A DNA stretch of 64,000 nucleotides. It comes from Nitrososphaerota archaeon. Lineage in GTDB: Archaea; Thermoproteota; Nitrososphaeria_A; Caldarchaeales; Calditenuaceae. The stretch lies in assembly GCA_009889515.1 (NCBI GenBank), contig WUQR01000139.1, positions 930,001 through 994,000 on the forward strand. Reading direction: 5' to 3'. Below, piece by piece: positions 1-64,000 of this stretch. Within the stretch, counting starts at the first letter, position 1; the number at the start of each line of letters is the position of its first letter. Position numbers and translations under genes: made by a program. The notes beneath the pieces were generated by a model that ran no database searches, was not told where the DNA came from, and was given only the letters and a program-made list of their open reading frames with translations.

Positions 1-246
1 CCATACGGCATTGTTAAGGCAGTAACACGGATGGGTGGGGCCGCATCCCCGATTTACTTGGGGAACTCGGCTGAAGACTTCTTCATGGCGCGGAGCGTCG
101 AAAAGTACGGCTACAGGACCCTCTTCGCCGCAGTAGTGGGCCTAGCACCCAATCCCTCACAGTCTGCCGAGTTCTTTGCATCCCTCGGCAGCGACGCCAT
201 AATGTCGAGCCCAGACGACATAGCCAAGGTGTTGGGGGCGGTTTGA
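1..246 (+). CDS. HAD-family phosphatase, C-terminal fragment
   Basis: The reading frame is open from base 1 to the TGA at 244-246, so this is the 3' end of a gene that starts outside the window. The visible text IYLGNSAEDFFMAR resembles HAD motif IV (usually YVGDSxxD), with Asn where Asp is typical. The tail GSDAIMSSPDDIAKVL is the usual HAD ending. A HAD subfamily (TIGR01548 type) is known to sit beside or be fused to hisB and hisC, and here the stop overlaps the hisB start. A histidinol-phosphatase-like role in histidine synthesis is inference. Only about 81 residues are visible. Confidence 0.7.
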   Translation, partial: PYGIVKAVTRMGGAASPIYLGNSAEDFFMARSVEKYGYRTLFAAVVGLAPNPSQSAEFFASLGSDAIMSSPDDIAKVLGAV

Positions 247-827
247 TGGAGAGGCGCGAGAGCTCTGTCACACGCAAGACAGGTGAGACAAAGGTTGACG
301 TAAAACTCCTCCTAGAGGGGGAGGGGAGATTCAGCGGCTCCACGCGGATAAGATTCTTCGACCACATCCTCACACTTCTCGCCTATCACAGCCTCATGGA
401 CCTATCAGTGGAGGCGGAGTGGGACCTTAAGCACCACGGCGTCGAGGACGTGGGTATAACGCTTGGACAGGCCCTTGGCGAGGCGCTTGGAGACCGCTCA
501 GGCATAGCAAGGTTCGGATACGCACTCATACCCATGGATGAGGCCCTAGCCGAGGCTTCAGTAGACTTGGTGAAGAGGCCACACGCGAAGGTCGACATCG
601 GCATATCGAACACGTCAATTGAAGATATGGCGGCTGAAGACATAGTCCACTTTTTCCAGTCACTCGCCCACTCCATCCCAGCAGTGATACATATCAATGT
701 GAGGTATGGGTTAAACGACCACCACAAGGTTGAGGCGGCGGTAAAAGCCCTGGCCGTGGCCCTCAGGAATGCTTGGCAGAGAGAGCAGAGGAGAAGAGGG
801 CCGCCAAGCAGTAAGGGTGTGATATAG
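246..827 (+). CDS. hisB: Imidazoleglycerol-phosphate dehydratase
   Basis: This enzyme dehydrates imidazole glycerol phosphate to imidazole acetol phosphate in histidine biosynthesis. It carries the two paired metal-binding histidine motifs of the family, HHGVEDVGI (about residues 63-71) and DHHKVEAAVKAL near residue 158. Its length of 193 residues is normal for a monofunctional archaeal HisB. The ATG at 246 overlaps the preceding stop (TGATG). A TTG directly before it at 243 would add one residue. It is followed after 2 nt by hisH, so the genes form a tight operon. Confidence 0.95.
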   Translation: MERRESSVTRKTGETKVDVKLLLEGEGRFSGSTRIRFFDHILTLLAYHSLMDLSVEAEWDLKHHGVEDVGITLGQALGEALGDRSGIARFGYALIPMDEALAEASVDLVKRPHAKVDIGISNTSIEDMAAEDIVHFFQSLAHSIPAVIHINVRYGLNDHHKVEAAVKALAVALRNAWQREQRRRGPPSSKGVI

Positions 828-829
828 CT

Positions 830-1423
830 TTGCGGGTGGGTATACTGAGCATAGGACTCAGCAACCTCTTCAGCATAACTTCTGCGGTAAAGAGGCTTGG
901 GGCTGAGGTCGTCATACTCGAGAAGCCAGACGACACTATAGATGCTTTCATCTTCCCCGGGGTCGGAAACTTCACGGAGGCGGCGCGCAGAATTGAAGGA
1001 ATACGTGAAGAGGTGTTGGACTATATACGTTCAGGCAGACCATTCCTCGGAATCTGTCTCGGAATGCAGATACTATTCGACTCGAGCGATGAGGGGCCTG
1101 GGACGGGGCTGGGAGTATTCAGGGGACGGGTCGCACGACTAAGGGCGTCAAAGCTCCCCCACATGGGCTGGAACAGGATAATCCCTATCAGGCCCTCACC
1201 CCTGACAGAAGATATCCAGGCGGGCGAATACGTCTACTTCATGCACTCTTACGCCCCACAGCCTATAGACGAGCGCATAGTCATAGCCACCACTAGCTAC
1301 GAGACTGACTTCCCCTCAATAATCGGGGAAGGGGCCCTGTTCGGGACACAGTTCCACCCGGAAAAGTCGGGCAGAACAGGAGAGAAGATACTAAAGAACT
1401 ACATCAGAATTGCTAAACAATGA
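830..1423 (+). CDS. hisH: Imidazole glycerol phosphate synthase, glutaminase subunit
   Basis: HisH is the glutamine amidotransferase subunit that supplies ammonia to HisF in making IGP and AICAR. The class I amidotransferase signatures are visible: PGVGNF (oxyanion region), GICLGMQ with the nucleophile Cys76, HMGWN, and FGTQFHPEKSG with the catalytic His and Glu. It is 197 residues, the usual length. The start is a TTG two bases after the hisB stop. hisF is not seen in the window. Confidence 0.95.
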   Translation: MRVGILSIGLSNLFSITSAVKRLGAEVVILEKPDDTIDAFIFPGVGNFTEAARRIEGIREEVLDYIRSGRPFLGICLGMQILFDSSDEGPGTGLGVFRGRVARLRASKLPHMGWNRIIPIRPSPLTEDIQAGEYVYFMHSYAPQPIDERIVIATTSYETDFPSIIGEGALFGTQFHPEKSGRTGEKILKNYIRIAKQ

Positions 1424-1481
1424 CGTAGTAGGTGAAAGTTTAAGAGCGGCGGCCGACCATTACAGCTAGAGTAAGAGCATT

Positions 1482-2561
1482 ATGCAAATTCCCGGAAAAG
1501 AGGCGGAGCTATGGACTATAGAGGGAGGGAAGATTAAATGCACAGCTTGTGCCAGATATTGCCGCCTCTCCGACAACCAAGTGGGTCTATGTGGGGTTAG
1601 GGGAGCCCACGACGGAAAACTCTACCTCTACGTCTATGGCAGGGTAATCGCAAGCCATATCGACCCAATAGAGAAGAAGCCAGTAACACACTATATGCCC
1701 GGTACAAAGATATTCAGCATAGCCACTACTGGCTGCAACTGGCTCTGCCAATACTGCCAAAACTTCGACATCAGCCAGCGTAGGAAGGTTGAAGGAATCG
1801 AGGTTACTCCGAGACAGGTGGCGGAGCATGCTGCGCGGTACGGCTCACACGGAATAGCCTACACCTACAACGAGCCGACAATCTTCATGGAGTTTGCGCG
1901 GGATGTGGGCCTAGAGGCCAAGAGGCTCGGCCTATTCAACATCTTCGTCACCAACGGATACTGGACACCAGAGTCAGTGGCCATGGCATCCACATTCCTC
2001 GACGCAGCAACAGTAGACTTTAAGGGTAATGGGGAGAAGGGGTTTGTGAGACGCTACATCGGGATACCCGACGCGGAGCCAATCTTCCAGACACTCCTCG
2101 AGATGAAGGAGAAGACGCGGATACACATCGAGATAACCGACCTAGTAGTCCCCCAAATCGGCGACGACCTAAACGCGGCTCGAAAGCTTGTGAGATGGGT
2201 TCACGACAACCTCGGCCCAGACACGCCCATACACTTCCTAAGATTCCACCCAGACTACAAGCTAATGCACCTACCATGGACGCCGATAGAGACGCTCGAA
2301 GCCCACTGGAGAATAGCGAAAGAAGAGGGAATGAACTACGCCTACATAGGAAACGTACCAGGCCATCCGTACGAGCACACCTACTGCCCAGGATGTGGAT
2401 ACATGGTTGTGGAGAGGTTTGGATTCGACATAATAGAGTGGCGTCTAACACCCCAGAACACGTGCCCGAAATGCGGCTACAAGATAGCGATTGTGGGGAG
2501 GCCTCCAGCTAAAGAATCTAAGAAGAGCAGATTTATACCAGTCCACTGGAACCTCAGCTAA
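1482..2561 (+). CDS. AmmeMemoRadiSam-system radical SAM enzyme
   Basis: This is a radical SAM protein of the pyruvate-formate-lyase-activating-enzyme-like group linked to AMMECR1 and Memo genes. The cluster motif CNWLCQYC places Cys85, Cys89 and Cys92 in the CxxxCxxC pattern. An extra Cys set lies near the N-terminus (CTACARYC, residues 20-27, plus Cys37), and a zinc-ribbon-like pair lies at the C-terminus (CPGCGY...CPKCGY). At 359 residues it is full length. The substrate is unknown for the family. AMMECR1 and Memo partners are not in this window. Confidence 0.88.
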   Translation: MQIPGKEAELWTIEGGKIKCTACARYCRLSDNQVGLCGVRGAHDGKLYLYVYGRVIASHIDPIEKKPVTHYMPGTKIFSIATTGCNWLCQYCQNFDISQRRKVEGIEVTPRQVAEHAARYGSHGIAYTYNEPTIFMEFARDVGLEAKRLGLFNIFVTNGYWTPESVAMASTFLDAATVDFKGNGEKGFVRRYIGIPDAEPIFQTLLEMKEKTRIHIEITDLVVPQIGDDLNAARKLVRWVHDNLGPDTPIHFLRFHPDYKLMHLPWTPIETLEAHWRIAKEEGMNYAYIGNVPGHPYEHTYCPGCGYMVVERFGFDIIEWRLTPQNTCPKCGYKIAIVGRPPAKESKKSRFIPVHWNLS

Positions 2562-2564
2562 AAC

Positions 2565-3527
2565 CTACTTCATTATCTTAATCCTCCGCCTATCTATCGT
2601 CAATATCGCCATCACAATCGCGATAACTCCGAAGATTATCATCCTAATGTTCAGATCTATTGCCAGCATGCTTAGACCAGAATCCAGCCACCTGATAATC
2701 AACACCCCCAGCAGAGTCCTATGCACACCACCGACACCCCCAGTCAACGCCGTCCCACCCACAACCACGCTCGCAAAGAGAGGTATCGTGTCCAAGACAC
2801 CAACCTGCATATGCGCCCCCTGAATCTGAGAAGCATAGAAAATACCCGCGAGACCCGCGAACAGTGCGCAGATCATGAAGACTAGAATCCTAACCCTTGA
2901 GACATTTATCCCAGCGAGATTCGCCCCTACCAGATTTCCGCCAATAGCGTAGATAGCCCTACCGAAGGGTGTAACCATCGTAATAAGCACGGCGACAAGC
3001 CACAAAACCACGCTCCAATAAAATATCGCCGGCAAACCAAATATCATGGTCGTCGAGATAGCCCTGAATGCCGGGTCAGTTATCATCCGCGTATATCCAC
3101 CAGAGATTATTTGGGCTAGCCCCTCAGCCACCATAGATGTGGCTAGAGTGGCCATAAAAGAGGGGATTCCAAACTTCGCCAGTAACAAGCCATTCACGTA
3201 TCCGAAAACTAGGGCTACACCTAGGGCCGAGGGTATTGATAGAAAGCCGATGGAAGGATATAGGACAGCGAATATCATGGCAGAAAGCTTTAGAACACTG
3301 GGAACGGAAAAATCAAACGAGCCCATAAGAATGACTAGCGTAAGCCCGCAAGCCGCTATTAGGAAAAATGACATACCGTAGATCAGAGTGATTGCACTGT
3401 CCCAGCTCGCTAGGAAGAATGGGTTGGCAATCCGTAAAAGAGTAATTAACAATAAAAGCCCGGAGATCGGCACTATAGTGTTAAGATTTCTATGCAGCCA
3501 CTCCCTATAAACGATTGTTTGACCCAT
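2565..3527 (-). CDS. Sugar ABC transporter permease (RbsC family), distal
   Basis: A hydrophobic protein of 320 residues with about 8-10 predicted membrane segments, of the ribose/xylose/galactose permease family (BPD_transp_2). It contains the family's VVGGTALTGGVGG stretch near residue 252. It is the last gene of a minus-strand unit encoding binding protein, ATPase and two permeases, and starts 14 nt after the stop of the other permease. The pair would form the membrane channel. The transported sugar cannot be deduced from sequence alone. Confidence 0.9.
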   Translation of the reverse strand: MGQTIVYREWLHRNLNTIVPISGLLLLITLLRIANPFFLASWDSAITLIYGMSFFLIAACGLTLVILMGSFDFSVPSVLKLSAMIFAVLYPSIGFLSIPSALGVALVFGYVNGLLLAKFGIPSFMATLATSMVAEGLAQIISGGYTRMITDPAFRAISTTMIFGLPAIFYWSVVLWLVAVLITMVTPFGRAIYAIGGNLVGANLAGINVSRVRILVFMICALFAGLAGIFYASQIQGAHMQVGVLDTIPLFASVVVGGTALTGGVGGVHRTLLGVLIIRWLDSGLSMLAIDLNIRMIIFGVIAIVMAILTIDRRRIKIMK

Positions 3528-3541
3528 GTTTGCACCACTCG

Positions 3542-4531
3542 CTAGGCGATTAAGGCACCTTTAAGAGCTTTCGACGCGACGACAACAGCCGCCAGCAAAA
3601 GCGTACCTATATAGAGTTTGAGGTGGTTCGGATCTACACCAGGCAGTAGGAACAGCCCATTGAATATCAAAACATAAACTAGTGCACCCATCAGAGTCCT
3701 ATGCGGGCCACCCATCCCACCGGCCAAAGGTGTCCCCCCAAGGACTATTGCAGCTAAACCTCTAATCAACTCGCTGGGGTCAAAGTCCACCCTTGTCTGG
3801 TTTCCGAGGTGGACAAAAATAGCGATAGAGCCTAGCCCTGTTAAGAACCCGCTAATCATGAAAGCAAGTATTTTATATTTTCTGACATTGATTCCAGCTA
3901 GGCTGGCACCCTCCTCATTAGACCCTATAGCGCAGAGATAGGTCCCCACTTTAGTGAAGAACATAAAGAATATCGCCAAAGCAATAGTCGGCAGTGCCAG
4001 TAGGAATGGTGATGGAAGGTAGGGTATGGGCGACTCCCTCAGGAAATTATATGCTGGAACAGTGAGCGTCAATACCCCTGAGACGTTTCTAACATATGTG
4101 GTTAGGAACGCAAATACAGCGGTCACCGCGATTGTGAGTATGAATGATGGTATCTTAGCCTTGACATGGATATAGCCATTTACTAGTCCGACAAGCAGGC
4201 CGAATACAGGATAAACCAGTATTGACGCAAGGCCAAGATATGGGTAGAGCAGCCATACAAGGGCGCCACCAAACATCCACACACCCATATAAGAGACATC
4301 GATAGAGCCCATCAATATTACGAAGGTCGGCCCCACGGACAGCATCGCGGTTACAGCAAAACTCTTCAGAATAGCCACCAGATTGCTGGCCGAGAGAAAC
4401 TTTTCTGGAACTATTACAGAGAAGAGGACTATTAGACTGAAAATGGTCCACAATGCGGGATTTATCCTAATCAGCCTCCAAGCCAGCGCAACGGTTGTTA
4501 CCACAGTTGACTTCTCAAATTCTCCCTTCAT
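3542..4531 (-). CDS. Sugar ABC transporter permease (RbsC family), proximal
   Basis: A 329-residue multi-spanning permease, paralogous to the gene downstream. It carries the conserved IVLGGTPLAGGMGG loop followed by HRTLMGALV, which is matched by HRTLLGVLI in the partner. Its ATG overlaps the stop of the ATPase gene (positions 4528-4531), which suggests translational coupling. With its partner and the upstream ATPase it should form a monosaccharide importer. The two permeases probably form a heterodimer, whereas many bacterial RbsC systems use a homodimer. Confidence 0.9.
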   Translation of the reverse strand: MKGEFEKSTVVTTVALAWRLIRINPALWTIFSLIVLFSVIVPEKFLSASNLVAILKSFAVTAMLSVGPTFVILMGSIDVSYMGVWMFGGALVWLLYPYLGLASILVYPVFGLLVGLVNGYIHVKAKIPSFILTIAVTAVFAFLTTYVRNVSGVLTLTVPAYNFLRESPIPYLPSPFLLALPTIALAIFFMFFTKVGTYLCAIGSNEEGASLAGINVRKYKILAFMISGFLTGLGSIAIFVHLGNQTRVDFDPSELIRGLAAIVLGGTPLAGGMGGPHRTLMGALVYVLIFNGLFLLPGVDPNHLKLYIGTLLLAAVVVASKALKGALIA

Positions 4532-6087
4532 AGACCCATCAAACTCCTGAATTCCTTATTTGAGCAAACCCGCTGAACCACCCCATCCTTTAGCATTAGT
4601 ATTTTGTCACAGAGAATCGCATATTCCTTGGGGTCGTCGCTTACAAGCAGCATTGAGACCCCGTTCTTCTTCATTTCTAGTAGGACTTCGTATATGTCTT
4701 CCCTCGCGCCCACATCAATGCCAATAGTGGGGTCTTCCAGAATCAATACTTTCGGACTCTTCTCAAGCCATTTACCGACTGAGACCTTCTGCTTATTGCC
4801 ACCACTAAGAGAGTAGCACTCGGTATCGACACTCGGGGCCCTAATCCGTAGCTTCTTCACTATTTTTTCAGCTAGGCTCTTCTCCAGCCTCAGGCTTATT
4901 ACTGGAACAACTCCGAGGTGTTTTCTAACAACCTTTTCAAAATTAATTATCGAGACATTCTTTCTTATCGACCAGTAGAGGAAGAGCTCTTTACCCGTCT
5001 CACCCGAGAAATACCCCAGGCCCCTCCGTATTCTAGAGTATGGTCCACCCTTCGCCCTCAATTCATGACCATCCATGATTATCTTGCCCTTATCGAATGT
5101 AAGGACACCGTAGAGAGTTTTGGCGATCTCACTCTTACCGCAGCCAGCAGGTCCAAAAAGCCCAACACATTCTCCCTCGCGAATATCGAAGGAAATATCT
5201 GTGTAGTATCCTTTCTTGGTGAGATTTCTAACAGACAGGATTGTGGGCCTCTCTTGAAGCTGCTCTTGTCCATAACCGTATCTTTCTAAAAGATCGTAGT
5301 AGGATTCTCGGCCGACTATTTCTCTGAACAACTCTTCTTCGGTGACCTTCTCCGCAGCCACGTCGTGATGTGCCACGACCTTTCCATCCCGTAGAACGTA
5401 TATGCGATCGCTAAATTTCATTACTTCGGGGATGATATGTGACACAAATATGAATGAGTTCTCCTTTTTTAGGTTTAGCAGATACTCGAATAACTCGTCT
5501 CTCTCTTCTATTGATAGTGGGGCGGTTGGCTCATCAAGTATTATCAGAGGGGTGACCTCGCCCTCCCTGCCCTCACCTGTAGCCAGTCTGATACTCAGAA
5601 TTGCCCTCGCTATTTCAACCATCTTCTGAGTGGATAGAGGTAACTCGTATAGATAGCTTCCCAGATCACATTTGATTCCCAGTTCATCAAAAACGGACTT
5701 GGCCGTACCTATGATTTTTTCTAGCTGTAGCCGCCCGAGCTTTGTGAACTTGTCTTCGAGGCCTAGGAATAGAAATTGGTAGACCTTGAGGTGGGGGATG
5801 ACACCTCTCTCTTGGTAAACTATTGAGATACCCCTTTTCAGGGCGTCTAGCGGGTTTTTAGGAAATGGAATACGCTCGCCCATGTAGTATAACTCTCCGC
5901 TATCTGGTGGATGTATACCGACAAGAATTTTCATTAGCGTGGATTTTCCAGCACCATTCTCCCCTACTACACTAAGGATCTCCCTCTTTCTCACTTCTAT
6001 ACTAACGCCATCCAGAGCTCTGACTACTGTGTCGAATGTTTTAGTGATGTTCTTTGCTTCTACAAGTATCTCTTGGGAGGAGCCCAT
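4528..6087 (-). CDS. Sugar ABC transporter ATP-binding protein (RbsA/XylG type)
   Basis: A tandem ATPase of 519 residues with two nucleotide-binding domains. The N-terminal half has Walker A GENGAGKST (about residues 42-50), ILDEPTAPL and an H-switch (VSHI). The C-terminal half has a divergent Walker A, GPAGCGKSE, and an LSGGNKQKVSVGKWL signature followed by LEDPTIGIDVG. The unequal sites, with the second carrying the good signature, are typical of RbsA/MglA-type importers. It lies between the binding-protein gene and the permeases. Confidence 0.93.
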   Translation of the reverse strand: MGSSQEILVEAKNITKTFDTVVRALDGVSIEVRKREILSVVGENGAGKSTLMKILVGIHPPDSGELYYMGERIPFPKNPLDALKRGISIVYQERGVIPHLKVYQFLFLGLEDKFTKLGRLQLEKIIGTAKSVFDELGIKCDLGSYLYELPLSTQKMVEIARAILSIRLATGEGREGEVTPLIILDEPTAPLSIEERDELFEYLLNLKKENSFIFVSHIIPEVMKFSDRIYVLRDGKVVAHHDVAAEKVTEEELFREIVGRESYYDLLERYGYGQEQLQERPTILSVRNLTKKGYYTDISFDIREGECVGLFGPAGCGKSEIAKTLYGVLTFDKGKIIMDGHELRAKGGPYSRIRRGLGYFSGETGKELFLYWSIRKNVSIINFEKVVRKHLGVVPVISLRLEKSLAEKIVKKLRIRAPSVDTECYSLSGGNKQKVSVGKWLEKSPKVLILEDPTIGIDVGAREDIYEVLLEMKKNGVSMLLVSDDPKEYAILCDKILMLKDGVVQRVCSNKEFRSLMGL

Positions 6088-6119
6088 TCCCCAATCAACA
6101 TAAATAATGTAAACGCAAT

Positions 6120-6160
6120 TAAAAAATATTTCACGTAAATAAAAAATTATGGATAAAGAT
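6120..6160 (-). terminator. T-rich terminator after the binding-protein gene
   Basis: Read on the minus strand, the bases after the stop at 6161 contain two T-runs (one TTTTTTATTT) with no strong hairpin. This fits archaeal intrinsic termination, which needs only oligo-T. Partial termination here would give more binding protein than ATPase and permeases, as is common in such operons. This is inference from composition. Confidence 0.4.
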
Positions 6161-7795
6161 TTATTCTACTATTGCTCCCCACCGCGGCAGCAGCTTCAGC
6201 CCTTCTGCCTGAGCAGCGCTTATTTTAGCCTCGTTATCTTTCCACGTATCCCAGTTCAGGTCCAAGAAGTATTTCATTGTTAATCCGAATTGCTTCCTGA
6301 ATGACTCTAAGTTTTCTCCCTTCGTCCTGTCATCTGTCACCTTCATCCTCTCCATCATCGGAACGTAGTAGTAGTCGTTTGCCGTTAGGTAGTTCTTCGC
6401 GTGCCTGTCAAATGTGAGTCCAAGCTCTCTAACCTTACCCACTGACAGAGTCCTGAAGTCGTATGGATACATCCTTGACGGATATACCTCGCTTATCTTC
6501 AGGAAGTCTAAGAGCTTGGCAGCGTCAACTACTACGAAGTTTGGATGCCACTCAAGACCAGAGCTTCTGATTAGTTCCTCGTTCTCCTCCTTGATTCCTG
6601 GTGTTGAGAGGTTGAGAACGGTGGTGACCCATGGTGACTGAACCATCTCGTCTCTGAGCGGATATGAGGCCCCTGTAACGGCATCGTAGATAGCGGTGAC
6701 GCGTTTGCCGCCGAAATACTGGAATTCCGTGAGTGACGTTACGAACAACTCACCCTTTATCACTAGGTCTACATAGGCTACTATTGCGTCTCTAGCTGCC
6801 GTGAATGGGCCAATATCTATCCCTCTCTCCTTGAATACTGAGACGGTGCCCATCGCTTGGTCGTCGTTGTGTCCCCAGACCGCTTCGTAGTCTGTTCTGA
6901 CTGCCAATGCATCCTCTCCAGCCTTTCTACCTCCAGGATACGCCCATTCACCCCAGTAATGCCCGAGGTTCTGTATGAATGGATACCTTCTCCACGCTAG
7001 TGCTATTCCCTGATTGATGAGCGCGGTAGAGTCGGGTGCAATAGTCTTTGAAGACTGCACGTGAAGGACTTTGCTCCTTCCATACTTCCTCATCTTCTCA
7101 TAGAGTAGTGTCATGCAGTGGAAGCTCATCTCATCCGACATCGTGCTGAACTCTAGGAACCAGTATGGCCCCTTGTCTCCCGGTAGTAGGGCTGGATCCC
7201 TGCACCAAGCTGTGGATGCAAACACCTTGTTCTCCTCACAGAGCCTCACTATCTCTTGCATAGCAGCTATGGCGGGGGCCCAGTAAACAATCCCCTTAGC
7301 GCCTGCCGCAATTAGCGAGTCAGTAGCCTCTACAGCCTTTAATGCCTCGGCCCCTATCTCTATACCCTTGAAGTCAAGTTCAAGCTGCCTAGCTGCTTGA
7401 TCGGCGCCCTGATAGTCATACTTTGGCGCCTCTTGGGCCAAGGTCCAGGTAACATATCCGACAAGGAATTTGTCCCCAGGCTTACCTGTCGCGTATCTTT
7501 TTGCTAGCTGGGCTCTAAGCTCGGCAACACCGGTGGGCGCACCTGGGGCGGTCGCGGTGACCGTGAGAGTTCTCTCCCTTTCAACTGTGACTGTTCCGCC
7601 TGGAAGGGTTACAGTCCTCTCCACTGGCCTCTCGACAGTAACAGTGGCCGGCCTAGGCTGCGCTGCTGTTCCTGACAAATAACCTGCGACCCCACCCACA
7701 ACGAGCCCAGCCGCAGCAACGCCTGCGATCTTGGCCGTTTGACTGATAGCAGCCCTCCTCGATATTGCTTTCTCAGAAGGCTTTTCCTTTTCCAT
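6161..7795 (-). CDS. Sugar ABC transporter substrate-binding protein, Tat-type signal
   Basis: A periplasmic-binding-protein-like family 1 (RbsB/simple-sugar) receptor of 544 residues, longer than bacterial RbsB (about 300). The N-terminus has a twin-arginine-like motif SRRAAI followed by a hydrophobic segment (AGVAAAGLVVGGVAGYL), so it is probably exported by Tat and membrane-anchored. A Thr/Val-rich linker (TVTVERPVERTVTLPGG) leads to the ligand-binding domain. An ATG at 7829 would add 12 residues, but a TATA box overlaps that point and lies about 29 nt before the ATG at 7793-7795, so 7795 is preferred. Confidence 0.88.
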   Translation of the reverse strand: MEKEKPSEKAISRRAAISQTAKIAGVAAAGLVVGGVAGYLSGTAAQPRPATVTVERPVERTVTLPGGTVTVERERTLTVTATAPGAPTGVAELRAQLAKRYATGKPGDKFLVGYVTWTLAQEAPKYDYQGADQAARQLELDFKGIEIGAEALKAVEATDSLIAAGAKGIVYWAPAIAAMQEIVRLCEENKVFASTAWCRDPALLPGDKGPYWFLEFSTMSDEMSFHCMTLLYEKMRKYGRSKVLHVQSSKTIAPDSTALINQGIALAWRRYPFIQNLGHYWGEWAYPGGRKAGEDALAVRTDYEAVWGHNDDQAMGTVSVFKERGIDIGPFTAARDAIVAYVDLVIKGELFVTSLTEFQYFGGKRVTAIYDAVTGASYPLRDEMVQSPWVTTVLNLSTPGIKEENEELIRSSGLEWHPNFVVVDAAKLLDFLKISEVYPSRMYPYDFRTLSVGKVRELGLTFDRHAKNYLTANDYYYVPMMERMKVTDDRTKGENLESFRKQFGLTMKYFLDLNWDTWKDNEAKISAAQAEGLKLLPRWGAIVE

Positions 7796-7819
7796 AGCGG
7801 AGATTAGATCGAAATGCCT

Positions 7820-7855
7820 ACATATAAACATTTATAGCACGATACATATCGATAC
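7820..7855 (-). promoter_or_regulatory. Promoter of the sugar transporter unit, with direct repeat
   Basis: On the minus strand a TATA-like TTTATATG lies about 26-33 nt before the ATG at 7795, which suggests a leaderless transcript. A second A/T box (CTATAAAT) lies just upstream. Two copies of CGATAC (plus-strand 7840-7845 and 7850-7855, one helical turn apart) abut the upstream edge and could bind a sugar-responsive regulator. The repeat is seen; its function is inferred. Confidence 0.5.
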
Positions 7856-7941
7856 GTAGCGTTTCATACCTTTTTACCTCGTCAGTCGATAGCTTAATTA
7901 GAAGCACGACAGTATAAAGAAAGTTAACGCCGGAATATCAT

Positions 7942-9489
7942 CTATGAGAATAGTTTGCTATGGTCTTCCATCAAGTAATCGATTCGCGCAACCAGTTTTT
8001 CATAATACTCTGAATACTTACGATAGACGCTGGCCACCTCCTCTCTTGGTTCAACCCTTTTAACGGGCTTGACCCATTCATCAATCGTCTTCTTGTAGTC
8101 TTTTAACACTTTAACACCATATCCACCGATAACGGCCAATGCGGTGACGGCATATTCTTCTCTGTTAAGCAAGACGTATGGGACTCCTAAGATATCGGCC
8201 TTTATCTGACACCAAATCCGGCTCTTGCTCCCACCTCCTATCCCCCTAACCTCACCTATCCTGATGTTACTTAACAGCTCGCGGAGGATTTTCAAGTAGT
8301 GATTATATTCAAACGCTATGGATTCTAGTATGGATCTGTAGAGGTGCCCTTTGGTGTGTTTCCAGCTGAAGCCTACCCACACACCTCTGATGCGCGGGTT
8401 GTAAGGATATGCCCTTCCGCCAAGGTGGGGGATGAAGAATACCCCCTCGCTACCAGGGGAGATTTCTGAAGCTCTCTCATCCAAGATTTCATACGGGTCT
8501 CTCCCCTGCTGTTGGGCTATTGTCTTCTCCTCTTTAGCAATCTCGTCCCTGAACCATCTTAGACATAGGCCACCACCATTAATATACGCCCCAACACACC
8601 ACTGATCTGGGACGACAGACTTGAGGTGTAGTAGCGTCCTATGTTTGACATCTGGGGCAATTTTATCGGTTGAGACGTAGAAGGCAGAGGCCGTTCCAGC
8701 GATGTCTAGGCATAGGCCGGGCTGCGTCAATCCGGCACCAAACGCGCAAGCCATACCATCTCCAGCCCCCGCTACAATAGGTATCCCCTTTACAAGCCCC
8801 ATTTTCTCAGCCGACTCCTGCGTGAGCTCTCCGATCACTTCCCAAGGTTTAACCACCCTGGGCATCTTGTCCAACGGCAATTTGAAAATCTCGGCAAGCT
8901 CTTCAGACCAATCCATCCTGTGGATATCGAATAACCCTGTAAAAGTTACATACGTGTAGTCATAGAATGCGTCTTCACCCTTAAGCCCTGCTAGTCTGCC
9001 GGCCACATACACTGCGGGGACGGTAAATTTGCATATCTTCTCGAAAGTTTCGCGCCTCTCGTTCTTCCACCACATCATTTTAGGGAGATGGTCAACAGTC
9101 GGCGGCACGCCAGTCCTATCTATGAGCAACTCTTCATGGTTCGCCTTCAAATAATCGATGTATTTTTCACACCTAATGTCAAGCCACGAGTCGTATGGCA
9201 TCACGGGGTTCCAGTCCTTATCTATCGCCAATATGCCGGCCATCTGTCCGCTGAAAGCAATTGACGCGACTTGGCGCGGGTCGATCCTAGACTTCTTAAC
9301 AACCTCCCTGACAGTGTTAACCGTCGAAATATAGAAGTCTTCGGGAACCTGTTCAACCCATCCCACCCTCGGATAATAAAGTTTAGACTCTTCATATGAT
9401 ACGGCCAACTGGTTGCCCTCAACGTCAAATATAGCTGCTTTCGTTCCAGCTGTCCCAATATCGACACCAATAAGGTACTGAGGGCTCAT
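7942..9489 (-). CDS. FGGY-family carbohydrate kinase (xylulokinase-like)
   Basis: An ATP-dependent sugar kinase of 515 residues with the N-terminal phosphate-binding motif GVDIGTAGTKAAIFD, the middle GAGDGMACAFGAG region and the C-terminal GIGGGSKSRIWCQIKADI adenosine site that defines the FGGY family. Likely substrates are pentuloses or polyols; xylulose is the closest guess from overall appearance. The ATG at 9489 is preceded by a good Shine-Dalgarno (GGGAGGG), which favours it over a TTG at 9501. It lies beside the sugar importer and probably phosphorylates the imported sugar or its isomer. Confidence 0.9.
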   Translation of the reverse strand: MSPQYLIGVDIGTAGTKAAIFDVEGNQLAVSYEESKLYYPRVGWVEQVPEDFYISTVNTVREVVKKSRIDPRQVASIAFSGQMAGILAIDKDWNPVMPYDSWLDIRCEKYIDYLKANHEELLIDRTGVPPTVDHLPKMMWWKNERRETFEKICKFTVPAVYVAGRLAGLKGEDAFYDYTYVTFTGLFDIHRMDWSEELAEIFKLPLDKMPRVVKPWEVIGELTQESAEKMGLVKGIPIVAGAGDGMACAFGAGLTQPGLCLDIAGTASAFYVSTDKIAPDVKHRTLLHLKSVVPDQWCVGAYINGGGLCLRWFRDEIAKEEKTIAQQQGRDPYEILDERASEISPGSEGVFFIPHLGGRAYPYNPRIRGVWVGFSWKHTKGHLYRSILESIAFEYNHYLKILRELLSNIRIGEVRGIGGGSKSRIWCQIKADILGVPYVLLNREEYAVTALAVIGGYGVKVLKDYKKTIDEWVKPVKRVEPREEVASVYRKYSEYYEKLVARIDYLMEDHSKLFS

Positions 9490-9614
9490 AAACCCTCCCA
9501 AACTCCAACCAGCGGCCCTTAAATAATATTTTTCCGACTATATGCTACGAGCAGAGTCCAATGCAGTGCTATGCTCACATAAACTTACCCATTAACTGTG
9601 TGGCTGGTGGGAGC

Positions 9615-11246
9615 TTATTCCCCGCCAAGCTCACCCTCATGCCTCTTAGCATACCGTCTATCAACCAACTCATCCACCCTTAACAGCATAATAGCTGTCT
9701 CAAATGCTGTCTTTAACACCTGCTCCTTCATTCTATGAGACTCAACTATGCCAAGTTTAATCATGTCACATACTTCGCCAGTAAAGGCGTCAAATCCGTA
9801 CTGGTTCTCGCCTTTCTCATGTTTTGCTCTTAGCTCAGTCAGCACTTCTAATGGGTCATGCCCAGAGTTTTCTGCAAGAAGCCGCGGAATAGTTTCTAGA
9901 GCGTCTGCACATGAGATGATAGCTTCCTGCTCTTTTCCCACATGCTCTAAAGCCTCCTTTCTAATAGCTATGGCTAGCGACTCCTCTACAGCCCCTCCCC
10001 CCGGCAAGTAGGCTGGCCCCTCTAACATCGAGGAAACATAAGTTATCGCGTCTTTGAATGCGTGTTCGATGTCATTTAGTACGTTCTCTGAAAAACCTCT
10101 CAACAGAACCGTAACACCTCCTGAACTATTACATCCCTCGATAGCTAGGACCCGCTCACTTCCTATCTGCATCTCTCTAATGAGCCCCGCTCTGCCCAAG
10201 TCCTCCTCCCTGATATCATCTATGCTGGAAACTATTCTAGCGCCCGTGATCTTTGCGACGCTAGTAAACTCCTTCTCATTGAGTAGCCGGCTTACTCCCA
10301 TAACGCCGGCCTTTGCAAGCAATTGTTTTGCAACGTCCCCCATCCTCTTTCTACATATGACAACATTTGCGCCAACCGATAACACCCTCTCAACCATACT
10401 TCGAACAATCCTCTCCTCTTCCTGTAGGAACTGATTGATGCTGCCAGACTTGTTGATATCTATATGATACTTAAACGGCTGTAGATGCTTGAATTCATCT
10501 ATTTTTAAGGCCATATTTAGCATCGCGATTCTCGGATTTTTTATAATTCGCGGCATAGCTGGATGAGCAACCCCTTTCTCGATGATAACACCATCTAGTA
10601 CCTTGCTCTCCATGATGCTTCCTCCGGCTTTTTTAACAATTTTTACAGCATCCCTATCTAGGACCTTGTTATCACCGTTTTTTCTAATGGTTGTGGCTAT
10701 AGCCTGGGTTGCTAGTTCTGAGAGGTGATCGGCATTACCTAAAGTCCTAGCGGTGAACATTGCGGATACAAATTTTTTAATTGAATTACTATCGACCGTG
10801 TTGACCGCCATACTAAACGACCGTAGATTTTTCAATGCAGTGTTATATGCTATCGAGTATCCCTGTATTATTGTATTGACTTTTAGCTGCTTAGTTGCCA
10901 GATCTGCAGCTTTTCTTAATAATTCCCCAATCAATATAATTGTTGTCTTGGTGCCATCCCCTACCGTTTTGTCGACGGTCTTGGATGCCTCACTGAGAAG
11001 CCTAGCTACGGGGTGGTGAAGGTCAAGCTTTTCCAGTATCTCCGCACCATGACTCGTGAGCGTCCCTTCAGTAAACTTGTCGATAACCAGCTTAGACATG
11101 CCTTTGGGGCCAAAACACGGTTTCAACACATCAGAGATGGCTTCAGCCACGTAGATGTTACTCCTCCACGCCGCGTAACCGCGACTCTTTAATACACCCT
11201 CCCTATGCAGTGCGAATGGGTCGCGGATAATGAACTTTCTAGACAT
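9615..11246 (-). CDS. Divergent group II chaperonin (thermosome/CCT-like) subunit
   Basis: A 543-residue protein alignable by eye with the thermosome along its whole length: GPKGM (46-50), GDGTKTT (96-102), the apical-domain MPRIIKNPRIAML, LPGGGAVEESL near 414, and the C-terminal YGFDAFTGEVCDM. Key differences are visible. The usual TNDGATIL loop reads TSHGAEIL, so the Asp equivalent to GroEL Asp52 is His66; GDGTTT is GDGTKT. Asp399 (FKDA), equivalent to the second ATPase Asp, is kept. The C-terminal GGM tail is missing. It sits among sugar genes, not with a normal thermosome gene. Its ATPase may be weak or altered (inference). Confidence 0.85.
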   Translation of the reverse strand: MSRKFIIRDPFALHREGVLKSRGYAAWRSNIYVAEAISDVLKPCFGPKGMSKLVIDKFTEGTLTSHGAEILEKLDLHHPVARLLSEASKTVDKTVGDGTKTTIILIGELLRKAADLATKQLKVNTIIQGYSIAYNTALKNLRSFSMAVNTVDSNSIKKFVSAMFTARTLGNADHLSELATQAIATTIRKNGDNKVLDRDAVKIVKKAGGSIMESKVLDGVIIEKGVAHPAMPRIIKNPRIAMLNMALKIDEFKHLQPFKYHIDINKSGSINQFLQEEERIVRSMVERVLSVGANVVICRKRMGDVAKQLLAKAGVMGVSRLLNEKEFTSVAKITGARIVSSIDDIREEDLGRAGLIREMQIGSERVLAIEGCNSSGGVTVLLRGFSENVLNDIEHAFKDAITYVSSMLEGPAYLPGGGAVEESLAIAIRKEALEHVGKEQEAIISCADALETIPRLLAENSGHDPLEVLTELRAKHEKGENQYGFDAFTGEVCDMIKLGIVESHRMKEQVLKTAFETAIMLLRVDELVDRRYAKRHEGELGGE

Positions 11247-11315
11247 AAATCAGGGACCCGTAACCATTGTTATTGCATGGGCTTATTAAAGGTATTAGCG
11301 GGTGTATTACGCCTG

Positions 11316-12083
11316 CTACACTCTCTCGACAGCGACGATCGTCATGCCGCCATCCACGACGAACTTCTGCCCAGTCACATATGCAGAATCATCAGACGCG
11401 AGGTAGAGGGCGGCTGCCGCTATATCCTCGGGCTTCGCCAGCCTCTTCAAAGGAGCTCTAGCAGCCATTCTTTTCCGCTCCTCTTCTGTTGTGGCCGAGT
11501 ACAATAGGTCTGTCTCTGTAGGTCCTGGGCATATAGCATTGACCCGGATGTTGTATGGTGCCAAGTCAACGGCCATCGCAAGTGTTAGTGAGAGTACTGC
11601 GCCCTTCAGTGCACTATAGGCGGCGTGCCCCGGCTCACCCGTGATCGCAGCCTTCGACGAGATATTGATGATTGAGCCGCCTCCCGCCTTAATCATGTGA
11701 GGCACAACTAGCTGGGAGGGTATAACTGTACCAAGCACGTTTATTCTGAATTGTTTCTCCCAATATTCCAGCGGCTCTTCATGGAATGGTTTTCCAAGGT
11801 GGATTGCCGCATTGTTCACTAATATGTCGATTTTTCCAAACCTTTTAACGACCTCGTCAACACATCTCTTAACGGAGTCAACATTGCTCACATCTGCTTG
11901 GAGCGCTATGACTTCCGCCCCACTGACTTCATTTTTAATGGTATTTACAGCTTTTTCAGCCTTCTCCAAATCTATATCCAATATCGCTACCTTCCCACCT
12001 TCTTTCGCAAACCTTGAAGCTATTGCAAATCCTATACCTCGAGCGCCGCCTGTAACTATAGCTACCTTATCCTTTAGTCTCAC
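11316..12083 (-). CDS. Short-chain dehydrogenase/reductase (SDR), classical
   Basis: A 255-residue NAD(P)-dependent oxidoreductase. It has the cofactor motif TGGARGIG (11-18), the NNAAIH structural motif (90-95), and the catalytic Ser (142/143), Tyr156 and Lys160 (YSALK). The acidic D36 after the second strand (ILDID) suggests a preference for NAD. It resembles glucose/sugar 1-dehydrogenases and 3-oxoacyl reductases, which sequence alone cannot separate; the location argues for a sugar or polyol substrate. The start is GTG at 12081-12083, about 30 nt after a TATA-like box at 12107-12118. Confidence 0.9.
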   Translation of the reverse strand: MRLKDKVAIVTGGARGIGFAIASRFAKEGGKVAILDIDLEKAEKAVNTIKNEVSGAEVIALQADVSNVDSVKRCVDEVVKRFGKIDILVNNAAIHLGKPFHEEPLEYWEKQFRINVLGTVIPSQLVVPHMIKAGGGSIINISSKAAITGEPGHAAYSALKGAVLSLTLAMAVDLAPYNIRVNAICPGPTETDLLYSATTEEERKRMAARAPLKRLAKPEDIAAAALYLASDDSAYVTGQKFVVDGGMTIVAVERV

Positions 12084-12214
12084 AGAGCTGCAATACTTTC
12101 GCCTACTTAAAAATTTTTCCGCACGCAGAATATGGCTGCTATCTTATATGATTGTTTTTGTCTCCAATATCATAAAATCTTTTAAATACACTTGGCCGGC
12201 ACCTAGGATCACAT

Positions 12215-12236
12215 AATTTCACGGGTTCATGAAATT
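12215..12236. promoter_or_regulatory. Inverted repeat between divergent sugar genes
   Basis: The arms AATTTCA and TGAAATT (12215-12221 and 12230-12236) form a perfect 7-bp inverted repeat with an 8-nt spacer. They lie in the roughly 280-nt intergenic space between the minus-strand SDR and the plus-strand F420 enzyme. The size and position fit an operator for a dimeric regulator acting on both directions. I see no other feature in this gap apart from TATA-like sequences. Confidence 0.4.
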
Positions 12237-12365
12237 TTTTTAACTGGCCAGTAGACAGTGGGAGATTAATGGATGATTCTCTAATGGTTTATGAACGCGC
12301 GCATTACTCTATGCTCGCAGAATATCGGGTTATCTCTAAATATCTCCTTACATATTTTTTCCTCG

Positions 12366-13373
12366 TTGACTATCGAGTTTGGCTTTTACTGCGCACACGA
12401 ACAATACGACCCTGTAAGTCTTCTGGAATTCTCTGTGGAGGCTGAGCGCTACAACTTCGACACGATATGGTCTAGTGACCATTTCCACCCGTGGAGCCAT
12501 ACAAATGCGCACTCCGGCTTCGCACTTAGCTGGCTTGGAATAGCGGCTGTGAAGACTCATAGAATGAGGATAGGCTCTGTATGTGCGACAATAATGCGCT
12601 ATCATCCAGCACTTATTGCTCAAGCATATGCGACACTAGACTACATATTTCCAGGCCGAGTGTTTTTATGTCTTGCAACGGGCGAGGCAATGAATGAGAT
12701 GCCTCTGGGGCTGCCGTGGCCTCCTTATAATGAAAGACTTATGCGTGTGCGAGAGTCTTTTGAAATAATCAGGGCCCTCTGGACGAGAGATTTTATTGAT
12801 TATGATGGAAAGTACTATAAGCTTAGGCAGGCAAATCTTTACACAAAACCCAAGACTAAGATTCCCATATTCATGGTTGCGAGTGGAAAGAAGTCCGGCT
12901 ATGTAGCGGGCTACTACGCCGACGGGGTTGTGGTTTCCGCCCGCGTGTTTGAGCAAGTTTTTGTGAGTGAGGTATTACCTGCGATGGAAAGGGGGGCGGC
13001 AGATGCGGGACGCGATGTCTCTAAGATTAAGAAGATAGTTCATAGTGTTGTATCATATGACGAAGACTTGGACAGGGCTATTGAGGGGTGCAGATTCTGG
13101 AACCCGACTATGGTGCCAGGTATTTTCGACTCAGATATTTACGACCCACGCGAGCTCGAGAGGCTGGGAAGTACAATTACGCGGGAGCAAGTCCTCCAGA
13201 AGAGGTTCATAATAACATGTGAGGAAGATGCCATTAAGCGTATTGAGAAGTGGGTCAGAATGGGTGTAAACGAGATCGAGTTTCTAAGTACAAGCCCAGA
13301 CCAGAGAAAGTTCATTAGGTTCATGGGTACGAAGGTTATTCCCTACATCAAGGAAACCTATAAAGATGGATAG
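12366..13373 (+). CDS. F420-dependent glucose-6-phosphate dehydrogenase-like enzyme (LLM family)
   Basis: A bacterial-luciferase-like (LLM) F420 enzyme that closely follows the FGD pattern: a start like ITFGYKASAEQ (here IEFGFYCAHEQYDP), SSDHFHPW, MRYHPALIAQAYATLD, PGRVFLCLATGEAMNE, then LWTRDFIDYDGKYY. These are the F420- and sugar-phosphate-site regions of FGD1. It probably oxidises a sugar or sugar phosphate with reduction of F420. An ATG at 12291 would add 25 residues with no family counterpart. The in-frame TTG at 12366, about 25 nt after an A/T box near 12337-12344, fits the family N-terminus better. Confidence 0.85.
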   Translation: MTIEFGFYCAHEQYDPVSLLEFSVEAERYNFDTIWSSDHFHPWSHTNAHSGFALSWLGIAAVKTHRMRIGSVCATIMRYHPALIAQAYATLDYIFPGRVFLCLATGEAMNEMPLGLPWPPYNERLMRVRESFEIIRALWTRDFIDYDGKYYKLRQANLYTKPKTKIPIFMVASGKKSGYVAGYYADGVVVSARVFEQVFVSEVLPAMERGAADAGRDVSKIKKIVHSVVSYDEDLDRAIEGCRFWNPTMVPGIFDSDIYDPRELERLGSTITREQVLQKRFIITCEEDAIKRIEKWVRMGVNEIEFLSTSPDQRKFIRFMGTKVIPYIKETYKDG

Positions 13374-13398
13374 AAAACTTCTTCGAGGATGTGTTAGC

Positions 13399-14160
13399 TT
13401 GAGCAGATACAGGCTAAAAGATCGTGTAGCGATAATTACTGGGGCAGCCAGTGGGATTGGTAGCTCGACCTCGACCTTGTTTGTAGATGAGGGGTGCAGG
13501 GTAGTGTTGGTAGACATCAATGAAGATGCTGGGAGGCATTTAGAGAAAGAGATCACCGACATACATGGTCAGGGGGCTGCCCTTTTCGTAAAAGCGGATG
13601 TCTCCAACGAGGAAGATGTGAAGAGATGCGTAGAGAGCGTAGTGAATAGATATGGGCGAGTAGACATTCTTGTGAACAATGCCGCTATTCACTTGATTGC
13701 CACGCTTCTTGAGACTACCACAGACGCTTGGCAGAAAACAATTGATGTTAATCTAAAATCTGTTTATCTGTTCTGCAAATATGTTGTCTCACATATGATA
13801 AGCAATTCTATAAGAGGCTCGATAGTCAATGTATCGTCGATACAAGGCATCCGTGGCGGGTTATTGTCAACGGCATATGCGGCGTCAAAGGCTGGCATTA
13901 TCGGCTTCACCAAGGCTCTAGCTCTCGAGTTAGCACCCTATGGGATACGGGTCAATGCTGTGGCCCCAAGGGCGATAGACACACCTCTCTTTAGAAGATA
14001 CCTCGAAGCAAGGGGTTTAACGGAGGAGGATATCAAGAAGCGCTACCTCTTCGGAAGGCTTGGAAAACCTGAGGAGGTTTCAAGGGCGATACTATTCCTC
14101 GCTTCGGATGAGGCTTCATACATATCAGGTGAGGTGATTGTAGTGGGAGGAGACTTTTAA
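13399..14160 (+). CDS. Short-chain dehydrogenase/reductase (SDR), second copy
   Basis: A classical SDR of about 253 residues with TGAASGIG, NNAAIH, a catalytic Ser in NVSSIQ, and YAASK supplying Tyr and Lys. VDIN after the second strand again suggests NAD. It shares many segments with the SDR at 11316-12083 (for example VKRCVESVVNRYGRVDILVNNAAIH), so the two are paralogues flanking the island's divergent promoter. A longer start at 13366 overlaps the preceding gene by 8 nt. The TTG at 13399 is preceded by a GAGGAT Shine-Dalgarno and is preferred. Confidence 0.88.
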   Translation: MSRYRLKDRVAIITGAASGIGSSTSTLFVDEGCRVVLVDINEDAGRHLEKEITDIHGQGAALFVKADVSNEEDVKRCVESVVNRYGRVDILVNNAAIHLIATLLETTTDAWQKTIDVNLKSVYLFCKYVVSHMISNSIRGSIVNVSSIQGIRGGLLSTAYAASKAGIIGFTKALALELAPYGIRVNAVAPRAIDTPLFRRYLEARGLTEEDIKKRYLFGRLGKPEEVSRAILFLASDEASYISGEVIVVGGDF

Positions 14161-14201
14161 GGGAAAAGTAAATAGGTCCTATAAGCCTTTAGGTCTCCGA
14201 A

Positions 14202-15233
14202 ATGCCTGCACAAAAGATTGTCAACTTTTGCGTGATTGGTGCTGGGAGGGCAGGCACTGTGCATGCGAGAAACATTATGACGAGGGTAAAGAATGCAGAG
14301 CTCGTAGCTATTGTGGACAGTGATTTGGCCGCTGCGACGAAGCTAGGGGAAGAGCTGGGCGGATTAGCAGTCTTTAAAGACCTCACGACAGCTCTGAGGA
14401 AGTCCGAATTCGATGCTGTAGTGATAACAACACCAACTTTCACTCACGCCTCACTAACCATTGAGGCGGCTGAGGCTGGGAAGCACGTCTTCTGCGAGAA
14501 GCCCATGGCCTTGACGCTTGAAGAGGCTGATAAAATGATCTCTGTAACCAAGCGATATGGTGTGAAGCTTCAGATTGGGTTCATGAGGCGTTTTGACCCC
14601 GAGTTTACATCCGCTAAAAAAATAGTAGAGTCTGGAGAGATTGGGAGGCCTATCCTTGTCAAGTCGGTGGGTCGCGGACCTGGTTTGCCGCCTCCTTGGG
14701 CACTGGACCCAAAGACGGGAATTGGATTCTTGGCAGAAGTCAATAGCCATGATTTTGATACACTTAGATGGATTATGGGTGATGAGTATTCATCTATTTG
14801 CTGCGATGTCTCAGCTCTCATACGTCCAGACCTTAGGGAGAAGTATCCTAACTTTTATGATGTGGCCGTCGTTTTAGCGAGGTTTAGGAACAATGGTCTG
14901 GGGGTCATTGATGGGGCATGCCCTGTTGGTTATGGTTATGATGCTAGGATTGAGATCTTGGGCACTGAAGGAGTAATTACCGTTGGAGAAATAAGAGGCA
15001 CAACCCTGACCCGTGTAACAAAAGATATGCGCGTACTAACGGAGAGCTTCAAGAGCTGGAGAGACAGGTTTAGAGATGGATACATAAACGAGATCGAACA
15101 CTTCGCCGATTGCATAATCCATGATAAAGAGCCTTCCGTAACCGGCGTGGATGGGAGGAAGGCTTTAGAGGCAGTTCTTGCGGCACATAAGTCAGTGGAG
15201 ACAGGTAGACCCGTTGCACTACCTCTCGCGTGA
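14202..15233 (+). CDS. Gfo/Idh/MocA-family sugar/polyol dehydrogenase
   Basis: A 343-residue NAD(P) oxidoreductase of the glucose-fructose oxidoreductase / inositol dehydrogenase family. It has the Rossmann motif VIGAGRAGTVHARN at the N-terminus, the family hallmark CEKPMALTLEEAD (about residues 93-105), and EVNSHDFDTLRWI carrying the conserved Asp and His of the active site. myo-Inositol 2-dehydrogenase is the nearest familiar type, but substrates in this family vary widely. The next gene starts 6 nt after its stop, so the two are cotranscribed. Confidence 0.9.
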   Translation: MPAQKIVNFCVIGAGRAGTVHARNIMTRVKNAELVAIVDSDLAAATKLGEELGGLAVFKDLTTALRKSEFDAVVITTPTFTHASLTIEAAEAGKHVFCEKPMALTLEEADKMISVTKRYGVKLQIGFMRRFDPEFTSAKKIVESGEIGRPILVKSVGRGPGLPPPWALDPKTGIGFLAEVNSHDFDTLRWIMGDEYSSICCDVSALIRPDLREKYPNFYDVAVVLARFRNNGLGVIDGACPVGYGYDARIEILGTEGVITVGEIRGTTLTRVTKDMRVLTESFKSWRDRFRDGYINEIEHFADCIIHDKEPSVTGVDGRKALEAVLAAHKSVETGRPVALPLA

Positions 15234-15239
15234 TGTGGG

Positions 15240-16274
15240 ATGAAGGCGCTCAGGCTATATGGCGTAAAGGATCTTCGGCTCGAAGAGGTTGATAGACCGG
15301 TTCCGAGAGAAGGAGAGGTTGTTCTGAAAGTTGCAGCCGCCGGCATATGTGCGACAGACCTGAAGGCATACAATTATGGCTCAAGGACTAAAGTTCCTGT
15401 GACCCTCGGGCATGAAGTTGCGGGTGTAGTCGTGGACGCGGGTAAGGGCAGGGAGGAGCTGTTGAATAAGCGTGTAACACTGAATCCAAACATCTTCTGC
15501 GGGAGCTGTTTCTACTGTCTGCGAGGGGAGCATGTTCTATGTCCCAAGAGGTATGCTATCGGCATAGACGTTGACGGAGGGTTTGCAGAATACATGGTCG
15601 TTCCAGCCGCAGCCTTCTCCGTTGGATGTGTCCAAGAGATTCCGGACTGGCTGAGCATGGAGGAGGCCGCCCTTGTAGAGCCCCTGTCAGACTGTCTGAG
15701 GGGGCAGCTAAAGCTTGGATTGAGCGCTGGAGATAGCCTGGCAATATTTGGCGCTGGTCCAATTGGGCTCATGCATCTTTTATTAGCCAAGGCGCTCGGC
15801 CTCAGCAAAATAATCATGTGTGAGAAGAGCGAGGCTAGAGCAAGATTTGCTGAGCGTCTGGGGGCTGACCACGTAGTCTTGCTGAGCGAGGGGGTAGATG
15901 TTGCAAAGGAGGTTCAGAGGCTAACGGGCGGTGAGGGGGTAGATGCAGTAGTAGTGGCCGTCGGCGTACCTGATGCGCAGAGGGATGCCTTGAGAGTTGT
16001 TAGGCCTGGGGGAGCAGTCAACTACTTTGCTGGACTACCTGCCGGCGTCAAAGGAGTCGAAATAGATACGAATATCATACACTATAAGCAGATAAGGGTG
16101 CTCGGAACATCTATGTCAACACCAGTCGAGTTTAAGAAAGCTCTGGACATAGTGGCTTCAGGCAGGGTGGACCTTAAGCAGCTGATAAGCATGCGCCTCC
16201 CACTGATAGAGGGTGTTAACGGCTTCAGCGAAGCACAGAAGCTTGAAAACCTCCGAGTAATTCTCAACCCATAG
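15240..16274 (+). CDS. Zinc-dependent medium-chain dehydrogenase (sorbitol/threonine DH-like)
   Basis: A 344-residue MDR enzyme. The catalytic zinc ligands are Cys in GICATDLKAY, then GHEVAG, and an acidic residue in the VEPLSDCL region. The structural zinc lobe is present, with cysteines in FCGSCFYCLRGEHVLC. The nucleotide-binding motif is GAGPIGL. The L-iditol/sorbitol/threonine dehydrogenase subgroup fits best. It ends the plus-strand catabolic unit (F420 enzyme, SDR, Gfo/Idh, MDR) and probably oxidises a polyol or sugar acid. Confidence 0.9.
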   Translation: MKALRLYGVKDLRLEEVDRPVPREGEVVLKVAAAGICATDLKAYNYGSRTKVPVTLGHEVAGVVVDAGKGREELLNKRVTLNPNIFCGSCFYCLRGEHVLCPKRYAIGIDVDGGFAEYMVVPAAAFSVGCVQEIPDWLSMEEAALVEPLSDCLRGQLKLGLSAGDSLAIFGAGPIGLMHLLLAKALGLSKIIMCEKSEARARFAERLGADHVVLLSEGVDVAKEVQRLTGGEGVDAVVVAVGVPDAQRDALRVVRPGGAVNYFAGLPAGVKGVEIDTNIIHYKQIRVLGTSMSTPVEFKKALDIVASGRVDLKQLISMRLPLIEGVNGFSEAQKLENLRVILNP

Positions 16275-16318
16275 ATACTATAGCCCTAAAAGAGATTAAT
16301 TAATCACGAAGCGAAATC

Positions 16319-16882
16319 TCACGTACGATACTTAGGGTTGTCGATTAAAACCGGTCGCCCATTCTCCTCTACAACCAGCTTTGCGAAGCCCTTCCTCCTA
16401 ACAATCTCATAGTCATGCCCTGCGTCTGAGGGATAGGCGAAGAAGAAAGTTAGCCTCTGATTGCCCGTGTTTATTGTCCGATGCCCCCACCCCGGCGGCA
16501 CGTAAACGACAGTGTTTGGTTCGAGAGGGCGCCACTCCACCTTCCCATCCTCCGACTGCATTAAGATGACCCCCTCACCCTCCAAGCCAATATAGATCTC
16601 AGCAGCCCGCTTCTCATGGAAATGTCCACGGGTCAGGAAATACTCCCGCCCAACCTTCCCCGGATACAACACCGTCAGCCCAAAGTTCACATTTTCTTCC
16701 TCATCCCCGAAACTATTCTCAAAATACTCATAGACGACCAAGTCCCCAAGGCTGTTAATCATTCTCTCCACCTCGACTTGATCATTGAAGTATTCCTTTA
16801 GAGCAGAGAGCCTCACCACGTTGTGTTTTGTATGTGGTTCAATCATTCTTTTAGCCAAATCAATTTTTGCGGAGAATAACAT
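16319..16882 (-). CDS. pgiA: Cupin-type phosphoglucose isomerase
   Basis: A 187-residue cupin of the archaeal glucose-6-phosphate isomerase family (PF06560), unrelated to bacterial PGI. The metal-site motif is GHFHEKRAAEIYIGLEGEG, with the two His and the Glu, and a later His in PPGWGHRTIN. It interconverts glucose 6-phosphate and fructose 6-phosphate in modified glycolysis or gluconeogenesis. It converges with the zinc dehydrogenase across a 44-nt gap. A TATA-like AATTTATATGG lies 30-40 nt before the ATG. Confidence 0.93.
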   Translation of the reverse strand: MLFSAKIDLAKRMIEPHTKHNVVRLSALKEYFNDQVEVERMINSLGDLVVYEYFENSFGDEEENVNFGLTVLYPGKVGREYFLTRGHFHEKRAAEIYIGLEGEGVILMQSEDGKVEWRPLEPNTVVYVPPGWGHRTINTGNQRLTFFFAYPSDAGHDYEIVRRKGFAKLVVEENGRPVLIDNPKYRT

Positions 16883-16930
16883 GGACGCTTACAATTTGTC
16901 TATGCTCAATCGATCCATATAAATTTGATT

Positions 16931-17938
16931 TTACTCCAGCCTCCTCACCCGCCCCTCATACACTTCTGGATTAACCACGTACTTTGGCTTCTCACCCTTA
17001 GCAACAGCCTCGATAGCCTCGGCGACACACTCATCTATCCCGCCGAACGACTCGTAGGTGTAGGCGCCAATGTGAGGCGTAACTACAATATTCTCAAACT
17101 GTAAGAGTGGGTTTCCAGGCATTACATAATCCCCCTCCACGACGTCTAATGCTGCATATCTCAGCTTGCCGGCCTTAAGGGCCTCAACTAATGCATTAGT
17201 ATCGACGAGACCTCCTCTAGCCGTGTTGACCAGTATAGAGCCATTCTTCATCAACGCAATCGTCTTCACGTTTATGATGTGGCGCGTCTCCTCTGTAAGA
17301 GGGGCGTGGAGCGTCACGATATCTGATTCTCTCAGGAGCGTTTCCAAGTCCGTAAGTTTCACCCCGATACTGGCCGCAGCGTCTTCGGAGATGTAAGGGT
17401 CGTAGGCGAGAACCCGGGCTCCGAACCCTTTAGACAGTATCTCGGCGACCCTCCGCCCAATGTTTCCGAGACCTATGATGCCCACTGTCCTCCCCTTTAG
17501 TTCAAGCCCGATGAACCGGCCCCTCTCATGCCATCTCCCCTCCCTTACGGCGTTGTAGGCTGCGGAGACTGAGCGTGCAGCGTCAAGCATCAGTGCAATG
17601 GCGAGTTCCGCCACGGCCTCTCTCTCCACCTCTCCAGGCACCCTGGTTACAACAACACCGCACTCCGTAGCAGCCTTCACGTCTATGTTATCTAGGCCAA
17701 TACCATTCCTCGCCAGCAAAACCACGTCAGTATTTGCCCTGAAGAACTTCTCGTCGTACCGCGGATTCGTGCTGGCTACGACAAACTGGAACCCCGCTAG
17801 ACGGGAGGCTAGCTTCTCCCCACTAATCTCCCTCGGCACATTTATTCTCACAACCTCACCCACCTTGCTTAGCCTCTCAAGAACCCCCGTATACGCCCCA
17901 AAAGTTGCCGAGTTCACAATCGCTATTTTCCACCTCAT
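16931..17938 (-). CDS. D-isomer-specific 2-hydroxyacid dehydrogenase
   Basis: A 335-residue NAD-dependent dehydrogenase of the D-3-phosphoglycerate / glyoxylate reductase family. GLGNIGRRVAEIL is the Rossmann motif, TARGGLVDTNAL carries the substrate Arg, and a conserved Glu precedes the catalytic His in VTPHIGAYTYES. There is no C-terminal ACT domain, so it is not full-length regulated SerA. The start at 17938 (MRWKIAIV) matches the family; upstream in-frame codons to 18115 read into the neighbouring promoter and look non-coding. Possible roles are serine synthesis or 2-keto sugar acid reduction. Confidence 0.88.
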   Translation of the reverse strand: MRWKIAIVNSATFGAYTGVLERLSKVGEVVRINVPREISGEKLASRLAGFQFVVASTNPRYDEKFFRANTDVVLLARNGIGLDNIDVKAATECGVVVTRVPGEVEREAVAELAIALMLDAARSVSAAYNAVREGRWHERGRFIGLELKGRTVGIIGLGNIGRRVAEILSKGFGARVLAYDPYISEDAAASIGVKLTDLETLLRESDIVTLHAPLTEETRHIINVKTIALMKNGSILVNTARGGLVDTNALVEALKAGKLRYAALDVVEGDYVMPGNPLLQFENIVVTPHIGAYTYESFGGIDECVAEAIEAVAKGEKPKYVVNPEVYEGRVRRLE

Positions 17939-18052
17939 AATTCCCCCACACCTCCAGACCCTCGTGGGAGTTAAAATAACTACCCCGCGTGGATTCTGTC
18001 CTATCCCTCTCCATCGGAGAACCAGAGAGAAGAGAGGAGGATATGCGGCTAA

Positions 18053-18060
18053 GTTATATA
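18053..18060 (+). promoter_or_regulatory. TATA box of the zinc dehydrogenase gene
   Basis: GTTATATA lies about 31-38 nt before the ATG at 18091, the expected distance for an archaeal promoter with a very short leader. It supports the start at 18091 over an in-frame ATG at 17989. Confidence 0.6.
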
Positions 18061-18090
18061 GCGATAGAGGCGAGTAAGTATTCTGCTGTG

Positions 18091-19113
18091 ATGAAGGCGG
18101 CCTTCGTCCTATCACCCCACAAAGTCGTCATCGAGGATGCCGCTATACCGGTTCCAAGAGAACGTGAAGTACTGGTCCGCGTGGAGGCATGTGGGATATG
18201 TGCGAGCGATATAAAGTTCTTCAACGGGTTGAAGAGTTATCGAGAGACTTCATTCGGGAAGTCCAGCCCAGGTTTTACAGGCCACGAGTGGGCGGGCGTG
18301 GTCGTCAGCACGGGCCAAGACGTCAAAACGATCAGAGAGGGGGATAGGGTGGTACCATACATAATCACATCATGTGGTTTATGCAAGTATTGTAGGGCTG
18401 GGAGGGAGAACCTCTGCGCTGAAAAAAGATATGTTCACGGAGGGTTTGCAGAATACATCAAGGTCCCCGAACAGAACCTGATTAGAATACCAGAAAACAT
18501 TAGGGTCGAGGATGCATGCCTGACAGAACCTACAGCATGCTGCCTCCACGCTATCGAGCAACTGGACCTAAAGTCTGAAGACACAGTCGCAATCATAGGC
18601 GACGGCCCCATGGGTCTCCTACATCTCCAGCTCATAAGAAATCTCAGATCGAAAGTAATCATGATTGGGCATCATGAAGGGAGGCTCAAGATGGCAAACA
18701 CACTTGGTGCGGACCTAGTTATAAACTCGCTCGAGATCGACCCCTACAAAGCCGTTATGGAGGCCACAGATGGTTACGGGGCCGACGCAGTCATCCTAGC
18801 TATAAACAATAGGGACGCCATGTCAACTGCCCTGAGACTCGTATCAAAGGGCGGACGCATAAACATATTCGCCGGTGCGCACCCAGACTACGAGATAAGC
18901 ATCAGCCCCAACAAGATACACTATAGCGAGCTAACAATAACAGGCAGCGCCGACGCCCTAAGAAAGAACTACCATGAGGCGCTGAGCCTAATGGAGAAAG
19001 GGGCAGTCAAACCCTCAGCAATAGTCACTCATACATTCCCACTCGAAAAGATAGGTGAGGCAATTGATGCGGTACAGAAGAGAGCTGCCATAAAAGCGGT
19101 AGTGAAGCCGTGA
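18091..19113 (+). CDS. Zinc-dependent medium-chain dehydrogenase, second copy
   Basis: A 340-residue MDR protein. It has catalytic-zinc motifs CGICASDIKFF and GHEWAG, structural-zinc cysteines in CGLCKYCRAGRENLC, and the nucleotide motif GDGPMGLLHLQL. In the last, Asp replaces the usual Ala of GAGPIG. It is a paralogue of the gene at 15240 but clearly different. The sorbitol/threonine dehydrogenase subgroup is the best match. The true N-terminus is MKAAFVLSPHK; upstream codons overlap the promoter. The substrate is unknown, but the setting suggests sugar or polyol catabolism. Confidence 0.9.
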   Translation: MKAAFVLSPHKVVIEDAAIPVPREREVLVRVEACGICASDIKFFNGLKSYRETSFGKSSPGFTGHEWAGVVVSTGQDVKTIREGDRVVPYIITSCGLCKYCRAGRENLCAEKRYVHGGFAEYIKVPEQNLIRIPENIRVEDACLTEPTACCLHAIEQLDLKSEDTVAIIGDGPMGLLHLQLIRNLRSKVIMIGHHEGRLKMANTLGADLVINSLEIDPYKAVMEATDGYGADAVILAINNRDAMSTALRLVSKGGRINIFAGAHPDYEISISPNKIHYSELTITGSADALRKNYHEALSLMEKGAVKPSAIVTHTFPLEKIGEAIDAVQKRAAIKAVVKP

Positions 19114-19193
19114 GAACCTTCTAGAAAATTGGCGGCTAATACTATGTTAATAGGTTGTAGAGCGTTCCCGTGCTACCAATAATGAGCTTAATG

Positions 19194-19206
19194 TTGTAAA
19201 AATCCA
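19194..19206 (-). terminator. T-run terminator of tRNA-Leu
   Basis: On the minus strand the tRNA-Leu discriminator base is followed by TGGATTTTTACAA. The T5 run a few bases after the mature 3' end fits archaeal oligo-T termination. Confidence 0.5.
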
Positions 19207-19314
19207 TGCGGGGGGTGGGATTTGAACCCACGAACCCCTACGGGACAGGGGTTCTCATCCATTTAGACGTGGATCCTGAGCCCTGCGCCTTTGACCAGGC
19301 TTGGCGACCCCCGC
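19207..19314 (-). tRNA. tRNA-Leu (CAG) with 23-nt BHB intron
   Basis: The acceptor stem GCGGGGG/CCCCCGC, a T arm GTGGG-TTCAAAT-CCCAC and a short type II variable arm (CCC-GTA-GGG) identify a leucine tRNA. The anticodon loop is interrupted after position 37. The precursor folds as a perfect bulge-helix-bulge: stem CAGGG/CCCTG, bulges GGA and AAC, central helix CTCA/TGAG, and intron stem TCCA/TGGA. Splicing at GG^A and AA^C removes 19252-19274 (23 nt) and leaves anticodon CAG. No CCA is encoded. Confidence 0.93.
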
Positions 19315-19369
19315 CTCTCCGGCTTCACTTGTTTTGGGCGGGTTTTTAGGTTTTTTGGGGGGTGGGGTG

Positions 19370-20500
19370 CTAATAGCGGGGGATTGATGGGTCGACCTGT
19401 TCTGCGTAGGCGTCGATTCCCCCTGCGAGGTTGTAGGTGTTTGTTAGGCCTAGTTCTCTGAGTAGTTTGACGGCTAGGGCGCTTCTCTGGCCTGAGTGGC
19501 AGTAGACTATCACTTTTCTTGTTTGGTCTATCTCGTGGAGTCTAGAGGTGAGCTGGCCGAGAGGGATGAGCTTGGCTCCGGGTATTCTGCATATCTCCCA
19601 CTCGACAGGCTCTCTCACGTCGATGAGCTGGATCTCCTCACCGCGCTCCAAGAGTTTCTTCAGCTCGAGCGGGGTGATAGAGTTGCGTGCTGCGTCCAAG
19701 GCCTCGCCGGAAACCCTTGTCCCGCAGAACTGCTCGTAGTCTATCAGCTCTTTGATAGTCGGGTTGTCGCCGCACACAGGGCAGTTCCTATCCCTGCTGA
19801 TGCGGAGTTCTCTGAAGGTCATAGATAGAGCATCTACTAGTAGTAGCCTGCCTATGAGTGGCTCCCCAATCCCTATTATCAGTTTGAGGGCCTCATTTGC
19901 CTGTAGCGAGCCCACGATGCCTGGGAGGACGCCCAGTACCCCGCCCTCGGCGCATGAGGGGACTAGGCCTGGTGGCGGCGGCTCTGGGTATAGGCACCTG
20001 TAGCATGGGCCTTTCCCGGCGTAGAAGACGCTTACTTGGCCGTCGAACCTGAATATGCTGCCGTAGATTAGGGGCTTCCCAAGCATGACGCAGGCGTCGT
20101 TGAGGAGGTATCGGGTTGGGAAGTTGTCGGTGGCGTCGACAACTATGTCGTATTCCCTTATTATGTCGAGGGCGTTCTCAGAGTTGATTAGAGTATCGTG
20201 TGTTTCGACCTCTATGTGGGGGTTTAGCTTGAGTAGCCGCTCCTTCGCGACCTCCACCTTCTTTCTCCCAACGTCAGGTGTGGAGAAGATTACTTGGCGC
20301 TGAAGATTCGTCTCGTCGATTTCGTCAAAGTCAAGTAGCCCGATCTTTCCCACACCCGCTGCAGCAAGATAGAGCGAGACTGGCGCACCGAGTCCTCCGA
20401 CACCAACGACAAGAACTCGCGCCGCCTTGAGCCTTCTCTGCCCCTCTAATCCCACCTCAGGCATTATCAGGTGCCGGCCGTACCGCCTTATCTCCTCCAT
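19370..20500 (-). CDS. E1-like ThiF/MoeB adenylyltransferase fused to rhodanese (UbaA/MOCS3-like)
   Basis: The N-terminal ThiF/MoeB domain has RYGRHLIMPEVG, the ATP motif GVGGLGAP, zinc cysteines CYRCLYP...CPVCG, and Cys in PSCAEGGVLG where UbaA/Uba4 proteins carry their catalytic Cys. A C-terminal rhodanese domain (about the last 95 residues) has the active-site loop YCHSGQRS. This is the Uba4/MOCS3 layout, activating ubiquitin-like sulfur carriers for tRNA thiolation, molybdopterin synthesis or protein modification. The adjacent MoaD-like gene is the likely partner. ATG 20500 matches the family; an in-frame GTG at 20530 is possible. Confidence 0.92.
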   Translation of the reverse strand: MEEIRRYGRHLIMPEVGLEGQRRLKAARVLVVGVGGLGAPVSLYLAAAGVGKIGLLDFDEIDETNLQRQVIFSTPDVGRKKVEVAKERLLKLNPHIEVETHDTLINSENALDIIREYDIVVDATDNFPTRYLLNDACVMLGKPLIYGSIFRFDGQVSVFYAGKGPCYRCLYPEPPPPGLVPSCAEGGVLGVLPGIVGSLQANEALKLIIGIGEPLIGRLLLVDALSMTFRELRISRDRNCPVCGDNPTIKELIDYEQFCGTRVSGEALDAARNSITPLELKKLLERGEEIQLIDVREPVEWEICRIPGAKLIPLGQLTSRLHEIDQTRKVIVYCHSGQRSALAVKLLRELGLTNTYNLAGGIDAYAEQVDPSIPRY

Positions 20501-20587
20501 CGTGAAGCTAGTATAGTTTGAACCCTTCACGACCTCACGCTGGACTAGGTCAGACACACCTCGATGATTCCTGATTCGCGGCTGCCT

Positions 20588-20600
20588 TTTAAATATATTT
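20588..20600 (-). promoter_or_regulatory. TATA-like box inside the 3' end of the MoaD-like gene
   Basis: On the minus strand AAATATATTTAAA lies over the last codons and stop of the MoaD-like gene, about 90-100 nt before the UbaA-like ATG at 20500. It could give the E1-like gene its own promoter, with a leader of roughly 60 nt. Confidence 0.45.
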
Positions 20601-20891
20601 GCATATTCCCCGGGAGAGTCCACCTGCGATGGCTGGGAGTATCAGGATTCTGTCCGAGTCTTTGAGGCGGGTCTCGAGGCCGTTGAGTGTTTTTATGTCC
20701 CGGTCGTTGATGAAGATGTTGATGAAGCTTCGCAGCCTCTGCTGGTCGTCGAAGATGTATCGCCCAATGCTGGGATAGAGTTCTAGGAGCGCTGCTAGGG
20801 CCTCGCCCACTGTCTGAGCCTCCACCTCCACTTGGTTTGTGTTGCCGGTGAGCGCCCTTAGAGCGGAGGGAATCTGTATGACCACCTTCAA
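20589..20891 (-). CDS. MoaD/ThiS-like beta-grasp carrier with a tail after Gly-Gly
   Basis: A 100-residue MoaD/SAMP-type protein. The family ending LPAIAGG is present at residues 85-91, but translation continues for nine residues (LSRGICKYI) before a TAA. MoaD, ThiS and SAMP proteins normally end at Gly-Gly, so this one would need trimming before adenylation by the neighbouring E1-like enzyme. The start is a TTG at 20891 giving MKVVIQIPSAL. Possible roles are sulfur carrier for molybdopterin, thiamine or tRNA thiolation, or protein modifier. Confidence 0.88.
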   Translation of the reverse strand: MKVVIQIPSALRALTGNTNQVEVEAQTVGEALAALLELYPSIGRYIFDDQQRLRSFINIFINDRDIKTLNGLETRLKDSDRILILPAIAGGLSRGICKYI

Positions 20892-20981
20892 CCCCGGTGC
20901 CCCGTATCAGTTGATATGAGCGACTCTTTAAGATTAATCACAGATTCCATGGGCTGATAGGATGGGTTGACGTGTGATGCA

Positions 20982-20993
20982 TTTTTAAATATT
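20982..20993 (+). promoter_or_regulatory. TATA box of the VTT-domain gene
   Basis: TTTTTAAATATT is centred about 32 nt before the TTG at 21020, the spacing of a nearly leaderless archaeal transcript. Confidence 0.5.
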
Positions 20994-21019
20994 GGCCTGA
21001 ATAGTCCGTTCATAAGTGT

Positions 21020-21643
21020 TTGAGCCTTTTTGACCCCGAGTTCTGGACTAGTCTGACTATGCTCGGTTATGCGGGTGTTTTTTCCGCGAGCTTTCTGGGA
21101 AGCCTGCTTCCCTTCGTCTCGGGGCCATATATCCCGCCCATACTCATAGGAATCATAGCGGGTAAGCTCGAGCCGATTCCCACAGCACTCATAAGTGCTG
21201 CAGGCGCGGCTTCGGGTAAGCTAATACTCTTCAACGTCTTCAAGGGTGGTAGGAGGCTTCTAAGCAAGGAGTCACTCGAGAGGCTCGCCCCCCTTGAGAG
21301 GCTCATCAGGAAGTATGGCTGGATAGCGATATTGCTGACCGCCGCTACGCCTGTGCCTGATGACGTTGTTTACCTCTTGATTGCTGTGGGCGGGTATCGT
21401 AACATGTATTTCTGGCCACTAGTCTTCGCTGGGAAGCTATTCATAACCACTGTCGTCGCATTTGCGGCTTTGTATTGGTCAGACTTAGCCTGTCTGCTGG
21501 TCGAGTGCGGGCCGGCGGGACTCAGCCCCGAGTCTACCATAATATTCGCCTTGATGAGCGCGGGTGCGGCCATGGTCCTAGTCTATATTGTAACCCGCCT
21601 TGACTGGCAGCGTATCTTAACCCGCCTCAGCCTCCACGTCTAG
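21020..21643 (+). CDS. VTT/DedA-like integral membrane protein
   Basis: A 207-residue protein with 4-5 hydrophobic segments and the features of the SNARE-associated/VTT (DedA) fold: an N-terminal re-entrant region rich in Gly and Pro (SGPYIPPILIGIIAG), a middle GAASGKLILF, and TAATPVPDDVVYLLIAVGGY, which resembles the conserved P-[ILV]-P motif. Such proteins act in lipid flipping or membrane homeostasis. The start is TTG at 21020. It lies 9 nt before the primase region but has its own TATA box. Confidence 0.75.
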   Translation: MSLFDPEFWTSLTMLGYAGVFSASFLGSLLPFVSGPYIPPILIGIIAGKLEPIPTALISAAGAASGKLILFNVFKGGRRLLSKESLERLAPLERLIRKYGWIAILLTAATPVPDDVVYLLIAVGGYRNMYFWPLVFAGKLFITTVVAFAALYWSDLACLLVECGPAGLSPESTIIFALMSAGAAMVLVYIVTRLDWQRILTRLSLHV

Positions 21644-21670
21644 AGAAGACCTATGGGAGGTGGCTTTATT

Positions 21671-22942
21671 GTGGACGAGCTTAGTTTTTATTCCTCCAGC
21701 CTGATCGGCCTCTCGGGATTGTCAACGTTAGTCGACCGCTCGTCAGCGTTTGTAAGGCAGGTTTTCAGAGATTATTACAGGGAAAATGCCAGCCTTATCT
21801 CACCACCCCCAAAACCCGAGGCGAGGGAGTTTGGATACTGGTCGTTTGAGAGGGGTGAGATGGTTAGGCATTTGTCTTTCAGGTCTGCTGAGGAGGTTAG
21901 GGCCGAGATAGCGCGGGTTGCGCCGCTACATGCTTATCGCTCGGCTGCCTACTACCAGTACCCCGCGGCGCCTATGGAGGAGAAGGGGTGGATGGCTGCA
22001 GACCTTATCTTCGACATCGACGCCGACCATCTGGACGTGCCATGCGTGTCCCAGCATGTTTACAGAGTCTGTATTGTTCACGGGCTCCTAGAGGATGGGG
22101 GTGAGACCTGTCCTAAGTGTGGCTCGGCTGGAAGGGAAGTTGAGTGGGTCTGCGACACCTGCCTCGGCGCGGCTAGAGCAGAGGCGGTAAGGCTTGTCGA
22201 GATACTTGTCGAGGAGCTGGGCGTCGATGAGGGGGAAGTTGAAGTTGGCTTTTCGGGGAACAGGGGATACCACATCGTGGCCTATTCGCAAGATCACCTG
22301 TCCCTCGACCAGATGGCGAGAAAAGACTTGGTGGGCTACTTGACATGCGTGGGGCTCGTCCCAGGACTCTTGGGGCTGCCTTGGAGGCGAGAGGGACGGG
22401 GGAGGCCTAGGCTAAACCTACTGCCACCGCCTATGCTACATGAACCGGGATGGCGGGGCAGAATAGTAAGAAGAATTTACTCGCTACTACAGAGACCGAG
22501 TTCTGTCCAAGGCCTTGCCAAATACGGCGACCTAGCCGAGAAGGTGAGAGAGGCCTGGTCCATGGAGCCTGATTGGGCTGTGGCCCCACTCGGATTCTGG
22601 ACCCTCCTTGTTGAGGAGGCGGTCAGACAAGAGGCCCTCAGAATAGACCCTGTAGTCACAACAGACATCCATAGGCTGTTAAGGCTTTCGGGCACGCTGA
22701 ATGGGAAGACGGGCCTCCTCGCTAGGAAAGTGCCATTAGATATGCTTGACGACTTCGACCCTCTCAACGAGTGTGTGGTTCTCCCGCGAGATAGGAAGGT
22801 GAGGGTGAGGATTGCTTATTCGCCCGGCTTCAGGCTGGGGGGCGAGGAGTTTGATGAGATAGCTGAGCCGCGCTCGACCGAGCTTCCAGTATATGCTGCC
22901 GTTTATCTCATATCCAGAGGGCTTGCCACACTAGAGGCCTGA
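21671..22942 (+). CDS. priS: DNA primase small (catalytic) subunit
   Basis: The archaeo-eukaryotic primase catalytic subunit. The metal-binding pair is in LIFDIDADH, the nucleotide-binding motif is GFSGNRGYHI, a zinc motif with cysteines lies in the stretch around GGETCPKCGS and CDTC, and a later TDIHRLLRLSGTLNGKTG carries the conserved His. It synthesises primers with PriL, which is not in the window. The GTG at 21671 has an ideal Shine-Dalgarno (GGAGGTGG, 7 nt upstream) and gives 423 residues; an ATG at 21653 contains that same Shine-Dalgarno and is less likely. Confidence 0.93.
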   Translation: MDELSFYSSSLIGLSGLSTLVDRSSAFVRQVFRDYYRENASLISPPPKPEAREFGYWSFERGEMVRHLSFRSAEEVRAEIARVAPLHAYRSAAYYQYPAAPMEEKGWMAADLIFDIDADHLDVPCVSQHVYRVCIVHGLLEDGGETCPKCGSAGREVEWVCDTCLGAARAEAVRLVEILVEELGVDEGEVEVGFSGNRGYHIVAYSQDHLSLDQMARKDLVGYLTCVGLVPGLLGLPWRREGRGRPRLNLLPPPMLHEPGWRGRIVRRIYSLLQRPSSVQGLAKYGDLAEKVREAWSMEPDWAVAPLGFWTLLVEEAVRQEALRIDPVVTTDIHRLLRLSGTLNGKTGLLARKVPLDMLDDFDPLNECVVLPRDRKVRVRIAYSPGFRLGGEEFDEIAEPRSTELPVYAAVYLISRGLATLEA

Positions 22943-22961
22943 TGTCAACGCGCAGTGGGCA

Positions 22962-24356
22962 TTAGCCTAGCCCGTAGTCTTCATGTATTGCGCGGACAGC
23001 CTCGACGCCGTCAGCCTCCTTTACGACGAAGGAGATGTTGAGCTCCGAGCTACCCTGAGCTATCATCCTAACATTTATCCCCCTACGGGCCACCGCGCCG
23101 AAGACCCTGCTGGCTACGCCCGGCGTCCCCTTCATCCCCTCACCAACAACCGCGACCACTACCACATCCTTCTCACACTCAACACCCCTAATCAAGCTAG
23201 GCGGATTCGAGTCCCGAATAGCCTCCAAGGCCGCGTCCGCAGACTCCCGCCTAACTATCAGCGATATGCTAGACTCCGAGACGCTCTGCGAGATCATCAT
23301 GACATTTATTCCGCGGCTGGATATGCTCTGGAGTATTCGTGCGGCGCTTCCCGGCTTTCCAACCGCCGTTGCGCCCCGGACAGTAATCATTGCGACATCC
23401 CTCACCAAGAGTACTCCTTTGACGACGGAATCGGTACTTAGGCCCCGGTCAGTGATGAGTGTTCCCGGGGCGGAGGGGTTGAAGGTGTTCTTTATGCGGA
23501 CCTTTACGCCTCCGTTTTGGGCCGCTTCTATTGCGCGGGGGTGGAGGCCTTTAGCTCCGAAGACAGCCATCTCGAGGGCCTCCTCGTATGAGAGCTGGGG
23601 AATAACCTTGACCCCCCTCACTATCCTAGGGTCTGCAGTAAGCAGTCCATCGACATCGCTCCACAACACGACCTCGTCGGCCTTGATGCCGCTCCCAAGA
23701 AGCGTTGCAGTGAAGTCAGAGCCTCCCCTCCCCAGCGTAGTGATGGCTCCATCGCGCGTACGTCCGATAAAGCCTGTGACTACAGGCACGACCCCCTGAC
23801 CGAGCAGTGGCAGTATCGTATTCTTGATGTTGTTGAGTGTTTCCTCCATGAGTGGTGTGGCGTATCCGAAGTCAGAGTCGGTGATTATGCCAGCGTCGCC
23901 GCCCTCGAGGTACTTTGCAGCTATTCCTAGACCACGGAGCGCACATGTGAAAATCCATGTTGACAGTCTCTCGCCGAAGGATAGGACCAAGTCCCTGGTC
24001 CTAGGGGTAACTTCGCGGAGGAAGTAGATGCTTGATAAGATGTGGGTGAGATCGCTCAGCCTCTCCTCAATCACTTTCAGAGCCTCACTCTTCAGCCCAT
24101 CCCCCCTCAATACGTATTCTACAGCCTCTATGTGGGCGGATCTCAGCCTCTCTAGCCCGTCCTCAAGCCTCCCTCTCTCACCCCTGACAGCCGAGTCCAT
24201 CAGTTCGAGCAGAATATCGGTTGTATCACCCATTGCTGAGCAGACCACAACTATATTGTCTCCACGCTCGCGGTATGAGCGGACAATATTGCAAGCATTC
24301 CTGATACGCTCACCATCGCCTAGCGAGGTTCCCCCGAACTTGAAGACAAGCCGCAT
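22962..24356 (-). CDS. lysC: Aspartate kinase with ACT domains
   Basis: A 464-residue enzyme phosphorylating aspartate at the head of the Lys/Thr/Met pathway. FKFGGTSLGD is the N-terminal signature. The kinase domain includes GFIGRTRDGAITTLGRGGSDFTA and WSDVDGLLTADPRIV. Two ACT domains follow (from about residue 310), with VGEGMKGTPGVASRVF in the second and the ISQSVSESSISL allosteric pattern. Feedback control by threonine or lysine is likely. It diverges from taw1. Confidence 0.95.
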   Translation of the reverse strand: MRLVFKFGGTSLGDGERIRNACNIVRSYRERGDNIVVVCSAMGDTTDILLELMDSAVRGERGRLEDGLERLRSAHIEAVEYVLRGDGLKSEALKVIEERLSDLTHILSSIYFLREVTPRTRDLVLSFGERLSTWIFTCALRGLGIAAKYLEGGDAGIITDSDFGYATPLMEETLNNIKNTILPLLGQGVVPVVTGFIGRTRDGAITTLGRGGSDFTATLLGSGIKADEVVLWSDVDGLLTADPRIVRGVKVIPQLSYEEALEMAVFGAKGLHPRAIEAAQNGGVKVRIKNTFNPSAPGTLITDRGLSTDSVVKGVLLVRDVAMITVRGATAVGKPGSAARILQSISSRGINVMMISQSVSESSISLIVRRESADAALEAIRDSNPPSLIRGVECEKDVVVVAVVGEGMKGTPGVASRVFGAVARRGINVRMIAQGSSELNISFVVKEADGVEAVRAIHEDYGLG

Positions 24357-24470
24357 GCCCTCTTAGGCGTTGCTCAGATATATTGTCCAAGCTTTTATAT
24401 CTAATCTACATGGCTCTGTGCTGTTCCTCCAAGCTTAAATCCCGCTTTCATTCAAATTGACTATTAGCGT

Positions 24471-25523
24471 ATGGCTGAGACGCTGTCTGAGCCGAGGAGA
24501 ATAGTTAGGCTGGAGGTTAAGGGGGCTGAGAAATTCATCCGTAGCGGGTATCGGCTGGTAGGCGGGCACAGCGCGGTAAAGATTTGCCACTGGACCAAGT
24601 CGGCCCTCAGGGGTGGAAAGGCCTGCTACAAGTCTTGGTACGGCGTAGAGAGTCATAGATGCCTCCAAATGACCCCCAGCCTCCAGTACTGCAACATGGC
24701 CTGCGTCTTCTGCTGGAGATTCCACACAATAAACCGTGGCCAGCCCTACTCTGGCGAGTGGGACCCGCCAGAAGTCCTACTCGACGCCATGATCAAGGAG
24801 CAGAGACAACTCCTCTCAGGCTTCAAAGGTAATCCACGCGTAGATAAGAAGAAGTTCCTCGAGGCAATGACGCCGACGAACATCGCTATTAGCTTGGACG
24901 GTGAGCCAACCATCTACCCCTACCTCGCCGAGTTCATCAAGCTTGCCCGGAGCAGGGGCATGACAACCTTCCTTGTCACCAATGGGACTATGCCTGAGAG
25001 GCTGGAGGAGCTACTGGAGAAGGATGCAGAGCCCACTAACCTCTACATAAGCTTCTACGGACCCGACAAGGAGACCCACCTGAGCGTCAACAAGCCCCTG
25101 ATACCTGATAGCTGGGAGAGGGTATGGAGAAGCCTCAGCATCATGCCTCGGTTCAAGTGCAGAAAAGTAATCAGGCTTACACTCGTCAAGTATCTCAACC
25201 TCAAATCACCCGAAAAGTATGCGGAGGCGATAAGGCTCGCCAAGCCCGACTTCGTAGAGTGTAAGGGCTATGTCCACGTGGGCGAGTCTCAGAAACGCCT
25301 CAAGAAGGAGCACATGCCCACGATTGAGGATCTCATGACATTCGCCCAAGAGCTTGCCCACCTGACAGGGTACGTCTACGCGACACACGACGAGGTGAGC
25401 AAGGTAGTCCTACTGGCAAACCCAGCGTCACCCTACTACATCGAGGCGAGGGAAAGGCTGAACAAGGCTCAAACCACTGGTGGGGGAGAAGTGGCAGTCT
25501 CTTGCGGAGAGAATATTCTCTAA
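24471..25523 (+). CDS. taw1: tRNA 4-demethylwyosine synthase (radical SAM)
   Basis: A 350-residue radical SAM enzyme (TYW1/Taw1) that makes 4-demethylwyosine at position 37 of tRNA-Phe from pyruvate. The cluster motif CNMACVFCWR gives CxxxCxxC, and upstream cysteines (CHWTK, CYKSWYG, RCLQM) match the second cluster of the family. Conserved ISLDGEPTIYPYL and YISFYGPDKETH are present. It lacks the eukaryotic flavodoxin domain, as is normal in archaea. Wyosine-type modification supports the archaeal assignment. Confidence 0.95.
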   Translation: MAETLSEPRRIVRLEVKGAEKFIRSGYRLVGGHSAVKICHWTKSALRGGKACYKSWYGVESHRCLQMTPSLQYCNMACVFCWRFHTINRGQPYSGEWDPPEVLLDAMIKEQRQLLSGFKGNPRVDKKKFLEAMTPTNIAISLDGEPTIYPYLAEFIKLARSRGMTTFLVTNGTMPERLEELLEKDAEPTNLYISFYGPDKETHLSVNKPLIPDSWERVWRSLSIMPRFKCRKVIRLTLVKYLNLKSPEKYAEAIRLAKPDFVECKGYVHVGESQKRLKKEHMPTIEDLMTFAQELAHLTGYVYATHDEVSKVVLLANPASPYYIEARERLNKAQTTGGGEVAVSCGENIL

Positions 25524-25531
25524 GGAATATA

Positions 25532-26041
25532 TTACTCGTTGAATAGCCTCGACTTTACGGAGTCGTCGAGGACGGCGTAGATCTTCTCATATGTTTGGTC
25601 AAGCGTCTCGGGTAGGACCTTAGTGTCTGATATCACGGGCATGAAGTTTGTGTCGCCTGTCCATCGAGGCACAACATGCAAGTGTATGTGACCGGGAATC
25701 CCCGCGCCTGAGGCCCTACCCACATTCATTCCAATGTTGTAGCCTGATGGGGAGTATGTCTTGTCCAAAGCAGTTAGAAAGGTTCGGAGGAGGCGGAATA
25801 TCTCTACAAATTCGGCTTCCCTGAGGAGGGTGGGCTGGCCTACGTGGCGGTAGGGGGCTATCATTAGGTGTCCCGAGTTGTAGGGGTAGGCGTTGAGCAT
25901 GACGAAACAGTATCTCCCCCGAGCCAGTATGAGGTTTGAACGGTCCCTACGTTCGCGGGGCTTTTCGCAGAAAATACAGCCACCACTCTTAGCAGCCCTC
26001 TTGATATACTCCATCCGCCAGGGAGACCAGAGCCTATCCAA
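25532..26041 (-). CDS. HIT-family nucleotide hydrolase
   Basis: A 169-residue histidine-triad protein. The catalytic HxHxH motif is HIHLHVV in GIPGHIHLHVVPRW. The N-terminal CIFCEK and a later histidine may bind zinc as in the Ap4A/branched HIT subgroup. It converges with taw1 and is separated by only 8 nt. The exact nucleotide substrate (AMP-lysine, AMP-phosphoramidate or dinucleoside polyphosphate) is not predictable. Confidence 0.92.
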   Translation of the reverse strand: MDRLWSPWRMEYIKRAAKSGGCIFCEKPRERRDRSNLILARGRYCFVMLNAYPYNSGHLMIAPYRHVGQPTLLREAEFVEIFRLLRTFLTALDKTYSPSGYNIGMNVGRASGAGIPGHIHLHVVPRWTGDTNFMPVISDTKVLPETLDQTYEKIYAVLDDSVKSRLFNE

Positions 26042-26061
26042 AGACCCCTACACACTCTATC

Positions 26062-26787
26062 CTAATTCCCTAATTTATCTTCTCCACCGAGGACTATCTT
26101 CAAGAGCATCTCATGCTTCTCTTCGTCCATGTCTATGGAGGTTAGTAGGGCCTTGATGACTGGTTTCATCTCTCTTAGCGGTATCTCGGCAAGCCTCTGC
26201 TCCTCCGCCTTACTCTCAAACTTAGACATCTCGGCTATGAGTACGAGGTCGTCCTTGGTTAGGCTGACATCCTCGTTGTTCTCTATTGCGTGGATGAGTG
26301 TTGCGAGGATGTCGGCGTGCCTCATGCTATCGACGGCCATCTGCTTCAAGACCATTTTCGCGAGCTGGGAACTTGCACTTGTTGAGAGCTCTAGGGCTCG
26401 CTTTGCTGCCTCCTCCTCCAGCGTTATGCGGTCCATCAAGGACTTGATAACAGAGGCATCTATCCCGGCCCCCGCTCTAAGCTCCTGAGAAATCCGCGGA
26501 GCTATCAACTGGTTGAGGAAGACTGTAAGCTCGGTCGATGCTGAATCAATCATGCCAAGGGAGATCTTCCTAGCGATACGCTCGGCAAGTGCGTCTATCT
26601 CCTCGACAGAGATGTCTCCGGTTGGCAGGCGGAGCCCCCTAGACCCGGAGACATACTGGGTAATTGCGGCTGGGCTGACTCCTAGGGCTTTGGCGACGTG
26701 GCTCTTCTTCAGCCTATACTTGTCTACTAGCCTGATGGCCAGTGCAGCCCTCAGGGCGGGGATGAGCTGCTCTACTCGGCTTGGCAT
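26062..26787 (-). CDS. HTH regulator fused to a helical, ferritin-like domain
   Basis: A 241-residue protein. The N-terminus (about residues 10-60) is a helix-turn-helix of the Xre/Cro type (KKSHVAKALGVSPAAITQYVSG), as in archaeal COG2522 regulators. The rest is all-helical with acidic-His pairs, notably DSMRHADIL and DMDEEKHEML, which look like the ExxH ligands of ferritin-like four-helix bundles. A metal- or redox-sensing repressor is a reasonable inference. The domain match is by eye only. The start is ATG at 26787, with an A/T box (AAATATTTTTA) 25-35 nt upstream. Confidence 0.7.
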   Translation of the reverse strand: MPSRVEQLIPALRAALAIRLVDKYRLKKSHVAKALGVSPAAITQYVSGSRGLRLPTGDISVEEIDALAERIARKISLGMIDSASTELTVFLNQLIAPRISQELRAGAGIDASVIKSLMDRITLEEEAAKRALELSTSASSQLAKMVLKQMAVDSMRHADILATLIHAIENNEDVSLTKDDLVLIAEMSKFESKAEEQRLAEIPLREMKPVIKALLTSIDMDEEKHEMLLKIVLGGEDKLGN

Positions 26788-26897
26788 GTCTTGAGATGGG
26801 GCTCCGTCTAAAAATATTTTTACACCGTAAAAAACTGCGTGTAGGTGAGGCTGGAGGCAGACTAAAAATCCTCTAGCAGCCGGTCTGTAGTGGGGGC

Positions 26898-27815
26898 GTG
26901 GATAGGCCGGTCGGAATTGATCTCAGCCGTTTCAACACTTATCCCTTCAGGCGTCAGGCCTATCCGTTGTTCACCAGCGAGGTGGCGCTTGACCTGCTTC
27001 ACGCCGCTGAAGGGGGAGGGGGGATGGTGGAGGTCAGTCTTGACCTGTGGCGTAGCAAGGAGTTGGTGGAGGTTTCGGGAGAAAAGGTGGTTGTTAGGGG
27101 GGAGGCTATACCTTTAGAAGAGTTTAGGAGGGTTGCCCGGGATGAGAGGTCTGTATTCGCCCTCGTATCAGGAGAGTTGAGGAAGGTCGAGGTTAGGGCT
27201 GAGCATTTCTACAAGCTGGTCAAGAGCATGAAGGGGCACGCACCCACACTGGAGATTGACGGCATACACATGCACCGGGTCAAGGGCGTCTACCCTGAGG
27301 AGGACGCATACCTGAAGGTGAGGGTCGCCTCAAGTAGGTTAAGAAACGGCGTCGTCTTAGATACGTGTACGGGTCTTGGCTATTCGGCGATCTGGGCTGC
27401 CCGGCTGGGCGCCTCATCTGTCATAACAGTTGAGAAAGACGTCAACGTCCTCAAGATAGCGGAGATCAACCCCTGGTCATGGGACCTCGAGTCGGAGAAG
27501 ATAACAATTGTGAACGACGACACCTCTCGTCTGATATACAGCCTACCGTCAGAAGCCTTTCAGGCTGTTATCCACGACCCACCTAGATTCTCTCTGGCGG
27601 GTGAGCTCTACTCGGGGGAGTTCTACGCTGAGCTCTTCAGGATTCTCAAGCCTCGCGGGATTCTGGTCCACTATGTTGGGAGGCCTGGTGAGAAGTCTAG
27701 GGGTCTTAGGCTCTATAGGGGGGTGTTGGAGAGGCTCCGGGCGGTGGGCTTCGAGGCGAGATGGGACCCTGAGCAAAGAGTCGTCATAGCCTACAAGCGG
27801 AGGGTAGCGCCTTGA
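26898..27815 (+). CDS. Predicted SAM-dependent methyltransferase (COG2521 type)
   Basis: A 305-residue archaeal protein with a C-terminal class I methyltransferase domain. DTCTGLGYSAIWAARLG is motif I, VEKD is the acidic end of strand 2, and HDPPRFSLAGELYS is a DPP-type motif IV, typical of enzymes acting on a nitrogen in nucleic acid or polyamine-like substrates. The N-terminal about 120 residues have no recognisable motif. It starts with GTG and overlaps the next gene by 4 nt (TTGA). The substrate is unknown. Confidence 0.8.
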   Translation: MDRPVGIDLSRFNTYPFRRQAYPLFTSEVALDLLHAAEGGGGMVEVSLDLWRSKELVEVSGEKVVVRGEAIPLEEFRRVARDERSVFALVSGELRKVEVRAEHFYKLVKSMKGHAPTLEIDGIHMHRVKGVYPEEDAYLKVRVASSRLRNGVVLDTCTGLGYSAIWAARLGASSVITVEKDVNVLKIAEINPWSWDLESEKITIVNDDTSRLIYSLPSEAFQAVIHDPPRFSLAGELYSGEFYAELFRILKPRGILVHYVGRPGEKSRGLRLYRGVLERLRAVGFEARWDPEQRVVIAYKRRVAP

Positions 27816-28741
27816 CCAGCCCTAACACCTTCACCAACTGGGACCTAGAGGTTGCGAGGTGCCTTACCACCGGACTCATATTCGAGGCCGCAGCCCACCC
27901 CAAGCCCGGACTCGTCGACCGCGTAAACCCCCTTAAAGAACTAGATATCTTCAGGTTCTCCGCGAGCGCCACTTCACTTTACCCCCACTTCGCTAAGGCC
28001 GCGGCTTTTGGGAGGAGGGGAAGGTTGCGGGGCTGTCTGGGCCCTCTAGTCTTTGAGGCCGTGAGGGAGATGCTGAGGGTTCAGAAGGGTGGAAACACGC
28101 ACCTTGGAGCGATACTGCTGGCTATGCCCCTCGCAGCCGCAGCTGGAAGTCTCGAGGGAAGAGTGGGAACCAATGCTTTGAGACGGGCCGCGGTCTCTAC
28201 TGTCAAAAGCATGGGCCCGTCCGACACTCTCCACATCTTCAGGGCGATAGATCATGTCAGGCCAGGCGGCCTAGGCCGCGTCCCATTCCTAGATGTCACG
28301 AGCCCCGAGACCTATGTTTATCTGAGGAGGCGTGGAGTGGGGCTTTTAGAGGCGCTCGAACCATATCGCGGCAGAGATGTGGTAGCTGACGAACTCCTCG
28401 AAGGATTTCCACTAACCTTCGACGTCGCCCTCAAAACACTCTCCAGGTGGAGGGAGGAGACTGGCTCCTTTGAGAAGGCATGTGTTAACGCTCTTCTCTC
28501 CGTAATGGCATGTAGGCCTGATACTCATATTGTTAGGCGTCGTGGCGTTGTGGTTGCCCGTATCGCGCAGTCGATGGCTGAAGCTGCCCTAGGCCTTGGC
28601 GGAGCCTACACATCGGAGGGCCTAAAAGCAGTCCTAGAACTCGACAGATACCTCAGACGCATCGACGCGAGGCCTGGATCCTCAGCTGATATCCTCGCGG
28701 CATCTATCGGCGTTAGCCTATTGCTCGGTTGCAGAGTCTAG
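27812..28741 (+). CDS. CitG/MdcB-like triphosphoribosyl-dephospho-CoA synthase homologue
   Basis: A 309-residue all-helical protein of the CitG family (PF01874). AAHPKPGLVDRVNP is the family signature; NTHLGAILL and GSSADILAASI are further matches. In bacteria the enzyme makes the prosthetic-group precursor of citrate or malonate lyase. No lyase or acyl-carrier gene is in this window, so the archaeal role is open. The TTG start overlaps the methyltransferase stop, indicating coupling. The 3' end overlaps the convergent Hel308 gene by 24 nt. Confidence 0.8.
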   Translation: MTSPNTFTNWDLEVARCLTTGLIFEAAAHPKPGLVDRVNPLKELDIFRFSASATSLYPHFAKAAAFGRRGRLRGCLGPLVFEAVREMLRVQKGGNTHLGAILLAMPLAAAAGSLEGRVGTNALRRAAVSTVKSMGPSDTLHIFRAIDHVRPGGLGRVPFLDVTSPETYVYLRRRGVGLLEALEPYRGRDVVADELLEGFPLTFDVALKTLSRWREETGSFEKACVNALLSVMACRPDTHIVRRRGVVVARIAQSMAEAALGLGGAYTSEGLKAVLELDRYLRRIDARPGSSADILAASIGVSLLLGCRV

Positions 28742-30877
28742 CTTCTCAACCGCCTTCTTTATCTTGCCCGCAATTGCTGTGCCGATTCCTGGAACCTTAG
28801 CGAGTTCGTCGATGCTTGCCCTCTTAATGTCTTCAAGCGACCTGAAGCCGGAGCGCCAAAGCATCCTACCCCGGACCCGACCTATATCGGGGAGCGAGAC
28901 GAGTTCTAGCAGCTCCTCCAAGACCCCATGCCTCAGCCTCTCAGTCAATATCCTGTAGAATGATGCGAGCTTTCTCCGCCCCACCACTTCTAGGATGCTC
29001 GAGGCGGCGTAGGAGATCCACTCGGCCCTCTCTCTAAGGGCTGCAAAGTCGCCCGGCTCCACGTTAAACCTCTCATAAATCTCCCTCTCAGGAACCTCGC
29101 TGACCCACGCCCACAGCACCAAAGCATTCTTCAGACTGTCGAGCTGCAGCTCATACTCCTCAGGATACTCGACGGGGTCTGGAAGACTTACGAACAGCTC
29201 CTCGCCAAGCTCATCCAAGATGCGTTTAACGGTGGCGGGGCGGATCCGAGCGACCCAGAGGTCTGACAGGTCTGGTGTGAGGCAGATTATCTGTAGGGCG
29301 CCGAGGGTGGAGAGCTTCTCGACCCCGGCAGTGTAGTTGAGTATCTCGACACAGGTCAAAGGATCTATGTAGAGTTCTGAGACACGTGCCCCGAGCCTAG
29401 TCGCCTCCAAGCCGTCGTCGCTAGAGATTAGTGAGTGGGCTTCTAGGAGTTGTAGGACGGAGCTTATCTTCTCAACGAGCCCCTGTGTGCCGAAGATGTG
29501 GGCGTAGAACGTCCTGCCGATGATCCTCCTCAATCCGAGCTCGGACCTGGCGAGACCCGATGAGATTAGGGAGAGTATGTGGCTTCGGAGATGTTTCTCG
29601 CTTCCGAGGACAGAGTAGACCTTCTCCGGCAGCCCTTGAATATACTTCTCCATCAGATACTCAGCCTCAGTCCTGCTGCCCGCAACGAGTATCGAGTATC
29701 CTATGTTATCGTATAGCGGCCTACCGGCCCGCCCACAGAACTGTTTATACTCCGTCACGCTCAGGGCCCTCATCCCGCTCCTCGAGTCGAAGCGGCGATA
29801 CTCAGGGATGACTACCATCCTTGCGGGCAGGTTGACGCCGGCAGCGAGCGTGGGTGTTGCGCACAGCACCGAGATCACGCCCTCTCGAAAAGCATCCTCT
29901 ATCAGCCTCCTATGGATGTGACCGAGCCCCGCATGGTGGAAGGCAACACCCCGCGAGATCAGCCTGGCCAGCCTCTCGGAGAAGGGAGACTCGGCCTCCT
30001 CCAATACTCTGCGCGAGGCCTCCTCCAGCCTCTCCCTGTCGGCGCTGTCAAGAAGGTTGAGGCTTGTGAGAGCTTGTGCCAGCCTCTCAGCATAGCTCTC
30101 AGCCTTCCTCCTCGTCAAAGCGAAGACTAGGACCTGTCCACCATCCATGAGACACTCGGCGACAAGCCCGCTGAGGGGGTCGGCGCCAGCCCTCAAAACT
30201 CGGGTCTCACCATCCGAGAAGAAGATGCGGCCCCCCTGTAGAACACCCTCCCTGAGCGGGACAGGCCTGAAGTCGCTCTGGACTGGGACGGCCTCAAGCC
30301 ACTCCGCTATGTCCCCTATATTTCTGACGGTTGCGCTGAGGCAGAGTATCTGGGGCGCCTCAAGCGTTTCGAGGAGCTTGGCTATCGTCATCTCAAGTGT
30401 AGGTCCTCTGTCAGGGTCGCCTATCATGTGGGCCTCATCAACGACTATTAGCCCTATGCTTGAGAGCCATTTGGCGCGGTGGCGGACTAGGCTGTCGGCC
30501 TTCTCATAGGTAGAGACTATGACGTCGTTGCTCCCTATCCATTCGCCTGGGTCATCATAGTCGCCGGAGACAGCCACCACCCTAAACCCTGGACCATTTT
30601 CAGCAAGTATCCTCCTGAACTCCACCGACTTCTCATAGGTCAGGGCCCTGAGGGGTGTGAGGTATAGTATCTTCCGCCTGTTCTCGAGGTGTCGGTGGGC
30701 CGCCATTATGGCTATGAGCGTCTTCCCCGATGCGGTGGGTGAGGAGACCACGAGGTTCCGGCCCTGCAGGAGACCCTTCCGAAGGGCCTCGGCCTGAGGT
30801 GGGTAGAGGGTCTCTATTCCCTCGCGCTTCAGGGACTCGAGAAGCCACTCCGACAGCCCGGCCTCCTCAACCCTCAT
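28718..30877 (-). CDS. hel308: Hel308-type superfamily 2 DNA helicase
   Basis: A 719-residue Ski2-like helicase. The Q-motif region YPPQAEAL, Walker A SPTASGKT, Walker B VVDEAHMIGD, motif III LSATVRN, and motif VI region QFCGRAGRP are all visible. A winged-helix/ratchet region and a C-terminal helix-hairpin-helix (VPGIGTAIAGKIKKAVEKL) follow. Hel308 acts at stalled replication forks. It ends a minus-strand unit GINS-MCM-Hel308 with 5 nt between MCM and Hel308, so this is a replication operon. Confidence 0.93.
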   Translation of the reverse strand: MRVEEAGLSEWLLESLKREGIETLYPPQAEALRKGLLQGRNLVVSSPTASGKTLIAIMAAHRHLENRRKILYLTPLRALTYEKSVEFRRILAENGPGFRVVAVSGDYDDPGEWIGSNDVIVSTYEKADSLVRHRAKWLSSIGLIVVDEAHMIGDPDRGPTLEMTIAKLLETLEAPQILCLSATVRNIGDIAEWLEAVPVQSDFRPVPLREGVLQGGRIFFSDGETRVLRAGADPLSGLVAECLMDGGQVLVFALTRRKAESYAERLAQALTSLNLLDSADRERLEEASRRVLEEAESPFSERLARLISRGVAFHHAGLGHIHRRLIEDAFREGVISVLCATPTLAAGVNLPARMVVIPEYRRFDSRSGMRALSVTEYKQFCGRAGRPLYDNIGYSILVAGSRTEAEYLMEKYIQGLPEKVYSVLGSEKHLRSHILSLISSGLARSELGLRRIIGRTFYAHIFGTQGLVEKISSVLQLLEAHSLISSDDGLEATRLGARVSELYIDPLTCVEILNYTAGVEKLSTLGALQIICLTPDLSDLWVARIRPATVKRILDELGEELFVSLPDPVEYPEEYELQLDSLKNALVLWAWVSEVPEREIYERFNVEPGDFAALRERAEWISYAASSILEVVGRRKLASFYRILTERLRHGVLEELLELVSLPDIGRVRGRMLWRSGFRSLEDIKRASIDELAKVPGIGTAIAGKIKKAVEKLDSATEQ

Positions 30878-30882
30878 AACGT

Positions 30883-32883
30883 TTACGCCAGCCTGTAGGC
30901 ACCTGGCTTGGGCGTATAAATCCTACCCTCAGTAATCATCCTGTTAAGTATACGGTCAATCTCAGCCTTTGTGAGCCCCTGCTCCTGCAGCTCCTTCTTC
31001 AAAGCCTCATCATCGGCGTACCCGTGCTGCTCCTGCAACTCCCGAATCACGTCTAGGACGAGGCTCAGCTTCTCGCGCACGCTACGAGGCTTCCCAGTCA
31101 TGATGACATCAATGTCAGGCCTGCCTGTCTCAACGTCTATCCCAACCTCAGAGAGGCTCCTCTTCATGAGCCTAACAGCCACCTGCGCATCGTCGACAGT
31201 GACCACATTTCGGAGACACGCTCTCGCGCGTGCCTCGGCCAGCCTTATCAGAGACTCGAGCTGCCGCGCGGTAATGGAGACGGTGGAGGTCTTCTCGTAG
31301 ACAGCCCTCATGTTAAGGTAGAACTGCTGGAGGACCTCGGCAGCCTCCTGCGTCAGTACCGGCTCGATCTTCTTGGAGTATGCGATGTATTTCTTCAGTA
31401 TGTTTGGCGGGATTGGCGGCTCCTTCTTAACCCCGCCCTCAATGTGTAGAGAGACTATGTGGCTTGATACCTTCTTATCAGCCTCTGGGCTCGGCTCATC
31501 CCTCAGGACGAAGATCAGGTCAAACCTTGAGAGGAGGGTTATTGGGAGGTTGACGTTCTCGTTGAAGGGCCTGTAGACATCGTATCTGCCTAGCTCTGGG
31601 TTTGCGGCCGCAAGTATGCTGCACCGGGCGTTGAGCGTGGCTACTATTCCGCCCTTAGCTATGCTCACCGTCTGCTGAGCCATGACCTCGTGCATCGCAA
31701 CCCGGTCCTCAGGCCTCATCTTGTCAATCTCATCAATCACGCAAACCCCCATATCCGCGAGTACACTCGCCCCCGCCTCCAACACTAGCCCTCCCCCCGC
31801 ATCCCTAACAACCGCAGCAGTCAATCCAGCAGCAGTACTGCCTCTCCCAGAGGTGTACACTCCCCGCGGAGCAATCTGGGCCGCGTAGAGTAGTAGGGTT
31901 GACTTGGCTGTCCCAGGGTCTCCGACCAAGAGGACGTGAACATCTCCCCTCACCCTTACGCCGTCCGGGAAGACCTTACTCCTCCCTCCGAACAGCAGTA
32001 GTAGGACCGCCTCCTTGATGTGTTCCAGCCCCTCGATAGAGGGCGCGACAGACTCTATCAGCCTCTGATAGTTCTGCGGATCCGCAGCCATCTCCTTAAA
32101 CATCTTCTCCTCCTCAGGAGTGATCAAGAGGGACTCCAGCTCCTTACCACGGGGCTCGATAGAGACTGCGTCGAGGAAGACTTTCCGGGGCTGAGCCGCA
32201 TGCTCACCCTGCTCAGCCGAGAGCATGAGTATGCCTGTTACAGTGACTCTGTCGCCAGGCGCCGCCACGTCGACGAAGTCGCCCTTAACCCGAACATCGA
32301 TGATGCGTGGAAGCTGTCCAGGCGGCAGGTCCTCCGGCTTCTCCTGGACGCCGAGTGTCTGGAAATCTGCGAAGACGGACTCCTCCTCGACCAGCTCGAA
32401 TGATGGCCGCTTCTCGAGGCATCTGGGGTTTCTGCAGCGTGGGGGTTGCTTGGAGCCTTCAACAGTGTAGATGTTTCCGCAGTAACGGCACCTGAAGGCG
32501 GCCCTCTCCAGCAGGGGTCTGACGGCTGAGGCCCTCACAACTATGCCATCCACGGCTATGAGCTTCCGGAGGTGCTCTGAGCGTATCTTCCTGATCGGGA
32601 TAGAGTCTGGGAGGCCTCTGACCGCTGTCTTAAAGGACCTGACCAGTGCGGCGTACTCAGGATACTCGAGCTCAAGCTGTTTGTATGCAGCGTTGTCGAG
32701 TAGTGGGAGGTAGGTGAGAGGTTCTGCCTGAACCTTCTCTGCGAAGTCCCTGTTGAATATCAAGAGGTCGCTGAAATCAACGGGGACCGTCTTTCGGCCC
32801 GACACGACAGCCCTCGAGATCATGTCCCTGTACTTCTCCTGCTTGAAGAATCGGGCCAGCTCCTCCTCGATTGTCTCAGCCAC
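30883..32883 (-). CDS. mcm: Replicative MCM helicase
   Basis: A 666-residue MCM. The N-terminal domain includes a zinc motif (CRYCGNIY...CRNPRCLEK). The AAA+ core has GDPGTAKSTLLLY (Walker A), DEIDKMRPEDRVAMHE (Walker B) and LLSRFDLIFVL with the arginine finger. A C-terminal winged helix ends the protein. It is the hexameric 3'-5' replicative helicase of archaea. The GTG start immediately follows the GINS stop (TGAGTG), so the two are cotranslated partners of the CMG-like complex. Confidence 0.97.
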   Translation of the reverse strand: MAETIEEELARFFKQEKYRDMISRAVVSGRKTVPVDFSDLLIFNRDFAEKVQAEPLTYLPLLDNAAYKQLELEYPEYAALVRSFKTAVRGLPDSIPIRKIRSEHLRKLIAVDGIVVRASAVRPLLERAAFRCRYCGNIYTVEGSKQPPRCRNPRCLEKRPSFELVEEESVFADFQTLGVQEKPEDLPPGQLPRIIDVRVKGDFVDVAAPGDRVTVTGILMLSAEQGEHAAQPRKVFLDAVSIEPRGKELESLLITPEEEKMFKEMAADPQNYQRLIESVAPSIEGLEHIKEAVLLLLFGGRSKVFPDGVRVRGDVHVLLVGDPGTAKSTLLLYAAQIAPRGVYTSGRGSTAAGLTAAVVRDAGGGLVLEAGASVLADMGVCVIDEIDKMRPEDRVAMHEVMAQQTVSIAKGGIVATLNARCSILAAANPELGRYDVYRPFNENVNLPITLLSRFDLIFVLRDEPSPEADKKVSSHIVSLHIEGGVKKEPPIPPNILKKYIAYSKKIEPVLTQEAAEVLQQFYLNMRAVYEKTSTVSITARQLESLIRLAEARARACLRNVVTVDDAQVAVRLMKRSLSEVGIDVETGRPDIDVIMTGKPRSVREKLSLVLDVIRELQEQHGYADDEALKKELQEQGLTKAEIDRILNRMITEGRIYTPKPGAYRLA

Positions 32884-33399
32884 TCATCTCACCCCCAAGC
32901 CTATAGATTCGAGCCAAGACTCGACAGCCTCGCGGACCCGCAGATACAGCTCCTTCTCCTCGTCAACCATGTTGCGGATTAGGGATGGGTCTAGGCCCCG
33001 GAGGGCGAAGGATAGTAATTTAGACATTCTGAGCGAGACTAGGTCGCGGTAAGCCTGCAATAGCGCCTTGTGCGACTCAGGGTCCCTATCCCTCTGCCCG
33101 GCGAGTGCGGATGCCATGCTGTAGTAAAACCTCTCAGGAAGCTCCACCAACTCGACGGGGCTCTTCCGCTCCCTCCATAGAAGCTGGGTCAGCTTTGGCA
33201 GGTCAATGACACCGCCAACCGGCTCAGCTAGGCCCGATTCCCAGAGCTTCTCCATCGCCCAGAGCGGAAGAGTTATCTGCGACCCCTGCCTAAGGTCGGC
33301 TAATTCCCGGCCACCAACCCTCAGCCGGGCTACGTCCTTGATCAGCTTAACCCTGACTTGGGACACTATCTGCTCAATACGCGCCGCGTGTTCGGGCAT
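32884..33399 (-). CDS. GINS subunit (Gins23-like)
   Basis: A 171-residue protein directly upstream of and abutting mcm. The N-terminal beta-rich segment VRVKLIKDV...GSQITLPLWAMEKLWESGLAE resembles the Psf2/Psf3-type B domain preceding the helical A domain (PERFYYSMASAL...SLRMSKLLSFALRG). This order (B before A) points to Gins23 and away from Gins51. GINS tethers MCM and RecJ/Cdc45-like protein in the replisome. Position beside mcm is a known archaeal arrangement. Confidence 0.82.
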   Translation of the reverse strand: MPEHAARIEQIVSQVRVKLIKDVARLRVGGRELADLRQGSQITLPLWAMEKLWESGLAEPVGGVIDLPKLTQLLWRERKSPVELVELPERFYYSMASALAGQRDRDPESHKALLQAYRDLVSLRMSKLLSFALRGLDPSLIRNMVDEEKELYLRVREAVESWLESIGLGVR

Positions 33400-33473
33400 A
33401 CCCCTGAGAGCCCTTAGGGAGCAGAGTTATATCTGCCTATGGACACCTCGGCGAAAGTAATCAATCCACGGTA

Positions 33474-34355
33474 TTACATAGGCCTCGCCGCTGGGCCGGC
33501 CCTCTGGAAGAGCTTTACGGTCAAGTCCCAAGGAGTTATTATTCCATCTCCGTCCCGGAGTAGGCAGCACTTAGCCTCGCTTGTGACGAGCCTGTCTAAA
33601 ACGACTTCCAAGTCGTCGCCGCTAGCGACAACAGCGGGATGCTGAAGGAGCTCACCCAACTCGCCTACAGACATGTTGAAAAGCCTCTCAGGATTATCTC
33701 TAACCAACTCCATACTGTCAGTGGAGCCAAACAAGAACCTCACAACCGTCCTATCGCTCAAAATCATGCGGCTCCCCTCGACGACCAGCCTCCTGACACC
33801 CTTATTTAGCATCAAATGGATGCATTCGAGGACCGTCTGGTCTGTATTAACGGATAAGACCTCCGGGCCCGAGCTGATGTCGGACGCCTTGTAATTTCTG
33901 AAGAAGGACCGCAAAGACCTATTGGTAGCTGAGTATTTCAGCACAGCCAGAAGGTCGACAACCCGGGGCCTCGTATCGTCCACCAAGGCGAAGCCGACTC
34001 CAAACTCTGACATCCGCGCGAAGAGCATCAATAGGCTGTCTCGCCTATTCGCATATGGCACGGGCCGGGAAATCTCCCCCGAACTCACCCTCATCACATG
34101 CCTCCAGACCTCGCTGTCCTTGACAAGTAAACCGAGTATTTCACGCCCAGTTATAACACCCTCTATAACGTAATGCCCCTCAGATTGGCCATAGTCAGCC
34201 ACAACAACGTGGGTGGCCTCCTGAGAGGCTAGCAGGCCAGCCGCCACTAGGGCTGGTTGCCTAGAAGAGACGACAACACAGGGGAAATACCCCTGGGACG
34301 CATTCAATATCTCCTCGAGGGACACGTCATAGGTGGAGGAGGCATTCTCTGTCAA
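33474..34355 (-). CDS. CBS-domain protein
   Basis: A 293-residue protein made of four tandem CBS-like motifs, for example ECIHLMLNKGVRRLVVEGSRMILSDRTVVRFLF and LDRLVTSEAKCCLLRDGDGIITPWDLT. There is no other catalytic domain. CBS pairs usually bind adenine nucleotides and act as energy sensors. The start is a TTG at 34353-34355. It lies upstream of and on the same strand as the GINS-MCM unit, 74 nt away. The partner and ligand are unknown. Confidence 0.8.
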   Translation of the reverse strand: MTENASSTYDVSLEEILNASQGYFPCVVVSSRQPALVAAGLLASQEATHVVVADYGQSEGHYVIEGVITGREILGLLVKDSEVWRHVMRVSSGEISRPVPYANRRDSLLMLFARMSEFGVGFALVDDTRPRVVDLLAVLKYSATNRSLRSFFRNYKASDISSGPEVLSVNTDQTVLECIHLMLNKGVRRLVVEGSRMILSDRTVVRFLFGSTDSMELVRDNPERLFNMSVGELGELLQHPAVVASGDDLEVVLDRLVTSEAKCCLLRDGDGIITPWDLTVKLFQRAGPAARPM

Positions 34356-34486
34356 TCGGAAAGACGCTTACTTCCTCCTACTTATCCTTTTCCAACTATC
34401 AGACAAACAATAGAACGTGAAGAATGGGAGTGGATGGCTTAAAAGACCCAAAAGGGCTTAAATGAGCCAAGCGTATGGTCATTTAC

Positions 34487-37150
34487 ATGCGGGTCTTAAG
34501 TGTGCAGATCGGCTTCTCAACCCTCATCTTTGGAGCGTCATTTATAGTAGTACTACTCCTCACCCTAGCCAGCCTGTCATCAACAGCTAGTGCGCAGCCC
34601 CCGCAGTGGAGTATCCAAGTCTACTTCCTCCCGCTAGGGGAGCAGGGTGGGGTGGGAGAGCCCCAATGGCTCGACAGGTACGGAGACAGGTATTTTCCGG
34701 GGGAGATCGGCAACCTAACCTTCCAGCTGGTTAATACCGACTGTAGCTCTCGGGCTAGAGACCCCTATGTGCGAGAGTTTACGCAGAAGTGGGAGGATGA
34801 GCTGAGGCCAATCATCGAGAGGCTTGATGCAATGAACAGGACCGGCTATATCCAAGACTATGTGGTGGAGGATTCGAACGCTGTTGTTTATGGTGACAGG
34901 AAGCTCGCGGACTGGAAAGTGACTGTTGTAGGGTACTGTGTTGGTCAGCCTATCCAAGTGGAGTCTGCAAAGGTCTGGTATGCTTGGCCCGGGTATGGAG
35001 AGTCCCTCAGCTCAACGATATCGCTGAAAAAGAGGCTAGACGCCGTAGACCCCATTAAATACATCTTCGAGGGCGAAACTCGTGGATGGACTCTACTATT
35101 CACCTTGCCCTTTAGCTTCCCCCCTGAAATATCCTCACAGCTATTCGAGATGCAGCCCACAGTCACACTCACGCTTAGATACCCAAGCGGATTCGTCTAT
35201 GATTACAGGTATGGGCCTCTAGGCAGTGATAGCCAGTGGTGGTTGTGGGGGCTTGAGGGTGCAGTTTATGGACCGTTCAGGCTTAGCCCCTACAGGACCT
35301 TCAACTTGACAGTAACTGACCATGATGGGGTAATACCGCTTGGCGGGGCAAAGCTCTTACTCGACGCCCACATGTACACCTACGAGGTTAGACTTACGGC
35401 GGACAGTGAGGGAGTCGTCCAGTTTAAGAGGCTTCCAGACTTTTACAGCTACGATGTGGTTATCACCTATACACCACCCCTCGTGGGTGAGGAAATCAGA
35501 GTCTACGTATCGTCTCATGAGGCGTTAGACTTGGCCTCGGCGAAGACGATTCGCACAGAACTCTACACCCTCAGGGTCTATCCGATAGACCAGAGCGGAA
35601 GACTACTCATAAATGCTACAGTATTGTTGCAGCTGGTTGAGGAGCCTCAGACAGGAAGGACAGCCCAGGCCCTAAACCAGTCCACCGGCGGCTACGCCAG
35701 CTTCTACCTACTTCCGACCGGAAACTACTCAATCACAATCCATTGGAGAGGAGTCGAGGTTTTCTCAGCACCACGATACATCGGCTATCACCCGACCCAA
35801 GGATTTAGCCCACTAAGCTTTGAGGCGAAGACAGCTGTCTCGAATCTGATCGTCTCTGCTGTAGACATGGCTGGAAACCCTGTCGGAGCAGTCTTCGAAG
35901 TAAGGGGGCCAACACCCGAGACTAGCTTCTCAAATCTTGCAAGGAGGGATGGCGTACTGGTTATTCCTCAGCAGCCCCTCGCCACCTATCTTGTATCCGC
36001 TGTTAACGAGTCTGCCGCATTCAACTCGAGGGTGAGTGCCAGCTCGAGTGTGAGACCCGGCGAGCCTGTAAAAATCATCCTGCCAATCTACAGCCTCAGC
36101 CTCAAGATACTCTCAATGGACGGGAAGCCGGTGCCGGGTGCTGAGATCACACTCCACACACTCGCGTTTAGGAGCGACACTTATGGCGGAATAACCATCC
36201 CTGGCGTACCAAGCGGGTCATACCGCCTATCTGTACGCCACCATGGCATCACTGTCTTCTCCGGGGAGGCGAGAATAGAGGGAAACACGGTCCTCGACAT
36301 ACATGTACAGGTCTATGACGTGGACTTGACACTCGTAGATGGTGATGGTTCACCTATAGTGGTTGAGTGGATCCTCAGCGGCCCTGGTGGGAACTACAGC
36401 GGTACGGGCAACAGACTATACGCTCCCCTACTACCCGAAGCACCCCACAGGCTAACCGTTTATTTCCGCGAGACAGGAAAACCAATACTGGCCCTTGATG
36501 AGGAGATACTCCCGTCAGAGTACAGAGGTGAGAGCCTAACACTCCCGATCAGCACAGCGAAGTTGAGGATCGTTTGGAGCGATGGAGAGCCATTCAACGG
36601 GACGCTTGTTCTCGACGGCGAAAGATACCCGATTTCGGGCGGGATACCTAGGATTGGAAAGCTTGTCCACAGGACACTCAACATATCCCTCGAGACCACC
36701 GAAGGAGTAGAGCTTCTCAGACAAGAGGTGCAGCACACAGGAAAGGAAATACAAGTAACAGTCCCACAGACACAAATCGTAGTAATCGTGCAGGATGTGT
36801 TTCTGAGACCGGTGGAGGGTGCTAAAGTCTCAATCTATTCTCTCCGCCGGCCCGGCCTATTGGCAGCGTCAGGAAATACAGGAGGTGATGGAAGGGCTTT
36901 ATTCACTAGGCTGCCCGAAGCCCTTGGACCATACCGTGTTGAGGTAGTTTATGGTGATGAGAGGTTTGAGGTTTATGCTCCAGCTGGAGTTCTGAGATTC
37001 GGCCTAAACTCTCTCGTAGTAGGGGGGACAGCTATCCCCGCCACCCTGATGGTGGGGGCCCTCGCAGTAGCGACGGCTATAGCCCTAGTCGCCGCAATCA
37101 TCGGCCGGGTTAGGGCGCGGATCGCTGAGAGAAGGGGTAGGGAGGAATAG
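34487..37150 (+). CDS. Large secreted, membrane-anchored protein with repeated beta-sandwich modules
   Basis: An 887-residue surface protein. It has an N-terminal signal/anchor (GASFIVVLLLTLASLSSTASA) and a C-terminal membrane helix (ATLMVGALAVATAIALVAAII) followed by an Arg-rich inner tail, so most of it lies outside the cell. At least six modules of roughly 90 residues begin with a D-x-x-G-x-P-like turn (AVDMAGNPVGAVFEV, SMDGKPVPGAEITLH, VQDVFLRPVEGAKVSI), resembling carboxypeptidase-regulatory/Ig-like folds. The ATG at 34487 lies about 29 nt after TTAAATG and is favoured over 34475. Adhesin, S-layer-associated or sugar-binding roles are possible; none is shown. Confidence 0.75.
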   Translation: MRVLSVQIGFSTLIFGASFIVVLLLTLASLSSTASAQPPQWSIQVYFLPLGEQGGVGEPQWLDRYGDRYFPGEIGNLTFQLVNTDCSSRARDPYVREFTQKWEDELRPIIERLDAMNRTGYIQDYVVEDSNAVVYGDRKLADWKVTVVGYCVGQPIQVESAKVWYAWPGYGESLSSTISLKKRLDAVDPIKYIFEGETRGWTLLFTLPFSFPPEISSQLFEMQPTVTLTLRYPSGFVYDYRYGPLGSDSQWWLWGLEGAVYGPFRLSPYRTFNLTVTDHDGVIPLGGAKLLLDAHMYTYEVRLTADSEGVVQFKRLPDFYSYDVVITYTPPLVGEEIRVYVSSHEALDLASAKTIRTELYTLRVYPIDQSGRLLINATVLLQLVEEPQTGRTAQALNQSTGGYASFYLLPTGNYSITIHWRGVEVFSAPRYIGYHPTQGFSPLSFEAKTAVSNLIVSAVDMAGNPVGAVFEVRGPTPETSFSNLARRDGVLVIPQQPLATYLVSAVNESAAFNSRVSASSSVRPGEPVKIILPIYSLSLKILSMDGKPVPGAEITLHTLAFRSDTYGGITIPGVPSGSYRLSVRHHGITVFSGEARIEGNTVLDIHVQVYDVDLTLVDGDGSPIVVEWILSGPGGNYSGTGNRLYAPLLPEAPHRLTVYFRETGKPILALDEEILPSEYRGESLTLPISTAKLRIVWSDGEPFNGTLVLDGERYPISGGIPRIGKLVHRTLNISLETTEGVELLRQEVQHTGKEIQVTVPQTQIVVIVQDVFLRPVEGAKVSIYSLRRPGLLAASGNTGGDGRALFTRLPEALGPYRVEVVYGDERFEVYAPAGVLRFGLNSLVVGGTAIPATLMVGALAVATAIALVAAIIGRVRARIAERRGREE

Positions 37151-37212
37151 TATCTTCCGAGTCGGATGGAAGAGTTAAATCCAATCACAGTTGTTTTGGC
37201 TTAGAGTCTCTG

Positions 37213-38514
37213 ATGAGGATTATTGCAGACCTTCAGATCCACTCTAGGTTTAGTGGAGCAACGTCGCCGCGGATGATGCTCAGCGAGATAGGATACCACG
37301 CCTCCCTGAAGGGGCTGAACCTCTTGGGGACAGGGGATTCGCTCCATCCCCAGTGGTTTAGGGAGCTGAGATCCGAGCTCCAAGAGATTGACGGCACAGG
37401 CATCTACAAGCTAAAGTCAGGCCCCAGCGACATATTCTTCATAATACAGACTGAGGTGGCGACGGTCCACGAGTTCCAAGGGAAAGCCAGGAGAATACAC
37501 CACGTAATACTCTTCCGAGACCTTGAGACCTCAAAGGTGGCAGCAGAGTCGCTCTCACGCTACGGCGACATATCCTCCGATGGACGGCCTGTCCTGAACA
37601 TTAGACCTGTCGAGCTGGTGGAGAAGCTACTGGAGGTTGACGAGGACTGTTTCATCTTTCCGGCACACGCCTGGACTCCGTGGTGGTCGATTTTCGGAGC
37701 CATAGGAGGGGTAGACAAGGTGGAGGAATGCTACGAGGATAGGGCTGACAAGATATACGCCATAGAGACGGGGCTGAGCTCTGACCCGCCCATGAACTGG
37801 AGGGTGAGCAGCCTAGACAAGTACATACTCCTAAGCTCTTCAGACTCCCACAGCCCCTACCCCTACCGGCTGGGGAGAGAGGCCGTCGTCCTCAACCTAG
37901 AGACACCATCATACGAGGAGCTCGTCAAGGCTCTGCGGACCAAGGACAGGAGCAAAGTCTTGATGACACTGGAGGTCCCGCCCAGCTACGGCAAATATCA
38001 CTGGTCTGGGCATAGGAGGTGTGGTGTGGGCCCAATCCCCCCCGAGAAGGCGAAGGAGATGGATTACAGGTGTCCCCGGTGTGGTAGGAGGCTTACCAAG
38101 GGGGTTGAGGACAGGGTGGAGGAGCTGGCAGACCGCCCCAGAGGATACAGGCCCCCCGATGCAATAGACTTCATGTACGTTATACCGCTGCAAGAACTCC
38201 TAGCATTATCGATGAACATAGACTACACTTCCGAGACACTGCTACAGAGCAAGAAAATCTGGACCGAGTATAGCAGACTGGTAAACAAGTTCGGCAGTGA
38301 ATACAAGCTACTCCTCGAAGCGCCCGTACAAGAGATAGCAAGGGCCTCGAACGAGCATCTAGCCTCCCTCGTAAATGACATGCGGAGTGGAGAGCTGGAG
38401 ATAGTGCCGGGCTACGATGGAGTCTATGGGAAAATTCTACCGAGAGGTAAGTCGTCTGGGAAGAGGGAGAAGGCCTGGCAGGATAAGAGCAGTACACTGG
38501 AGGACTACTTCTAG
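37213..38514 (+). CDS. endQ: Endonuclease Q (PHP-family DNA repair nuclease)
   Basis: A 433-residue PHP-domain protein matching archaeal EndoQ. The N-terminal metal-binding ADLQIHSRFSGATS and GTGDSLHPQW, the FPAHAWTPWW segment, and SSSDSHSPYPYRLGRE are PHP-site motifs. A zinc motif (GVGPIPP...CPRCGRRL) and GVEDRVEELADRP follow, both characteristic of EndoQ. The enzyme nicks DNA 5' of deaminated bases (uracil, hypoxanthine) and AP sites. A helicase-superfamily II label sometimes attached to homologues is not supported here. Confidence 0.88.
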   Translation: MRIIADLQIHSRFSGATSPRMMLSEIGYHASLKGLNLLGTGDSLHPQWFRELRSELQEIDGTGIYKLKSGPSDIFFIIQTEVATVHEFQGKARRIHHVILFRDLETSKVAAESLSRYGDISSDGRPVLNIRPVELVEKLLEVDEDCFIFPAHAWTPWWSIFGAIGGVDKVEECYEDRADKIYAIETGLSSDPPMNWRVSSLDKYILLSSSDSHSPYPYRLGREAVVLNLETPSYEELVKALRTKDRSKVLMTLEVPPSYGKYHWSGHRRCGVGPIPPEKAKEMDYRCPRCGRRLTKGVEDRVEELADRPRGYRPPDAIDFMYVIPLQELLALSMNIDYTSETLLQSKKIWTEYSRLVNKFGSEYKLLLEAPVQEIARASNEHLASLVNDMRSGELEIVPGYDGVYGKILPRGKSSGKREKAWQDKSSTLEDYF

Positions 38515-38524
38515 GGACCCTAGT

Positions 38525-40438
38525 CTAGCCGACCACTATTGTGTCCAAGTTCCTCGGCGTGTATATGGCGGCGTCCAAAACCCTTCTGGCCGCCCCCGCA
38601 ATCGAGTTGACGGCCTCCGGCTCCCCGTGGACAAATATGACATTCTGAGGCTTTGGAGAAACCCTCTTAAGATATGAGAGTATCTGCTGCCTGCTAGAAT
38701 GTCCTGAGAAACCATCAACCTTCTCAACAGCGGTGGCGAGCTTAAACACCTCCTGCTTCCCCTCCTCATTAATCAGCGTGACCTCTCTCAAGCCCTTTAG
38801 AATCTTCCTACCGAGCGTCCCCTCAACCTGATAACTCACAAACAGCAGCAGGTTCTTATCACTCTCAGACATGCTCCTCAGATAAGAGAGGACAGGGCCG
38901 CCCTCAAGCATGCCCGATGTAGCCATAACGATCATGGGCTCCCTGCTCTCAAGTATCTCTTCTCTGTGGCTCTGACTCTTCACGCTTATGAAATAGTCGG
39001 AGAAGAAGAGTGAGTCACCCCTCAGAAACTCATCACGACTCTCTGCCGAGAAATATTCAGGGAAACAGCTGTAGATGGATGTAGACTCTATCAGCAGGCC
39101 GTCAAGTATGACCGGAACCTCGGGAATCATCTTAGACTCAATCAGGTTCTTAATCACCAGCATTATTTCTTGAGCCCTCCCAACAGCCGGCACAGGAATC
39201 AAGACACTACCACCCGAATTAACCGTGCGAGTGATGTGTTCTGCGAATATACGTTCAGTCTCCTCCCTCGTGAAGGGGACGGGCGTGGCTCCGTAGGTGC
39301 TTTCTATTATGAGGGTCTCCATTCTGGGGAATTTTGATGTGGCGGGATCGAGCATACGTGTTCTCTCATACTTAAAGTCGCCGGTGTAGACTATGTTGTG
39401 GAATCCCTCGCCTATGTGTAGGTGCGCGATGGCGGAGCCTAGAATGTGCCCCGCATTGTAGAATGTTACCCTGATGTCGGGGGTAATATTGGTTACAACC
39501 CCGTACCGGAGTGGTACCACATGACGTGCCGCGAGTCTGACCTCGTGCTCGCCGTAGAGTGGGTACTGCCCGGTCTTAGCCGCCAGGTTAAGATAGTCGA
39601 TGTGCTCCATAACCATTAGCGGTAGTGTGGGCTCGGTCATGTAGACTGGCCCCCGGTAACCGTACTTGAATAAGAAGGGCAGAGCGCCGTGGTGGTCCAT
39701 GTGTGAGTGCGTGATTATGACAGCGTCGAGCATATCGACTAATTCGGGGAAAAAGTCCATCCTCGGCAGCATCTCCACCGGCTTGCTCGCTCCTGCGCTT
39801 ATGCCGAAATCCATCAGGACACAGCTCTCGCGCGTCCTGACTAGGAGTGCGGAGCGCCCAACCTGCATCCCACCCCCAAGAACGGTTATCGAGACCTCTC
39901 CCGGCTCAAACAGCTGCTCCCTAAATATCCTCTCCCCAATCTTTCGCAGGATATCAATCCTCTCCTCGCCGTCTCCATAGAGATACTTCTTGACCTTCTC
40001 TAAGGTTTTTGAAGGAATAAGTGGCGTCCTTGAGACCGTGATCAGCCAGTTTATCTGACGCTCGAGGGCCGCCAACCTCTCAGGAGTCAGGAGGTTGAAG
40101 AGTTGCTGGTCGCTACTCTCAATCACAACCTCGCCGAGAAGGTTGTCAAAAGTGATATTTGCAGGAGAGTTGTTCAGCGCCTCCTTCAAAAGCCTCTTAG
40201 CCTCATCCTGAGGCATCCTGATAGACTCGTCCGGCCGAATAACCACCCTCTTCTTGATCAAATTCACAAGATCTCTAGCAATAGAGTTCCTCTCTGCGAA
40301 AACAGAGGGCTCTGCAGTGTATATCGCTATCCGAGGCCCTTCAAAATCTATCCGCGTAACTACTCGCTCGCCCTTACCCAGTGTAACCAAGTAGTTGAAT
40401 ATGTCTGCCCTCAGCTTGGATAGCATTCCATTTTCCAC
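38525..40438 (-). CDS. aCPSF1 (FttA) beta-CASP ribonuclease with KH domains
   Basis: A 637-residue archaeal CPSF73 homologue. Two N-terminal KH-like domains (about residues 1-170) precede the metallo-beta-lactamase core with the zinc motif THSHMDHHG, then GAGHILGSA-like text (NAGHILGSAIA), the beta-CASP insert (MATSGMLEGGPV), and C-terminal GFSGHSSRQQI and FVHGE. It cleaves RNA 3' ends and is the general transcription-termination factor of archaea. It converges with EndoQ across 10 nt. A TTTAAATAG box near 40509-40518 may be its own promoter. Confidence 0.95.
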   Translation of the reverse strand: MENGMLSKLRADIFNYLVTLGKGERVVTRIDFEGPRIAIYTAEPSVFAERNSIARDLVNLIKKRVVIRPDESIRMPQDEAKRLLKEALNNSPANITFDNLLGEVVIESSDQQLFNLLTPERLAALERQINWLITVSRTPLIPSKTLEKVKKYLYGDGEERIDILRKIGERIFREQLFEPGEVSITVLGGGMQVGRSALLVRTRESCVLMDFGISAGASKPVEMLPRMDFFPELVDMLDAVIITHSHMDHHGALPFLFKYGYRGPVYMTEPTLPLMVMEHIDYLNLAAKTGQYPLYGEHEVRLAARHVVPLRYGVVTNITPDIRVTFYNAGHILGSAIAHLHIGEGFHNIVYTGDFKYERTRMLDPATSKFPRMETLIIESTYGATPVPFTREETERIFAEHITRTVNSGGSVLIPVPAVGRAQEIMLVIKNLIESKMIPEVPVILDGLLIESTSIYSCFPEYFSAESRDEFLRGDSLFFSDYFISVKSQSHREEILESREPMIVMATSGMLEGGPVLSYLRSMSESDKNLLLFVSYQVEGTLGRKILKGLREVTLINEEGKQEVFKLATAVEKVDGFSGHSSRQQILSYLKRVSPKPQNVIFVHGEPEAVNSIAGAARRVLDAAIYTPRNLDTIVVG

Positions 40439-40543
40439 CCTTACACAGTAAGTCTTTTAACTCCCCAGGATATCCCCCGGGTATTCCTAAATCCTTTGTC
40501 GGAGGCTCTATTTAAAGTGTCTTGACCCCGCCGCCTGTCCCCA

Positions 40544-41332
40544 TTACTGCCCAGATACCCGAGGTTTTAGTGCAGCCTTCCAGAGGTGGATGATGGCGTA
40601 GGGCCTCGAGACACCCTCGTCCTGCATTATCTTCTCGATCGCGGAGGCTACTCGGGCCTCGTCCCTGTATTTGGCCACTAGCTCCTTGTATAATGGCTCA
40701 GCCTCCTCTGTGCTTGTGGTTAGCTTGACTATTGTGCGTGGCAGAGACCTGATATTGTCTAGTTTCACTTGGAGGTCGGATATCTGCTTCTTAATCTCTG
40801 CAATCCTGTTTCGATACTCTTCAACCTCGGCCTCCAGTGCTTTTAGCCGCTCACTCTCTGCCCCACTCAGCGAGCTCTCCCGCGACCTTAGGAACTCAAC
40901 CTCTACGAGCCTGTCGAAAAGCTGCTCTTCCAGCTCACTCATCCTCGACTCTAAGAGGCCGAGAGCCTCGTTAAGCAGATTCTCGCAGGTCTGCGCCTCG
41001 CTCAAGAGGGCGTTCCTCTCGTCAGAGAGTTGATTGAGCTTCTTCTTCACGGAGCGAAGGTCAACCTCATCCCACTTCTTGAAAACCCTCTGGATCGAGC
41101 GGTCCATCTCCCGGATCTCTCTCAGCTTTGCTTGAATGTTGTCGAAACTCTTAATTGCCTCCTCATAGTTGTCAGTGGGCTGCTGGGCCGTCGGCTGTAC
41201 CTGTATTTCCTGAGGCTCTGGACCCTGCTTCTCAACCTCCTGTGCCCCTGTGAGTTCGCCTACCTGCTGCTCTGGCTGGGTAGGCTCAGGTATTAGCCGC
41301 CTCTTGATAACTATCCGCTTCTTATCACTCAT
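40544..41332 (-). CDS. Coiled-coil protein coupled to the JAMM protease gene
   Basis: A 262-residue protein of unknown function. A basic start (SDKKRIVIKRRLIP) is followed by a Pro/Gln-rich low-complexity stretch to about residue 70. Heptad-rich coiled coils run from about 75 to 200 (LSDERNALLSEAQTCENLLN, EAEVEEYRNRIAEIKKQISD). A small C-terminal region (SAIEKIMQDEGVSRPYAIIH) could be a helical binding module. Its ATG overlaps the end of the JAMM gene (ATGAGTGA), so the two are translationally coupled. A role as adaptor or substrate scaffold of the ubiquitin system is inference only. Confidence 0.8.
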   Translation of the reverse strand: MSDKKRIVIKRRLIPEPTQPEQQVGELTGAQEVEKQGPEPQEIQVQPTAQQPTDNYEEAIKSFDNIQAKLREIREMDRSIQRVFKKWDEVDLRSVKKKLNQLSDERNALLSEAQTCENLLNEALGLLESRMSELEEQLFDRLVEVEFLRSRESSLSGAESERLKALEAEVEEYRNRIAEIKKQISDLQVKLDNIRSLPRTIVKLTTSTEEAEPLYKELVAKYRDEARVASAIEKIMQDEGVSRPYAIIHLWKAALKPRVSGQ

Positions 41333-41942
41333 GCCTCCTAACACCCTCTGCCCTTAAGCCATGTAATAGAAAGTTACTGATAACTTTGAAGGGTTTTGGG
41401 ACGGGCATGTTATGTTCTTCATATTGGAAGATGGATGTTGTTGTGAGGCTGATGAGTGTGGATTCTAGCATCTTACGGGTTCCAGCCCCGAAGGTTACTG
41501 GAAGCTCTATTACTTGGTTATTGGGCCCAACTCTGAAGACCTTGAATAGCCCATCCGAGAACTTCTTAGAGCCTCCATATCTTGAGGGATCTATTACTAG
41601 GGCTATTGCGTTCTGGTATAGTGCCTGATATGTCAGCTGTGTCCTGATATCTATGGGGGAGAGGAATAGACCTAGGGATGGGTGGGAGTGGTACCACCCA
41701 ACGATAAAAAGGGGGATTTTGTGATCGTGAAGGAATTCCGCAACCCTCGCCATCACCTCCTCACTTAGGACGACAAAGCCGGGGGAGCCGGTCTGACTGC
41801 CGGTAACAGCATCCCACACCTCTACAACCCCATTCTCCTCAGTCCCAAGAAGGAGACCAGCCACCTCGATCTTGGGGTTGGAGAGGGCGTGGTTGATTAT
41901 TTTAGCTAGCGCCGGCGGGAGCAGCCTAACCCTCATTTTCAC
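41325..41942 (-). CDS. Rpn11-like JAMM/MPN+ deubiquitinase
   Basis: A 205-residue zinc metalloprotease. The JAMM motif is complete: Glu26 (IEVAGLLLG), His85 and His87 in GWYHSHP, Ser95 and Asp98 in LFLSPID. The stretch VGWYHSHP...SPIDIRTQ closely resembles eukaryotic Rpn11. In Caldiarchaeum an Rpn11 homologue processes and removes the ubiquitin-like modifier. It is divergent from the Ub/E2/E1 operon and has its own TATA box. GTG 41942 or ATG 41936 could be the start; both are near leaderless. Confidence 0.95.
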   Translation of the reverse strand: MKMRVRLLPPALAKIINHALSNPKIEVAGLLLGTEENGVVEVWDAVTGSQTGSPGFVVLSEEVMARVAEFLHDHKIPLFIVGWYHSHPSLGLFLSPIDIRTQLTYQALYQNAIALVIDPSRYGGSKKFSDGLFKVFRVGPNNQVIELPVTFGAGTRKMLESTLISLTTTSIFQYEEHNMPVPKPFKVISNFLLHGLRAEGVRRHE

Positions 41943-41963
41943 CCCGTAACATGTAACTACCTG

Positions 41964-41973
41964 CCTATAAACC
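41964..41973 (-). promoter_or_regulatory. TATA box of the JAMM gene
   Basis: On the minus strand GGTTTATAGG is centred about 26 nt before the GTG at 41942 and 32 nt before the ATG at 41936, the position expected for an archaeal promoter. Confidence 0.6.
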
Positions 41974-42031
41974 CCTTACCTACAAGCCCTCTGGCCTCCA
42001 CTTGGGTCCACAAGCCTCAATTCCTTTAAAA

Positions 42032-42044
42032 GCCCTTCAAGGGC
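42032..42044. promoter_or_regulatory. Perfect palindrome between the JAMM and Ub promoters
   Basis: GCCCTT-C-AAGGGC is a 13-bp perfect inverted repeat in the 225-nt space between the divergent JAMM and Ub-E2-E1 units. It lies about 60-90 bp from each TATA box. It may be an operator controlling both directions. The rest of this intergenic space holds the two TATA boxes and no ORF of note. Confidence 0.4.
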
Positions 42045-42123
42045 AGCCCAACGCTGTACCACATTTTTCGGAGCGCGTATTTGTTACGTATATGTGCACA
42101 CCACACTCGCTACAGTTAATCTA

Positions 42124-42130
42124 TTTATAG
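42124..42130 (+). promoter_or_regulatory. TATA box of the Ub-E2-E1 operon
   Basis: TTTATAG lies 37-43 nt before the ATG at 42167, predicting transcription start near 42152 and a leader of about 12-15 nt. Confidence 0.55.
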
Positions 42131-42166
42131 CCCATCCAATAAACTGGAGTAGGCGATGCGGGAAAT

Positions 42167-42403
42167 ATGAAGATTAGAATAGTTCCTGCGGTGGGTGGTG
42201 GCCCACCGATCGAACTGGATGTCCCGCCCAACGCGAGCATCGGTGCTGTGAAGATGAGGGTTTGCGCGATTAAGAAGTTGAGGCCGGAGGATGCAAGGCT
42301 CACTTTTAAGGGGAGGGCGTTAAGCGACTCTGAGACAATATCGTCCGCGGGAGTTACTGAGGGAGATAAGCTAGTCTTGATTACTAGGACGGTTGGTGGG
42401 TAG
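42167..42403 (+). CDS. Ubiquitin-like modifier ending in Gly-Gly
   Basis: A 78-residue beta-grasp protein. The pattern LTFKGRALSDSETISSAGVTEGDKLVL follows ubiquitin ([20 protein letters not shown]...) across the second half, and the C-terminus is RTVGG followed directly by TAG. Lysines are at 2, 29, 36, 37, 48 and 68. Because it already ends in Gly-Gly, no maturation cleavage should be needed, whereas the Caldiarchaeum subterraneum homologue is reported as a precursor with a tail. The E2 gene starts 2 nt later. Confidence 0.93.
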   Translation: MKIRIVPAVGGGPPIELDVPPNASIGAVKMRVCAIKKLRPEDARLTFKGRALSDSETISSAGVTEGDKLVLITRTVGG

Positions 42404-42405
42404 TT

Positions 42406-42909
42406 TTGGAGGCGTCGGAGGTTGGGTATCTGCCTGAGAGCAGGTGGGTCAGGCGGCTGGCCCAAGAATACCAGCTCATCAGGAACTATGAGCCCAACTT
42501 CGACGCCGTAGGCGGCGACCTGACACACTATAAGGGAATAATTATCGGTTCCGGAGTGTATGATGGGGGGGTTTTCGTGGTGGAGATTATTCTGCCGCGC
42601 TCATTCCCATTTGTTCCCCCCGAGGTGGTCTGGCACACCCGGATATGGCATCCGAACTTCACGGATGAGGAGCCGGCCAGAATCTGCGAATCAATACTGA
42701 ATAAGGACTGGTATCCCAACATGCATATTGTCTCGGTTATTGAGGCTCTGAAGAACCTACTCGCCAATCCAAACCCTGATGACCCACTCAACGTCTGGGC
42801 AGCCCAGGAACTGAAGCTATATCCCGAGCGTTTTGTGGCCCGTGTTAGAGAGTATATCAGGCTCTACGCAACCCAGGAGCGGTCCCTAGAGAAGCTTGCC
42901 GGGATATGA
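42406..42909 (+). CDS. E2 ubiquitin-conjugating enzyme homologue
   Basis: A 167-residue UBC-fold protein. SFPFVPPEV contains the Pro-Pro turn (71-72). HPN is at residues 82-84, and Cys94 in ARICESIL is the expected thioester cysteine ten residues after HPN, as in eukaryotic E2s. Trp102 in KDWYP and NPNPDDPLNVWAA near 121-133 match E2 helix regions. It starts with TTG two bases after the Ub stop and overlaps E1 by 4 nt (ATGA), so Ub, E2 and E1 are made as one coupled unit. Confidence 0.94.
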   Translation: MEASEVGYLPESRWVRRLAQEYQLIRNYEPNFDAVGGDLTHYKGIIIGSGVYDGGVFVVEIILPRSFPFVPPEVVWHTRIWHPNFTDEEPARICESILNKDWYPNMHIVSVIEALKNLLANPNPDDPLNVWAAQELKLYPERFVARVREYIRLYATQERSLEKLAGI

Positions 42910-44072
42910 CCGGAATGGAGAGGTACGACCGGCAGCTCCGCGTAGAGGGGTGGGACCAGAACATCCTCCTATCCTCAACCGTATTTATTGCTGGCGTCGG
43001 AGCCATAGGCGGTGAAGTGGCGAAGAACCTCGCGATGATGGGTGTAGGCAAGTTGATACTCGCCGACTACGACTACGTCGAGCTAAGCAATCTGAGCCGC
43101 CAGCTCCTATTCAGGGACCAAGACATAGGCAAGGGAAAGGCTGTTGTTGCAGCCGAGAGGCTACGCGAGATCAACCCCCACGTATCAGTCGAGGCCTACG
43201 GCCAAGACATTAGAGAGCTAGGAGAGGAGGTGCTCGGCAGGACAGACATAATCTTCTCATGCCTAGACAACTGGGCATCGAGGAGATGGCTGAACTCCGT
43301 TGCAGTCAGCCTTGAAAAACCCTTAGTGGACGGCGCCATGAACGGGTTTTACGGAAACGTGCAAGTGGTTTTCCCAAGAAAGACGGCATGCCTGGAGTGC
43401 CAGAGCATAAACCTCATACCAAGAGAGGAGAAGCTGGCAGAATGCACGCTTAAGAGGAGGAGGCCTGAGCACCTCGTCAACGATCTAAAGGAGCACGGAA
43501 TCACGGTGGGGCTGGAGGAGGCTGAGAAGCTCTTCCAACTCAATATAAAGACAATCTACGACATAAAGTACACTAGGCTAGACATGATAGCCGAGCTGGC
43601 TGATGACCAGATATTAAAACTGATAGAGGAGTTGCGTTCGCGGTTAATGCCACCTATGCCTGCGGTCCAGTCTGTGGCCTCGGTGGTAGCCGGAATCATG
43701 ACAACCATTGGCATGCAGATACTTCATCAAGGGCGTCTCGGAAAGCCGCCAACAGGCCTCATCGTTTATGACGCCCTCAACTCTCGCCTCTCCCGCGTCA
43801 AAATTTCACGAGACCCAAACTGTATAGTATGTAGTGAAAACCACTCAGCCCCCCTCGAGTTCTCGTTTGACTTGAATGAGACGGTCTTGAAGCTTAAAGA
43901 GACACTGGCATCCGTCTTCGGATTCCCTGACCCTGAAGTGTTATACGCTGGGAGGAGACTAGATGACGAGGACGTACTAGCCAAAGTTGGTGTGAAGGAC
44001 AGGGATATTATCTACGTCTCTACGACGCGGCTTTTTGAGCCACTAGCAATCAGGATAGTCTCCTCATCCTAA
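42906..44072 (+). CDS. E1 ubiquitin-activating enzyme homologue with ubiquitin-like C-terminal domain
   Basis: A 388-residue E1. The adenylation domain has YDRQLRVEGWDQ, the ATP loop GVGAIGG (30-36), DYDYVELSNLSRQ and zinc pairs CLEC (162-165) and CIVC (306-309). The catalytic-cysteine motif is ECTLKRRRPEH with Cys180, like the PxCT[IL] of eukaryotic Uba3/Uba1. A helical insert runs from about 185 to 245. Residues 318-375 form a beta-grasp domain in the place of the eukaryotic ubiquitin-fold domain that recruits E2. There is no rhodanese domain, unlike the UbaA-like gene at 19370. Confidence 0.95.
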   Translation: MTGMERYDRQLRVEGWDQNILLSSTVFIAGVGAIGGEVAKNLAMMGVGKLILADYDYVELSNLSRQLLFRDQDIGKGKAVVAAERLREINPHVSVEAYGQDIRELGEEVLGRTDIIFSCLDNWASRRWLNSVAVSLEKPLVDGAMNGFYGNVQVVFPRKTACLECQSINLIPREEKLAECTLKRRRPEHLVNDLKEHGITVGLEEAEKLFQLNIKTIYDIKYTRLDMIAELADDQILKLIEELRSRLMPPMPAVQSVASVVAGIMTTIGMQILHQGRLGKPPTGLIVYDALNSRLSRVKISRDPNCIVCSENHSAPLEFSFDLNETVLKLKETLASVFGFPDPEVLYAGRRLDDEDVLAKVGVKDRDIIYVSTTRLFEPLAIRIVSSS

Positions 44073-44095
44073 GTATCTTGAAGACTATGCGTCTA

Positions 44096-45052
44096 TTACT
44101 TCTCTGAAAGTATCCGAGCTATCTGGGCCTCGTCAATGTTTCCACCAGTCAACATCAATACAACTTTCTTGCCCGCTATGTTGCTACTCATCTTGTATGC
44201 GGCGGCGGTGGCTGCCGCGCCTGCGTGCTCTGCTATCTGGCGGACGTGGCGGTAGAGCTTCCTTATAGCCCTCTCCATCTCGCCATCCGAGACAAGCACG
44301 ACATCATCAATCCGTCCACGGAGGATTGAGAAGGGGACCTCGTATGCCTTGGCCACAGCGAGTCCCTCAGCCCTCGTCTCCACCTTGTCCCTCGAGACTA
44401 TCCGCCCCTGCTTTAGAGACTCGTAGAAGGCCGGGGCGCCCTCGGCCTGTACACCTATCACCCTTATCGAGGGGTCGACCGTCTTATACACTATGCAAGC
44501 GCCTATTGCGCCGGAGCCCCCTCCTATCGGGTTGAAAACCACATCCACTCCCGGGAGCTCCCTCAGTACCTCCAGGTGCATGGTAGCCACGCCCGGGTAG
44601 AGCATCGTCTCGTTTATTGCGTGGATGTATCGGTAGCCCTTCTCCCTAGCTAGCGCCTCCGCATAGAGGGCAGCCTCGTCGAAGAAGTTGCCATATGTTA
44701 TGACGTGGGCGCCGAGCTGTTGGAGTGACTCCTTCTTGACGTCAGATACCCAGCTGGGCACCACTACATGCACGTCAACCCCAAATAGGCTTCCAGCATA
44801 AGCGATTGACTGGGCATGATTCCCCATTGAGGCTGTTATAACACCTGTCCTCTTCACCTCCTCAAACATCTTGTACATGTAGTAAATCCCGCCCCTGACC
44901 TTGAAGGAGTGTGTGGGGTTCAGGTTCTCGAGCTTAACCCAGACATCACAGCCCAACTCCCTCGAGAGACCCCTAGAATAGACGAGTGGAGTGGGCTTAA
45001 GATACTTCTCCAATATTTGTGAGGCCTCAATAACTTGCCTGAACGTAATCAT
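44096..45052 (-). CDS. Threonine/serine dehydratase (PLP fold-type II)
   Basis: A 318-residue PLP enzyme. SFKVRGG carries the Schiff-base Lys, GNHAQSIAYA is the substrate loop, and NPIGGGSGAIG is the phosphate-binding Gly loop. There is no C-terminal ACT-like regulatory domain, so it is the short catabolic type. Threonine or serine deamination is the usual activity; serine racemase-like function cannot be excluded. It converges with the E1 gene (23-nt gap). A TATA-like TTTAATTTAA lies about 25 nt before the ATG. Confidence 0.9.
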   Translation of the reverse strand: MITFRQVIEASQILEKYLKPTPLVYSRGLSRELGCDVWVKLENLNPTHSFKVRGGIYYMYKMFEEVKRTGVITASMGNHAQSIAYAGSLFGVDVHVVVPSWVSDVKKESLQQLGAHVITYGNFFDEAALYAEALAREKGYRYIHAINETMLYPGVATMHLEVLRELPGVDVVFNPIGGGSGAIGACIVYKTVDPSIRVIGVQAEGAPAFYESLKQGRIVSRDKVETRAEGLAVAKAYEVPFSILRGRIDDVVLVSDGEMERAIRKLYRHVRQIAEHAGAAATAAAYKMSSNIAGKKVVLMLTGGNIDEAQIARILSEK

Positions 45053-45380
45053 GCCCAGAAACTAAGCGTCCGTTAAATTAAAAAAGATTCCCAACAACTT
45101 CCGCCCAGCTCTACTTGGAAGAGCTTCCACGAATATGGCTCGGCCAATCTCAATGGTAGGAAAAACCTATAAACCGAGAAATGTGAGCGGTGTTTAGGGC
45201 AATGAAGTGTCTGGCCAGGCTGAGTTGATGATTGGGATCTTGAGCGCGGAGCCCCTTTAAATATCTAGAAATGTCTGAAAATACGGCTATTACAGCCCTT
45301 TTTCCGCATTTTAGTAGCATTAATACAAAATCCTAATATGTATGGGTCTGGTCTCATGGGTATGGGTGTCTGCCAAGTAG
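45053..45380. other. 328-nt intergenic region
   Basis: This gap between the dehydratase and the DUF211 gene holds the dehydratase promoter (A/T box at about 45071-45082) and A/T-rich text near 45310-45345 that may serve the DUF211 gene. A TATA-like ACCTATAAACC near 45165-45175 lies well upstream of any ORF and could start a short transcript. I see no convincing ORF, no zinc-finger (RING) gene and no tRNA here. Confidence 0.5.
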
Positions 45381-45668
45381 ATGTCGGAGGCCCGTGAGAG
45401 TGTCCTGATCACTAGGCTGGTATTGGACGTCTTGAAACCCCACCAGCCGGATATTGTCGAGTTCAGTAAGAGGTTAGCAGGGGTCAAAGGGGTAAAGAGA
45501 GTGGATTCCTCTGTCCTCGAGATGGATGCGGAGACCGAGACAGTCAAGCTGATCATCGACGGTAATGACCTTGATGTAGAAGTGATAGGCGAGGCGATTA
45601 AGGCCTTGGGAGGAGCCATACACAGCGTCGACGCAACTGTCGTGGAGAAGGTAGAGCGGAAGAGGTAG
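45381..45668 (+). CDS. DUF211-family protein
   Basis: A 95-residue archaeal protein of the DUF211 family, a small ferredoxin-like alpha/beta fold. Typical text is TRLVLDVLKPHQPDIVEFSKRLA near the start and KLIIDGNDLDVEVIGEAIKALGGAIHSVDATV near the end. The function is not established; it often neighbours a VIT-type transporter, as here (9-nt gap), which suggests a regulatory or metal-linked role. That link is inference. Confidence 0.85.
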   Translation: MSEARESVLITRLVLDVLKPHQPDIVEFSKRLAGVKGVKRVDSSVLEMDAETETVKLIIDGNDLDVEVIGEAIKALGGAIHSVDATVVEKVERKR

Positions 45669-45677
45669 TGGCCTACG

Positions 45678-46274
45678 ATGGTTTTCGGCTGGCTCCGCAA
45701 TCGTTTAAAGACCGTGTTCGCTGTCACAGAGACGCGCGGTGTTGCTAGAAGGTATTTCTCTCTCCAGGTCTTTGACGGCGCAATGGTGGGCGTCGGACTT
45801 GTCTTCGGCCTCCACCTATCAGGTCCCCACCCTTTCAGGGTTATCGCCCAGACGGTTGTCGCAGTAGTTATTGCCATGGTTATCTCGGGGTGGACTGGGG
45901 CTCTAATCTCGGAGAAGGCAGAGCAGGAGGCTAGGATAAGGAGGCTTGAGCTGGCGACGCTCACAGCCTTGAGAAACACCCTCCACACCAAGGTGGGCTC
46001 TATCGCGGTGATTCTTGTCGCCCTAGTAAATGCACTCTCACCAGTAGCAGCACTGCTTACCGTTTCACTACCCTACATGATAACAACCTACTTGGGAGGT
46101 GAAGCGGTGTATGGATTGATATCATCCCTCGCAGTAACCGCAGCCCTACTACTGGCAGCGGGCGCGATAGTGGGGCGGGCCGCAGGGATAAATGTGCTAA
46201 AAACCGCAGGCCAAATGATAGGAGCGGGACTAGCCGCTGCAGGACTTATCATCCTCCTCGAGACCCTCTTCTGA
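45678..46274 (+). CDS. VIT/CCC1-family-like membrane protein
   Basis: A 198-residue membrane protein. RRYFSLQVFDGAMVGVGLVFGLHLSG near the N-terminus matches the VIT family pattern (D-G near the start of helix 1), and four further hydrophobic helices follow (for example VAVVIAMVISGWTGALISEKAEQEARIRR). VIT proteins move ferrous iron or manganese across membranes. Its pairing with DUF211 supports cotranscription. The ion specificity is not deducible. Confidence 0.8.
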   Translation: MVFGWLRNRLKTVFAVTETRGVARRYFSLQVFDGAMVGVGLVFGLHLSGPHPFRVIAQTVVAVVIAMVISGWTGALISEKAEQEARIRRLELATLTALRNTLHTKVGSIAVILVALVNALSPVAALLTVSLPYMITTYLGGEAVYGLISSLAVTAALLLAAGAIVGRAAGINVLKTAGQMIGAGLAAAGLIILLETLF

Positions 46275-46288
46275 GACTAAGATACTGG

Positions 46289-47374
46289 TTAAAAGTCGGT
46301 GAGCCTGCTCTGACCCCGCTCGCTGCTCAGGTCGTAGACCCGGACCCCGATCCTTCGAAGCTCCTCCTCGAGACCGCTTAGCAGGGCCTTTAAGAGGTGG
46401 CGGGAGACGCTCTCCAACTCGGCTACCTCCTGCGTGTGGTGTGGGAGGGCCATACTCTTGGTAACCGGCTTCATACTCCTTGTTACACCCATTACGGATA
46501 CGCCTCTGAATCCGTAGCCCAGTTCGACAACCCTTTTATGCAGTTCGCGAATAGCCCGCGCCAGCTGCTCCCATATCTCAGCCTCATCCAGAGTCTGACG
46601 CCTTAGCGTTATCATCCTGCTCACCTGTTTGGCCTCACCCCTCGGAGTGACCTGCTCAGAATACTCGCCACGGCCTGCGAGGTAGATAAACCGACCAACC
46701 CTGAATCCGAAAACCTCGATAAGCCTATCGGATGGAGTGTTGGCGAGGTCGCCTATCGTATTTATCCCCATCTCCCTGAGCTTTTTGGCCGTCTTCGCTC
46801 CTACGTAGGGTATGTCCTCTATGGGTTTAGGCCTTAGATACTCGGCTTCTGTTCCGGGTCTCACAACGAGCAGCCCGTCAGGCTTTGAGTCGTCGGCAGC
46901 CATCTTGGCTAATAGCTTGTTCTTCGCAATCCCTATACTGCAGGTCAGACCAACCCTCTCTCTTATCTCCTTTTTCAAGGACACCATTAGATTAGAGGCA
47001 TTTTCGAAGGAGCCCGCCGTTACCTCCTGTAGGCCTAGGAACGCCTCATCAATACTCGCCACCTCAATAACATCTGCGAATCCGCTAGCTATCTCGAAGA
47101 CTTGGCGGGAGAGCTCGGAGTAGTAGGGCATATCAACCGGGAGGAAGGCGGCTTCCACGCTGCGTAGAAGTTCCTTGGCCCGCCTAATCGGAATCCCGGA
47201 CTTCACCCCGTACCGCCTGGCAACATAGTTGCTGGTGGCGACAACTCCAGAGTCTGGTGTCCTGCCTGAATAGACACAGACAACTACGGGCTTATCCCGG
47301 ATGGCAGGGTTGCGGAGCTCCTCGGCCTGCGCGTAGAAATAGTCTATGTCTAGGCAGGCTATAGGGCCGCTCAC
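46289..47374 (-). CDS. dinB: Y-family DNA polymerase IV (Dpo4-like)
   Basis: A translesion polymerase of about 361 residues. CLDIDYFYAQAEELRNP is motif I with the first acidic residue, VEVASIDEAFLGL is the SIDEA motif with the other two, and KLLAKMAADDSKPDGL follows. Helix-hairpin-helix text (IPYVGAKTAKKLREMGINTIGDL) and a little-finger domain end it. The GTG at 47374 sits 26 nt from a TATA box (47396-47404), giving a leaderless start MSGPIACLDID. A TTG at 47389 would lie too near that box. Confidence 0.93.
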   Translation of the reverse strand: MSGPIACLDIDYFYAQAEELRNPAIRDKPVVVCVYSGRTPDSGVVATSNYVARRYGVKSGIPIRRAKELLRSVEAAFLPVDMPYYSELSRQVFEIASGFADVIEVASIDEAFLGLQEVTAGSFENASNLMVSLKKEIRERVGLTCSIGIAKNKLLAKMAADDSKPDGLLVVRPGTEAEYLRPKPIEDIPYVGAKTAKKLREMGINTIGDLANTPSDRLIEVFGFRVGRFIYLAGRGEYSEQVTPRGEAKQVSRMITLRRQTLDEAEIWEQLARAIRELHKRVVELGYGFRGVSVMGVTRSMKPVTKSMALPHHTQEVAELESVSRHLLKALLSGLEEELRRIGVRVYDLSSERGQSRLTDF

Positions 47375-47395
47375 TGCCCCGTCCTCCAAACGCGT

Positions 47396-47404
47396 ATTAT
47401 AAAA
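47396..47404 (-). promoter_or_regulatory. TATA box of dinB
   Basis: On the minus strand TTTTATAAT is centred 26 nt before the GTG at 47374 and supports a leaderless transcript. Confidence 0.5.
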
Positions 47405-47463
47405 CTTTTAACCCTGTCCAACACTATTCGATAAATTGATATTTCACCAGCCTAAAGCCTAAA

Positions 47464-47479
47464 AATTTAATATATATTT
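47464..47479 (+). promoter_or_regulatory. TATA region of mevalonate kinase
   Basis: AATTTAATATATATTT lies 35-50 nt before the ATG at 47514, predicting a leader of about 10-18 nt. Confidence 0.5.
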
Positions 47480-47513
47480 GGTGGCGATATAATAGCAGGT
47501 TAGAGAGACTAGT

Positions 47514-48485
47514 ATGGAGTCTGTAACATACTCGGCCCCCGCGAAGGTCATTTTCTGCGGCGAACACTACGTCGTCTACGGAGGCAGGGCCATTGCATGT
47601 GCGATTCCGAAAAGAGCTTACGCCACAGTTACCCGTAGAAACGACTCGCTGTTATCCATTGAGTCGCAGGACGCAAAGATATCGGCAGTCTGGAAGGGAG
47701 ACAAGCTGGTTAAGAGCTCGGATCAGAGCGCGCCCACGAGGCTGCGCCCCCTCAAGATAATGATTGACCGCATATCCGAGATGTATGGCGTCAAGGGATT
47801 CTCCATCGTCATCAAGTCCCAAATCCCCCGAGGGATGGGGCTAGGCTCCTCGGCCTCGGTTTCACTCGCCGTAGCCTCTGCATGTCTCACCGCGATTGGT
47901 CATGAAGCTAGTCAGTCCGAAATTTTAGAGATTGCCTCGGTGTCTGAATCCGAGATACATTATAGGGCGTCGGGTGTGGACTTGGCTGCGTCTCTGACGG
48001 GCGGATTCATATCCTATGTCAGGGGAGAGAGGCCGCGACCTATCCCCGTCGGCGAGAAATTTAACATCATACTTGTAAGCACGAAGAAGGGTAGGAGGAC
48101 TGGCAGCATCGTTAAGCAGGTCTCAACTCTTAGAGAGCAGTTCATCAACGTCTTCGACAGGCTTAGACTGGTGAATGATGAGGTTGCCTCCGAGATGGAG
48201 GTCGCCCTGAGGAATCTCAGGTTTGAGAGGTTGGGTTCTCTCTTTACGATTCAGCACAACCTTCTTAAGACAATTGGGGTCTCGAATAAGACTTTAGACG
48301 AGGCTGTTGAGTATGCGCTTAAGGGAGGGGCCTTGGGGGCAAAGCTTACTGGAGCTGGTGGAGGGGGCTGCGTCATAGCGATAGCTCCTCAAAATAGGGT
48401 CAAGGAGGTTGCTAAAATTATCTCAACTAAGTTCCCCGCCGAGGTCTTGACGGTTCCCCATGAAGGGCTTAGGCGAGAAAAGTAG
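47514..48485 (+). CDS. mvk: Mevalonate kinase
   Basis: A 323-residue GHMP kinase. APAKVIFCGEHYVVYGG is motif 1, PRGMGLGSSASVSLAVAS is the ATP loop (motif 2), and KLTGAGGGGCVIAIA is motif 3. It phosphorylates mevalonate for archaeal isoprenoid lipid synthesis. The asparagine/histidine pattern GEHYVVYGG and overall length separate it from homoserine and galactokinases. It converges with argG (3-nt gap). Confidence 0.95.
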   Translation: MESVTYSAPAKVIFCGEHYVVYGGRAIACAIPKRAYATVTRRNDSLLSIESQDAKISAVWKGDKLVKSSDQSAPTRLRPLKIMIDRISEMYGVKGFSIVIKSQIPRGMGLGSSASVSLAVASACLTAIGHEASQSEILEIASVSESEIHYRASGVDLAASLTGGFISYVRGERPRPIPVGEKFNIILVSTKKGRRTGSIVKQVSTLREQFINVFDRLRLVNDEVASEMEVALRNLRFERLGSLFTIQHNLLKTIGVSNKTLDEAVEYALKGGALGAKLTGAGGGGCVIAIAPQNRVKEVAKIISTKFPAEVLTVPHEGLRREK

Positions 48486-48488
48486 CTC

Positions 48489-49685
48489 TTAGCCGGTTTT
48501 TCGCCTGGCTAGCCGCGTTGCGCTTATCACCGTGTCCAGTCCCCAGATCTTGCTGAAGCCCTCACCAGCCCTTTGCTGGAAAACGCTTCCCTTGGCATAT
48601 GTTGCTATCTCATGGGAGTAGAGAGGATTCTCAGCCACTCTGCCGACAATTCTGGCGGAGCCCTTGTAAAGCTCCAGCTTCACACGCCCGGTCACATTCT
48701 CTTGGGTGCTATCTATGAAGGCGTGGAGCGCGTCCATGAGTGGGTCTAGCCAGAAGCCCTGGTAGACCATCTGACTCCACATCCTCTCGACCAAGGCCTT
48801 AAAGGATAACGTCTTACCGTTGAGCGTTATCTTCTCCAAGTCTTTATGGGCTTTGATGAGTATGAGGGCTGCGGGAGCCTCGTAGACCTCCCTCGACTTT
48901 ATTCCCACCGCCCTATCCTCTATGTGGTCTATGATTCCGAAGCCGGTGCGCCCTCCAAGTATGTTGAGCTCATGTATCAGCTCGCCTAGCGGCATGTCCC
49001 GCCCATTTAGCCCTACTGGGACCCCCCTCTCAAACTCTATCTCAACCACCTCAACCTTGTCTGGTGCCTGCTGGGGGTTGACAACGTATTTGAAGGCCTC
49101 GTAGGGTGGCTTGACCCAGGGGTCCTCCAGCTCGGCAGCCTCGATTGAGCGGCTCCAAAGATTCTCGTCTATGCTGAACCTGCTCTGCCTAAAGTCCAGC
49201 TTCAGACCCTTACGCCTCGCATACTCTATCTCCTCGTCTCTACTCAGGTCCCACTCCCTGATAGGCGCGATGATTTTCAGCTGGGGCGCCAATACCGATA
49301 TCGTGGTATCGAACCTCAGCTGGTCATTTCCCTTGCCAGTGCATCCGTGGGCAACAGCATCGCATCCCTCCCTCAAAGCGACCTCCACCACCTTCGAGGC
49401 GATAAGCGGCCTCGCCAAGGCAGTCCCGAGCGGGTATTCGTCTTCGTAGAGTCCATTTGCCTTGATGCACGGCTTGATATAGTGTTCAACAAATTCTCTC
49501 TTCGCGTCGATGAAAAAGTGCTTTGATGCTCCTGCGGAGAGGGCCCTCTCCTCAATCTCTTCGAAATTCTCGCTCTGACCGACATCGACCGTGACGGTTA
49601 TGACCTCGGCGCCATACCTCTCCTTCAACCAAGGAATTGAGACAGTTGTATCGAGCCCTCCACTGTAGGCTAGGGCAACCTTCAT
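48489..49685 (-). CDS. argG: Argininosuccinate synthase
   Basis: A 398-residue enzyme joining citrulline and aspartate in arginine synthesis. ALAYSGGLDTTVSIPWL is the N-terminal PP-loop, and AHGCTGKGNDQLRFD is the second signature. Family segments ENLWSRSIEAAELEDP and GRTGFGIIDHIEDRAVGIKSREVYE follow. Length and motifs are canonical. argH is not in the window, so the arginine pathway is scattered. Confidence 0.97.
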   Translation of the reverse strand: MKVALAYSGGLDTTVSIPWLKERYGAEVITVTVDVGQSENFEEIEERALSAGASKHFFIDAKREFVEHYIKPCIKANGLYEDEYPLGTALARPLIASKVVEVALREGCDAVAHGCTGKGNDQLRFDTTISVLAPQLKIIAPIREWDLSRDEEIEYARRKGLKLDFRQSRFSIDENLWSRSIEAAELEDPWVKPPYEAFKYVVNPQQAPDKVEVVEIEFERGVPVGLNGRDMPLGELIHELNILGGRTGFGIIDHIEDRAVGIKSREVYEAPAALILIKAHKDLEKITLNGKTLSFKALVERMWSQMVYQGFWLDPLMDALHAFIDSTQENVTGRVKLELYKGSARIVGRVAENPLYSHEIATYAKGSVFQQRAGEGFSKIWGLDTVISATRLARRKTG

Positions 49686-49750
49686 GATTCAACCAGCACA
49701 CTCCGATGTTTTTTAAGATTATTGCCGCGGGCGTTCAAAGGATAACAAAA

Positions 49751-49759
49751 AAATATATA
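49751..49759 (+). promoter_or_regulatory. TATA box of the SCP2 gene
   Basis: AAATATATA is centred 28 nt before the GTG at 49783, the spacing of a leaderless archaeal promoter. Confidence 0.6.
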
Positions 49760-49782
49760 CCCAGTTTGATGCGGAATACTAC

Positions 49783-50124
49783 GTGGCTAACAAGTCTCTG
49801 TTAGCACTCCGCGAACTCGTCGCACTCGCATCCGAGAAGCCCATGATAAAAATGCGCACAGCGAGAATGGTCAAGACCTTCCAGTTCAAGCCCTCTGACG
49901 CACCGCCCTTCTATCTCGAGGTAGTCAACGGAGTTTTAAAGGTGGGAGAGGGTGAGACAAGCAACCCTGTAGCCACGATAATAGCCTCAGACGACGACCT
50001 TGCAGGAATAATAAAAGGAACTGTAGACCCGGTGCAGCTCTTCTTCGCCGGCCGCGTCAAGGTACAGGGCAGCCTATTCGACGCCCAAGAACTGGCCACA
50101 ATCCTAAGAGACGCCGCACGATAA
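49783..50124 (+). CDS. SCP2 sterol-carrier-like domain protein
   Basis: A 113-residue single-domain SCP2-like protein. The end of the fold reads GTVDPVQLFFAGRVKVQGSL, a hallmark of SCP2 domains, where a helix precedes the last strand, then DAQELATILRD. Such domains bind acyl or isoprenoid lipids. The GTG start follows a TATA box with no leader. No operon partner is seen: the next feature is a tRNA on the other strand. Confidence 0.82.
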   Translation: MANKSLLALRELVALASEKPMIKMRTARMVKTFQFKPSDAPPFYLEVVNGVLKVGEGETSNPVATIIASDDDLAGIIKGTVDPVQLFFAGRVKVQGSLFDAQELATILRDAAR

Positions 50125-50180
50125 CCCAGCCACTAAACCCTCGACAAGATATTTTACACAAACCCATATCCAGGGAGAAT

Positions 50181-50194
50181 TTTGTAAATAAAAA
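50181..50194 (-). terminator. T-rich terminator of tRNA-Met
   Basis: On the minus strand the tRNA 3' end is followed by TTTTTATTTACAAA, an oligo-T terminator typical of archaeal tRNA genes. Confidence 0.55.
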
Positions 50195-50268
50195 TGCCGG
50201 CGGTGGGATTCGAACCCACGGCGACGGGATTATGAGTCCCGCGCTCTACCAGGCTGAGCTACGCCGGC
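50195..50268 (-). tRNA. tRNA-Met (CAT), elongator type
   Basis: The minus-strand cloverleaf has acceptor GCCGGCG/CGCCGGC, D arm starting TAGCTCAGCC, anticodon arm GGGA-CTCATAA-TCCC and T arm GTGGG-TTCGAAT-CCCAC, with discriminator A. It lacks initiator features, such as A1 or the three G-C pairs in the anticodon stem typical of the initiator class. A tRNA-Ile2 with a modified C34 also reads CAT and cannot be fully excluded, but the anticodon loop text favours elongator Met. No CCA is encoded and there is no intron. Confidence 0.9.
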
Positions 50269-50475
50269 ATTCTGGCCAGCCAAACCCCAACCCGCCGGCA
50301 ATACAAGGAAGTAACAAGCCTCTATTAATCCTTGAAGAGACGGGGCAGCCCTAGCCAGTCATGGAGGGACCTGTTTGGTTTTTAAGGATTGGGCCGCTGA
50401 CATAGACCATCCTAGCCGCAGGCAATATGCTGACCAGCCTCGACGTATATCGAAAAAATCCTTTCAGTACGCGGA

Positions 50476-51234
50476 CTATTTTACCGGCCTTCCACACTTG
50501 CCGCAGAACTTGTCGCCGGGCTGAAGCGGGTTTCCGCAGTAGCCACAGAAAAGGCCCACGGGAGTAACTCCAGCTGGAGCTGGAGTAGCGGTTGTGGCTG
50601 ACTCGTATATGTTTGCAGCTGACCTACCTATGAAGACCAAGAAGACGGGCGAAATTACGAGGGATATGAGCCAGCCGATGAATGGGATAGCAGAAAGACC
50701 AGCAAGCACCAGCCCTATCACGAATATTACGACTATCCAAAGAATGTATCTTGCCCAACCAACTGCCCTAATTTTTGATAATATTTGATCGAAATCAAAT
50801 GCTGCACCCAGCCTCCCCCTCTTGACCATATTTACAATCGCCATCAACGCTATTATCATTATTAAGAATATCAGAACCAACCCTAACACTACTAGTGCAC
50901 TACCAACGATTCCGAGGCCTCCGAAAGGAAAAAGCGCACCAGCAACTATCGCCGAAGCTGCACCCACAGAGACCAAGACAATAGGTACTATCATGTAGAC
51001 CAGTGAGACGACGAAAATTTTTGCACCCTCAATCCAGAGGTCACCATACTTCTCGAGAGGCGGTGGGGCTTCACTTCTCGGCGACTCTCTGATTACCCTT
51101 GCGAAGTATCCAATCACAATGAAGTTCACTATCGGTATTATGTTCAAGACTATGAGGATTACGAGTCTTCCAATATCTTTGAATAGCTTGACAGTGTAGT
51201 TGTATGCATCCCCTAAATTTTCCTCAATTCTCAT
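50476..51234 (-). CDS. DUF4013-like membrane protein with C-terminal zinc ribbon
   Basis: A 252-residue protein with about five hydrophobic segments (for example LVILIVLNIIPIVNFIVIGY, ALVVLGLVLIFLIMIIALMA) typical of DUF4013, followed by a Thr/Ala/Pro linker and a double-CxxC zinc ribbon (CGYCGNPLQPGDKFCGKCG). The ribbon should lie in the cytoplasm. The ATG at 51234 starts 4 nt after the stop of the PRC-barrel gene, which carries a similar ribbon, so the two are probably made together. The function is unknown. Further upstream in-frame codons (to 51303) overlap that gene and look non-coding. Confidence 0.8.
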   Translation of the reverse strand: MRIEENLGDAYNYTVKLFKDIGRLVILIVLNIIPIVNFIVIGYFARVIRESPRSEAPPPLEKYGDLWIEGAKIFVVSLVYMIVPIVLVSVGAASAIVAGALFPFGGLGIVGSALVVLGLVLIFLIMIIALMAIVNMVKRGRLGAAFDFDQILSKIRAVGWARYILWIVVIFVIGLVLAGLSAIPFIGWLISLVISPVFLVFIGRSAANIYESATTATPAPAGVTPVGLFCGYCGNPLQPGDKFCGKCGRPVK

Positions 51235-51238
51235 ACCC

Positions 51239-51571
51239 TCACCCTCCCAGCCTCGAGCCGCAACTAGTACAGTATAGCATGTCTGGCGCATTCTCCTTTC
51301 CACATTTGGGGCAAATCTTCAATGACGGTGAGCTGGCTGGAGTTGGAATCTTTTCTAATGTGGCTGACTTGACGAGAATCACATCCCCCATAGCTATTAT
51401 TTGGGATGAGGGTATTGCCTCTTCACCCCCTTCACCCGTCTTATCATATATCAGAACGATTTTCCCCTCCGGATCATAACCAATGTCCTTAACTTTTCCA
51501 AGCCTTACGGCGGAATCCGATATAATGTCTTTACCTACAATCTCATCCCTCCTGAAGTATCTCTTACTCAA
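51239..51571 (-). CDS. PRC-barrel protein with zinc ribbon
   Basis: A 110-residue protein. The N-terminal about 75 residues form a PRC-barrel-like beta domain (GKDIISDSAVRLGKVKDIGYDPEGKIVLIY). The C-terminal CPKCGKENAPDMLYCTSCGSRL is a zinc ribbon of the same type as in the coupled membrane protein. Archaeal PRC-barrel proteins have been linked to RNA processing and to cell division (CdpB), but this short version cannot be assigned. It is not a RING finger: only four cysteines are present. Confidence 0.82.
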   Translation of the reverse strand: MSKRYFRRDEIVGKDIISDSAVRLGKVKDIGYDPEGKIVLIYDKTGEGGEEAIPSSQIIAMGDVILVKSATLEKIPTPASSPSLKICPKCGKENAPDMLYCTSCGSRLGG

Positions 51572-51901
51572 AAATCATCCACCAACATCTTTACACCTCA
51601 TTGCTTCTGATCGGCGCTTATAAGCTTTAAAAAATACGTAAACTTCCCCCAGACAGTCTTATTTAGAGCACCGAGGTATATATGGTGAAGAACTGTTCCC
51701 GCAGCCTCCTTTATCTTCATGTTCTCTACAAGACCAGTCTTCCTGTCTATCCTCTGCTAGCCTGTCAGCTAAGGTGGACGATATTCCTATCGAAGGAGCT
51801 GACAGCACTATCACCGTGCCAAATTAATCAAAACTTACTTTCATTTAAATACAGTCTAAGTGTTGATCAATACTTAATAGATCCATTGAGTATATATACA
51901 C
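51572..51901. other. 330-nt intergenic region
   Basis: This gap lies between the divergent PRC-barrel and ACT-V4R genes. It contains a TATA-like GGTATATATGG near 51674-51684, a long stem-loop (51762-51805, listed separately) and A/T-rich text before the ATG at 51902. An open frame from 51682 encodes about 76 residues with no protein-like pattern and overlaps the next gene; I do not call it. Confidence 0.5.
51762..51805 (+). ncRNA. Candidate structured RNA: bipartite stem-loop
   Basis: A 9-bp outer stem (CTGTCAGCT with AGCTGACAG) encloses an asymmetric internal loop (8 and 4 nt) and a 5-bp inner stem (CGATA/TATCG) closed by TTCC. It lies about 80-120 nt after a TATA-like box and about 100 nt before the ACT-V4R gene. 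It could be a leader element, a small RNA or a protein-binding inverted repeat in DNA. The pairing is seen; the function is inferred. Confidence 0.35.
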
Positions 51902-52714
51902 ATGGTACGTAGGTTCGTTTTACCTTTCATCGCATCGATTCCCGATACGGAGTTAAGGAGCCTCTTCCTTGAGCTTAAGAATACACCAGGCGCACTTACT
52001 TCAGCACTTAATGTAATCTCCGCGGCAGATCTAAAAGTCCTCGGAATTGTCTCTAACATAGCGATGAATATTGACCAAACGTTACATGTGCTAATATTCA
52101 TCGATGTAAATGGATACACTGAGGATCAGCTAAACTTCTTCATAAAACTGATTGCGAAGAAGAAGGGTGTGAAGAGGATCAGAATGCATAAGCAATATCC
52201 GCCACATACATCAATCGCGCCATTCTATGACCAGCTAGGAGTATACGACCTTAGGGCTGTTATATTAACTGACAGCGAGCTCAGGGGACTACTACACGAC
52301 ATATATGCAAAGCTTGGTAAATCCTCAGCAGAGGCTCTCCTATACCATCTAGGCCAACCAATGGGAGCTTCAGATGCTCGATACATTAAAAAAATCTTCG
52401 TAGAGATGGGAAAGACAGAGCCTATCGAGATCATACCACTCATCTCTCTCGGCTGGTGCGGCCACATTGATATTGAGCAAACAGACGAAGGTACTTACAA
52501 AATCAAGGTTAAAGAACTCATCGAATGCCAATTACTCAAAGAAAGAATATTTGAACCAGCATCGCAGCTCATACGTGGATTCTTGGCAGGCTACATATCA
52601 GAGATAACTGGTGGAGAATGGGATGTCATTGAAGTTGAATGTGTAGCAAGTGGGTCAGAGTTATGCATGTTCGTCGCGAAGAGAAGGACAGGAAGTGCGG
52701 CCGCCGGGATTTGA
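51902..52714 (+). CDS. ACT domain - V4R domain sensor protein
   Basis: A 270-residue protein. The N-terminal about 95 residues look like an ACT-type ligand-binding fold (ELKNTPGALTSALNVISAADLKVLGI), the middle is helical, and the C-terminal about 90 residues match V4R (RGFLAGYISEITGGEWDVIE then ECVASGSELCMFVAK). V4R domains bind small hydrophobic ligands or metal in regulators and chlorophyll/isoprenoid enzymes. No DNA-binding motif is seen. Its last 19 nt run antisense into the tRNA-Gly gene, and the stop codon lies inside the T-arm region. Confidence 0.78.
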   Translation: MVRRFVLPFIASIPDTELRSLFLELKNTPGALTSALNVISAADLKVLGIVSNIAMNIDQTLHVLIFIDVNGYTEDQLNFFIKLIAKKKGVKRIRMHKQYPPHTSIAPFYDQLGVYDLRAVILTDSELRGLLHDIYAKLGKSSAEALLYHLGQPMGASDARYIKKIFVEMGKTEPIEIIPLISLGWCGHIDIEQTDEGTYKIKVKELIECQLLKERIFEPASQLIRGFLAGYISEITGGEWDVIEVECVASGSELCMFVAKRRTGSAAAGI

Positions 52715-52770
52715 ACCCGGGTATTGGGCTCGGAAAGCCCACGTCCTAGTCCAGGCTAGACCACGGCCGC
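52696..52770 (-). tRNA. tRNA-Gly (TCC)
   Basis: The minus-strand cloverleaf has acceptor GCGGCCG/CGGCCGC, anticodon arm TGGGC-TTTCCGA-GCCCA (anticodon TCC) and T arm CCGGG-TTCAAAT-CCCGG, with discriminator A. There is no intron and no encoded CCA. Its 3' end overlaps the end of the convergent ACT-V4R gene by 19 bp, and no oligo-T run follows directly, so its 3' end must be formed by processing or termination further on. Confidence 0.92.
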
Positions 52771-52869
52771 AGCCCCACTTTTCTCCTACAGAATCAAGCC
52801 ACTCATAAGTTTGTCGCACTTAGATTAGCCTTCTCTGGGCGAGGGGGATCGCAGGTCAATATTAACTGT

Positions 52870-53337
52870 TTACTCCTCTCTAGGTGTTGCTGTTTTTCTG
52901 AGCCTTACAGAGCTGTATACTATTGGGATATGGACCAGTAGAAGAAGTAGATATGTGAATCTGAATGGCGGGCATTCGAAGGGGCAACTTGGGCCAGTGA
53001 TGGGGGTTAGGCCGAAAAGGTACGCGGCAAACTCTGAAGGGGTTATGCCGATTTGTGGCCCCGTCAGCGGGTTCAGGATTAGAAATATTATTTTGAGGGC
53101 CCCCCAGATAGATAAGGCTAGGTATAAGCGCTGCCTCCTAGGCAGCAAAGCTATAGAAGCAATAAAAACTACATCAAGAACGACAAACCCTATTAAGCCA
53201 TATGCATGCCCTGTTTTCGGGTTATCCAGCCATAACAGCCCGTCAAAGGCAAGTATAAGTCCACCAAGTATAGCAGAGATGAGCAAAAATGTTAGAACAA
53301 TAACCTCCAAGCGCCTCAAGCTTACAAGAACACGCAT
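52870..53337 (-). CDS. Small membrane protein, unknown
   Basis: A 155-residue protein with four predicted membrane helices (for example VIVLTFLLISAILGGLILAF, LIGFVVLDVVFIASIALL). A loop with several Pro and two Cys (GPSCPFECPP, about residues 116-125) might bind a metal or form a disulfide. The ATG at 53337 begins MRVLVSLRRLEV. I do not recognise a family. It stands between tRNA-Gly and a divergent GT-C type gene and may belong to the same envelope module. Confidence 0.65.
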   Translation of the reverse strand: MRVLVSLRRLEVIVLTFLLISAILGGLILAFDGLLWLDNPKTGHAYGLIGFVVLDVVFIASIALLPRRQRLYLALSIWGALKIIFLILNPLTGPQIGITPSEFAAYLFGLTPITGPSCPFECPPFRFTYLLLLLVHIPIVYSSVRLRKTATPREE

Positions 53338-53509
53338 ATGAATAGGCTATAAGAATTGCTGTTCAACACAATTCCAACCTTCGAACCCCCCATCGAACTT
53401 GGCACTGCGGGAATACTGACGAGCTATAATAGGGCTGAAGTATCTCCACATAGGTGTCATTGTATTAAAGTATTATTTTTGAGATAGAAGTGTTGTACAG
53501 CTGGTTTAC

Positions 53510-54703
53510 ATGCGGCGAATAACCGCTGACAATCGCGTCACATTGTTTGCGGCGCTAATATTACAGGTTTTAGCCTTTCCCTTCACATCTCATGGCTATG
53601 ACCTTTTAGTCGCGTACGTGGCCGGCAAAAACGTGGCTGAGGGGAAAAGCCCTTATGATGGTGGAATTTTCCACAATCCATCATATCCATCTCATGTGCA
53701 AGGGATAGGAGAGACCCCTATATGGCCGCTATTTCTCGGAGCGGTCCACTACGCGTCCGGCGGAGACATATTCGTTTTTAATATCTTCATGAAAGTTCCG
53801 GTAATATTGGCTAATGTCTTTCTCTCCTTACTCTTGCTGAAGAGAGGATTGGGAAACCCCTTTTTCTATCTTACAAATCCGTTAATAGTTGCCATTAGCG
53901 TTTTATGGGGGAAGCCTGACTCTCTGGCTACAGTGATCGCTCTTTTAGCCCTATTCAGCAGGGTAAGGCCTGCTATATCCGCGATCCTTTTCTCTATCTC
54001 GCTGAACATAAAGCCGCTGGCCCTCGGGCTTGTACCAGTAGTTGCGGCATCACTCGGCCCTAAGAGAGGCATACTCTACCTGTTGCTAACCGTTTTACTC
54101 TCACTCTCCATCTTCCTAGCCCCCTTCCTATTGATGGGATGGAGTCTAGATACGCCGCTGGGAGGTGCTACCAGCTGGCTGCGACAGGTCGGAGGAGTGT
54201 CTCCACTCAACATCTTAGAATACTTCTATGGATGGAGTTACGGTGGCTATAGGCTCGATACAATCCCATTAGGCATTGTTTGGCTCATAGTTTTTTCTGC
54301 CGCATCAATACTCCTCTTAATCAAGGCACCCCTACATGAGGACAGGCTCTGGAGCCTCTCCCTCGCATATTCGTCCCTCTTCATACTCGGCCGGCCTCAC
54401 GTCTCTGAGCAAAACATCATCATGCTATTCGTTATGCTACACCTAGCCACCGGGAAGCCTGCAGGTCGAGTGTTATGGCTTACACTTTTGGCATACTCCA
54501 TACTCAACTTCTCTATTCCCCAGCTCCTATATCCAGTGTGGCCCAATGTTACAGTTGACCTGTATAACGCCACTTGGTTATTCGACGGGTACAGGCTCTT
54601 GGCTCGCTTTGCCGCGTCTACTGCTTTTTACTTTTATTATATCCGTGAAGTATACGGTGTAATGCGGGTTGAGGCTAACAGTCCTAGGTCTTTCAGCTAC
54701 TAG
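53510..54703 (+). CDS. Multi-spanning GT-C type glycosyltransferase-like protein
   Basis: A 397-residue protein with about 10 membrane helices. Features recall polyprenyl-phosphate-dependent mannosyltransferases (PIG-M/GT87-like): an early Asp in a loop (SHGYDLLVAY, AEGKSPYDGG), WGKPDSLATVIALLAL and SLNIKPLALGLVPV. It would transfer sugars from a lipid carrier on the outer face of the membrane. The substrate is unknown. It lies in an envelope-gene region, and its 3' end overlaps the next reading frame by 35 nt. Confidence 0.7.
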   Translation: MRRITADNRVTLFAALILQVLAFPFTSHGYDLLVAYVAGKNVAEGKSPYDGGIFHNPSYPSHVQGIGETPIWPLFLGAVHYASGGDIFVFNIFMKVPVILANVFLSLLLLKRGLGNPFFYLTNPLIVAISVLWGKPDSLATVIALLALFSRVRPAISAILFSISLNIKPLALGLVPVVAASLGPKRGILYLLLTVLLSLSIFLAPFLLMGWSLDTPLGGATSWLRQVGGVSPLNILEYFYGWSYGGYRLDTIPLGIVWLIVFSAASILLLIKAPLHEDRLWSLSLAYSSLFILGRPHVSEQNIIMLFVMLHLATGKPAGRVLWLTLLAYSILNFSIPQLLYPVWPNVTVDLYNATWLFDGYRLLARFAASTAFYFYYIREVYGVMRVEANSPRSFSY

Positions 54704-55373
54704 TCTGTTGTGGGGGCTTGCGTTTCTCCTCGATCCGCGCCTGACTGCCAACCCTACACTCCCACATCCAGTCATAATGCTTGTCATACACTTGTCCATA
54801 GGCATAGCACTCCTTTATCCCCCTGGGGCAACGCGTTGGGCGGGACTAGCAATGTGTGCTACTACAACTTACTATGCCTATATGGTGAAGCCGTTTGAAC
54901 CCATAGCAGAGCCCCAGACGGTTGGGATAGCGGCTCTGGCAGCATTTGTCACACTCGTATCTATTCAGAGAGTGTCCCGCCTCTCATGGGAAAAATCGTG
55001 GCTCGCTGGGATGATGGGACTACTTTTTAGGGGTGGTATAGCCTACCCGTTTCTAGAGTGGGGCCTGGATGCCTACAGAAATCCAGCACACTTTAAGCAA
55101 TACATTTCTGGGAATATTCCAGCCCTCGTCTTCTCTTCCCTCTTTGGACTAGACACCACTGTTTTTCTCATCTTCGCTGTCGAGTTAGGTTTGGCCGTGA
55201 TGATTATCTCCGGGAAGCTGAATAGGATTACAGGGATAACCTCAGCAGTGTTACTCACCCTTTTCGCAGTAGTTGCGAGCTACCCACTGGCTCTTCCACA
55301 GAACATAGCTCTCATAGCGGCCTCTCTAGAATATGCTAGGCTTGGGAATAAACTAGTTATTTCATCGACTTAA
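54669..55373 (+). CDS. Membrane protein (DoxX-like appearance)
   Basis: A protein of up to 234 residues with about six hydrophobic segments. The second half (GMMGLLFRGGIAYPFLEWGLDAYRNP then DTTVFLIFAVELGLAVMIISGKLNRITG) resembles DoxX/SURF4-like quinol or redox membrane subunits, with EWGLDAYRNP where DoxX proteins place R-x-x-x-G-x-x-F. The TTG at 54669 overlaps the preceding gene by 35 nt; a later start is possible. It may work with the DoxX-like protein at 60316. Confidence 0.6.
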   Translation: MRLTVLGLSATSLLWGLAFLLDPRLTANPTLPHPVIMLVIHLSIGIALLYPPGATRWAGLAMCATTTYYAYMVKPFEPIAEPQTVGIAALAAFVTLVSIQRVSRLSWEKSWLAGMMGLLFRGGIAYPFLEWGLDAYRNPAHFKQYISGNIPALVFSSLFGLDTTVFLIFAVELGLAVMIISGKLNRITGITSAVLLTLFAVVASYPLALPQNIALIAASLEYARLGNKLVISST

Positions 55374-56724
55374 ACCTCCAATCTGTATAGAACTCGTAAG
55401 GCTTGAATAGCCAGTATAGTGGGCCTAGTTTCCTCCGCATCCTCCAGTGAAATCGCGCCTTCCATATACCGTACTTGAGCTTCATAAGTGAAAACTCGTG
55501 TTTAAACAGTAGCTTGTGATCCCAACCATGAATGGGTTTCTCCCACTCGAATGTATCCATCTTATCCTTGACCCTGTCATATAGACCTGTTCCGGGGAGA
55601 GGATATGGTATAGTCATGCTGAAATAGTCGAGTGGTAGAGACGAGGCAAGCTTTATTGTTTTTAACATAGTTTCATTGTTTTCTCCTGGATAACCCAGTA
55701 TGAAGAAAGCCCCCACTTTAATTCCCGCACCCTTCGCAGCTTTAACTGCAGACACCGACTGTGAAACCTTAATCCTCTTATTCATCAATTTGTTGAGAAC
55801 GTAATCGTCACCTGATTCTAAACCGAATATTACCTTATAGCACCCAGCCTTTCTCAACTTCCTAGCTAACTCAGAATCGAATAGGTCTACTCTAGAGAGG
55901 CACTCCCATTCAATGTCGATTCCGCGTCCAACTATCTCATCACATAAACGCATGACATGTTTTTTATCTACTATGAAGATCTCATCAGCAAACCATATTC
56001 TATCGTATCTCCACTTGTATCGTATCTCTTCCATCTCCTCGGCTATATTCGCTGGAGACCTATGTCTATACACCCTGCCGTAATCCGGCCTCCAGCAAAA
56101 GTCGCAGCTGAAGGGGCAGCCCCTACTTGCGATCATTGACGTCATTGTGTATTTGTAGTTTCTCCTATAGTGGGCTTTGTATTTTTCATTGTCATAGAGT
56201 TCACGCGCGGGGAATGGAAGGATATCTAGGTTGTTGATCAACTGTCTCGGACCTGTAAACGACTTTTTGCCCCCGTTGAATCTACCATTTAACCACAGCC
56301 CCTTCACATTTCCTAGGTTGGATTCGCCTCTCCCATCAAGCTTCTCCAAGATCTCAGAGACACTTAACTCTCCTTCACCTTGGACAACTATGTCAAAATC
56401 GTCGAGAAAAATCTCGGGGTATGCTGAGGGCATGGGACCGCCTGCGATAACAACTTCGGCGGACTCTCTACACACTTTGGCAAGCTGCTTAGCCTGATTT
56501 ACCATTGAAAGCATGCTATAGATCCCCGCCACCCTAGGCTTGGCGGATTCTATCCTCCTCACCGCCTCATCCTGAGACAGAAAAGTGCAGTCTAGAATCT
56601 CCACCCTGTAGCCAAGCGTTTTGGCATAAGCCGCGATATAGCCTATACCAAGAGGGGGAAACTGCCAGTGCCTAGACCGGCCATCGTAAAAATATGGAAA
56701 GATAAGTAGCAGATCTACTCCCAT
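55357..56724 (-). CDS. B12-binding-domain radical SAM protein
   Basis: A 455-residue protein with an N-terminal cobalamin-binding Rossmann-like domain (PPLGIGYIAAYAKTLGYRVEIL, then VAGIYSML) and a radical SAM core with CPFSCDFCWRP (CxxxCxxC). Later text YPGENNETMLKTIKLA and PGTGLYDRV is family-typical. Members methylate or rearrange lipids, cofactors or natural products; in archaea some act on lipid tails. Given the envelope-gene setting, lipid or glycolipid modification is a plausible inference. It converges with the preceding gene, with 17 nt of overlap. Confidence 0.88.
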   Translation of the reverse strand: MGVDLLLIFPYFYDGRSRHWQFPPLGIGYIAAYAKTLGYRVEILDCTFLSQDEAVRRIESAKPRVAGIYSMLSMVNQAKQLAKVCRESAEVVIAGGPMPSAYPEIFLDDFDIVVQGEGELSVSEILEKLDGRGESNLGNVKGLWLNGRFNGGKKSFTGPRQLINNLDILPFPARELYDNEKYKAHYRRNYKYTMTSMIASRGCPFSCDFCWRPDYGRVYRHRSPANIAEEMEEIRYKWRYDRIWFADEIFIVDKKHVMRLCDEIVGRGIDIEWECLSRVDLFDSELARKLRKAGCYKVIFGLESGDDYVLNKLMNKRIKVSQSVSAVKAAKGAGIKVGAFFILGYPGENNETMLKTIKLASSLPLDYFSMTIPYPLPGTGLYDRVKDKMDTFEWEKPIHGWDHKLLFKHEFSLMKLKYGIWKARFHWRMRRKLGPLYWLFKPYEFYTDWRFKSMK

Positions 56725-56757
56725 TGATACGCTGGGATCGCAATTAGCTTATAATAC

Positions 56758-57642
56758 TTGAATTATTACTCAATTATGCCACAGAAAATGATGATGGGGG
56801 AGCGGTCGATTCATCTTGGCGGCAATATCTACGCTTACATGCTTCCAAGAGGTGGAGATGAAATGGAGATTTCAGGGATTTGGCGGGGCCTAGGACTGAG
56901 GCTAGGGAGCCTCGATCTGGTGGGCGAGGGGGTTGGAATAGGAGGGCTCGTTGCGAGGAAGGGGGGAGTGACATATTTTCCCCTCCACTGCACAGACAAT
57001 GCATCCGGAGACACGCTCTCAAGATTATTTCAACTAAACGGTGTATCAAAGAAATACATTGGCCCCCTAGACGTGACTATGCTTCATCGAACTTTACGCG
57101 ACTACCTAGCGCCACACTACCTAGCTGGCTCGAACTTATCGAAGCTGTTCAGACTCTTAATGATTCTGCGTGGACAACTTGTTAAAACACGCTATCGTAG
57201 GGTAGATAGCATAGGGTCTGTGGAGGTTAGATATCGATTCCTAGACGACTATATTCTTGTAAGTCTTACCCGCGTAGAGGGTTCATGTGGGATAATAGTT
57301 GCGAATGAGTTTTCCGGTAGGATATTCGACAGAATGGTTATACATGGTAGGATGATAGTTCCTCCGCCTTGGGCGAGGTGCCATTCTAACAGAGTCACAC
57401 TGATTTCTAGCTTCCTTCCCGCTGCGATAACTGTGGAGCTGCCCCCGGGGTATGAGGTCTACGTTGGGCGGGAAGTTTTACCCCCTAGACTTGACTGGGC
57501 TGGGGTGGATATCTTCATGCCAGAAGAAAGCAAAAACATCAGCTACAAGATAACTGTCAGCAGAGAGCTCTATACTGAAAGTTCGGACAATACAATTTCG
57601 CATTTACCGCCTGACAATCGCGACTGGAAGCATAGCGAATAA
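56758..57642 (+). CDS. Soluble protein of unknown function
   Basis: A 294-residue protein that I do not recognise. It begins MNYYSIMPQK, with a second in-frame ATG at 56776. The sequence alternates hydrophobic and polar residues and looks beta-rich (SIGSVEVRYRFLDDYILVSL, EFSGRIFDRMVIHGRMIVPP). There is no signal peptide or membrane helix. Its 3' end overlaps the convergent membrane gene at 57604 by 39 nt. It diverges from the B12 radical SAM gene with only 33 nt between starts. Confidence 0.6.
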   Translation: MNYYSIMPQKMMMGERSIHLGGNIYAYMLPRGGDEMEISGIWRGLGLRLGSLDLVGEGVGIGGLVARKGGVTYFPLHCTDNASGDTLSRLFQLNGVSKKYIGPLDVTMLHRTLRDYLAPHYLAGSNLSKLFRLLMILRGQLVKTRYRRVDSIGSVEVRYRFLDDYILVSLTRVEGSCGIIVANEFSGRIFDRMVIHGRMIVPPPWARCHSNRVTLISSFLPAAITVELPPGYEVYVGREVLPPRLDWAGVDIFMPEESKNISYKITVSRELYTESSDNTISHLPPDNRDWKHSE

Positions 57643-58215
57643 CATTCTTGTAATCGCGTTCAGGCCATATGATATGGGGTCGCCTGAGTCCGGTAGCCTG
57701 TAGCCTAAAATCACCCATATGAGAAACGCTATTATCGAACATAGTAATATTGTTGAAGCGATTCTGATGTTTTTGCGCCTTGTCCAAGGTGTTAGGACGC
57801 CCAGATAGCTTGCCTTCAACAGAAACCACGGAATCGTTTGCGAATAAATAGCGGTCCAAGACGCCCATCCGTAAAAGGTCTCGCCCAACCCTGTAAACAT
57901 AAACTCGTATATCTCGAAAACTGCTAAAGTTGCAGCTCTACCTACTAAAAGCCCCAACACCATACCCTTAACACCACCAACCGCTCTCCACACATAGTAT
58001 GCAGTGCCTAAGATACCTAGGATGGCTGCGACGACTGTGAAGGGATAAATTGGCGAGCCATCATGAATGAAGACGATATTTCCAGCAGTATCCCTCGACA
58101 CTCTACCCAGAGAGGATATCGCCACGAAGTCATACCAGCTGAAAAGCACTATAGAGCTGAAGAGGTATAGCCCATATATCGCCCAAAATTTAGTAGAATC
58201 TAGATTGTATGCCAA
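57604..58215 (-). CDS. Membrane protein, unknown
   Basis: A 203-residue protein with 5-6 predicted helices (FWAIYGLYLFSSIVLFSW, YPFTVVAAILGILGTAYYVW, GMVLGLLVGRAATLAVFEIY). The start is a TTG at 58213-58215. I do not recognise a family. It lies between the GT2 synthase and the unknown soluble protein and overlaps the latter's end by 39 nt. Its last residues overlap in the region where both genes are AT-poor, so either stop could be misjudged, but both frames look coding. Confidence 0.6.
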   Translation of the reverse strand: MAYNLDSTKFWAIYGLYLFSSIVLFSWYDFVAISSLGRVSRDTAGNIVFIHDGSPIYPFTVVAAILGILGTAYYVWRAVGGVKGMVLGLLVGRAATLAVFEIYEFMFTGLGETFYGWASWTAIYSQTIPWFLLKASYLGVLTPWTRRKNIRIASTILLCSIIAFLIWVILGYRLPDSGDPISYGLNAITRMLFAMLPVAIVRR

Positions 58216-58289
58216 TTCGCCTTTTTATCCTCTTGGAGACATATACATCGTCGGACTACCCTTCTAACTGTTCCCAGTATGATCCCACC

Positions 58290-60200
58290 CTACCCCTCCA
58301 CTCCCCTACGCGCCCTTCCATAGAGCCTAATCAAGTAGATAAATGCTGCAAGCCAAAGTATAGTTAGGAGGAGTGAGATAGGGCTTATGAAGTAGAAGGG
58401 GGCAGCCTCCAGTATCTGTTCATAAATTGTACGCAGGCTGTCCTTGATCTGATCAATTCCCTGCTGGTACTCAGGAGTCCCCGCATCCATCCCAGATAGA
58501 CGTATTGCGAGTTCCCTCAACGTGTTTAAGTCCCGGCGTATCAGGGCGAAGTCAGTCCTTGGAGTTGGAAATAGCCATACTGGGTTTCCTGACTCGGGTA
58601 GAATTTTAAGCGACTCTTCGATATAACTTACAATTTCTCTCGCGTCTCCAGTAGACGCACCACGAAACACATATGCACTCGCAACGTCAAGCCTATAGTA
58701 AGTCTGGGAATACCCGTATACGATTCCTACTAGCGTGAGAGCCACCACCGCTATGATTAAGAGCTTCAATGCTTGGGGCCTCTTGGCTGGTTGACGCTTA
58801 TCTTTTGGAGCATGTCTTATTGATAACCAGCCTGCATAGATTAGTGAGCATCCAGCTATTAGGAGAAAGGGCATATATCCTATGAGGCCTCTCAGGATAG
58901 CGAAAAGCGCCGTGGCCACCAATAGAACTCCAAATGAAAGCTCGAAATAAGACTGGGTATCGAGTGGTAATACATAACGCTTATTACGCCAATCACCCTC
59001 TCCAAACTTCGGAGTCCTAGCAAAGCCTCTCTTTCTACCTATTAATGCTTCAATAACAGCTATCGAATTATTTACAATCATCGATGTTGTGAATACGATT
59101 AGGCTTGGGAGATATCTTATGCTACTGAATCCTGCGGTAGATACTAGTATGCCTGCAGTGAATAGTGTCCACGTAAGCGACAATACCGCGTTTCGGGGAG
59201 GTGAATATATGGACAATAGTATAGCTAGGGGTATGACTGATAGGACCATCAAGGACATCAGCTGTGGGATATGTCTGGTAAAGTGAAAAAAAGCCTGTAC
59301 CTTGACCCGCGCAGGAATCCCTGACTTTAGAATGGGAGCCAAATAATCTTTCGCCACCTCAATTGCACCATATGCCCACCTGTGCTGCTGCCTCTTGACG
59401 GCCTCCATTTGGGGTGGGATCTCCCCAGGACAGGACACATCCGGTATATAGATTAACTTCCATCCCTTGAGCTGCGCCCTAATGCTCGCCTCCAGATCCT
59501 CAGCAAGATATGCCCGCCAACCCTCAATGTCTTCCAGGCATTTTCTACGCCAGACACCGGCCGTCCCGTTGAAATTGAGAAAAAGACCGGCTGACGACCT
59601 AGCTCTCTGCTCCACTTCAAAATGTAGGTCGAGATTGATAGCTTGCCCTAATGTTAAGAAAGAATGGTCTCGGTTTAGATGCTCCCATCGAACCTGCACA
59701 CATCCTATCCTCTCATCGCTTAGCAAATATGGTAAGACATTCTTCAGAAAATCTGGAGCCGGTAAAAAATCAGCATCAAAGATCGCCACATACTCTCCCT
59801 TTGTTCGTTTTAGAGCTTCTTGTAGTGCTCCAGCCTTAAACCCGATTCGCCCCTCCCTTTTTACATGCAAGATCTCTACGGGGGAAGAGTTGTGTCGTTG
59901 CAATGTCCTCGCTATTATGTCTGATGTATCGTCATTAGAGTCGTCTATTATGATAACTTGGAGTTTGTCTGGGGGGTAATCGAGCCTGATCACTGCTTCT
60001 ATCAACCTCTCCGCCACATACCTCTCATTATAGATTGGAATGTGGATTGAGACAGGTGGCCATTCTGTCACTGTGGCCTTCGATGGGGTATAATTCTTGA
60101 AGAGGGCAACACCTGCTAAGTATAGATAGTTAATCAGATAAATTAGCATGGCTATACTAGAGGCCCATAGGGTAAGCGTGAGGAGCTGGTAGATAATCAT
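58290..60200 (-). CDS. Membrane glycosyltransferase, GT2 cellulose-synthase-like
   Basis: A 636-residue processive-type GT2. The cytoplasmic domain has VSIHIPIYNE, IDDSNDDT (UDP-binding Asp), IFDADFLPAPDF (DxD), an acceptor Asp in LAEDLEASIR and QQHRWAYGA (Q/RxxRW). It is flanked by one or two N-terminal and several C-terminal membrane helices. A further hydrophobic pair encloses an extracytoplasmic region (about residues 495-605). It likely makes or exports a polysaccharide or glycolipid. The extra C-terminal domain is unusual for plain cellulose synthase. Confidence 0.88.
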   Translation of the reverse strand: MIIYQLLTLTLWASSIAMLIYLINYLYLAGVALFKNYTPSKATVTEWPPVSIHIPIYNERYVAERLIEAVIRLDYPPDKLQVIIIDDSNDDTSDIIARTLQRHNSSPVEILHVKREGRIGFKAGALQEALKRTKGEYVAIFDADFLPAPDFLKNVLPYLLSDERIGCVQVRWEHLNRDHSFLTLGQAINLDLHFEVEQRARSSAGLFLNFNGTAGVWRRKCLEDIEGWRAYLAEDLEASIRAQLKGWKLIYIPDVSCPGEIPPQMEAVKRQQHRWAYGAIEVAKDYLAPILKSGIPARVKVQAFFHFTRHIPQLMSLMVLSVIPLAILLSIYSPPRNAVLSLTWTLFTAGILVSTAGFSSIRYLPSLIVFTTSMIVNNSIAVIEALIGRKRGFARTPKFGEGDWRNKRYVLPLDTQSYFELSFGVLLVATALFAILRGLIGYMPFLLIAGCSLIYAGWLSIRHAPKDKRQPAKRPQALKLLIIAVVALTLVGIVYGYSQTYYRLDVASAYVFRGASTGDAREIVSYIEESLKILPESGNPVWLFPTPRTDFALIRRDLNTLRELAIRLSGMDAGTPEYQQGIDQIKDSLRTIYEQILEAAPFYFISPISLLLTILWLAAFIYLIRLYGRARRGVEG

Positions 60201-60315
60201 GTTGTGAATCTCGCCTGAGGACCCTTTATAAAAATTGCTTAGCTACACCAAGCCATTTATAGCTCATAAATTCTTAATTATTCTTAAATAAGAATGGCGG
60301 ATAGCTGAATAAGAC

Positions 60316-60765
60316 TTGTCTGTCTCCATCATAGTCTGGTCCATCATATTGAGGTTGACGGTAGGAGGGTTTTGGCTGTTCTTTTCAAGCCAGAGATGGA
60401 TAAGTAGGGCTTGGGTAAAAGAACTCTTGCAGACTGCAGCAATGGGGAATTACCTGCCAATTTACGGCGACCTTCTGAGAATACTGTTGCCCCACTGGGA
60501 ACTACTTACATTATTCATCACCATCATGGAAACGGTAATCGGTGTGATGATTATTCTGGGCCTTTATCCAAGGATTGCTGCCTTAATAGGATTTGCAATA
60601 GCCACTAATCTTCTACTAACGTTCTCATTTTGTAGGTGTCCATGGAACGAGGTTGACGCCCCTCAAGTTTTCTGGTTCTATTTTTCAGCCGCCCTACTTA
60701 ACTTAGCAGTGGCGAGGGAGAGATTCCATAGACCAGCGCTTAAATTGAGACGTAAAACGCAGTAG
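60316..60765 (+). CDS. DoxX-family membrane protein
   Basis: A 149-residue protein with four hydrophobic helices. The pattern ILRLTVGGFWLFFSSQRW near the N-terminus and ETVIGVMIILGLYPRIAALIG in the middle match DoxX/DoxD-like (SURF4) proteins. The start is TTG at 60316. A Cys pair (FCRCPWNEVD, near residue 110) is notable and could take part in redox chemistry. It stands alone before tRNA-Thr. Confidence 0.78.
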   Translation: MSVSIIVWSIILRLTVGGFWLFFSSQRWISRAWVKELLQTAAMGNYLPIYGDLLRILLPHWELLTLFITIMETVIGVMIILGLYPRIAALIGFAIATNLLLTFSFCRCPWNEVDAPQVFWFYFSAALLNLAVARERFHRPALKLRRKTQ

Positions 60766-60846
60766 TAAATCGGCGACACATTGAATCCGAAATTGGCTAC
60801 AGAACACTTAAAACCTAAATTCACGATCTCTCGGTATTGGAAGTGT

Positions 60847-60920
60847 GCCTCGGTAGCTCAGCCGGGTGGAGCACCGGCTTGGTAAGCCGGGGGTCGCGGG
60901 TTCAAATCCCGCCCGAGGCT
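60847..60920 (+). tRNA. tRNA-Thr (GGT)
   Basis: The plus-strand cloverleaf has acceptor GCCTCGG/CCGAGGC, D arm TAGCTCAGCC, anticodon arm CCGGC-TTGGTAA-GCCGG (anticodon GGT) and T arm GCGGG-TTCAAAT-CCCGC, with discriminator T. There is no intron and no encoded CCA. An A/T stretch (CACTTAAAACC) about 35-40 nt upstream may be its TATA box. Confidence 0.93.
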
Positions 60921-60928
60921 TTCAGCCC

Positions 60929-61594
60929 CTAGACGACCTTGTATCTTTGCACTGCTTCTCTGAAGTTCATGCCTTGTCTGATGGACTTCCGGAACTCGGC
61001 CTCCTTTTCGACTTTTTTCTCAGCCTCCTCTAGGACCTCCCACACTACTTGTTTGGGTATTACTACGACGCCGTCGTAGTCGCCGTAGACTATGTCTCCT
61101 GGCCTTATTCTAACTCCTCCGCAGACGATCTCTACTTCAGTCTCTGAGAATTCTACGCGTCCCTTTGAGTCTGCCGGTGTGAAGCCGGCCGAGTATACTT
61201 GGAATGGCGGGTTTATCTCGAGGATTTTTGGGACGTCCCTAATAGCTCCGTCGACTACGGCTCCGACTGCTCCCCGTGCCCTAGCGGCGTTGGACATTAG
61301 TTCGCCCCAGCATGCGGCTCCCATGTTTCCTCCACACGCCACGACGACTACGCATCCATTATAACAGGAGTCGAAGATAGCTGCTAGCGACTCTATGTTC
61401 CTCTCACCCCTCCTGTAGGTTGAATACCAGTACGTTGAGACCGTTACTGCGGGGCCGCATAACTTAACATCGCTGTAGAGGGGACGGAGGTTGCCTTTCA
61501 TAACCTGCTCAGTGTATCCCATGTCGTCTAGGATGTCCGCAACTGCTGGTACGTAGAGCTGGCTTAGACGACTCCTTAGCCGGACTAGGTCCAT
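60929..61594 (-). CDS. RraA-family protein (HMG aldolase / regulator type)
   Basis: A 221-residue protein of the RraA/dimethylmenaquinone-methyltransferase-like fold. LCGPAVTVS and GNMGAACWGELMSNAARARG then GAVVDGAIRDVPKI are the family signature, with the metal-binding DGAIRD. Enzymatic members are 4-hydroxy-4-methyl-2-oxoglutarate or oxaloacetate aldolases/decarboxylases; E. coli RraA inhibits RNase E. Which applies is unknown. The ATG at 61594 matches family length; upstream codons to 61807 extend into galT and are rejected. Confidence 0.85.
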   Translation of the reverse strand: MDLVRLRSRLSQLYVPAVADILDDMGYTEQVMKGNLRPLYSDVKLCGPAVTVSTYWYSTYRRGERNIESLAAIFDSCYNGCVVVVACGGNMGAACWGELMSNAARARGAVGAVVDGAIRDVPKILEINPPFQVYSAGFTPADSKGRVEFSETEVEIVCGGVRIRPGDIVYGDYDGVVVIPKQVVWEVLEEAEKKVEKEAEFRKSIRQGMNFREAVQRYKVV

Positions 61595-61674
61595 CTCAGC
61601 CCAGACGCTACTTACCCGGTGATAAATAGTTCTCGATGTGGCGCTGGCTCCGTCCTGAACGTTGCTATTGAGCT

Positions 61675-62676
61675 TTAGAAGTGTGGCTCTCCTTGTGGGG
61701 AGTACCCTCGCTCCTCCAGCTTTTTGATGCCTCTCTGCAGTGCCTGTTTGAGTTCTTTTACGCGGTTTTCTTGGAGTTCGTCGTATGTGAAGGCCCAGTA
61801 TCCCCATTCGATCCCGGCCGCGTACTTCAGCTTGTCGGCGTATCGGTGGATTGTGTAGAACTCGATGTGGAGGTGGTAATGGGGGTAGTGCCCTTTCACG
61901 GGTGCTTGGTGGGTGACCATCATGTAGGGGAGGCTGAAGCTGAAGAGGGAGTTATACATCGAGACGGCGACTGCTAGTGTGTCCGCTAGATTCTCCTTCT
62001 CCTCTCCACTTAGTTCTGAGAGGAGCTGGAAGTGCCTCCTAGGATAGATGTGGCACTCGTGGGGCCACTGTGCGTAGAACGGGAGGATCAGAATGAAGTC
62101 CCTGTTTGAATACAGTATCCTTTCACCTCTCTCCTCTTCCTTGACTATGTCGCAGACTAGGCAAGACCCCCTCTCCCTATGGTAGTTGGACATGGACTCC
62201 AGCTCCCTCTCAATCCTGAGCGGTATGAATGGGAGGGCGTATATCTGCGAGTGTGGGTGATGGATTGACACGCCTATAAGCTCGCCCTTATTCCTAAAGG
62301 GAGCTACATATTTAATGCCCGGGTCTCTGCCCAGCTCTTCTGTCTCGCGCCCTAGTATGTCCACGTATTTGACGAGGTTTTTGAAGGGAATTGTGTCGAG
62401 GTCGCCCTCATGCTCCGGCGTCTCTATAACTACCTTACACCTGCCATAGCCTGGCTCGAGTTTTGAGAAGCTCGGGGGGTTGGTCGAGACCGTTGGCGTT
62501 GTTGAGAGAGAGGGGTATCTATTGTCAAGTGATATGACATCCCAGCCATGTCCAGTCTCGGGGGATCCTGGGCAAAATGGGCACTTCGCATCCCTCCAAG
62601 GCCTAGTTGCTCTGCCACTCGCGACTATGACCCACGTGCCTAGCAGTGGGTGCCAGCGAATCTCGTTTATGCTCAT
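61675..62676 (-). CDS. galT: Galactose-1-phosphate uridylyltransferase
   Basis: A 333-residue GalT. CPFCPGSPE is the zinc motif, GVSIHHPHSQIYA carries the catalytic HPH loop (Ser-Gln where many bacterial enzymes have Gly-Gln), and WPHECHIYPRRHF is a further active-site stretch. It exchanges UMP between UDP-glucose and galactose 1-phosphate in the Leloir pathway. Its ATG overlaps the galK stop by 4 nt, so galK-galT is one unit. Confidence 0.93.
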   Translation of the reverse strand: MSINEIRWHPLLGTWVIVASGRATRPWRDAKCPFCPGSPETGHGWDVISLDNRYPSLSTTPTVSTNPPSFSKLEPGYGRCKVVIETPEHEGDLDTIPFKNLVKYVDILGRETEELGRDPGIKYVAPFRNKGELIGVSIHHPHSQIYALPFIPLRIERELESMSNYHRERGSCLVCDIVKEEERGERILYSNRDFILILPFYAQWPHECHIYPRRHFQLLSELSGEEKENLADTLAVAVSMYNSLFSFSLPYMMVTHQAPVKGHYPHYHLHIEFYTIHRYADKLKYAAGIEWGYWAFTYDELQENRVKELKQALQRGIKKLEERGYSPQGEPHF

Positions 62677-63884
62677 TCGGTGTAGTCAAGAGTTGACCCA
62701 CTATCTATTCTTAACCGCCAGCCCTTGACCGCACCTGCGGCCAAAGCAGCCTCAAGCGCCGATCTTGAAGACTCAGCATCCCTGCAGAGGGCTATGAGGC
62801 AGCCGCCCAGCCCTGCTCCGCTTATCTTCACGCCTAAGGCCCCGTTCTCCAGCATTGCGTCCCTGATCCTCTCCAGCTCTGGCAGGCTTACGTCGTATAG
62901 GTCTCGGAGAAGCTCGTGCTGCTCATTGATTATGCGGGCGAGCTGGGATGGGTCTTTTGACCCTTTCCGCATTAGTTCGAGGGCTCTTTTGGTCGACTCG
63001 TTGGCCAGTAGCGTGTAGGCTATCCTTTTGGCCGGCTTGTCGCCTAGGCGTGAGAGGTATGGGAGCAGCTCGTCGTATGTCAGCTCCTCCCATCTAGTAT
63101 TGTCAAAACTCTCTCCCAGAAGCTCCTTAAGCCTTGGGCTTATGTCCATGCCTCTGAGCGCCTCAAGTCCCTCGTTCAGCTCCCTCTGCCTGACAGGGTG
63201 TATGCTGCTGACGCTGTGCCTTATTCCCGAGTCTACGGCTACCAGGCTGACATCACCGATCTGGAGAGTCTCGTATCTCACAGGCGGTCTGGGGTAGAGG
63301 AGGATTGCTCCGCCGAGGGCTGCACTGTACTGGTCCAGCCTCCCGCAGGGTATTCCCATGACTTCTTTCTCAGCCCTGAAGCATATCTCGGCCAGATCCA
63401 CCTTCTCGAGGTTCAGGGCCCAATAGTTGTTGAGGAACTCTGCGAACGCCACCTCCAAGGCCGCGCTACTTGCTAGGCCGCTCCCAATAGGTACGTCGCT
63501 ATGGACCACGATGTCGCCGCCGATAGAAGCCCCTCCAATCCTCTCGTTAATCACCTTCACAACAGCTCTCAGATAGTCGCCAAACCACCCCCCTCCCACC
63601 AGAGGAGGATCCTTGACACTGAACTCGTCGACGTACTCCTCGCCCCGCTCCTTGAGCGTTAGGCTTTGCACCCTGAAGGTATCGGGGCGCTTCCCGACCA
63701 CACCTATGTAGGTCCTAAGGTTGACCGCTATTGGCACTACGGGGAGTCCTTTGTAGTCTTGGTGTGTGTTGAGGAAGTCCATGCGTCCCGGCGCGGAGGC
63801 TACTAGGTAGGGAGGCCTACCCGCATGTTGCTCTGTAAGCGAGATGAATCTGAATGCACCTTCCCTGACCCCACTCTTCTCCAA
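62673..63884 (-). CDS. galK: Galactokinase-family GHMP kinase
   Basis: A 403-residue GHMP kinase. GSGLASSAALEVAFAEFL is the ATP loop, CGRLDQYSAALGG carries the catalytic Asp, and KISGAGLGGCLIAL is motif 3. The N-terminal sugar-binding loop reads GRMDFLNTHQDYKG in place of the classical GRVNLIGEHTDYNGG, so the residue pairing with the sugar hydroxyls differs. Linkage to galT strongly supports galactose as substrate, but another hexose is possible. Confidence 0.88.
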   Translation of the reverse strand: MEKSGVREGAFRFISLTEQHAGRPPYLVASAPGRMDFLNTHQDYKGLPVVPIAVNLRTYIGVVGKRPDTFRVQSLTLKERGEEYVDEFSVKDPPLVGGGWFGDYLRAVVKVINERIGGASIGGDIVVHSDVPIGSGLASSAALEVAFAEFLNNYWALNLEKVDLAEICFRAEKEVMGIPCGRLDQYSAALGGAILLYPRPPVRYETLQIGDVSLVAVDSGIRHSVSSIHPVRQRELNEGLEALRGMDISPRLKELLGESFDNTRWEELTYDELLPYLSRLGDKPAKRIAYTLLANESTKRALELMRKGSKDPSQLARIINEQHELLRDLYDVSLPELERIRDAMLENGALGVKISGAGLGGCLIALCRDAESSRSALEAALAAGAVKGWRLRIDSGSTLDYTE

Positions 63885-63948
63885 CCCTGCCCCACACTAC
63901 CTTGCAACAAAGCTACATAAATCTGAAATCCTAAACCATGGTTAGCCA

Positions 63949-64000
63949 ATGCAGGTTGAGGATGTTCATGTGTGGGTTGAGCCCAGCCTCGCTGAAAGCT
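63949..64000 (+). CDS. Start of an unidentified gene, cut by the window end
   Basis: An ATG at 63949 opens the frame MQVEDVHVWVEPSLAES, which runs off the window. A TATA-like CTACATAAAT lies about 27-37 nt upstream. A second ATG at 63938 in another frame is also open, so the frame is not certain. Too little is visible to name a product. It is divergent from galK. Confidence 0.4.
   Translation, partial: MQVEDVHVWVEPSLAES

Follow-up and report, generated by a model that had tools for sequence, protein, structure and literature searches.

A divergent group II chaperonin in a sugar gene cluster of Caldarchaeales, with a predicted role as a pathway-dedicated thermosome paralogue

Thermosomes are usually regarded as general folding machines, and operon-encoded, pathway-linked chaperonins have been described for bacterial group I (MmoG and the gbu system). 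MmoG is encoded by a divergent GroEL-like gene inside soluble methane monooxygenase operons and is the proposed folder of the adjacent enzyme (PMC9324122). In the gbu clusters, which convert gamma-butyrobetaine to TMA, groEL-like genes are linked in several strains, and the native GroES/GroEL-like proteins were needed for the pathway in another host (PMC10653785). Ch-CPN, a group III thermosome-like chaperonin, has a fixed context in bacterial dnaK operons (PMC5635000). In the literature searched, with few subscription journals covered, neither a group II or archaeal operon-linked pathway chaperonin nor the gene described here was found to be reported, and the published study on Wolframiiraptor contains no mention of a chaperonin.

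Here we describe a divergent chaperonin that is encoded in a 64,000-nt stretch of DNA (the window) from a hot-spring archaeon, with an assembly of 2.1 Mb and 95.5% completeness. The 12-member family of this protein was given the name CPN3. Like MmoG, CPN3 is encoded by a divergent chaperonin gene in a metabolic operon, but MmoG is a bacterial group I protein with no standard GroES in its operon and is associated with a di-iron enzyme, whereas CPN3 belongs to group II, has its own lid and is associated with a sugar pathway. The groEL-like genes of the gbu clusters share with CPN3 the tie to a catabolic cluster; however, they are bacterial, belong to group I and are not always in the cluster. 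Ch-CPN is Hsp70-linked, non-metabolic and forms a deep separate group, in contrast to CPN3, which is a recent group II duplicate. By analogy, the role of CPN3 would resemble that of MmoG without CPN3 being a member of the MmoG family. Our preferred reading, to which we assign a probability of about 0.6, is that CPN3 has a predicted role as a pathway-dedicated archaeal chaperonin, derived from a beta thermosome, that folds or assembles proteins of a sugar module.

The CPN3 gene and its constant partners

The earlier note had placed a chaperonin gene at exactly 9615-11246, and an intact ORF with an ATG start, 543 codons for amino acids and a Cpn60_TCP1 match was indeed found there; its strand, which had not been given, is minus. 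The features of the gene and its neighbours are as follows.

9615..11246, minus: CPN3, divergent group II chaperonin of 543 aa, with His66 and Lys100; Asp97 and Asp399 retained
11049..11051, minus: His66 codon CAT, replacing the Asp of TNDGATIL
10944..10961, minus: GDGTKT, P-loop-like, residues 96-101; Lys100 invariant in the CPN3 family
10470..10505, minus: base-of-lid segment KIDEFKHLQPFK, residues 248-259, family-specific, exceeding that of canonical thermosomes by about 4 residues
9618..9662, minus: C-terminal tail DRRYAKRHEGELGGE, residues 529-543, conserved among orthologues
7942..9501, minus: FGGY carbohydrate kinase (XylB/GntK-like), directly downstream of CPN3, adjacent in 12/12 genomes
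6161..7831, minus: solute-binding protein of a sugar ABC transporter, in the same 12 genomes as CPN3
4528..6087, minus: double-ATPase subunit of the sugar ABC transporter (AraG/RbsA-like), by profile match
3542..4531, minus: putative ABC permease 1, assigned by cluster position as a conserved neighbour
2565..3527, minus: putative ABC permease 2, assigned by cluster position as a conserved neighbour
11316..12083, minus: short-chain dehydrogenase (glucose-1-dehydrogenase-like), first gene of the putative operon, conserved neighbour with profile match
12291..13373, plus: F420-dependent LLM oxidoreductase (F420-G6P dehydrogenase-like), divergent arm, by profile match
13366..14160, plus: second short-chain dehydrogenase, divergent arm, conserved neighbour
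14202..15233, plus: inositol-2-dehydrogenase-like oxidoreductase (IolG/GFO-IDH-MocA), conserved neighbour with profile match
15240..16274, plus: zinc dehydrogenase (IolM/threonine-dehydrogenase-like), recurrent in the cluster
16319..16882, minus: cupin of the archaeal phosphoglucose isomerase family, recurrent in the cluster

The short-chain dehydrogenase (SDR), CPN3, the FGGY kinase, the solute-binding protein, the double ATPase and the two permeases are thus encoded one after another on the minus strand, and the divergent arm carries the genes for F420-LLM, SDR, IolG-like protein and Zn-dehydrogenase, followed by the minus-strand cupin isomerase gene. A bacterial promoter scan yielded a signal at background level. 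The IolG-like and IolM-like dehydrogenases encoded at 14202-16274 of the window may suggest that the substrate is a polyol, perhaps inositol, and no simple pentose.

Orthologues of CPN3 were found in 12 of 61 related genomes, including that of the window, and share 46-87% identity. The FGGY kinase gene directly follows CPN3 in each of the 12 genomes, on the same strand and after a gap of about 26-163 nt. This adjacency is constant, whereas the remaining genes vary in their arrangement: the gene for the tungsten AOR is present or absent, the transporter is inverted or found on another contig, and the flanking arms are changed. The three genes for CPN3, the kinase (at least 73% identity) and the solute-binding protein (at least 80%) are co-inherited: each was found in the same 12 of the 61 genomes and in no other, and CPN3 without the kinase and the solute-binding protein was never found in this set. 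The 12 loci are all from one order and are therefore non-independent, so that contrasts within the four genera are a fairer count. The module is present in 2 of 6, 1 of 4, 4 of 5 and 5 of 9 genomes of these genera, and this patchy occurrence indicates that it was gained or lost as a unit. The main groups of the kinase tree are those of the chaperonin tree, including the grouping of G000 (the genome of the window) and G004 with G027, which is from another family. That this grouping recurs in both trees suggests a transfer of the module between families. At the Wolframiiraptor cluster, the adjoining ORFs at L044 17640-19001, L045 1626-2913 and L047 16889-18739 look spurious and are 95-100% identical across species; they may overlap rRNA genes, and if so, this cluster lies beside an rRNA locus.

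The FGGY kinase is the first client candidate, because its gene is the sole one that adjoins CPN3 in every case. The tungsten AOR was rejected as an obligate client: it is found in nine of the CPN3 genomes and is missing from G000, G004 and G027, and G043, a 70%-complete MAG, has AOR without the chaperonin. In G229, a genome of another order, a similar enzyme set comprises two FGGY kinases (49-52% identity), IolG (53%), the cupin (52%), the Zn-dehydrogenase (46%) and the F420 enzyme (62%). ABC transporter genes lie nearby, and no chaperonin was found in the region examined (L150 10304-19999 and L151 3-863), which leaves the idea that a chaperonin is obligatory for this enzyme family in general unsupported. 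FGGY kinase paralogues (64%) in G032 and G038 also have no chaperonin nearby. Therefore, the enzymes need no chaperonin intrinsically, and a dependence, if real, would be lineage-specific. The G038 paralogue (L122 9246-10796) contains an in-frame TGA and may represent a pseudogene or an assembly error. As an alternative to a client relationship, gene linkage can also result from co-regulation or co-transfer.

Distribution, origin and selection

Of the 44 Caldarchaeales genomes scanned, 12 have CPN3. When 398 genomes of the phylum were searched with a profile of the 12 sequences, the 12 members scored 880-970 bits and other chaperonins at most 636 bits. Within the genomes compared, CPN3 is thus restricted to Caldarchaeales. 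The named hosts from the Aigarchaeota/Caldarchaeales are Wolframiiraptor gerlachensis, W. allenii and W. sinensis as well as Geocrenenecus arthurdayi, G. dongiae and a Caldarchaeum sp.

The earlier note had proposed a search for canonical thermosome genes in the genome and a chaperonin phylogeny. Two further chaperonins were found, both canonical with TNDGATIL and GDGTT motifs, and the window protein is hence a third paralogue; one of the canonical genes lies on the same contig, about 13 kb from CPN3. In the phylogeny (IQ-TREE, mixture model), CPN3 falls inside the beta-type thermosomes of Caldarchaeales: the 12 sequences, together with L059 and L061, form a clade with a support of 100/100 and a long stem that is nested in the beta-type thermosomes of the order. 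Judged from this position, CPN3 is a duplicate of the local beta thermosome subunit and no ancient lineage. The placement of L059 and L061 beside the Wolframiiraptor CPN3 has a weak support of 86/83, and therefore, CPN3 without them may not be strictly one clade.

The chaperonins at loci L059 (380-2035, plus), L061 (9992-11368, plus) and L123 (3-737, plus), from relatives of Wolframiiraptor, represent the lineage closest to CPN3. Lys100 is common to L059 and L061, in the form GDGxKT, and the L059 tail is of the DRRxAKR type, as in CPN3. They differ from CPN3 in a different transporter, the lack of a kinase, a longer tail and a retained Asp66. Another sugar-type ABC transporter is encoded next to L059 and L123, followed at L059 by histidine-biosynthesis genes, and these proteins are possibly a second transporter-linked chaperonin. 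Apart from these, extremely divergent chaperonin-like proteins with about 27-34% identity, long branches and no recognisable TNDG were observed in several related genomes, at L126, L127, L128, L129, L130 and L134, some with extended C-termini, e.g. a His-rich one at L130.

Quantification of dN/dS for G000 versus G004 yielded 0.098 for CPN3; the two canonical subunits had values of 0.017 and 0.023, and the genes next to CPN3 in the operon had 0.03-0.08. CPN3 is under purifying selection, and these ratios liken it to a pathway gene more than to a housekeeping chaperonin. A decaying gene was ruled out, as CPN3 is intact in 12 of 12 genomes and dN/dS is about 0.1.

Fold, nucleotide site and family-specific features

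Both its sequence and its fold place CPN3 among the group II chaperonins, with one canonical catalytic Asp missing in the subclade of the window. The window protein matched PF00118 (Cpn60_TCP1, Pfam) with 473 bits over residues 37-529, and NCBIfam thermosome models scored 484-486 bits compared to at most 83 bits for GroEL models. With 483.7 bits, it did not reach the cut-off of 671 bits of TIGR02339 (canonical thermosome), but it passed the looser cut-offs of NF041082/NF041083. The AF2 model built from 34 sequences (pLDDT 85, pTM 0.82) superseded an earlier one from 12 sequences with a poor apical domain (pLDDT 68). It includes the three-domain fold and the apical helical protrusion that forms the built-in lid, and Foldseek matched it to 1q2v, 1a6d, 4xcd and TRiC with TM values of 0.83-0.88 (0.86-0.88 for thermosomes). 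In summary, CPN3 is like archaeal thermosome subunits (TIGR02339, NF041082/NF041083) in full-length homology (34-42% identity), fold, built-in lid, GDG loop and Asp399, but differs from them as a third paralogue with Lys100, a longer lid base, a conserved tail, His66 in one subclade and the tie to a metabolic operon.

Group II chaperonins hold the attacking water with a pair of Asp residues (Asp73 and Asp404 in CCT5), and mutation of the Asp404 equivalent in Mm-Cpn abolished the ATPase (PMC5473854); the same pair has been described for Ch-CPN (PMC5635000). The earlier note had reported TSHGAEIL with His66 in place of the Asp of TNDGATIL, GDGTKT in place of GDGTTT and a retained Asp399. All three were recovered, the first two at residues 64-71 and 96-101, and Asp399 is invariant in 12 of 12 CPN3 sequences. 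Of the two water-positioning residues, the window protein has thus kept the second and lost the first. A sequencing error is ruled out, because the independent MAGs G004 (87% identity) and G027 (54%) encode His66 as well. His66 is not the defining trait of CPN3, because Asp is kept in 9 of 12 members, which consequently have both the TNDG Asp and the intermediate-domain Asp, and the three His bearers form a single clade (support 100/97). Therefore, the exchange of Asp for His probably arose once and was then kept. The three genomes are the same ones that lack AOR. His66 would be expected to slow hydrolysis while ATP binding is kept, and a slow ATPase is plausible solely for this three-member subclade.

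Asp97 of the GDG loop and GPxG are, like Asp399, invariant in the whole family. Lys100 is present in 12 of 12 CPN3 sequences, whereas 21 of 21 canonical sequences have Thr at this position. GDGTKT was ruled out as a sign of an inactive ATPase, because the beta thermosomes of Sulfolobales naturally carry ADGTKT, with Lys at the same position. The window protein ends with ...VDRRYAKRHEGELGGE, so that the GGM repeat is missing, as claimed earlier. As a distinctive trait, however, this was rejected: the two canonical thermosomes of the genome also lack GGM and end in charged or serine tails (...SSTSSSFD and ...SETPEFD).

At thirty positions, 11 or more of the 12 CPN3 sequences share a residue that none of the 21 canonical thermosomes has. 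These positions cluster in the N-terminal strand (6-18), the nucleotide loop (91, 100, 103), the base of the lid (248-259), at Arg299/Gly303 near the apical substrate-binding helix, at Leu321/322 and in the tail (529-536). The lengthened base of the lid reads KxDxFxHLQPxK (248-259), and its extra residues were modelled with low confidence as a helix (251-259). According to the definitions for CCT5, the insertion sits at the base of the lid and belongs to neither the proximal nor the release loop. The CPN3 tail, DRRYAKRHEGE, is nearly invariant, with a mean majority of 0.82 versus 0.59 for the canonical tail. The tail is thus more conserved in CPN3 than in the canonical set, and the opposite is true for most other regions.

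Predicted role and competing explanations

The earlier note had regarded the protein as a probable specialised subunit. This view is well supported, as CPN3 is a third paralogue with conserved features of its own and is bound to one gene cluster. The gene context, which the earlier note had not mentioned, tells more about CPN3 than the exchange of Asp for His. We propose that a beta-type thermosome of Caldarchaeales was duplicated and that the resulting paralogue became dedicated to one sugar or polyol catabolic module, which would consist of a sugar-type ABC importer, the FGGY kinase, dehydrogenases, the cupin isomerase and often the tungsten AOR. CPN3 is probably co-transcribed with the operon and made together with it, and most likely it acts as a chaperonin that folds or assembles at least one protein of the module. 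It would use an ordinary ATP cycle with the built-in lid, with altered client recognition predicted for the lid base, the apical binding helix and the C-terminal tail. For the window protein and its two His66 relatives, His in place of one of two water-positioning Asp residues probably slows hydrolysis and may lengthen encapsulation. A more detailed version, a client-specific group II chaperonin that arose when a mobile sugar operon captured a thermosome duplicate, with lid base and tail recognising the client and a slower ATP clock through His for Asp in one subclade, is put forward tentatively, at a little under even odds.

Three other explanations were weighed. Hetero-oligomers are common among archaeal thermosomes, CPN3 is nested in the beta clade of the order, and two canonical partners are encoded in the genome, so CPN3 might be induced as a third subunit and enter the alpha/beta thermosome, where it would alter the specificity or slow the ATPase, with the sugar operon as a location for regulation only; the earlier note had suggested such mixing. 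We consider this less likely than dedication to the module, because the N-terminus, the base of the lid and the C-terminal tail are conserved within CPN3 only, and CPN3 evolves much faster than alpha and beta, which is unexpected for a subunit locked in a shared ring. In T. acidophilum, replacing the Thr that corresponds to Lys100 by Val (T97V in alpha, T96V in beta) abolished the assembly of alpha8-beta8 (PMC5983026); this might speak against mixing, but is weak for CPN3 because beta subunits of Sulfolobales naturally have Lys there.

It is less probable still that CPN3 of the His66 subclade, without productive ATPase cycling, serves the transporter-kinase enzymes as an ATP-poor holdase, a scaffold or an assembly factor, in the manner of the divergent chaperonin-like BBS/MKKS proteins. 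His66 does remove one of two Asp residues thought to position the attacking water, and it has been kept since G027 split from G000/G004 (54% identity). However, the GDG and GPxG loops, Asp97 and Asp399 are retained throughout the family and Asp66 in most of it (12/12 and 9/12), and CPN3 is under purifying selection. The constant position 5' of the kinase gene in clusters that are otherwise rearranged, and the lack of any CPN3 without kinase and solute-binding protein in the 61 genomes, make it very improbable that CPN3 is a general stress or backup thermosome hitchhiking in a horizontally moving sugar island, even though the cluster appears to move as a unit between families.

Taken together, the dedication of CPN3 to the sugar module is our preferred reading. 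If it is true, CPN3 would be a group II counterpart of the operon-encoded bacterial chaperonins and, with its few candidate clients, a simple natural system for the client specificity of chaperonins with a built-in lid, a question that is otherwise mostly asked for the eukaryotic CCT with its eight subunits. Comparing the His66 subclade with its Asp66 relatives offers a natural experiment on the hydrolysis step.
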